Assembly: GCA_025980435.1 (NCBI GenBank)
Contig: JAICXK010000025.1
Coordinates: 1-33,473 of the forward strand
Source: Bryobacteraceae bacterium
GTDB lineage: Bacteria > Acidobacteriota > Terriglobia > Bryobacterales > Bryobacteraceae
DNA: 33,473 bases
Reading direction: 5' to 3'
The position numbers and the translations under genes are program-made. Position 1 is the stretch's first letter, and every line of letters starts with the position of its first letter. The notes under the pieces are model-generated. The model searched no databases. It was not told the DNA's origin and saw nothing but the letters and a program-made list of their open reading frames with translations. This document shows, piece by piece, positions 1 through 33,473 of the stretch.

Positions 1-111
1 GCAAATACGATTACGGAACGCCTGAACAACCTGTATTCGCGGCATCCGGCGAAAGTGGATTCCGCATTGCATCGTGCCCAGCTAAAATCTCTCAAAAAGA
101 ACGCCTGGTAG
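1..111 (+). CDS. C-terminal fragment of an antitoxin (MazE/RHH-like), truncated by the window edge
   Basis: Open frame from base 1 gives ANTITERLNNLYSRHPAKVDSALHRAQLKSLKKNAW*, stop at 109-111, two bases before the MazF-like start; typical antitoxin position. Confidence 0.6.
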   Translation, partial: ANTITERLNNLYSRHPAKVDSALHRAQLKSLKKNAW

Positions 112-113
112 GA

Positions 114-461
114 ATGGGAGAAATTCAGCGAGGAGAGATCTGGTGGGCGGACCTTCCGGCGCCTCGCCGCTCCGAACCCGGACACAGGCGGCCGGTACTT
201 GTCGTGCAAGCGGATTCTTTTAACCTCAGCCGAATTCAAACCGTAATCGTCGCCTCGATAACTACCAACCTGAGACTCGCCGATGCGCCGGGAAACGTTC
301 TCTTACCGGCGTCCGTGTCCGGCCTCCCCCGCGACTCAGTCGTGAATGTTTCGCAACTCCTGACCCTCGATCGCAGCTTTCTGACGGAACATGCCGGCAC
401 TCTGCCGCCGCGCCTGGAGCGCTCCGTCGATGAGGGATTGCGAATTGTCCTGCACTTGTAG
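114..461 (+). CDS. PemK/MazF-family endoribonuclease toxin
   Basis: [37 protein letters not shown]...[11 protein letters not shown] matches the MazF/PemK family pattern. Confidence 0.93.
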
Positions 462-529
462 CGAATGAACCTTCACGGGTTTCGCAACCTGCCGCAGACC
501 AGCTAACGGATAATATCTTTTACCCCCAA

Positions 530-2242
530 ATGCGTTGGAGCACTCTTTTTATCCCGACTCTGCGTGAACATTCCGCGGAAGCTGAAGTCATCAGCCATCA
601 ACTGCTTTTGCGGGGCGGCTACATCCGCCAGCTCTCCGCCGGAATTTACAGCTATCTGCTGCTCGCGCAGCGCTCTTTATTGAAGATCCAGCAAATCGTT
701 CGCGAAGAGATGAACGCCATCGGCGGTCAGGAGATGCTGCTTCCCGCTTTGAATCCTGCCGAGGTCTGGCAGGAATCGGGCCGCTGGGAAATAATGGGCG
801 ACAACATGTTCCGGCTGAAGGATCGCTTCGGCCGGGATCTCTGCCTGGGCATGACCCATGAAGAGGTGGTCACATCCATCGCACGAGGCGAACTCCGCAG
901 CTATAAGCAGCTTCCCCAGATCTGGTATCAGATTCAGACCAAGTTTCGCGACGAGCCGCGTCCGAAATCCGGTTTGCTGCGCGTCCGCCAGTTCATCATG
1001 AAGGATTCATATACCTTCGATCTGGATGCAGCCGGACTCGACCTGGCTTATCAGAAGCACTATGACGCCTACCGGCACATATTTGATCGGTGCGGCCTGG
1101 AGTACATGATCGTCGAAGCTCACTCAGGAGCAATGGGCGGCAGCCAATCGCACGAGTTCGTAGTGCGCTCCGATGCCGGCGAAGATTTCATTGCCAGATG
1201 CGCGGCCTGCGGCTATGCGGCGAATCTGGAAAAGGCCGTCTCAAGACCGGCAGCTCCCGCGCTTCTTGATCCCGAGGGCGATTACACGCCCGAGGAGTTC
1301 CACACTCCCAACCTGAAGACCATCGCCGACATCGCCGCCTTTACGAAGCTGCCCGAATCGTCGCAGATGAAGAGCCTGGTGATGGTTGCCGACGGCATTC
1401 CGGTTCTCGTGATGCTGCGAGGCGATCACCAGCTTAGCGAGACGAAGCTGCAGGGGCTCCTTCACGCGACAGATGTACGGCCCGCGCACCCGCAGGAAAT
1501 TATCGATCTGTTCGGGGCAAGCGCCGGATCGCTCGGTCCGGTCGGAGTGAAGAACCTACGCATCCTGGCTGACCTCGCATTGCAGCGACGCCGCAACATG
1601 ATTAGCGGCGCGAACCGCGACGATTATCACCTGAAGAATGTCACGCCTGGCGAAGATTTCAACCCGGAGTATTTCGACCTGCGCCAGGTTGCGGCGGGCG
1701 ATGCCTGCGTGAACTGCGGCGGCGCTCTGGAAATAGTGAAGGCCATTGAAATTGGGCACATTTTCAAACTGGGCTACAAATATTCCGAGTCGATGGGCTT
1801 GCGCGTCCTCGGCGAAGACGGCAAAGAGATTACGCCCATTATGGGTTCGTACGGCATTGGCATCGAACGCATCCTGACCTGCGCGATCGAGCTTTATAAC
1901 GATAAAGACGGGATGGTCCTCCCGCCTCCAATTGCCCCCTTCAGCGTCGTGATCACGCCGGTAAACTATGCCGACTCATTGCAGCGGGAAACGGCTGATT
2001 TACTCTACGCGCAATGCGTCAAGGCCGGTATTGACGCTTTGCTCGACGATCGCGACGAGCGCCCGGGGGTGAAGTTCAAAGATGCCGATCTGATTGGGAT
2101 TCCGTATCGCATTACGGTAGGTAAAAAACTGCGTGATGCCAAAGTCGAGTTCAGCAGCCGCCGCACACGGATATCGGAGGATGTACAGTTGCATGAGGCG
2201 GTGGACCACCTGAGGCGTCGGATCTCGGGGATTGCGCTCTGA
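530..2242 (+). CDS. proS: Prolyl-tRNA synthetase
   Basis: 570 aa; class II aaRS motifs, e.g. [82 protein letters not shown]. Confidence 0.98.
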
Positions 2243-2346
2243 TGCCGCAGGCTGACGGACCCGTCTCGAACCCTGTGTTAGCCTGTTAGCGTTCTCGCTG
2301 GAACACGCCAAGCCCGCTGGTTTGCGGGCCGCCACGACCTTTTGCC

Positions 2347-3822
2347 ATGTCGCTGCAAGTATTTTTGCAAGCTCAACTGCTCGGCGCCGAAGATTTCCTG
2401 TCCGCCCCGACGTCCGGAAGCGATTCCGGCGGCAAAGAGTTATTCGGTCGGTGCGCATGGCTGACGCTCCTGTGCGAGGTCTTACCACGGGCGCTGCTGG
2501 CAGATCTAAAGCTTTCGCGTATGCTGCTCGGCTCCAGTAGCGCGGAGCAGTTCCTGCTCGTCCTCGCGGAAGAGGAAATCCCACACGCCAACGAGTTTCT
2601 GGCGCGCGCGGCCGAATCCATTTCCGAGCTTTCGGACGGGGAATTGCGCCTGGTTTGGGCCAGTACCGAAAACCTGGGCGCATGGCCGGTTGCACGGAAG
2701 AGAGTAGACGACGCGCTCGCTGCCAAACAGTCGGCCTCGCTCGGTCCAGGTACGGCGGACCGCAGCGCATTCTTTTCGCCCTTCTTCCCGCCGGCGCGGC
2801 CTGGCAGAGACTCCTATTTCGAAGATTTCGCCCGGAAGCTGGTGTCCGCTCAACGAATCGGCTGGTCAAGCGAGCGGCCCGCACGCCTGACATGGGATGA
2901 AGGACAGTACACGTGGGCCTTAAAGGAGCAGTCCGGACTTGAGGACGACGGCATACTGTTTCCGCGCTGCATCGCCATGAACGATGCAGGCACGGAAGTT
3001 GCCTCGCCCGAAGAGCTGGCCGGCCGTGCGGAAGGAAATGCCAAGTGGGGCATGCTGCGCGGCGACGTGGATCACTTCGATCTTCAGTTACGGCGCGCCG
3101 GCACCATCGAAGACCATCTGCACTTGTCGGTCGCCTTCAAAGATTTTTTCGCCGGCGAGTTAGCTCTTGTTTGTACCCGAATCCCTGACTTCTGGCGCAA
3201 GGTCAGCATCCTCTATCGCGGCGGCGATGGATTCACGGTGTTAGGGACCTGGGATGCCCTGATTGTGCTAGCCCGCGAATTGCAGCGCCTGTTCGAAAAA
3301 TTCATCGAACACAATTTTGAATCGCTGCCGGGCGTGGAAGCGAAAACCCTGAGCATGGCGCTGGCGATCGCGGCCGAACCGCAAACTCCGGCTTCGCTGG
3401 TGCTGCAGGAGGCGAGCATGCTACTGCGTGCCGCCAAATCGACCGACCTCGGCTCCTTCCATCTCTTTGGGCGGACACTTGAATGGAAACGGCTGGAGGA
3501 TGCCGAAGAGCTGAAAGACGGCCTGGTCAGGCTGGTTACAAAATTCGGCTATCCGCCCGATTACATTCACGACCTCGCATCTGTATATCGCGAGGCATTT
3601 TCGACGCGGGCCGGCCGGCGCAGCAAGGCGGTTCGACTCGATAAGCCCTGGCGCACGTATCTACGCCTCTCGCGAGTCATTCCCGCGGCCCGCGGCAAAG
3701 AGGCAAACGGCTTGCGCAATGCCGTTATTACAAACCTGGTGGGAAAGAGAACCGCCAATATGAAACTGCGGCCGTCGGCGCGCGTGGGTCTGGAATGGGC
3801 GCGTCTCGCAGCCGGAAGCTGA
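2347..3822 (+). CDS. cas10: Cas10/Csm1-like large subunit, short, without HD domain, palm motif GGDG
   Basis: KWGMLRGDVDHFDLQL...LSVAFKDFFAGELALVC...VSILYRGGDGFTVLGTWDALIVLARELQRLFEKFI...LSMALAIA matches the Cas10 palm-2 layout; first gene of a csm operon. Confidence 0.88.
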   Translation: MSLQVFLQAQLLGAEDFLSAPTSGSDSGGKELFGRCAWLTLLCEVLPRALLADLKLSRMLLGSSSAEQFLLVLAEEEIPHANEFLARAAESISELSDGELRLVWASTENLGAWPVARKRVDDALAAKQSASLGPGTADRSAFFSPFFPPARPGRDSYFEDFARKLVSAQRIGWSSERPARLTWDEGQYTWALKEQSGLEDDGILFPRCIAMNDAGTEVASPEELAGRAEGNAKWGMLRGDVDHFDLQLRRAGTIEDHLHLSVAFKDFFAGELALVCTRIPDFWRKVSILYRGGDGFTVLGTWDALIVLARELQRLFEKFIEHNFESLPGVEAKTLSMALAIAAEPQTPASLVLQEASMLLRAAKSTDLGSFHLFGRTLEWKRLEDAEELKDGLVRLVTKFGYPPDYIHDLASVYREAFSTRAGRRSKAVRLDKPWRTYLRLSRVIPAARGKEANGLRNAVITNLVGKRTANMKLRPSARVGLEWARLAAGS

Positions 3823-3868
3823 AAACTGATGGCTAAAGCCGATGGCTCATGGCTGACGGCTGAACGCT
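3818..3868. repeat. Degenerate 7-bp tandem repeat (GCTGANG-like) between cas10 and csm2
   Basis: gctgaaa|actgatg|gctaaag|ccgatg|gctcatg|gctgacg|gctgaac|gct. Confidence 0.7.
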
Positions 3869-3887
3869 ATTCTCCGAAAGGAATTGC

Positions 3888-4409
3888 ATGGCTGAAGTAG
3901 AGGAAAAGAAAACCGAAGAACGCCGGCCCGGGGACAACCGGCCCCCTCGCGAGAATCGCGGAGGCGGACGGCCGAACGATCGTGGCGAGCGCGGTCCGGG
4001 CGACCGGGGACGTGAACGCGGCGGCCCTGGCGCGGGGCGCGGTCCGGGCGATCGCCGCGGCGAAGGTCCGCCCGAGATCGACCTCGAAAAGCTGATCAGC
4101 GATAGTCTCTATCTGGACAATCAGGCCCATGTCATCGTCAGCCGGATGCGCGATATGGATTCCGGTACCAAGAGCCAGTTGCGCCGTTTGTATAACGCGG
4201 TGCGGCGGGCCACACGGGCGCCCGAGACCGAGCGCCAGCATGAGTTCGTGATGGTTCGGGCACGTTTGGCCTATACCATCGCCCGGCATTCTTTACGCAG
4301 CATGGATGCTCTCGAACGGCTGCTCCTGCAGGTCACCCGGAAGAATGATACGCGCGGATACGAACGTTTCCGCGACCTGTTTGAGGCGATCGTCGCTTAT
4401 AACGAATAA
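3888..4409 (+). CDS. csm2: Csm2 small subunit with Arg/Gly-rich N-terminal extension
   Basis: C-terminal helical core SQLRRLYNAVRRATRA...RARLAYTIARHS...YERFRDLFEAIVAYNE is Csm2-like; position between cas10 and csm3. Confidence 0.87.
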   Translation: MAEVEEKKTEERRPGDNRPPRENRGGGRPNDRGERGPGDRGRERGGPGAGRGPGDRRGEGPPEIDLEKLISDSLYLDNQAHVIVSRMRDMDSGTKSQLRRLYNAVRRATRAPETERQHEFVMVRARLAYTIARHSLRSMDALERLLLQVTRKNDTRGYERFRDLFEAIVAYNE

Positions 4410-4437
4410 CCCGTACAAACGAATTGGACAAACGAAC

Positions 4438-5271
4438 ATGAGTTCTCATACTGCGGAAACGGAGCTTACCTTCCTTGGCAAGCTGGTGCTTGAAGGCGAA
4501 ATCCAGTGTCAGACCGGGCTGCACATCGGCGCGGGCAAGGGCTCGCTTGAAATCGGCGGCGCTGATAATCCGGTAGTCAAAGACGCCTTCGGCATCCCGT
4601 ATATTCCCGGCAGCTCCCTGCGTGGACGCCTTCGCTCGCTTCTGGAACAGTCGTTGGGTCTTGCGGTTCCGAACGAACTGGTTTACCTCTCCAAGCGCAA
4701 GGGACAGGAGGTTCGTATCCACCAAAGCGACCGCCCCGATGACGACATTTGCGTTCTCTTCGGCCGCAATCCCGGCCGGGTTGAGAAAGTGACCGGAGAG
4801 TCCATTGAAGCGCCGGCCGCCACGCCAGCCCGGCTGACCGTGTATGATGCGCCTCTACTGTTGGACAGCATTACCACCCAAATGCGTGAGAATCTGGACG
4901 ATGAATTAACCGAAGTGAAAAGCGAAAACGCTGTGGATCGCATCACTTCGCAAGCCAATCCCCGGACCCTGGAACGCGTGCCGGCCAGCGCGCGGTTTCG
5001 CTTTCGCATGGTGCTGGATGTTTTGTGCGCGGAAGATAAGCCGCTGCTGGCGCGCGTTGCCGAAGGGCTGCGTCTGCTGGAAGATGATTCGCTCGGCGGC
5101 GGCGGCAGCCGTGGCAGCGGCCGGGTCAACTTTAGCGGGTTGACTCTTACGTGGCGTGGCAAGGATTACTACGCCAAGGGCGCTGCCGAGAACGTTCTTC
5201 TCTCGGATTCCGGTCTGCCCGCTTTGCAGCAGCTTGCAAGCGCGGAGGACTTCGCCGAGAAGCTTGCCTAA
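4438..5271 (+). CDS. csm3: Csm3 (Cas7-type RAMP) backbone subunit; start set at ATG 4438, not the track's 4306
   Basis: TGLHIGAGKGSLEIGGADNPVVKDAFGIPYIPGSSLRGRLRSLLEQ, TEVKSENAVDRITSQANPRTLERVP, LGGGGSRGSGRV: diagnostic Csm3 blocks. Confidence 0.97.
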   Translation: MSSHTAETELTFLGKLVLEGEIQCQTGLHIGAGKGSLEIGGADNPVVKDAFGIPYIPGSSLRGRLRSLLEQSLGLAVPNELVYLSKRKGQEVRIHQSDRPDDDICVLFGRNPGRVEKVTGESIEAPAATPARLTVYDAPLLLDSITTQMRENLDDELTEVKSENAVDRITSQANPRTLERVPASARFRFRMVLDVLCAEDKPLLARVAEGLRLLEDDSLGGGGSRGSGRVNFSGLTLTWRGKDYYAKGAAENVLLSDSGLPALQQLASAEDFAEKLA

Positions 5272-6426
5272 ATGCAGCAGGCGCTTCTGATTCGCCTCCG
5301 GCCCGCGGGCCCCTGGCGTTATGGTCCCGCCGATGGCGGGCTTGACCGCGTTGACACGCTGTTTCGCAGCGATCGGCTCTATTCCGCCGTCACAATCGCC
5401 ATGCGCCAGTTAGGCTTTTTGGAAGAATGGCTGGCGGTTACGGCGCAGGCCCCGGTTTCGCAGGTGGCGTTCAGCTCGCTGTTTCCTTTCCAGGGCGATT
5501 CTCTCTTCGCGATTCCACCGGCAACCGCCTGGCCGCCTTCTTCCGGATTGGTGACCACGCCCAGCCCGGTGTTCTTGAGCAAAATTCGCTGGAAAGCGGC
5601 TCAGTTCGTTCCACTCACGCTGCTCGATTCACTCTTCACCGGTCAGCCTATTCTGGCGGATCAATGGGTCCCCGATGCCGAAAGCGGATGCTTATTGCGA
5701 CGCGACCGGCCCAGCTCGAGCCCGTTTCGCATCGTGATTCGGAGCGGCGCGGCGGTTGACCGGCTGGCGCATCGTTCTGCCCAGGTACATTCGGCGGCCT
5801 GCGTCGAATTCGAACCCGCGTCCGGATTGTGGAGCGTCGTGCGGTTCGCCGGCGAGCCGGCTGAATCCGCCTGGGCTGATCGCATCCAGGCTGCGTTTCG
5901 TCTGCTTGCAGATACCGGTTTCGGCGGCCGCCGCACCAGTGGCTGGGGCCAGACGCACGCGCCGGAATTCCAGCGCGGGCGCTGGCCAAACCTGCTTTTC
6001 CCGCGGTTAGCCAGAAGTCTTGAACAGCGAAATGGCTCAGCTAACGGCCATAGCGGCTCGCAGTTCTGGCTGCTCTCGTTGTACTCACCCGCTTCAACGG
6101 ACCAGATCGATTGGGATTCCGGAGATTACCGGTTGGCCACCCGTGCAGGCGTGGAAACGAAGTCCCTTCGCATGCTCACGGAAGGTTCGGTCGTAACTGC
6201 TCACTCCGAACCGGTCGGTGCTGCTGTCGATGTTGCAACGGAGGGATTCGCGCACCCGGTCTACCGCTCGGGAGTGGCCCTGGCCTTAGAACTGCCCGCC
6301 ATGGAGGGACCGAAGCTGGAAGAACCGGTCGAGCAGGCGTCAACGGAAGAGGCGATTGAAGAGCAGCCCTGCCCTGAACCGGCGCGAGACAGCATTAGTT
6401 CCGGAGGACCGGACGATGAATTTTAA
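5272..6426 (+). CDS. csm4: Csm4 (Cas5-type RAMP) with extra acidic C-terminal tail
   Basis: RSDRLYSAVTIAMRQLG, FSSLFPFQGDSLFAIPP, DTGFGGRRTSGWGQ, EGSVVTAHSEPVGAAVDVATEGFAHPVYRSGVALALELP; starts directly after the csm3 stop. Confidence 0.93.
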   Translation: MQQALLIRLRPAGPWRYGPADGGLDRVDTLFRSDRLYSAVTIAMRQLGFLEEWLAVTAQAPVSQVAFSSLFPFQGDSLFAIPPATAWPPSSGLVTTPSPVFLSKIRWKAAQFVPLTLLDSLFTGQPILADQWVPDAESGCLLRRDRPSSSPFRIVIRSGAAVDRLAHRSAQVHSAACVEFEPASGLWSVVRFAGEPAESAWADRIQAAFRLLADTGFGGRRTSGWGQTHAPEFQRGRWPNLLFPRLARSLEQRNGSANGHSGSQFWLLSLYSPASTDQIDWDSGDYRLATRAGVETKSLRMLTEGSVVTAHSEPVGAAVDVATEGFAHPVYRSGVALALELPAMEGPKLEEPVEQASTEEAIEEQPCPEPARDSISSGGPDDEF

Positions 6427-7558
6427 GCTCACCGCTCTTACCCCGCTGCTGGTCGGCGATGGCCGTGAGCTTGCGCCCATCGACTACATGGTTTGGAAAG
6501 ATCAGGTGAATGTTCTCGATCAGGCCCGCATTTTCAAACTCCTGTCGCGCGGCCCCCGGCTCGAAGGCTACCTGACCCAGCTACGCAAGGCCACCAAGCT
6601 CGATTTCGCCTCCTGGGGAGGCTTCGCCCAAAACTTTTCGCAGCGCCGAATCCCGTTCGAGGATCCGGGCGCAACGGCGATCTGGAACGCCGCTCCCTCC
6701 GAATCGCTATTCATCCAAACGTTCGCGGCTAATCTGAGCGGCCCCTATCTGCCGGGTTCGGCTCTTAAGGGAGCCCTCCGTACCGGGCTCGTTTTCACGC
6801 GCTGGACGCCGGCCACCTTGGAGCGCGCGGCCGCTTCGCTGGAAAGCGATCGCGTTCCGCGCCGGATCGCCGAGACCGCGGAGGCAAATGCCGGCGCTTC
6901 GCAGATGAAGATCATCAGCATCGCTGACGGAACTCCGGCATCGGGCGCGGTATTCAAAATCTTTCTCACCCGGGTGGCATCGCTGGACACGCGCCAGGCC
7001 GGAAGGCCGCAGCTTGCCTGGAAGGTTGCCGGGCGCGGCAGCGTGCCTCCGCCGCGTGTATTCGACTCCACGCCGATTTTTGCCGAAATGGCCGTTCCCG
7101 GCACTGTATTCGGCGGATCCTGGGAGGAACGAACCTTTTTTGAAAATCCGGATCTCGCGCGCGCTCTGGGGTGGCGCTCGTCTCCCGAGCCGCGCACGAT
7201 AACCGATGCTGCAAACCAGTACGCGTCGGCCCAGCTCGATTTGCATGCCCGCTTCGCCGATGCAGCCGGGCTTTCCGGCCTACAGAATGGTGTCAAACAT
7301 CTGAAGGAGGAATTGGAAGCGGCGCAGAAATCCTCGCTCATCTGCCTTTTGTCGCTCGGCTGGGGCGGGGGGTTCGTTTCCAAGAGCGCCTTTCCCGATA
7401 CGAGCCTGGATGCCTACCGGAAAATTCTTCGCGCCGTACCGGCCATCAGTAGAGGAATTCGGGAAAATGTGCCATTTCCGAAGACGCGTCGGGTAATTTT
7501 CACAGGCGGGCAGCCATCGGCATTGGCGGGTTGGGTCAGGCTGGAGCTGGAACCGTAG
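6416..7558 (+). CDS. csm5: Csm5 RAMP subunit; likely ATG at 6416, overlapping csm4 by 11 nt
   Basis: MNFKLTALTPLLVGDGRELAPIDYMVWKD, YLPGSALKGALRTGL, LLSLGWGGGFVSKS, PKTRRVIFTGGQPSALAGWVRLEL. Confidence 0.94.
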   Translation: MNFKLTALTPLLVGDGRELAPIDYMVWKDQVNVLDQARIFKLLSRGPRLEGYLTQLRKATKLDFASWGGFAQNFSQRRIPFEDPGATAIWNAAPSESLFIQTFAANLSGPYLPGSALKGALRTGLVFTRWTPATLERAAASLESDRVPRRIAETAEANAGASQMKIISIADGTPASGAVFKIFLTRVASLDTRQAGRPQLAWKVAGRGSVPPPRVFDSTPIFAEMAVPGTVFGGSWEERTFFENPDLARALGWRSSPEPRTITDAANQYASAQLDLHARFADAAGLSGLQNGVKHLKEELEAAQKSSLICLLSLGWGGGFVSKSAFPDTSLDAYRKILRAVPAISRGIRENVPFPKTRRVIFTGGQPSALAGWVRLELEP

Positions 7559-7712
7559 CGCGTCCTGTAAGTACTGAGAGGCCCGTTTTTTCGGCTGCGG
7601 CTAAGGGTTGGCAGTGGAATTGCCGATATTTCAGTATGATGGAAGTGTGCCGGTGTCCGCAGGCCCATACGGCTGCTGATCGCCTGTCGTCCTCCGATGT
7701 GGAGTAGACCTA

Positions 7713-8621
7713 ATGCAGAGCGCGATCTACAATGCGTACTTTGGGTTTTCGGAAAACCCCTTCAATATCAGTCCCGATCCCGAATTCCTCTATCGTAGTC
7801 CGCAGCACGAAGAGGCGCTCGCGAACCTGATCTATGGCGTGCGAGGGCGCAAAGGGTTCATCGTGCTTAGCGGTGAAGTCGGGACAGGCAAGACCACCAT
7901 GCTCGAATGCCTGCGAGACTACCTCGATTCGCAGCGCATCGAGTTCGCGTTTATCTTCAACTCACGGCTCACGCCAGATCAGTTTTTCGACATGATGGCG
8001 TACGATTTCGATCTGCAGTGCGATCGAAAGTCGAAGACGGATGTGCTGGTCGCTCTGAACGCTCTGCTCGTACAGCAGGCCGAGCGGGGTCGAACATGTG
8101 TCCTCATCGTGGATGAAGCGCACAATCTCGATTGGGACGTGCTCGAAGAGATTCGGCTGCTTGGTAATCTCGAAAACCGGCAGGGCAAGCTTTTACAGAT
8201 CATTCTTGCCGGACAGCCTGAGCTCGACCGGAAGCTGGATGCGCCGAATCTGAGACAGTTGAAGCAGCGAGTTGTGCTCCGCTGTACCTTGAATCCGCTC
8301 ACCGCGGATGAGTGCGCGGCTTACGTCGAGACCCGGTTGGCGCACGCCGGTATGACCCGGCAGAGCGTCTTCTCTCCCGAGGTGTTGGAGGAAGTGGCCC
8401 GGCGTTCCCGGGGTATTCCGCGCCTCATCAATCTGCTCTGCGATAACCTGCTGGTGACGGCCTTCGCCATGGAGCAGCGTGCCGCCAGCATCGACATGCT
8501 GGACGAGGTCTGCCAGGACCTGCGTCTGGAATGGCCGGGTTCGCATCGTGGGCGCGGCCGCTCTTCGAGGTACAGCATGGATGAAGAATTGCCTCAGACT
8601 CCCTACGCAGTCGGGGATTGA
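7713..8621 (+). CDS. ExeA-like AAA ATPase (XrtA/PEP-CTERM system-associated type)
   Basis: MQSAIYNAYFGFSENPFNISPDPEFLYRSPQHEEALANLIYGV, Walker A GEVGTGKTT, Walker B VLIVDEAHN; next to exosortase. Confidence 0.88.
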   Translation: MQSAIYNAYFGFSENPFNISPDPEFLYRSPQHEEALANLIYGVRGRKGFIVLSGEVGTGKTTMLECLRDYLDSQRIEFAFIFNSRLTPDQFFDMMAYDFDLQCDRKSKTDVLVALNALLVQQAERGRTCVLIVDEAHNLDWDVLEEIRLLGNLENRQGKLLQIILAGQPELDRKLDAPNLRQLKQRVVLRCTLNPLTADECAAYVETRLAHAGMTRQSVFSPEVLEEVARRSRGIPRLINLLCDNLLVTAFAMEQRAASIDMLDEVCQDLRLEWPGSHRGRGRSSRYSMDEELPQTPYAVGD

Positions 8622-8734
8622 TAGTTCGCTCCGTTGGGCCAATGGACACCAGCATTTGCGGATAAATCCGACCCCGCCGGACGCTGGTTGCCTCGCATGC
8701 TTTGTGATTAACTAGAAGTGACCTCGGTCCCTCC

Positions 8735-9610
8735 ATGGCAAGTGTGCCCGCAGCCCCGCCGACGCAACTTCCGGCGAAGGCCAAGATCGCCTGGCAGCCC
8801 GTCGCGTGGTTCGGCGCGCTCCTGATCGTCTGTTACGCCCCGATCCTGTATCGGATGGCCGTGCAATGGGCCACGGACGAAAACATGGGGCACGGTTTTT
8901 TTGTGCCGATTGTCGCCGGGTTTATTGCCTGGCAGCGCCGCGACACGCTACTTGCCATCCCACGTAAACCCAACGGCTGGGGACTGTTTCTCGTTATCTT
9001 CGCCGCCTGTGAGTCCTTGGTCGCGACGCTCGGAGCCGAACTCTTTACCGCCCGATTGGCATTCATCATCGCCCTGGTAGGCGTGATTCTCTATCTGGGC
9101 GGCACGCGCTGGGTGAAGGCGCTGGCCTTCCCGCTGGTTCTGCTGCTGTTTATGATTCCGATTCCAGCCATCATCTACGCGCAACTCACGCTCAAACTAC
9201 AGATGCTGGCAAGCCAACTCGGCGAAGTCCTGATTACTGCCATGGGCATTCCGGTGCTTCGGGCGGGCAATACGCTTCAGCTCCCGAGTCAGACTCTGGA
9301 CATTGCGGAAGCCTGCAGCGGAATCCGTTCGCTGCTGTCGCTGGGATTTTTGTCGTTAGTCTATGCCTATTGGGCGGACCGGCGCGTGTGGATGCGCTGG
9401 GCGCTGTTGGTCGCGACGGTGCCAATTGCCATTGGGGCCAATGGAATTCGCGTCGCCGTAACCGGCTTGTTGTCCGAGCTTAATACGAAACTGGCTAGCG
9501 GCATCTATCATGAAACGGAAGGCTACATTGTCTTCGTGGTGGCCCTGGTCGCGCTGATTGTGACCCATAAGGTCATTAGCTGGGTTGCCAAAAGAGCAAA
9601 GAAGGGTTAA
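8735..9610 (+). CDS. xrtA: Exosortase (XrtA-type)
   Basis: Multi-TM protein; catalytic blocks EACSGIRSLLSL, NGIRVAVTGLL, IYHETEGYIVF (Cys, Arg, His). Confidence 0.93.
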   Translation: MASVPAAPPTQLPAKAKIAWQPVAWFGALLIVCYAPILYRMAVQWATDENMGHGFFVPIVAGFIAWQRRDTLLAIPRKPNGWGLFLVIFAACESLVATLGAELFTARLAFIIALVGVILYLGGTRWVKALAFPLVLLLFMIPIPAIIYAQLTLKLQMLASQLGEVLITAMGIPVLRAGNTLQLPSQTLDIAEACSGIRSLLSLGFLSLVYAYWADRRVWMRWALLVATVPIAIGANGIRVAVTGLLSELNTKLASGIYHETEGYIVFVVALVALIVTHKVISWVAKRAKKG

Positions 9611-9613
9611 GGA

Positions 9614-10270
9614 ATGGCGAATTGGCTGAGTTCCCGGAGCGCTCGCATTCTTACGGTTGTGCTGCTGGGTCAGGTTGCCGTTTTTTACGGTTTCTCGCGA
9701 ACCGAAAAGCTGCCCGCGCATCGTCCGCTGGCCCAGTTCTCGATACCGGACAGCAACTGGTCCGTGGTAGAGGAAAGCCAGCTCGATCCGGAGACATTGG
9801 AGGTCTTGAAGGCCGACGATATTCTGTCCCGCGTCTATGAGAACCAAGTCACCGGACAGATGGCGACACTGTTCGTGGCTTTCTTCGAGACGCAACAAAC
9901 CGGCAAGACGCCGCATTCCCCTAAGAACTGCCTTCCCGGCAGCGGATGGGCGCAAACCCAATCAGGCACGATCGAGATACCGGTTAGCGGGGAACCTTCG
10001 CCCATTAAGGTGAACCGTTACGTGGTCGCGCGCGGTCAAAACCAGAGTGTGGTGCTGTACTGGTATCAAGCCCGAAATCGCGTGATCGCGAGCGAATATT
10101 CTGCGAAGATTTACACCGTGGCGGATGCCATTCGCTACAATCGCAGCGATACCTCGCTTGTGCGCGTCGTGGTCGGCGTCCAGGATGGCAACATATCGAA
10201 GGCCGTGAAGACAGCGACCTCCTTTGTGCAGGCGTTCTTCGATCCGCTGAAGCAATACCTGCCCTCGTAA
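9614..10270 (+). CDS. epsI: EpsI-family exosortase-associated protein
   Basis: HSPKNCLPGSGWAQTQSG and adjacency to exosortase. Confidence 0.88.
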   Translation: MANWLSSRSARILTVVLLGQVAVFYGFSRTEKLPAHRPLAQFSIPDSNWSVVEESQLDPETLEVLKADDILSRVYENQVTGQMATLFVAFFETQQTGKTPHSPKNCLPGSGWAQTQSGTIEIPVSGEPSPIKVNRYVVARGQNQSVVLYWYQARNRVIASEYSAKIYTVADAIRYNRSDTSLVRVVVGVQDGNISKAVKTATSFVQAFFDPLKQYLPS

Positions 10271-10278
10271 AGCGCCGC

Positions 10279-10959
10279 GTGACTCTGCCACTCGGCCCTG
10301 AAGTTCAACCCGCACGTGTCGAAAGGCCAAGCCGCGTGCGCCTGGCGGGCCGTTGTGTTTTGTTGGAGCCGCTCGACGCAACCGTACATGGATCCGCGCT
10401 CTGGGAGGCAGCGGGCGGAGCGGAGCACGACGACCTCTGGGCCTATCTGTCGGACGGACCTTATGCGGATTGCGCCTCCTTTCAAGCATCGTTGGCCCGG
10501 AAGGCCGCTTCGAACGATCCGCTTTATTTTGCGATTACCGATTCCCGCTCAGGAATCGCGCTGGGGTACGCCTCGTATCTGCGGGTCGAGCCGGCGCACC
10601 GCTGCCTGGAGGTGGGATCGATTCTGTATGGACCCGCGCTGCAGCGGACCGCGGGCGCCACGGAAGCCATGTTCCTGATGGCGCGCCATGTCTTTGAAGA
10701 TCTGCGCTACCGGCGCTATGAATGGAAGTGCAACGCCCTGCATGTTCGCTCCCGGCAGGCTGCGCTGCGGCTGGGGTTTACATTCGAAGGTATTTTCCGG
10801 CAGCACATGATTATCAAAGGACGGAATCGCGATACGGCATGGTTTTCGATGCTCGACTCGGAGTGGCCGGCGCGGAAGGCCGCGCTCGAGCGCTGGCTGG
10901 ATCCGGACAACTTTGATGCAGAAGGCAGACAGAAGAGCCGGCTCGCCAATTTAATTTAG
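10279..10959 (+). CDS. GNAT-family N-acetyltransferase (RimJ/RimL-like)
   Basis: RLAGRCVLLEPLD...GIALGYASYLRVEPAHRCLEVGSILYGPALQRTAGATEAMFLMARHVFEDLRYRRYEWKCNALHVRSRQAALRLGFTFEGIFRQHMIIKGRNRDTAWFSML. Confidence 0.93.
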   Translation: MTLPLGPEVQPARVERPSRVRLAGRCVLLEPLDATVHGSALWEAAGGAEHDDLWAYLSDGPYADCASFQASLARKAASNDPLYFAITDSRSGIALGYASYLRVEPAHRCLEVGSILYGPALQRTAGATEAMFLMARHVFEDLRYRRYEWKCNALHVRSRQAALRLGFTFEGIFRQHMIIKGRNRDTAWFSMLDSEWPARKAALERWLDPDNFDAEGRQKSRLANLI

Positions 10960-10980
10960 CGGGTTGTCCTCCGCCGTCTA

Positions 10981-11965
<985 letters not shown>

Positions 11966-11973
<8 letters not shown>

Positions 11974-13411
11974 ACGGATACGGGCAGGCGGCCAATTCCG
12001 CGGCCTGGTCGCCCGCGGCTCGCATTGCAGCCGCCAACCTCTCGCGCAAATCCTTCTCGATCTCCAGCGTCTCCCGCCTGCCGGCCAGATTGACAAGCTG
12101 ATAAGGATCGGCATAGTTATCGTAAAGCTGAAAAGAGAAATAGCGCGGGGCGGAGCGCATCGGTCGATAGCCGCCTTCCTCGCGCGGAGCCACTGCGGCA
12201 TACGTCCATTGAGGAGTTCGCAGCGCGCGTCCCGTCCAGAACTCCGACAATTGGATGAACACTTCCTCCTGCCAGTTATCGGACTTTCCGGCGACGAGAG
12301 GCATGGCACTGCGGCCCTGCATGGAAGAGGGAACCGCCAGACCAACTGCGTCGAGCAATGTGGGGGTCAGGTCGATCATCCTGGTGAAGTGGCGCACCTC
12401 GCGACCGCCTTCGAATCCGGGCCCTTCGATCAGCAGGGGAATGCGGATTGACGCGTCATGCGCGCTGCGTTTGTATTCCGTGTTGCGCGTCATGAAATGG
12501 CATCCGTGATCGCTTACAAAGACGAGTATTGTCCGTTTGTCGAGTCTTCTGCGAGTCAGTTCATCGCGGATCCTGCCAAAGCCTTCATCGACGCTCCGGA
12601 TGCAGCCGTAGTAAGAAGGCAAATGTTGCTGCCAGGTACCGGGGAGGTGGCGCAGATCTTCGGGTACGGCGGGATTCCGATAGCGCTCGGCATATCCGGG
12701 CGGCGCCACAAAACGCTTCTCGTCGTTCTGATGATGCGGCTCGAGATAGGAAACGACCAGCAGAAAGGGCGTGGACGTGGTGACGCGGCCGAGGAAATCA
12801 GTGGCCAGCCGGGTTAAAAAACCTACGCGGTATTCGTTCTGAAAGTGGATGGCGCGGCCGTCCGAATCGTAAAGATCGCCCTCGAAAGGATGCGAGGTCA
12901 GCTCAAGCTCGTTCGAAGCCTGCCACAGATTTAGAAATCCTCCGCGCTCCTGCGCTGAAACCGGTCCGTGCGTACCTTCGGCTAAGTGCCATTTGCCGAT
13001 GTAGTTCGCGGAGAATCCCGCCTTCCGGCATTCTGTGGCGAGCGTCGTGGCAGTTGGATTGAGCGCGACGCCATTGCCGGTATTGCGCCATACTCCGTTG
13101 CGTGCCGGATACTGGCCGGTGAACAGGCAGGCGCGGGAGGGGCTGCACAGCGGCTGATTCGTAAACATGTTTCGAAACAGCGTGCCGCGGCTCGCCATGG
13201 CATCCAGATTGGGCGTGAGCTGAACGGGATTCAGACCGTACGCGCTCACGGCATCCCGGCGCACCTGATCCGCGATGACGATCACGATATTGGGAGCAGT
13301 AAGTGACGATTCGGCGGCCAGCGCGGAAGAAGCCGCCAAGACGGGCGCCGCTGAGGTTACAAATTCCCTACGGGATACGTTCGAGCGGTTCTCGCGGGAA
13401 ATTTCAGGCAT
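11966..13411 (-). CDS. Cys-type sulfatase with Tat-like signal
   Basis: [21 protein letters not shown] signal; [44 protein letters not shown]. Confidence 0.95.
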
Positions 13412-13449
13412 CCCGATTCTCAGGATACGCTGCCGCTACGCCCGCGCCC

Positions 13450-14451
13450 TCAACACCGCGCCGAATCGAGAATTCTTTGAATCAGCGCCGGATAAGTGAT
13501 GCCCGCTGCAGCGGCGGATTGCGCGAAGTCGTCTTCTGATTCCAATGAGGGATTGGGGTTAGCCTCGATGAACACCAGCTCGCCGCCTGGGGTAAGCCGT
13601 AAATCCACGCGCCCAAGACCCTGAATCTTCAAAAGTGTATACACGCGGCGAGCGAGATTTATAACTTTCTTTTCGACGCCGTCGGGAAAGACCGCGGCAG
13701 GGCCGTTGTGGATTCCCCAGTTGGCGCGGTAGGCGCCATCCCACTTCGCTTTGAACGTTGCAAACCGGGGTTCGCTCTCCGGCATGCGGCCGAAGAACAG
13801 TTCGCGCGGGGGGAAAACGGTCACTCTCCTATCGCCGAGGACGCTGACGTATAGCTCACGGCCTTCGATGTATTCTTCGATCATCGCGTCACAGCCCAGG
13901 CTTTCGTGAACGAAGCGCGCCCGGTCGAGAGCCTCCTCTTCATTTCGGGCGAAAGAGGCCTTCGCAATTCCGTCGGAGGACTCTTCTCCCGACGGCTTCA
14001 CGAAAGCGGGAAACTTGAACTTCGCCAGCCGGCGAAGAGGCCGCCCCTTTCTGGACAGAAGAAAACGCGGAACGCGGATGTGATGGTAAATCAGAATGGT
14101 CTTGGCGAGTACCTTATCCTTGCTCAGCATCAGCGCTTCGGGCCCGGCGCCCGTATAGCGGACGCGCATAAGCTCAAGCAGCGCGGGAATGTTCGGCTCC
14201 TTGGCCCGGTCGTTGAAAAACGATTCGCACAAGTTGAAGACAACATCGGGCGCGAAGTTGACGATCTTCTGCACTACGTCGGAAAGACTGTCATAAACAG
14301 CCAGTGTGCCGACTTCGTGACCCAGGCCTTCGAGACAGGTAATGACATCCGCTTCGGTCGGCCGGTCTTGTTTCTCGCGCAAGATCTCCGGCGTGAACGC
14401 CTTGTCCGGGTTTACCGGCCGAGGCAAGTCGAACAGAACAAGCACCTTCAT
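13450..14451 (-). CDS. D-Ala-D-Ala ligase-like ATP-grasp protein
   Basis: NLCESFFNDRAKEPNIPALLELMRVRYTGAGPEALMLSKDKVLAKTIL...FPAFVKPSGEESSDGIAKAS...LRLTPGGELVFIEANPNPSLESEDDFAQSAAAAGITY. Confidence 0.9.
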   Translation of the reverse strand: MKVLVLFDLPRPVNPDKAFTPEILREKQDRPTEADVITCLEGLGHEVGTLAVYDSLSDVVQKIVNFAPDVVFNLCESFFNDRAKEPNIPALLELMRVRYTGAGPEALMLSKDKVLAKTILIYHHIRVPRFLLSRKGRPLRRLAKFKFPAFVKPSGEESSDGIAKASFARNEEEALDRARFVHESLGCDAMIEEYIEGRELYVSVLGDRRVTVFPPRELFFGRMPESEPRFATFKAKWDGAYRANWGIHNGPAAVFPDGVEKKVINLARRVYTLLKIQGLGRVDLRLTPGGELVFIEANPNPSLESEDDFAQSAAAAGITYPALIQRILDSARC

Positions 14452-14454
14452 GCT

Positions 14455-15486
14455 TTAAACGAACCTCTTGAACTTCCCGGTGTGGAGATGATTCGTCACC
14501 AGAGAAGACAGATACGCCGCCAGCTCAATCATCAGCATGGCCTGGTCGCGCGGCGCGCGCAGCTTCAATTCGTTCGCCCGCGTAATCAAACTCCGCACCA
14601 GCCTGTCAACGACATACTTGTGCTGGCCGGTCCAGCGTACAATCGCGGCTGACAGCCGGTACTGCACGCGGCGCATGATTTGAGCAGCGCTTTCCTCACC
14701 GAAATCTCCTTTTTCGAAAATAGCCCGGAGGTCGGAGTCGTAGACGTCCGGAAAATCCTGCGCAAACAATTTGCGCTTCGCCGCATAGTATTTTTCCAGA
14801 GTGCGGCGTAACCGGCTGGCTTCCGATATCCGTCCGCGAGTTTTTGTTGCAGCCGGCATTGACGAAGGCGCTTCGCGGATTTCCTGCATCAGGGTCGCAA
14901 CATACTCCAGCTTCTCCAGAGCCTTCCATTCGCGGTATTGCAGACGCCATTCTTCCGGCTTCAGAGTAAGCCAGACTGCGAACGTCTCCGCGAAGTCCTC
15001 ATCCGGGTGCGCTTGCGCATACCAGTTCGGCAGATGCCGGACAAAGCTCCTGCTGTATGGACGCGGGCGATACGCATCCGGGTCATAATCGATATCGGGA
15101 CTCCCAAATACCTGGACCCATCGCTCGCGCCTTGAAAATCCGTAGGCGTGATCATAGGCGTGACCGCATTCGTGCCGGAGCAATTGCAAACACCACTCCT
15201 CGGTCCCGCCTTCTACTTCGAGCATCTGATGAAGCTCCAACTGCTTCAGGCGTGGATGCGCCAGGAAGAACGGCATCGCGATCAGCGGCGAGCCGGCAGG
15301 CGAAAACCACTCATCGCCCAGGTAAGCCGGAGGCTTCAGGGGCAGTCCGCGCTCTTCGATCTCTGCGAACACTCGCGCGACGCACGGTTCCAACTCGCTG
15401 CCCTCTATTCGCACGTGCAGGTCGCAAATGCGAAGTTTCAGTAGTTCCTCGTCCGAGAGAGCGACCCAAGAAGGCTCCGCGCTCAT
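14455..15486 (-). CDS. Putative zinc-binding metallopeptidase (HECGH motif)
   Basis: LRHECGHAYDHAYGFSRRERWVQVFGSP...HPDEDFAETFAVWLT. Confidence 0.8.
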   Translation of the reverse strand: MSAEPSWVALSDEELLKLRICDLHVRIEGSELEPCVARVFAEIEERGLPLKPPAYLGDEWFSPAGSPLIAMPFFLAHPRLKQLELHQMLEVEGGTEEWCLQLLRHECGHAYDHAYGFSRRERWVQVFGSPDIDYDPDAYRPRPYSRSFVRHLPNWYAQAHPDEDFAETFAVWLTLKPEEWRLQYREWKALEKLEYVATLMQEIREAPSSMPAATKTRGRISEASRLRRTLEKYYAAKRKLFAQDFPDVYDSDLRAIFEKGDFGEESAAQIMRRVQYRLSAAIVRWTGQHKYVVDRLVRSLITRANELKLRAPRDQAMLMIELAAYLSSLVTNHLHTGKFKRFV

Positions 15487-15574
15487 CGCATCCGCCTGTC
15501 AGCTTTTGCGAATGGCCGCAACAAGTTCACCATCTAAAGCGTTTAGTGTCTCATTCCCGGGTTAGCGGCGCTTA

Positions 15575-16810
15575 TCAAGGTCTCCCTGAATGAGTAACTA
15601 TCATCAGTGGTATTGCGGCCACCGCGGCAACGGCGATGATAGCCAGAAAGAGCATCCCGACGATCGTATCGGCCCTGCTGTTCACATGCTTTCCCATTAC
15701 ATTCTTATCCGCCGCTACTCTCAGAATGGGATAGTAAGTCAGCGGCATGATTGCCATGCCGAAGATGATCGAGATATCCACTAATTGCAACGGCCGCAAT
15801 CCTGTTGAAGCGATGAGCAGAGCGACGGTAAACATTCCCAACCACATTGCCGTGTATACAGGGACCGATTTCGGCGGCCGATTCTTTCCCCAGGCCAGAT
15901 TGAAGAACTGGCACAAGTTATAGGCGCCGGAGAGCGCCGTTTCGATGGCCGCTCCTGCCAGACAGGCCATGGTTCCCAGCAGCGCCAGCACCAGCGCCTT
16001 ACGACCAAACGAGAGCGCGCCGGCCATAGCGGTAGTGCTTAGCATTTCCGGAAAAATACCGCGGGGAAGGAAGACGAGCACTCCCAATACCAGTAAGGCC
16101 GCCGTGAGCACGGCTCCCAATATAGACCCGAGGGATGCCACCATGAAGTTCTCACCGAGATCCTTCACGGTCCAGTCTTCTTCCATTGCGCCCGAAGAAT
16201 AAAAATGCACTTCATACTCCATGAGCAAGGCGCTAAACATTCCGACAGCGAAATAGGCGTAGAGCAAATTCTGCTTGGTACCTGCGTGGCTGATTGCCGG
16301 CACAAGGCCTCGGGCTACCTGGCTCCAGTCCGGATGGAGAGCAACCGCCGAAACGGCGAATACAATCATCACCAGGCCCCAGAGGCCGAAGGTCCGTTCA
16401 ATCCACTGGAACCGGAAGAGAAAGACAATTGCCGCAAAGACAACGGTTGTGACGATCAACAGTATTTTCTCCGGCCAACCGGTAAGCAAATGCAGCACAA
16501 TCGCGATTCCGCCCAATTCCGCCGCGCACGTGATCACATTCAGGAGGTTCGACGCAATCAGGGTGACAACTCCCAGCCGAAAACCCAGGCGGTTGCGAAC
16601 GACCGCGAAAACGGGCTCTTTCGCAACCACCGCGATCCTTCCACACATTTCCATGTAAACGATGATCGCGGCAGTGCCGAGTACGACGGTCCACATCAGC
16701 TGGTATCCAAACAAAGCTCCAGCCTGCATGGTGAACACAATTTGGCCGAGATCGACGAACCCGCCCAGCGCGGTCATGATTCCCAGCGTGATGCCGAGCA
16801 GCTTGTTCAT
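15575..16810 (-). CDS. Nramp-related divalent metal transporter-like membrane protein
   Basis: MNKLLGITLGIMTALGGFVDLGQIVFTMQAGALFGYQLMWTVVLGTAAIIVYMEMCGRIAVV; multi-TM, Nramp-like order. Confidence 0.78.
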   Translation of the reverse strand: MNKLLGITLGIMTALGGFVDLGQIVFTMQAGALFGYQLMWTVVLGTAAIIVYMEMCGRIAVVAKEPVFAVVRNRLGFRLGVVTLIASNLLNVITCAAELGGIAIVLHLLTGWPEKILLIVTTVVFAAIVFLFRFQWIERTFGLWGLVMIVFAVSAVALHPDWSQVARGLVPAISHAGTKQNLLYAYFAVGMFSALLMEYEVHFYSSGAMEEDWTVKDLGENFMVASLGSILGAVLTAALLVLGVLVFLPRGIFPEMLSTTAMAGALSFGRKALVLALLGTMACLAGAAIETALSGAYNLCQFFNLAWGKNRPPKSVPVYTAMWLGMFTVALLIASTGLRPLQLVDISIIFGMAIMPLTYYPILRVAADKNVMGKHVNSRADTIVGMLFLAIIAVAAVAAIPLMIVTHSGRP

Positions 16811-17223
16811 AAGCCGGTTTGCGCGGCTTCCAAGGCTTTGCGGACTTCGGCTATCCTGTCCCTGGATGCGGCCAGCGCATCGTCTTCCTTGATTGCGGCG
16901 GGAACCTGGGACAACTCACGAGCCAGTGAGTTTAGCTGCGTTCTGCACTCGCGGACTGCCTTCTCCGTACCTGGTTCCGGAACCTCCTGCTCGAGTTCTT
17001 TCGCAGATCGCTTTACGGCATCTTCCAGGTAGGCGGCGTGCCCCTCTGCGTATTGGCGCGTCGCTTGCCCGCGGCGCACGAAATCGATGAAAATCTCGGA
17101 CTCCGCGGCGAATGAAAGAGCCGATCTGATTTCAGAGCGTGCCTCATTCCGGTCAATGGTCTTTCTTCTCGAACAGCCCGCCAAGGCTAGCGATGATACG
17201 AGAAAAAAGATAAAGGGTCTCAC
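16807..17223 (-). CDS. Hypothetical lipoprotein
   Basis: MRPFIFFLVSSLALAGCSRRK lipobox; 4-nt overlap with the downstream transporter. Confidence 0.7.
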   Translation of the reverse strand: MRPFIFFLVSSLALAGCSRRKTIDRNEARSEIRSALSFAAESEIFIDFVRRGQATRQYAEGHAAYLEDAVKRSAKELEQEVPEPGTEKAVRECRTQLNSLARELSQVPAAIKEDDALAASRDRIAEVRKALEAAQTGL

Positions 17224-18783
17224 CTAGTAAGCCGGGATCGTCTCTTCGGACGTAAAGGGCGAGGCCGGGAGACCGGCGGAATTATATAAGTTCACTACCG
17301 GCGCGTTGCTCCACCCATAGCGAACGTATTTCGGATGTGCCACTTGCGCGTTGGCAACCAACACGCTCGCGCCATCGATAGTAGCAGTGGCGGCGATGAA
17401 GTGACAATCGTCGCCGGCGATTTCAAAACCTTCGAGCGCGCCGCCCTTCGCCACAAGGCCTTTGGCAGCATGATCGAACCAGACGCGCAGGCCGGCGGGC
17501 TCCGCACTTGCCTGCCGGAAGAGGGGACCGGAGTATTCGATGTCCTCGCCGTATGTGCGCGCGCGGGCCGCCAGCGCGAGCCGCGCGCCAACGGTCTGTT
17601 TGTCCGACGGATGCACATTATCGGGATTTCCGATGTCGATCGTGACGGCCATCGCGGTGTTCGCCAGAGAGAGCGCCCGCCGCTGGGCTTCGCGAACAAT
17701 GGGCCAGGTCTGTTCCTTTCCTGCATTGAAGTTGGCGATTTGAACGAACAGGAACGGAAAATTCCCTTCCTGCCAGTGCGTGCGCCAGTCGGTGATGAGG
17801 GCTGGAAAGACTCTCTCGTAAAGCGGCGCGCGTTCGGGATCGGCGTTTGATTCGCCCTGATACCAGATGACTCCCTTAATGGGAAAATCGAGTGCCGGAG
17901 CCACCATGCCATTGAATAGCCAGGCCGGAGCCCAGGAGTCCGGATCGGGACGCCACGGATGTTTTTCCGGAGTTCGGTTCGCGCTTCGCGCCGCCGCATC
18001 GGCCCGGTTTTCGCTCTCGATCAGCAGCGGCAATTCCGCTTGCTCATCCATCATGTGCGCGCGGGCGGCGAAAACCGGCATGAGCCCCGGGTCCGCGGCA
18101 AGTCCGTCCAGACTCGTCCACGCCTCGGCGGGTGTGCCGCCCCAAGTCGAATCGATGAGGCCGATCGGAACATGCTCCTTTGAAGCGAGATCGCGCCCAA
18201 AGAAGTAGGCGACAGCCGAAAATCCGGCAGCCGCCTCGGGTGTGCACGCCGTCCAGGACTGCGACGTTCCGGGATCCTGGTGGCGGCCTTCCGGGACGTA
18301 ATCCTTGAGTGGAAAACTGGAGGCTTTGCGGCCGATATGCAGCAGCCTGATATCCGGGTGATTGGCATGCGCAATCTCGTCTGCGGAATTGTTCACCGAG
18401 GCCGATGAAGGGAAGCCTCTGAGCGGCATCTCCATATTCGACTGGCCGGAAGCGAACCAGACATCGCCGATCAGAACGTCATCCAGCACAATGCGATTGC
18501 TGGCGCTGATCGTGATCCGGAAGGGCCCTCCCGCCGGTTGCGGCGGCAGATAAACGCTCCAACGGCCCAACTCATCTCCGGCGGTGGTTCGGGTCGCGTT
18601 CTCAAACACAACCGACACGTTCTCACCCGGGTCCGACCATCCCCAGATGTGGATGGGACGGTCGCGCTGGACGACCATGTGGCTGTCGAGTATTTGCGGA
18701 AGCCGGACTTCGGCTTTGGCGAGCGGCGCGGCGACTGAAAGCACGGCGAGGACAACTGCCGGGAGGATTGGGCGGATGATCAT
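17224..18783 (-). CDS. Sialate O-acetylesterase-like SGNH hydrolase, secreted
   Basis: MIIRPILPAVVLAVLSVAAPLAKAEVRLPQILDSHMVVQRDRPIHIWGWSDPGE; IGDVWFASGQSNMEMPL; GVIWYQGESNA. Confidence 0.9.
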   Translation of the reverse strand: MIIRPILPAVVLAVLSVAAPLAKAEVRLPQILDSHMVVQRDRPIHIWGWSDPGENVSVVFENATRTTAGDELGRWSVYLPPQPAGGPFRITISASNRIVLDDVLIGDVWFASGQSNMEMPLRGFPSSASVNNSADEIAHANHPDIRLLHIGRKASSFPLKDYVPEGRHQDPGTSQSWTACTPEAAAGFSAVAYFFGRDLASKEHVPIGLIDSTWGGTPAEAWTSLDGLAADPGLMPVFAARAHMMDEQAELPLLIESENRADAAARSANRTPEKHPWRPDPDSWAPAWLFNGMVAPALDFPIKGVIWYQGESNADPERAPLYERVFPALITDWRTHWQEGNFPFLFVQIANFNAGKEQTWPIVREAQRRALSLANTAMAVTIDIGNPDNVHPSDKQTVGARLALAARARTYGEDIEYSGPLFRQASAEPAGLRVWFDHAAKGLVAKGGALEGFEIAGDDCHFIAATATIDGASVLVANAQVAHPKYVRYGWSNAPVVNLYNSAGLPASPFTSEETIPAY

Positions 18784-18845
18784 TATGGTCAGAGCTACTA
18801 TATCGTTTCTGTGCAGATGAGCACGCTCAACGGAACACGCAAGGC

Positions 18846-18859
18846 CGAGACTTGTCTCG
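18846..18859. promoter_or_regulatory. Inverted repeat CGAGAC-TT-GTCTCG upstream of Xre-RES operon
   Basis: Perfect 6-bp arms. Confidence 0.5.
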
Positions 18860-18865
18860 ATCAAG

Positions 18866-18884
18866 CTCAACAGAATGTGTTGAG
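18866..18884. promoter_or_regulatory. Candidate operator, inverted repeat CTCAACA-GAATG-TGTTGAG
   Basis: Perfect 7-bp arms, just upstream of a TATGCT -10-like box and the antitoxin ATG at 18901. Confidence 0.65.
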
Positions 18885-18900
18885 TTATGCTGGATAATAT

Positions 18901-19308
18901 ATGGCAGCGCTAAAAGGAAGGCCTGGTAGCTGGGCTCCAGCGGCGGCAAACGTGGTGCTTCGGCCGCCCGCCGATGCCCTGGCCGATGCAAGACCCTTAC
19001 TGGCGCGAGTAGTGGAAGCGCTGGGTACGAATGCGGCGGCCCGGCTGCTGGACGCCGACCGCGCTCAGGTCTCGCGGTGGATGGCGGGAAAAGAGGCAAT
19101 CGGCATCGAAATGGGCAGGCGGATCGTCGATTTGCACGACGTGCTTGTTCGCATCCTGCGTGTCTACAGTCGTCAGGCAGCGGCAATGTGGCTGGTCGGC
19201 TCAGAGCCTTTGCTCGGAGGAGCGCGGCCGATCGATGTGCTCTCGATGGAAGGAGCATCTCCCGTGATCAGGGCCATTGACGGGATTGCTCAAGGCGCGT
19301 ACGCCTGA
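18901..19308 (+). CDS. Xre/MbcA/ParS-type antitoxin
   Basis: ALGTNAAARLLDADRAQVSRWMAGKEAIGIEMGRRIVDLHDVLVRILRVY...AAAMWLVGSEPLLGGARPIDVL; directly upstream of RES toxin. Confidence 0.9.
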   Translation: MAALKGRPGSWAPAAANVVLRPPADALADARPLLARVVEALGTNAAARLLDADRAQVSRWMAGKEAIGIEMGRRIVDLHDVLVRILRVYSRQAAAMWLVGSEPLLGGARPIDVLSMEGASPVIRAIDGIAQGAYA

Positions 19309-19314
19309 CGTAGC

Positions 19315-19872
19315 GTGCCGGCGCTCTATAGGGTCTTCCCCTATCTGGAATCAACTCCGGACGATGCCCCTGGGGGTGCGCTTTACATGCCGGGACGGGG
19401 CGGCGGGCGCATTGACAATCCCGAACTCTATGCAACTCTTTATTTGAGCGATGCCGCAGCAGGCGCAATTGCTGAGGCCTTTGGACGCTTTCCTGTATGG
19501 ACCGCGGCTATGCTGGAAGGCAGTTCCAGCTTGCCTGGAAGTATACGTGCGATCGCCCGATATGAGTTGCCTGCCGGCGAAGCGATCTGCGATCTGGATG
19601 ATGCCCGGCAATTGCTCAAGCTCAAGCTTCGTCCCTCCGAGGTGGTAACGCGTGATTACGCGCGAAGCCGCGCATGGGCAAGGCGCATTTACAAACAAAG
19701 ACAGTGGTCCGGCGTGCGCTGGTGGTCCTATTACGAACCCATGTGGGCCAGTTTCGGCTTATGGGATATACGGCGGCTCAAGCTTGAGTCGACGGCGGTA
19801 CTACAGCTTGAATATCCTGCGCTGATCGAAGCGAGCCGTACGATTGTGCGCCCGATTGTGAAGACGCGATAA
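19315..19872 (+). CDS. RES-domain toxin (NADase/ADP-ribosyltransferase type)
   Basis: LYRVFPY, GGRIDNPELYATLYLSDAAAGAIAEAFGRF, VRWWSYYEPMWASFGLWD; GTG start. Confidence 0.9.
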   Translation: MPALYRVFPYLESTPDDAPGGALYMPGRGGGRIDNPELYATLYLSDAAAGAIAEAFGRFPVWTAAMLEGSSSLPGSIRAIARYELPAGEAICDLDDARQLLKLKLRPSEVVTRDYARSRAWARRIYKQRQWSGVRWWSYYEPMWASFGLWDIRRLKLESTAVLQLEYPALIEASRTIVRPIVKTR

Positions 19873-19896
19873 AGATGCTTGTAAGAATCTAAAGTC

Positions 19897-20308
19897 ATGC
19901 GAAGAATCGCGAGCCTGCCGCCGCTTGTTCTGTTCACTGTCGCCTCGTCGCTTGGACAAGGCCTCTCGTTTGGATCCCGCCAGGCGAGGCCGGTTCCGGA
20001 TTGGCTGTACAAAAGCACGATCTATGAGCTGTGGCTGAATGCTTTCAGCCCGGAAGGAACCTTGCGCGGCGCAATCCCCGGCTTGAAGCAGCACATCGCC
20101 GATCTGGGCGCGAACATTGTGTACCTGGGGCCGGGACACGCACGTGACGATCGATCTTCCGGTGATGGACTACTATTCAGTGGAAAACCTTCTGACCGAA
20201 GGTAAGACCTGGTTTCAGCTCTATTCGGGCCGCGTTTCGGCGAACCTGGGCGCGTACGAATCGGTTGTGGGAAAAAGGATACCGCTCGCATCGCTCCACG
20301 GGGACAAT
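19897..20308 (+). pseudogene. Internally deleted GH13 alpha-amylase-like gene remnant
   Basis: Frame 1: signal-like N-terminus then VPDWLYKSTIYELWLNAFSPEGTLRGAIPGLKQHIADLGANIVYLGPG; then frame 2: VTIDLPVMDYYSVENLLTEGKTWFQLYSGRVSANLGAYESVVGKR, like a GH13 C-terminal beta domain. Confidence 0.65.
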
Positions 20309-20401
20309 TGAGAGCTGAGGGAATAAACCATGTTCCAACTTGGTTCTCGATGCTGTGAATACGGGGTAGCCTGAATTATGCTACTTTGAGTGAAGAAAGA
20401 C

Positions 20402-20423
20402 GGCGGAGTGCTAGTCTGCCGCC
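20402..20423 (-). terminator. Possible weak intrinsic terminator downstream of the small ORF
   Basis: GGCGG...CCGCC stem followed on the minus strand by GTCTTTCTT. Confidence 0.3.
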
Positions 20424-20435
20424 TTTCGACTGAAA

Positions 20436-20507
20436 CTAACGGCGTTTCCACCGCAATTTCAGTACGATGGTCCCCAAGATCGAAACCACCTTCACCCAGA
20501 GGTGCAT
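20436..20507 (-). CDS. Candidate 23-aa cationic hydrophobic peptide MHLWVKVVSILGTIVLKLRWKRR
   Basis: AGGAGGTGAT Shine-Dalgarno at 20512-20521, 4 nt before the ATG at 20507; hydrophobic core with basic C-terminus; the same frame stays open upstream to 20630. Confidence 0.45.
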   Translation of the reverse strand: MHLWVKVVSILGTIVLKLRWKRR

Positions 20508-20540
20508 AAGAATCACCTCCTCGGGCAAGCAGGATTGAAA

Positions 20541-20563
20541 GGCCGGAGCCGTGAACTCCGGCC
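20541..20563. promoter_or_regulatory. Perfect hairpin GGCCGGAG-ccgtgaa-CTCCGGCC upstream of the small ORF
   Basis: 8-bp perfect stem, 7-nt loop. Confidence 0.6.
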
Positions 20564-20770
20564 GATCGCTTAGCCGCTCATAGTGCGACCGTGCAACCGC
20601 GAGCTTTCCTTTCATCTGCGTTGCCGTCATGTATGGAGTAGGTCAATCTGGATTGATTTATCGCAACGGGTAAGCATCATCCCGGAAACTTGAGGAGAAC
20701 TGAGATTTTGCGAGCCGCTTGGCATGAGGAGGTTTTCTCCCCAAAGGCCATAGACTTACACTAGAAGCAG

Positions 20771-21697
20771 ATGCCTGCCGTTGCCGAGCGCCTGATCCAA
20801 TCGACTCTACTAGACCGTATCGGCAATACCCCGCTGCTGGAGATCCGGCTGGCCCGGCGCGGCGAAGTTCGCGTGTTCGCCAAAGCCGAATTCTTCAATC
20901 CGGGAGGGTCGGTAAAAGACCGCCCCGCCTTGAATATGATTCGCAAAGGCGAGCAGAACGGCCAGTTGGTTCCGGGCAAGACTCTGCTGGATTCGACCAG
21001 CGGCAACACCGGCATTGCGTATGCGATGATTTGCGCGGCCAAGGGATATCCCGTGAAGCTCTGCCTCCCGGCGAATGCTTCGCCGGAGCGGAAACAGATT
21101 TTGCGGGCGTATGGTGCCGAGCTGGTGCTGACAGATCCCGGCGAGGGATCGGACGGGGCGTTTCGCGTCTGTCAAGGGATTTACGAGCAGGATCCGGAAA
21201 CGTATTTTTATCCGGACCAATATAGTAATCCGGCCAACTGGCAGGCACACTATGAAACGACCGGCCCCGAGATCATCGAGCAGACGGCCGGACGCATCAC
21301 ACACTTTGTTACAGCTCTTGGAACTACAGGAACGTTTACGGGCGTAACACGGCGGCTGCGTCACGATCTGCCGGAAGTGCGCTGCATCTCGGTTCAGCCG
21401 GCCTCCCCGCTGCATGGGCTGGAGGGAACTAAACACATGCCGACATCCATCAAGCCCGGGATTTACGATCCCACTCTGGCCGACGATAATCTCTGGATTG
21501 AGACGGAGGATGCCTACACGACAGCCCGCAGGTTGGCGCACGAAGGCCTGTTGGTGGGGATCTCTGCCGCCGCGAACGTTCTGGCTGCGACCCGCGTGGC
21601 CGAAGAAGTATCTAAAGAGGGTCGGAGCGGGATGGTCGTCACCATCCTTTGCGACGGTGGGCAGAAGTATCTGAGCGAATCTTTCTGGAATGATTGA
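20771..21697 (+). CDS. cysM: Cysteine synthase (CysM/CysK family, PLP-dependent)
   Basis: DRIGNTPLLEIRLARRGEVRVFAKAEFFNPGGSVKDRPALNMI; DSTSGNTGIAYAMICAAKGYPVKLCLPANASPERK. Confidence 0.95.
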   Translation: MPAVAERLIQSTLLDRIGNTPLLEIRLARRGEVRVFAKAEFFNPGGSVKDRPALNMIRKGEQNGQLVPGKTLLDSTSGNTGIAYAMICAAKGYPVKLCLPANASPERKQILRAYGAELVLTDPGEGSDGAFRVCQGIYEQDPETYFYPDQYSNPANWQAHYETTGPEIIEQTAGRITHFVTALGTTGTFTGVTRRLRHDLPEVRCISVQPASPLHGLEGTKHMPTSIKPGIYDPTLADDNLWIETEDAYTTARRLAHEGLLVGISAAANVLAATRVAEEVSKEGRSGMVVTILCDGGQKYLSESFWND

Positions 21698-22115
21698 GAT
21701 TGAATCGAAGCCGTGGCACACCATGGTCCTGCACGCGGAGCGCACGTATCCCAATGAGTGCTGCGGAGCGATGCTGGGCCGGATCCTGGGTGATAAGAAA
21801 TTAGTGACCGAGGCGATACCGCTAGAAAACGCCTACTCGGGCGAGAAAGCCGCGCGCTATGAGCTTCATCCGGAGGATCTGCTGGAGGCGGACAAAGCGG
21901 CGCGATCGCGCGGGCTCGACCTGATTGGCATCTTTCATTCGCACCCGGATTGTGACGCCTATTTTTCACAGACTGATTTGCAGAATTCGTGCCCGTGGTA
22001 CTCATTCGTTGTGTTATCCATCCAGAATGGAAAATTCGCGCACGCGAACAGCTTTCTACCGGATGCCGACCAGACGCGGGCAGATCGTGAGGAATTGAAA
22101 TGGCAAAAATCCTGA
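21690..22115 (+). CDS. mec: JAMM/MPN+ metalloprotease of the Mec type
   Basis: HSHPDCDAYFSQTD is the JAMM motif H-x-H-P-x7-S-x2-D; ERTYPNECCGAMLG N-terminus; 8-nt overlap with cysM. Confidence 0.93.
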   Translation: MIEIESKPWHTMVLHAERTYPNECCGAMLGRILGDKKLVTEAIPLENAYSGEKAARYELHPEDLLEADKAARSRGLDLIGIFHSHPDCDAYFSQTDLQNSCPWYSFVVLSIQNGKFAHANSFLPDADQTRADREELKWQKS

Positions 22116-23539
22116 TCCCAACAGCTTTGAGACAGTTTACAGAGCAAAAAGATTCTGTCGAGGTGAAGGGGGGCACCGTGGCGGATGCATTGAATCAGCT
22201 TACGGCGCAGTACCCCAATATCAAGAAGAACCTGTTCAACGACCAGGGCAAGCTTCGCAGCTTCGTAAACGTCTACGTGAACGACGAAGACATTCGGTAT
22301 CTGAAAAGGGACGCGACGCCGCTTGAGGGTAACGAAACCATCTCCATTGTGCCGAGCATCGCAGGAGGATCGGTGGGCGTTGCGGAACCGGAAGCGGCGA
22401 CCTTGACCAACGAAGAGATTGCGCGCTACAGCCGTCACCTGATTGTGCCTGAAGTGGGCATGGAAGGCCAGCTCAAACTGAAACAGGCAAAAGTCGTGAT
22501 GATCGGAGCGGGGGGCCTTGGTGCGCCGCTCGGGCTCTACCTGGCTGCCGCGGGCGTCGGCCGGATTGGCGTCGTAGACTTCGACGTAGTAGATACCTCC
22601 AATCTGCAGCGGCAGGTGATCCACGGCACGCACGACATCGGGCGGAAAAAATTGGATTCCGCCGCCGACAGTATGCGCGACATCAATCCCAATATCCGGA
22701 TCGACAAATTCGATACGAGTCTATCGAGCGAGAATGCGCTCGAGATTCTGAAAGACTACGACATCGTGGTGGATGGGACCGATAACTTTCCTACCCGCTA
22801 TCTGGTGAACGATGCCTGCGTACTGCTCAAGAAGCCGAATGTCTACGGCTCCATCTTCCGTTTCGAGGGACAGGCGACCGTGTTCGCGTATGAGGACGGA
22901 CCATGCTACCGGTGTCTCTATCCGGAGCCGCCGCCTCCTGGCCTGGTACCAAGTTGCGCCGAGGGCGGCGTGCTGGGTATTCTCCCTGGAATGATCGGTC
23001 TGGTTCAGGCCACTGAGACGGTAAAGCTCATCCTTGGAGTAGGCGAGCCGCTGAAAGGTCGTTTATTGCTGTATGACGCCCTGGGTATGCGCTTTCGCGA
23101 GCTGAAACTACGGCGAGATCGCAACTGCCCGGTTTGCGGCGATCATCCGACCGTTACGAAGCTCATCGATTACCAGGAGTTCTGCGGAATCCATCCAACG
23201 CCGCCCCAGCCGGTGCAAACCGAAGGCGTGATTGACGTGCAGGAAGTGAAGCGTAAGCTCGATCGCGGCGATGATTTTGTTCTGATCGACGTACGCGAGC
23301 CGCACGAATATCAGATCGCTCGAATTCCAGGAGCGAAACTGATCCCCCTCGGCGAGCTACCGAAGCGTCTGAACGAACTCGATCCGAACGCCGATATCGT
23401 CGCGCACTGCAGGAGCGGCGCGCGGAGCCAGAAAGCCGTCGATCTGCTGAAGCAAAGCGGGTTCAAACACGCACGCAACATGACCGGCGGGATTCTGGCG
23501 TGGAGCGACAAGGTGGACCCCAGCGTCCCGAAGTATTAA
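22100..23539 (+). CDS. Three-domain fusion: CysO/MoaD-type sulfur carrier, MoeB/MoeZ E1 adenylyltransferase, rhodanese
   Basis: N-terminal beta-grasp ending SIVPSIAGG; YSRHLIVPEVGMEGQLKLKQAKVVMIGAGGLGAPLGLYLAAAGVGRIGVVDFDVVDTSNLQRQVIHG; CYRC/CPVC zinc pairs; C-terminal rhodanese with HCRSGARS. Confidence 0.96.
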   Translation: MAKILIPTALRQFTEQKDSVEVKGGTVADALNQLTAQYPNIKKNLFNDQGKLRSFVNVYVNDEDIRYLKRDATPLEGNETISIVPSIAGGSVGVAEPEAATLTNEEIARYSRHLIVPEVGMEGQLKLKQAKVVMIGAGGLGAPLGLYLAAAGVGRIGVVDFDVVDTSNLQRQVIHGTHDIGRKKLDSAADSMRDINPNIRIDKFDTSLSSENALEILKDYDIVVDGTDNFPTRYLVNDACVLLKKPNVYGSIFRFEGQATVFAYEDGPCYRCLYPEPPPPGLVPSCAEGGVLGILPGMIGLVQATETVKLILGVGEPLKGRLLLYDALGMRFRELKLRRDRNCPVCGDHPTVTKLIDYQEFCGIHPTPPQPVQTEGVIDVQEVKRKLDRGDDFVLIDVREPHEYQIARIPGAKLIPLGELPKRLNELDPNADIVAHCRSGARSQKAVDLLKQSGFKHARNMTGGILAWSDKVDPSVPKY

Positions 23540-23540
23540 C

Positions 23541-24071
23541 CTACGCCATTGCTTTTTCGGGCTTTGGCTCCCACAATTTCATTTCATCGGCCGAGGGCCC
23601 GTACATGCCCGGAATTTCAACGTCGTTCAGCCGGAGATAAACGCCCAGTTGCGCGCGATGGTGAATGATGTGGTTCATCATCGTGCTGCGCAGCACCTGG
23701 GACCGCGGCATGGAAAAGACCGGATTTCCGTCGAATTTGAACGTCCAGATCTTCTGCAGATCTGCCTCGCTCAAGCCGGCTATCCGGCTGCGCGCCTCTG
23801 AAACGCTTTTATCGAAGGTATCCAGTAACTCCTGCCGCGATTTGGCGACAAATGGCTGGTACTGGCCCGATCGCATGTCCAGAACTTCCCGGTCGATGAC
23901 ATTCGCCGTCCAGCCGGGCAGCTCGGCCACGTGACTCGCGAGCCGCCCCAGCGACATGGACTTTTCGTGCGGTTTATAGTCGAGCTTATCTTCTGGGACT
24001 CGCTCCAAAATCTTTCGCGTGTTCTTCATTTCTTCATCGAATTCAGGCAGCAGCGCCTCTTTGAAAGCCAT
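23541..24071 (-). CDS. DinB-family protein
   Basis: MAFKEALLPEFDEEMKNTRKILERVPEDKLDYKPHEKSMSLGRLASHVAELPGW...NHIIHHRAQLGVYLRLNDVEIPGMYGPSADE. Confidence 0.92.
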   Translation of the reverse strand: MAFKEALLPEFDEEMKNTRKILERVPEDKLDYKPHEKSMSLGRLASHVAELPGWTANVIDREVLDMRSGQYQPFVAKSRQELLDTFDKSVSEARSRIAGLSEADLQKIWTFKFDGNPVFSMPRSQVLRSTMMNHIIHHRAQLGVYLRLNDVEIPGMYGPSADEMKLWEPKPEKAMA

Positions 24072-24194
24072 TACGTTCTCCGGCCGCAGGCTGTGCGGCA
24101 CAAGGGCAGAATATCACCCCCGCCAGGCGAATACAAGGCGAAGCTGCGCGCTCGTTGCGGTTGAGTATACTTGTCTGCCAGGAGGGAACGGCTC

Positions 24195-26144
24195 GTGAGA
24201 AGAGTGCTCCTCATACTGGTCTCGGCATTCTCATTGCTGGCGGTCTCCGGCCCGGATGACCGGCAGATTACCGATCCGAAATCCATTTCTTCCGCTTCGA
24301 ACCCCAGCGCGGCGCCTGTTTCTATCGACGATCTATTCTTTACTCGCAATGTCGGCGGCCCCTCGTGGTCTCCGGATGGCAAGCAGATCGTGTTCACAAC
24401 GAATCTGACGGGGCGCAACAATCTGTGGAAGGTCGCCTCCTCCGGCGGCTGGCCCATTCAGCTTTCTCAATCCGACGACCGGCAGGGGGCTGCAGTATGG
24501 TCGCCCGATGGCAAATGGATCGTCTACCAGCAGGATCGCGGCGGTGGAGAGATCTACGACATCTTCGCTATACCAAGCGCGGGCGGCGAGGCTGTGAACC
24601 TGACCAACACGGCAGGTATTTCCGAAACATCGCCGGAATTCTCACCGGACGGCAAAGCGCTTGCCATTTCCTGGAAGCCAAAGACGGCGCCCACGCCTGA
24701 TATCGCGGTACTGGATTGGGGGACCCATAGCGTCCGGAATGTTACCAACGAGCAGGCGAAAGATCACGTCTGGGGCTTTGTGTCCTGGAGTTCCGATGGG
24801 AACGCGATCTACGCAGATCGGGCTTATGTCGGCGGCACAGACGCCGACGTTTACCGGATCGATGTAAAGACCGGCTCCAAAGAGAATCTCACGCCGCATC
24901 AGGGCAAGATCGTGTACGCGGCTTCGTCCCTTTCGAAGGATGGCCGCACCTTGCTCATCACATCGAACAAAACCGGCTACAACAACGTGGAACTGCTGGA
25001 TATCGCCAGCAAAAAAACAACGCCGGTCACCGATACGCAATGGGACGCGGAGGCTGGAAGCTTTGCTCCGGACGGGACCGGATTTACATATTTGGTCAAC
25101 CAGGATGGCCGCACTGAGATATATCTCGCCGACCGCGAATCGCACAGCCGTGACAGGCTTCCCTTTCCGCAAGGATTGACCTATTTCACCGGAAATCCGA
25201 CGCCGTTCTCGCCGCAAGGAGACCGTCTACTGATAGGTCACCAGAGTTCGCAGCAGCCATCCGATTTGTGGGTTTATGATTTGCAATCGAAGAAGCCGGT
25301 CCAGCTTACCTATTCCGCAATTGCGGATCTCAATCCCTCGAAATTACCGGCCTCGCAGCTTGTTCACTACAAGAGTTTCGACGGAAAGACAATCAGCGCG
25401 TTCGTCTGGATTCCTTTCAATCTGCGGCGCGATGGAACGGCGCCCGGAGTGGTGCTGCCCCACGGCGGCCCTACCGGGCAAACGGTAGACTACTTCAACC
25501 GTGATGCCGCGGCCCTGGCCTCGCGTGGCTACGTGTGTATCGCTCCAAATGTGCGCGGCTCTACAGGTTACGGTATGGCGTTCCAGGAGGCAAACAAGAA
25601 AGACCTCGGCGGCGGCGACTTGCAGGACGAAGTGTACGCGGCGCACTTCCTGGTGGATACGGGCTACGTCAATTCGAAGAAAATCGGCATTACGGGAGGA
25701 TCTTACGGCGGCTACATGACGCTCATGGCGATCGGCAAAACGCCCGATGTCTGGGCTGCGGCGGTAGAGGAATACGGCATCATCAATTGGCTAACGATGC
25801 TGGAGCACGAAGATCCTTTGCTACAGCAATATGAACAATCCCTGCTGGGTGATCCGGTCAAGGATCGCAAAATCTATGAAGAAGATTCGCCGATAACATA
25901 TATCCGAAACGAGAAAGCTCCGCTTCTGGTTTTACAGGGCGATAATGACATCCGCGTTCCCAAAGAGGAGGCTGAACAGGTGGTTTCCATTCTCAAACAG
26001 GAAGGCAGGACGGTTGCCGCGCACTATTATCCGAACGAAGGACATGGCTTTGCAAAGCGCGAAAACCAGATTGACGCCATGCGGCGGACGATCGAGTGGT
26101 TTGACCGGTATCTGAAGGGGAGTGCGGCAGCCTCCACAAATTAA
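24195..26144 (+). CDS. S9 family prolyl oligopeptidase with WD40-like beta-propeller, secreted; GTG start at 24195 preferred
   Basis: VRRVLLILVSAFSLLAVSG signal; WSPDGKQIVF repeats; GITGGSYGGYMTLMAIGKTPDVWAAAVEEYG; LLVLQGDNDIRVP; NEGHGF. Confidence 0.94.
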   Translation: MRRVLLILVSAFSLLAVSGPDDRQITDPKSISSASNPSAAPVSIDDLFFTRNVGGPSWSPDGKQIVFTTNLTGRNNLWKVASSGGWPIQLSQSDDRQGAAVWSPDGKWIVYQQDRGGGEIYDIFAIPSAGGEAVNLTNTAGISETSPEFSPDGKALAISWKPKTAPTPDIAVLDWGTHSVRNVTNEQAKDHVWGFVSWSSDGNAIYADRAYVGGTDADVYRIDVKTGSKENLTPHQGKIVYAASSLSKDGRTLLITSNKTGYNNVELLDIASKKTTPVTDTQWDAEAGSFAPDGTGFTYLVNQDGRTEIYLADRESHSRDRLPFPQGLTYFTGNPTPFSPQGDRLLIGHQSSQQPSDLWVYDLQSKKPVQLTYSAIADLNPSKLPASQLVHYKSFDGKTISAFVWIPFNLRRDGTAPGVVLPHGGPTGQTVDYFNRDAAALASRGYVCIAPNVRGSTGYGMAFQEANKKDLGGGDLQDEVYAAHFLVDTGYVNSKKIGITGGSYGGYMTLMAIGKTPDVWAAAVEEYGIINWLTMLEHEDPLLQQYEQSLLGDPVKDRKIYEEDSPITYIRNEKAPLLVLQGDNDIRVPKEEAEQVVSILKQEGRTVAAHYYPNEGHGFAKRENQIDAMRRTIEWFDRYLKGSAAASTN

Positions 26145-26155
26145 GTTTTCAAGTC

Positions 26156-26557
26156 CTACGTTTTCGCGGGAATGCTTGAAACCCCGATTGCACCTGCACG
26201 CTTGGCCCGGCGAACGAAAGCTTGATCGAAGGAGATAAAGGCAGCACCGGACGGCCTGCTAGTTAAGTGCATCGCGTCGGCCAACTCAATTCCATGGCGC
26301 GAAAGTGCAAGCGCCTCTGCAACGGAAGGTTCATCCTCAGCATGAACATTGCTAAGGCCGAGCAATTTGATGAACGCATCGCGGATTGCACTTTCGTCAA
26401 ATCCGTACAGGCTGCGCAGAACCCAGCCCGTTTCAAGCAATACCGTTTTTGCAATCCAGATTGGCACAGACGCAAACAGAGACCGCGCGGCCGCGGCCTC
26501 CCGGGGATCGTCTTCGGTTAGCAGGCGTACCAATACGTTAGTATCGACCGCGGTCAT
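26156..26557 (-). CDS. vapC: PIN-domain toxin VapC
   Basis: MTAVDTNVLVRLLTEDDP...LLETGWVLRSLYGF...GIELADAMHLTS...FISFDQAF; acidic residues conserved. Confidence 0.93.
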   Translation of the reverse strand: MTAVDTNVLVRLLTEDDPREAAAARSLFASVPIWIAKTVLLETGWVLRSLYGFDESAIRDAFIKLLGLSNVHAEDEPSVAEALALSRHGIELADAMHLTSRPSGAAFISFDQAFVRRAKRAGAIGVSSIPAKT

Positions 26558-26804
26558 GACGCCGCATCACCTCGCGTTCAATGGCGATACGCGTTTGCGT
26601 GGCTGCTTTCGGCTTTCGCTTAGACCGTAAGCAGCCGGCCACGTTTCCAAGCTCCGTTTCCGGGAACCGGGCCGCCGGACGCAGCAGAATACCATCGTCT
26701 GTTTCCTCGATAGTGAATTCAGTGCCGGGTCTCCAGGCCCGGGAGGCGCGTATATTCTTGGGCAGGATAATCTGGCCCTTTGTTGAGAGCCGTGTAGTTT
26801 CCAC
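26538..26804 (-). CDS. vapB: AbrB/SpoVT-type antitoxin VapB; GTG start at 26804 preferred
   Basis: VETTRLSTKGQIILPKNIRASRAWRPGTEFTIEETDDGILLRP; 20-nt overlap with vapC. Confidence 0.9.
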   Translation of the reverse strand: METTRLSTKGQIILPKNIRASRAWRPGTEFTIEETDDGILLRPAARFPETELGNVAGCLRSKRKPKAATQTRIAIEREVMRRHDRGRY

Positions 26805-26823
26805 AGGTAAGACTCTGGTAAGA

Positions 26824-27615
26824 TTATGACACAGGCCGTGCTTCAACCAGATGATTGAGCGGTCCGCAGCCGTGGCCGAGTCCGGGCGCCTGCTCAATGG
26901 CAAGTTGAAGAAATTGTTTTGCATCCGAGATCGCCTCAGGTAACGGCTTGCCCAAAGCAAGACCAGCGGTGATAGCAGCCGAATAGGTGCACCCGGTTCC
27001 GTGCGTATGCCGCGTATTGACCCGCACGCCCGAAAAGGAACACGGCGGACCAAGCCAGCGCAACACGTCCACAGGTTCGCCCTCCAGATGACCACCTTTG
27101 ATTAAAACCGCTTTACAGCCGTAATCGAGCAGGCGTTCCGCCGCCTGCTCCATCGCATTCGGGTTTCGAATGGTTAATCCGGTCAGAGTCTCGGCTTCCG
27201 GGATGTTTGGCGTAAGAAGAAACGCGCGTGGCAGTAGCTTCCTTTTCAGCGCCTCCTCCCCTTCGGGCGAAATGAGACGCGCACCGTGCTTGCTGATCAT
27301 CACGGGATCGACGACCAGCGGAAAGAGGAATGAACCGGCAATATCCGCCACCGCTTCGATCACTTGGGCTGTCCCGAGCGCGCCCGTTTTGGCGGCAGCG
27401 GGGGGGATATCGGACAGAACGGCCTGGATCTGCTGGGCTACCAGTTCCGCAGGAAGCGTTTCGACTCGCGAAACGCCTTTTGTGTTCTGAACGGTGATCA
27501 GCGTGATAACCGCTTCGCCGTACACCCGAAACCGCTGGAATGTCTTAAGATCGGCCTGAACACCAGCGCCGCCGCTCGGGTCAGATCCGGCGATGGTCAG
27601 CGCTACTGCCGGCAT
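26824..27615 (-). CDS. thiD: Hydroxymethylpyrimidine/phosphomethylpyrimidine kinase
   Basis: ALTIAGSDPSGGAGVQADLKTFQRFRVYGEAVITLITVQNTKGV...TRHTHGTGCTYSAAITAGLALG. Confidence 0.97.
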   Translation of the reverse strand: MPAVALTIAGSDPSGGAGVQADLKTFQRFRVYGEAVITLITVQNTKGVSRVETLPAELVAQQIQAVLSDIPPAAAKTGALGTAQVIEAVADIAGSFLFPLVVDPVMISKHGARLISPEGEEALKRKLLPRAFLLTPNIPEAETLTGLTIRNPNAMEQAAERLLDYGCKAVLIKGGHLEGEPVDVLRWLGPPCSFSGVRVNTRHTHGTGCTYSAAITAGLALGKPLPEAISDAKQFLQLAIEQAPGLGHGCGPLNHLVEARPVS

Positions 27616-27887
27616 TATTGCTGGGTGCTGGTATCGGTCTTGTCTTTGACCTTGTTCGCGCCCTTTTCAGTTTCGGAAGCGCCCTTATGGACACCCTTCT
27701 TAACGCCCTTCTTGGTCTTGTGCCAGCCCTTCTTAACGCCCTTCTTGGTCGCTTCGGTGCTGTGTTTGGCGGCGTTCTTGCTGTCGTGGCCGAGATCTTT
27801 CATGTCCTGTCCGACCTGCGAAGCAAACGCGGGAGCGACAGTGTACGTACCCAACAAGAGGGCGATGGAAAGCAAAGTGGTTTTCAT
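27615..27887 (-). CDS. Secreted Lys-rich low-complexity protein
   Basis: Signal MKTTLLSIALLLGTYTVAPAFA then KKGVKKGWHKTKKGVKKGVHKGA repeats; stop overlaps the thiD start. Confidence 0.7.
   Translation of the reverse strand: MKTTLLSIALLLGTYTVAPAFASQVGQDMKDLGHDSKNAAKHSTEATKKGVKKGWHKTKKGVKKGVHKGASETEKGANKVKDKTDTSTQQ
27694..27750. repeat. Two perfect 24-bp direct repeats CCCTTCTTAACGCCCTTCTTGGTC (27694-27717, 27727-27750), 33-bp period
   Basis: Direct reading; encodes the 11-aa repeat in the Lys-rich protein. Confidence 0.9.
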
Positions 27888-27922
27888 TCTGGAGTCCTGC
27901 ACACAGGATATCCCGGCCGCCT

Positions 27923-29008
27923 TTATGCCGTGCGAATGGTATTGGCAAGAGCTGAGAAACGGTGGATCAGCTCGTCTTCGAAAGCAAAGTCCGGTTTCGG
28001 ATATGCGCGCTTTTGCAGGTAAGAACGATAAGTGGTCTTCAGCCCAACGGCGAAATCGGTCGGTTTGAAGGCAAGCATGCGCTGGGCCTTGGTGATGATC
28101 TCGGTGATCGCCGGAACGTCATAGTAGTACCCGAAGTACAGCTTCTCTCCGATTGCCTGCCCTCCGGCGCGAACAATCCACTCACGTGGAATCGGAACCA
28201 GCTCCGGCTCTTTCGTTCCGGCAGCCCGGGCCAGATCGAGCAACAGTTCATGTTGGGTGACGGCGCGCGGGTTGGCCGCGTTGAAGGCATGGCCGACGGA
28301 ATTACGAACTTCCATGACGCGGATGCCGAGTTCCACCAGGTCCTTGACGTAGATGAACTGCATTAGCCGGTGGCCTTCGCTCGGCAGGATGATGGGTCTG
28401 CCCGCTCGCAGACGATCCCAGAAAAAGGCCTCACGATAATAGGGGCTGCCGGGCCCATAGACGAAAGGCGGGCGCAGCGTCACGATGGGAAAGCCCGTTC
28501 GCTGATGCATGCGGAACAGCGCCCGCTCGCTCATCGCTTTGTTACGGGCATACGCGTTGGGGTGGTCGTCCGGCGCCAGCGCGTCCCCTTCGTGATGGTT
28601 CAGGCCGTCGCCATAGGCCGCCACGCTGGACATAAAGATGTAGCGCCCGATCTTACCGTCAAAAATCTGGGCGGTCGCCTCCACCTGCTCGCCGGTGGTC
28701 CCGCGCTCCCAATCGTAGGCGTTGTCGAAAACGGTGTCGAACCGGGTGGCGCCCACGGCTTTCCGGATGCTGGCAGCATCGTTCCGGTCTGCTACCAGAT
28801 TGTGAACCCGTTTACCGAACCCGTGCCGCGGCTTGCGGTGCAGAATGTGGATTTCGTGATGCTGCCGAAGCAGTTCCTGGACCAGCAACTTGCCTATAAA
28901 CTGGGTTCCGCCGATGACAAGAATCCTCTTGGGGGAGTCCTCAATTTCGTGAAGATCCCGTTTGCGGGAGCGCTTTCGGGAACTGGAAGCCGCGGGACGC
29001 ATGAACAC
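27923..29008 (-). CDS. NAD-dependent epimerase/dehydratase (extended SDR)
   Basis: KRILVIGGTQFIGKLLVQELLRQHHEIHILHR; SSVAAYGDG; NAYARNKAMSERAL; LRPPFVYGPGSPYYREAFFWDRL. Confidence 0.93.
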   Translation of the reverse strand: MFMRPAASSSRKRSRKRDLHEIEDSPKRILVIGGTQFIGKLLVQELLRQHHEIHILHRKPRHGFGKRVHNLVADRNDAASIRKAVGATRFDTVFDNAYDWERGTTGEQVEATAQIFDGKIGRYIFMSSVAAYGDGLNHHEGDALAPDDHPNAYARNKAMSERALFRMHQRTGFPIVTLRPPFVYGPGSPYYREAFFWDRLRAGRPIILPSEGHRLMQFIYVKDLVELGIRVMEVRNSVGHAFNAANPRAVTQHELLLDLARAAGTKEPELVPIPREWIVRAGGQAIGEKLYFGYYYDVPAITEIITKAQRMLAFKPTDFAVGLKTTYRSYLQKRAYPKPDFAFEDELIHRFSALANTIRTA

Positions 29009-29206
29009 CTATCTGTTAGACGGATGAAGCCGCCACTTAGTCGTAGTATTCGAGACCGCGCCAGATCCAGCAAAAGAACTAGACCGGTGGCTGCAAAGTT
29101 TGTTGCAGAACGGAAACCTTCGTCTCTTCTTTTGTTCCTGAAAGAGCCGGGACCTTCCAGGACTTCTCCATCGCGGTCCGAATCCGGTTGGGTAGAGAAA
29201 CGTAGC

Positions 29207-29229
29207 CTTACGTTATACTAGCACTCGAT
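29207..29229 (+). promoter_or_regulatory. Candidate promoter element CTTACGTTATACTAGCACTCGAT
   Basis: 21/23 identical to 30261-30283; contains TATACT. Confidence 0.5.
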
Positions 29230-29299
29230 AATTATTCATCGCGAGGTGCGGGTGCCATCCCGATCCTCACCGTGACTCCTCGCTGTAGAGAGGCCCGGA

Positions 29300-30259
29300 A
29301 TGATTGCTTTCTTAATGTTGGTGGGTCCCGGCGAAGCGCAGATCGCGACGGACACTCTGTCTCATTGCCTTCGCTTGTACCCGGACGCCTACGCATTCAT
29401 ACGGGATGATGCGACCTCGGACGGCACCTTTGACGCGCTCTCGCAGTTTGCAGCAGAATACGCGCCGCGCATCCTGCTGGAATGTAACACTTACCCGCAG
29501 GGCTATCTGGGCGTCGCCGTATCGATGTTTCAGGCGTACGAATCTCTCTGGAAGCGCCAACTCGAGATAGAGATGATTATCGAACTGGACCCGGATGCCT
29601 GTGTTCTTCGGCCAGGATTGGTAGAACTCGCTCGCAAGAAGTTCGCCCAATTCGGGCCGGGAATCATCGGTTCCTACAGTGTCGCCCTCCAGGGTGGAAA
29701 GCGCGATCAAGGAACCCAGTGGCGGACTATGCTGCGGGATCTGTTTCCGATTGGAACGGACCAGAAAACAAAGCGCCGGCGCTTCGGATTTCCGTTTTAC
29801 CTCAAATATCTTCCGAAAGCGCTCCTGCACGGCTACCAACTGGGTGAACACGTTCTGGCCGCGTTGTATATCCTTCATGGCGACACGTTTCGGGCGCTTG
29901 GACGCAGAGGGTTCTGGCACTCGATGCCCGCCGAAGGAAGCTGCTACGTCAAAATGGACGACCCGCTTGTTTCCCTGGGAGCGAAATTCGTCGGCCACAG
30001 CTTGATAGACATCAACGACCCGAGCCACGGCGAAGTTCCGGCCTGGCTGCAATATCTACCGCCAATCAAGTGGACCGCCGAGGAAATTGTCCAAAACGGG
30101 TATCTCGCGGTTCACCCGGTCAAGCGCGATACAGAGGGAACAAAGCTTCGAAACGAAATTCGTTCTTTGCTTAGTAAAGAACCGGTGGGCGGAGAGGCGG
30201 CAGGGTTAGCAGGAGAGGCCGCAGAAGAGCCGGAAACCGGTCTCAGCGCTGTAGTTTGA
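29300..30259 (+). CDS. Putative glycosyltransferase-like protein (GT-A-like, DPD motif)
   Basis: EMIIELDPDACVLRPGLVELA; family assignment is weak. Confidence 0.5.
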   Translation: MIAFLMLVGPGEAQIATDTLSHCLRLYPDAYAFIRDDATSDGTFDALSQFAAEYAPRILLECNTYPQGYLGVAVSMFQAYESLWKRQLEIEMIIELDPDACVLRPGLVELARKKFAQFGPGIIGSYSVALQGGKRDQGTQWRTMLRDLFPIGTDQKTKRRRFGFPFYLKYLPKALLHGYQLGEHVLAALYILHGDTFRALGRRGFWHSMPAEGSCYVKMDDPLVSLGAKFVGHSLIDINDPSHGEVPAWLQYLPPIKWTAEEIVQNGYLAVHPVKRDTEGTKLRNEIRSLLSKEPVGGEAAGLAGEAAEEPETGLSAVV

Positions 30260-30260
30260 T

Positions 30261-30283
30261 CCTACGTTATACTAGCATTCGAT
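30261..30283 (+). promoter_or_regulatory. Candidate promoter CCTACGTTATACTAGCATTCGAT, TATACT at 30268-30273, 8 nt before the ATG at 30282
   Basis: Near copy of 29207-29229; spacing fits a leaderless transcript. Confidence 0.5.
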
Positions 30284-31058
30284 GTCGCAGGGTGCGGAGA
30301 GCAGCAATATCTCGACGCTCATTGTAGATGATGAGGAACTCGCCCGCGAAGAACTCTCCTATCTCCTGAAGGATTTTGCCGAAATCGAGGTGTTGCAGAC
30401 GGCCTCGAACGGCCTGGAAGCCATTCGCGCAATCCAGGAACTGGAGCCGGAACTGGTTTTTCTGGACGTGCAGATGCCTGGGCTGGATGGTCTTGGGGTG
30501 ATTGCCAAACTTCGCGAAAAGGGCGGACCCCTGCCGCATTTCGTGCTGACCACAGCCTTCGATCAATATGCGGTGGAAGCATTCCGGCTGCAGGCGCTCG
30601 ACTACTTGTTGAAACCCATAGAGAGGGACCGGCTGGCGGAGTCTGTGGGACGGGCGAAGCGGGCGCTCGAGGAGAAGCCCTCGAACGAGAAGGCGGCAGA
30701 TGCGCCCAAAACGGCGGCGCAACGGACCAAGCTGCTGGTCAGAGCGAATAACCGCAATTTGATTGTCGATGCCCAGGATCTTATCTACGCGACCATCGAT
30801 GACGGCACCATCACGGTGGTAACGTCGCATTTCGAAGGGCAGTCCAATTACCGAACCATCGAGGAACTGCAATCGAATTTGGACCCGGAGTTGTTTTGGC
30901 GGGTACACCGCTCGTTTCTGGTAAATATTAACAAGATCCGCGAAGTGATCCCCTGGTTCAAGTCCAGCTTTCAACTGAAGATGGACGATAAGAAGCAGAC
31001 CGAGATTCCGGTAAGCCGCATTCAGACCCGCCGGTTGCGAACTTTATTGAAGATCTGA
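30282..31058 (+). CDS. LytTR-family response regulator (REC + LytTR)
   Basis: STLIVDDEELAREELSYLLKDF...LVFLDVQMPGLDGLGVI...ALDYLLKPIERDRL; C-terminal LytTR: ELFWRVHRSFLVNINKIREV. Confidence 0.96.
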   Translation: MSQGAESSNISTLIVDDEELAREELSYLLKDFAEIEVLQTASNGLEAIRAIQELEPELVFLDVQMPGLDGLGVIAKLREKGGPLPHFVLTTAFDQYAVEAFRLQALDYLLKPIERDRLAESVGRAKRALEEKPSNEKAADAPKTAAQRTKLLVRANNRNLIVDAQDLIYATIDDGTITVVTSHFEGQSNYRTIEELQSNLDPELFWRVHRSFLVNINKIREVIPWFKSSFQLKMDDKKQTEIPVSRIQTRRLRTLLKI

Positions 31059-31077
31059 GCGGACCCGTTCGGGATAA

Positions 31078-31668
31078 ATGCGGATAAAGATCGCGCAAGT
31101 CGGGGAAGCTGTGCTGCGGCAGCGCGCCAGGCAGCTTGGTGTAGATGAAATCCGAAGCCGCGAGACCCAGCAACTCATCGAGTGGATGCGCGAGACCATG
31201 CATGATGCGCCGGGCGTCGGGCTGGCCGCGCCGCAGGTGGGGCTCGGGCTGCAACTCGCGATCATTGAAGACAAGCCTGAATACTTGAAGGACATGCCGG
31301 CCGCGGCTGTGAAGGAACGCGAGAGGAAGGCGGTTCCGTTTCACGTGATCGTGAATCCGAAGCTGACACTGCAAGGGCCGTCCGATGTCGAGTTCTTTGA
31401 AGGCTGCCTCAGCCTGGCTGGGTTTACTGCGGTCGTGCCGCGCGTTCGCCATGTAAAAGTGGAGTGCCTGGATCACAACGGAAAATCCAAAGTGATCGAA
31501 GCCTCCGGATGGTATGCGCGAATCCTGCAGCACGAAATCGACCACCTCCAGGGAACCGTCTATATCGATCGCATGTACTCGCGCAGTTTCATGAGCACGG
31601 AGAATTATGGGCGGCACTGGAAGGACAAGGCGATACGCGAAGTGCGGGATGGGCTACGCCTTGAATAG
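31078..31668 (+). CDS. def: Peptide deformylase
   Basis: GVGLAAPQVG, EGCLSLAGF, LQHEIDHLQGTVYIDRM. Confidence 0.97.
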   Translation: MRIKIAQVGEAVLRQRARQLGVDEIRSRETQQLIEWMRETMHDAPGVGLAAPQVGLGLQLAIIEDKPEYLKDMPAAAVKERERKAVPFHVIVNPKLTLQGPSDVEFFEGCLSLAGFTAVVPRVRHVKVECLDHNGKSKVIEASGWYARILQHEIDHLQGTVYIDRMYSRSFMSTENYGRHWKDKAIREVRDGLRLE

Positions 31669-31691
31669 GAGGCGAGGTCCAACACATACGA

Positions 31692-33473
31692 TCACTCGCG
31701 CGGCGAAATCCGGTGCAAAAACGGGCCAATCGCGTTTGACATTTGATAGTTATTCCGCCGGTCTTCATTAATGGCCCAGAACATAGCTCCCAGGAACTTG
31801 GGATATCCGGAGGAACGGCGCAGTCTATACTCGGCTGCGGCGTACGGCCTGGCTTCGATGAGATAGCGCAGGGCGTTTTCAATCGCCGGTATTTCGGTGT
31901 AGTTGCGCGCCGAAGTTGGGGTGGCGGGGAGTCCGATGGCTACTTTTTCGGCTGGAAGCGGCGGAAATAGATTCTTTAAATCGCCGCCTACCGGGAAACC
32001 GTGTACCAACATTTCGGACATCGCGACGTGATAATCGGCGTTTCCGGGGAAATAGTAGTTTCCATCCAAGCCTTCGAGCGGAGGCGTGTTGTAGTCCTGG
32101 GCATCCACAAAGGACAGGATGTCCCGAGTCCCGTAGATCACGGGCAGGAAGGACCCGAACTGGCCGCCGTATGCCTGCATGCCTGCCTGCGCCTGCGCTG
32201 CTTCCGGCACTTCAGCCAGCATAAACTTCGAGCCGAAGTGATCGCGGATCTGATGGATTGCGGCAATCAGGTTCACGATGGACGGCGTCGTGGGATGACG
32301 AAAGTCCGTGTCATCGGGGTCGATCAGGATCGAGGGCGTTTCGATGTCGAGATCGATGCCATCGAAGCCGTATTTTTCCACAATTGAAGTCACCGAGATG
32401 ACGAAGTTATGAACATCTTCGGGTGTGTTGAGCGTGACAACCTGACCACCGCCTCCTAATGAGATCAAGACTTTCCTGCCGTGATGCTGCAGATAAGCGA
32501 CATCGGACTTGAATGAATCTTCGCCAAGACCGGCGGGCGGCTCGAAGCGAAGCAGGCTGGTGGAGCCTTTCACCGGCGCGGCGAAAGTGGCGATGACGAT
32601 GTCCCACTGCGGAGACGTGTCCCTCAACGGAATTGGCGCTCTGACCGAGGCATAGCCTTCCCAGTACCCGATCAGCGCATGTCCATTTGGAGGACTCGTC
32701 CGCGGCAGCGGCGAAGCGGTCGGCTGTACATTGCGGTTTCGCGCGCCCGAACACGGCTGCGCATGTTCCGGCAATGCTTTCGTATCGGGGAAACTGTACG
32801 CGCCCTGGAAGGTTTCGGTCGCCGCGCTTTGCGCGAACCAGGGAAGCAGCGCCATGTTTTGCAAGTGATAGACTCTGCCCCGTGCGGTGATTTCCGTTGC
32901 ATTCGACGCGAGCGAATCGTTCGCCGGCTGTTCCAGGAGGTAGGCACTGCTTCCTCCTCTGCCTCCGCAACTCACGTTCGATGGCGGTTTCAGCCAACCG
33001 GGAAACGCATTTGGCCGGTATCCATGCAGAGGATCGTTCATCCACTCGGCCACTTGCTGGCTGATGCCTTGTATATCCAGGTAGCGCGGATACACGCCTC
33101 TATCGAAAGACGAACCGATCACAAAAGATTGTGCGGGAGCCCCCGAAGCATCGAGCTGAACGCCGTGTGAACCGACCGAGCAGCATACGGTAGCGTCGCC
33201 AAGAGCGTAAAAAGCTACATTTTTGGCCAGCGCGATGACAAGTTGGTCCGGTCCGATGCCGCTGCTCGCCAGATGCTGAAAAAGCTGTTTCTGAACGAAA
33301 TCGAGATCTGCCACCGCCAGGGAAGCTCCAGTCCGGCGGGAATGCAACACATACCCGTTGGCTGCGGGGACGTCAATTTGAACGGGCGCGATCAATCGAG
33401 GAGGCCCAAGCAAGGTGTGCCACTCTCCCTGTGCTCTCTTGTAGAATTGAGCGCGCTGCACGGCATCGCCGTA
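31692..33473 (-). CDS. Glycoside hydrolase family 18 (chitinase-like) with extra N-terminal region; N-terminus beyond window edge
   Basis: ALIGYWEGYASV; KVLISLGGGG; YGFDGIDLDIETPS (DxxDxDxE); reading frame open to the window edge (YGDAVQRAQFYKRAQ). Confidence 0.88.
   Translation of the reverse strand, partial: YGDAVQRAQFYKRAQGEWHTLLGPPRLIAPVQIDVPAANGYVLHSRRTGASLAVADLDFVQKQLFQHLASSGIGPDQLVIALAKNVAFYALGDATVCCSVGSHGVQLDASGAPAQSFVIGSSFDRGVYPRYLDIQGISQQVAEWMNDPLHGYRPNAFPGWLKPPSNVSCGGRGGSSAYLLEQPANDSLASNATEITARGRVYHLQNMALLPWFAQSAATETFQGAYSFPDTKALPEHAQPCSGARNRNVQPTASPLPRTSPPNGHALIGYWEGYASVRAPIPLRDTSPQWDIVIATFAAPVKGSTSLLRFEPPAGLGEDSFKSDVAYLQHHGRKVLISLGGGGQVVTLNTPEDVHNFVISVTSIVEKYGFDGIDLDIETPSILIDPDDTDFRHPTTPSIVNLIAAIHQIRDHFGSKFMLAEVPEAAQAQAGMQAYGGQFGSFLPVIYGTRDILSFVDAQDYNTPPLEGLDGNYYFPGNADYHVAMSEMLVHGFPVGGDLKNLFPPLPAEKVAIGLPATPTSARNYTEIPAIENALRYLIEARPYAAAEYRLRRSSGYPKFLGAMFWAINEDRRNNYQMSNAIGPFLHRISPRE

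Follow-up and report, generated by a model that had tools for sequence, protein, structure and literature searches.

Why would a bacterium keep a complete type III-A effector operon with no CRISPR array in sight? The question is raised by the window (the whole stretch of 33,473 nucleotides analysed here), which carries cas10-csm2-csm3-csm4-csm5 on the plus strand at 2347-7558, each subunit being named by both Pfam and PADLOC, and in which we found neither a CRISPR array nor an Rfam match. An earlier note on this DNA had described a five-gene type III-A operon in this order, an orphan effector with no array in 33 kb, and all of this holds for the window (Table 1). Our comparison across the Bryobacteraceae, a family of soil bacteria in the Acidobacteriota, suggests that their near-universal and slowly evolving Csm set, which mostly has neither adaptation genes nor arrays close by, has been taken over for a housekeeping RNA job.

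Table 1. Coordinates of the features discussed in the text (window positions unless a locus is named)
Feature	Position	Strand	Remarks
PemK/MazF-type toxin gene	114..461		just upstream of proS
Promoter-like extended -10 (TGTGTTAGCCT)	2274..2284	+	similar TGTGNTAGANT words precede cas10 at many loci of the family
5'-leader hairpin GCCCGC/GCGGGC	2312..2329	+	before cas10; confined to window genus and neighbours
cas10 (csm1-like)	2347..3822	+	palm1, palm2 and C-terminal helical domains; HD absent; GGDG instead of GGDD
csm2 (Cas11)	3888..4409	+	Arg/Gly-rich N-terminal extension, near-invariant core
csm3 (Cas7)	4438..5271	+	ATG at 4438; catalytic Asp within GGADNPVVKD
csm4 (Cas5)	5272..6426	+	
csm5 (Cas7-like)	6416..7558	+	ATG at 6416
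ExeA-like AAA+ ATPase	7713..8621	+	directly downstream of csm5
Formylglycine-enzyme-like and sulfatase-like genes	10981..13411	-	by eye
Type I-C locus with array	L139:264-9000		other contig of the window genome
Tandem repeat, 54 nt	L050:6972-7347		beside operon or cas6
Tandem repeat, 70 nt	L040:5587-5936		beside operon or cas6
Tandem repeat, 67 nt	L188:8133-8333		beside operon or cas6

Catalytic features of the Csm subunits

The mechanical open reading frames start too early for csm3 (4306) and csm5 (6356). The AlphaFold2 model of Cas10 (mean pLDDT 86, from a 42-row alignment) has Csm1 chains as its best matches in the PDB (Foldseek, E down to 6e-19, TMq 0.70-0.77), and these chains are longer than the window protein, whose fold starts at palm1; Pfam recognises palm2 and, close to the N-terminus, gives a weak match to palm1. 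Protein length and Pfam domain content together indicate that the HD domain is absent and, since the N-terminal start of Cas10 is almost invariant across the Bryobacteraceae, no HD has been overlooked upstream. The earlier claim of a Cas10 devoid of its HD DNase is thus borne out, and the loss extends to the whole family. An HD nuclease is common in III-A Cas10 proteins and is not obligatory for type III.

The cyclase motif behaves differently. The palm2 motif reads GGDG in the window, as the earlier note described, but this is a local variant only. The commonest motif in the family is GGDD: of 85 complete operons, 60 retain it and the other 25 depart from it. On the operon tree GGDD has been altered at least 12 times with the operon intact. 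Genera g7 and g3 have lost both this motif and the first palm Asp, g22 and g54 likewise depart from GGDD, and the palm motifs are strongly degenerate in four loci whose operons are otherwise intact (L143 and L146 of g7, L206 of g54, L207 of g22). The GGDG of the window is one of many losses of the cyclase motif in the family. A system stripped of cyclic-oligoadenylate synthesis, as had been proposed, therefore fits the window species and a minority of lineages but not the family overall; GGDD is kept by most lineages, and in many of these the cyclase may still be of importance.

The RNase Asp of Csm3 is the sole catalytic feature that has no exception in the family. The window motif GGADNPVVKD aligns with the GGxDNPV of solved Csm3 proteins, as the earlier note had it, and the Asp is retained in all 116 distinct core orthologues. 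It is also present in seven more distant Csm3 proteins, and its conservation therefore reflects retention rather than a new function. From this one conserved residue we infer RNase activity for Csm3.

Distribution and inheritance in the Bryobacteraceae

Homologues of the HD-less window Cas10 occur in 219 of 237 Bryobacteraceae genomes (~92%), typically one per genome, and in 72 of the 76 genera, and the gene order was identical in all 20 loci first fetched; a search for the same cas10-csm2-5 set in relatives, which the earlier note had proposed, thus finds it in nearly all family genomes with its order conserved. The operon is also present in a Bryobacteraceae isolate, KBS 96. No Cas10 homologue was found in genomes of other families of the order, among those listed, and elsewhere in the phylum there are only weak palm2 matches with 24-34% identity. 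Among the high-completeness genomes that have no Cas10 are some from genera g19 and g28. In one further genome (G122) csm2-5 lie at a contig end, and the missing cas10 is therefore an assembly gap. A second intact type III locus, which the earlier note had named as grounds against its reading, is not seen in the window genome, where a search with the window Cas10 returned no other copy.

Where several members of a genus were sampled, their clade in the operon tree is free of any other known genus. This genus-level clustering, together with a dN/dS of ~0.03-0.15 in most close pairs, points to vertical descent under purifying selection, and sporadic transfer of the operon is rejected by its distribution and by the same clustering. 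Higher dN/dS values are seen for csm4 and between more divergent loci, for which dS is saturated. As a rule, CRISPR effectors have a patchy distribution, evolve fast and spread by horizontal transfer. Here the mean identity to 11 other genera is 73.9% for Csm3 and 73.1% for the ProS encoded in the window, so that Csm3 evolves at about the rate of ProS, and the Csm2 core, at 87.6%, evolves more slowly. Among 104 distinct loci, broken reading frames were found in 0/103 cas10 and 0/104 csm3 genes. The missing HD domain, the altered GGDD and the lack of a linked array could be taken as marks of a CRISPR locus in decay, but we give this explanation a negligible probability: decay is rejected by the intact frames and by dN/dS values well below 1, and the operon persists in 92% of genomes. 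The check for purifying selection thus finds genes that are conserved and not decaying.

Guides, Cas6 and competing explanations

The operon is indifferent to CRISPR adaptation genes. We compared 120 family genomes with a completeness of 90% or more, 72 with Cas1 and 48 without; a cas10 of the window type is present in 70/72 of the former and 45/48 of the latter (Fisher p 0.39), which supports independence from adaptation genes. Arrays whose repeats end in GATTGAAAC occur in 23 of these 120 genomes, one of them Cas1-negative. A search for TTGAAA[C/G] in 29 Cas1-negative genomes, many of them draft assemblies, gave scattered matches and, among the matches listed, no repeat-spacer array of this one repeat type, to which the search is confined; as a positive control, the window genome's own type I-C array was recovered as seven consecutive matches. 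One small contig of genome G020 showed a tandem repeat in this search. There was no linked array near the operons of the fetched family loci. Tandem repeats do lie beside the operon or cas6 in three loci (Table 1), and they were rejected as CRISPR arrays, as whole units are conserved in them, which is not a repeat-spacer pattern.

Extending the search to the whole window genome, as had been advised, changes the picture drawn by the earlier note, since both an array and a standalone Cas6 were found on other contigs. Contig C269 carries a complete locus with the order cas3-cas5-cas8c-cas7-cas4-cas1-cas2 and about 8 repeats (GTCGCGCCCCACGTGGGCGCGTGGATTGAAAC, the repeats ending in ATTGAAAC), which we read as subtype I-C from its gene order and repeat; Cas1-Cas2 of this genome occur only inside it. 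The standalone Cas6 lies on contig C276, and the claim that the operon had been stripped of all accessory genes is wrong: a core Cas6 is encoded elsewhere in the genome. A PF10040 search found Cas6 in 26 of 30 genomes (the window genome and 29 picked for Cas1 absence), and PF01881-type Cas6 was found in none of the 30. The family proteins have about 300 residues and are 35-52% identical to the window genome copy, and along its full length Cas6 matches a PADLOC Cas6 model (E 2e-72). The gene is unlinked to the Csm operon, and no array, conserved RNA or conserved neighbour was found beside it.

By profile search, Cas6 is present in most operon-positive genomes, and in 18 genomes of other families there was none except one weak match. 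Two genomes of g28 have Cas6 and no operon, four genomes (G233, G172, G145 and G154) have the operon and no core Cas6, and neither is present in any sampled g19 or g20 genome. What links Cas6 to the operon is this shared distribution, which has exceptions both ways; common ancestry explains it in part, and it may reflect such ancestry rather than function. A crRNA-processing Cas6 is, in any case, predicted for the family, from a gene unlinked to the operon.

Presence in ~92% of genomes, a rate of change like that of an aminoacyl-tRNA synthetase and indifference to adaptation genes together make strong comparative evidence for domestication. We consider it probable, at somewhat better than even odds, that the operon encodes a domesticated type III-A-derived RNA-binding or RNase complex with its own Cas6 and with guides independent of CRISPR adaptation. 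A type III-A effector would have been captured at the base of the Bryobacteraceae and have become a resident cellular RNA machine. The mechanism that we infer combines Cas6-processed fixed guides with Csm3 cleavage of complementary RNA: the Csm proteins would assemble on Cas6-trimmed RNAs from fixed chromosomal loci rather than from an adapting array, and the resulting Csm-like filament would bind complementary transcripts of the host or of a persistent parasite, which Csm3 would cut. DNA cleavage would have no part in this and cyclic-oligoadenylate signalling would be optional at most; in the window species, with its GGDG, only RNA cleavage or binding would be expected. A more specific version, in which Cas6 and a nuclease-reduced Csm complex use fixed chromosomal guides to cleave host mRNA in a housekeeping, RNA-interference-like pathway of gene regulation, is held more tentatively, at a little below an even chance. 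We found neither a guide RNA nor a target in the flanks of the operon and cas6 or among the TTGAAA[C/G] matches listed.

In other bacteria, the use of type I crRNAs by type III complexes is established, and the window genome has its type I-C locus on another contig, so the operon could encode a defence complex that is loaded in trans with crRNAs from whichever arrays the cell has and that adds RNA targeting. The earlier note had suggested crRNAs in trans, and for this genome the suggestion is workable, but it fails to explain why, across the family, the operon is retained in genomes that lack Cas1 and in which no array was detected. Just 23 of the 120 genomes have an array of the class found, the operon is equally frequent with and without Cas1, and Csm2 and Csm3 change at or below the rate of a housekeeping protein, unlike typical, fast-evolving cas genes; we regard this explanation as unlikely. 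It is also quite unlikely that the family retains an active cyclase-signalling type III system with effectors elsewhere, in which the loss of GGDD in the window and in other lineages is secondary: the majority of complete operons with GGDD and the palm Asp kept in most are set against at least 12 changes of GGDD in intact operons, some of them in genera that have lost both palm motifs, and against operon neighbours among which only an ExeA-like ATPase is common. A non-guided RNA-binding assembly (a scaffold or an RNA chaperone), with Cas6 in an unrelated role, would agree with a guide source not found in the places searched and with a Cas6 that has no conserved neighbours and is missing from some operon-positive genomes. 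Yet the catalytic Asp and glycine-rich loop of Csm3 are conserved, which suggests that crRNA-style binding and cleavage are retained, and we consider such an assembly very unlikely.

The domesticated complex that we favour shares with type III-A (Csm) effectors the content and order of its genes, the Csm1 fold and the Csm3 catalytic Asp. It differs from them in that it has no HD domain and an unstable cyclase motif, has no linked cas6, array, cas1-2 or csm6, and is part of the core genome of an entire family, in which it evolves at rates like those of housekeeping genes. Reductive type III subtypes and the array-less HRAMP/ARAMP are already known, and most III-B, III-C, III-E and III-F loci are stated to be without arrays (PMC12669027, PMC8730458); about 97% of Cas10s are counted as active, and the Acidobacteria are unmentioned in the main text (PMC12669027). 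The reductive subtypes (PMC12669027) share the loss of cyclase function or accessory genes, whereas the Bryobacteraceae keep all five Csm subunits, show repeated and scattered loss of GGDD and inherit the set vertically. HRAMP/ARAMP, array-less archaeal derivatives of type III, are likewise CRISPR-derived and confined to one clade (PMC8730458, PMC12669027), but they combine highly diverged Cas5/Cas7 with extra nucleases, and the Bryobacteraceae operon has clear Csm1 and Csm3-5 within a complete, recognisable Csm set, no nuclease partner and an unlinked Cas6. The myxobacterial dev operon (subtype I-B, sporulation; PMC8730458) is likewise a CRISPR module in a cellular function, of a different type, and in the Bryobacteraceae one set spans the whole family. 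In the literature searched, subscription papers excepted, we came across no account of a Csm operon that is core to a whole family and has a core Cas6 encoded apart from it. A family-wide type III effector is here accompanied by a matching core Cas6, the question of non-immune CRISPR functions can be put to a direct test in the isolate KBS 96, and a natural Csm complex that is HD-less and in places cyclase-less is on offer.

Upstream elements and neighbours of the operon

Upstream of cas10, k-mers such as CTGTGCTA occur in 16 of 92 upstream regions, compared with a shuffled maximum of 8-12, and -10-like words were recognised by eye in most of the other upstream regions printed. The leader hairpin has 6 pairs, 4 of which are changed on both sides; 95.6% of cells are paired, its covariation score was reached by 0 of 500 shuffles, and slid controls were at most 47% paired. 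Homologues, followed by GCYACGACC, are found in L031-L034, L051, L056-L060, L064, L069, L079 and L095, and no other copy of the 3' flank was found among the fetched loci. A family-wide 5'-leader RNA was not seen. An autoregulatory role or a Cas6 site is possible for the hairpin.

The exosortase cluster that the earlier note placed directly after the operon is a feature of the window, but across the family it is an ExeA-like ATPase gene that recurs in this place. Of 75 loci whose sequence extends far enough past csm5, 36 have it directly downstream in the same orientation, and they come from both sides of the operon tree. The ATPase is a possible but unproven operon partner, and no other common neighbour was found around the family operons. 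Near the start of the window, a partial open frame before the PemK/MazF-type toxin gene could be its antitoxin, and further downstream a formylglycine-enzyme-like gene stands beside a sulfatase-like gene.
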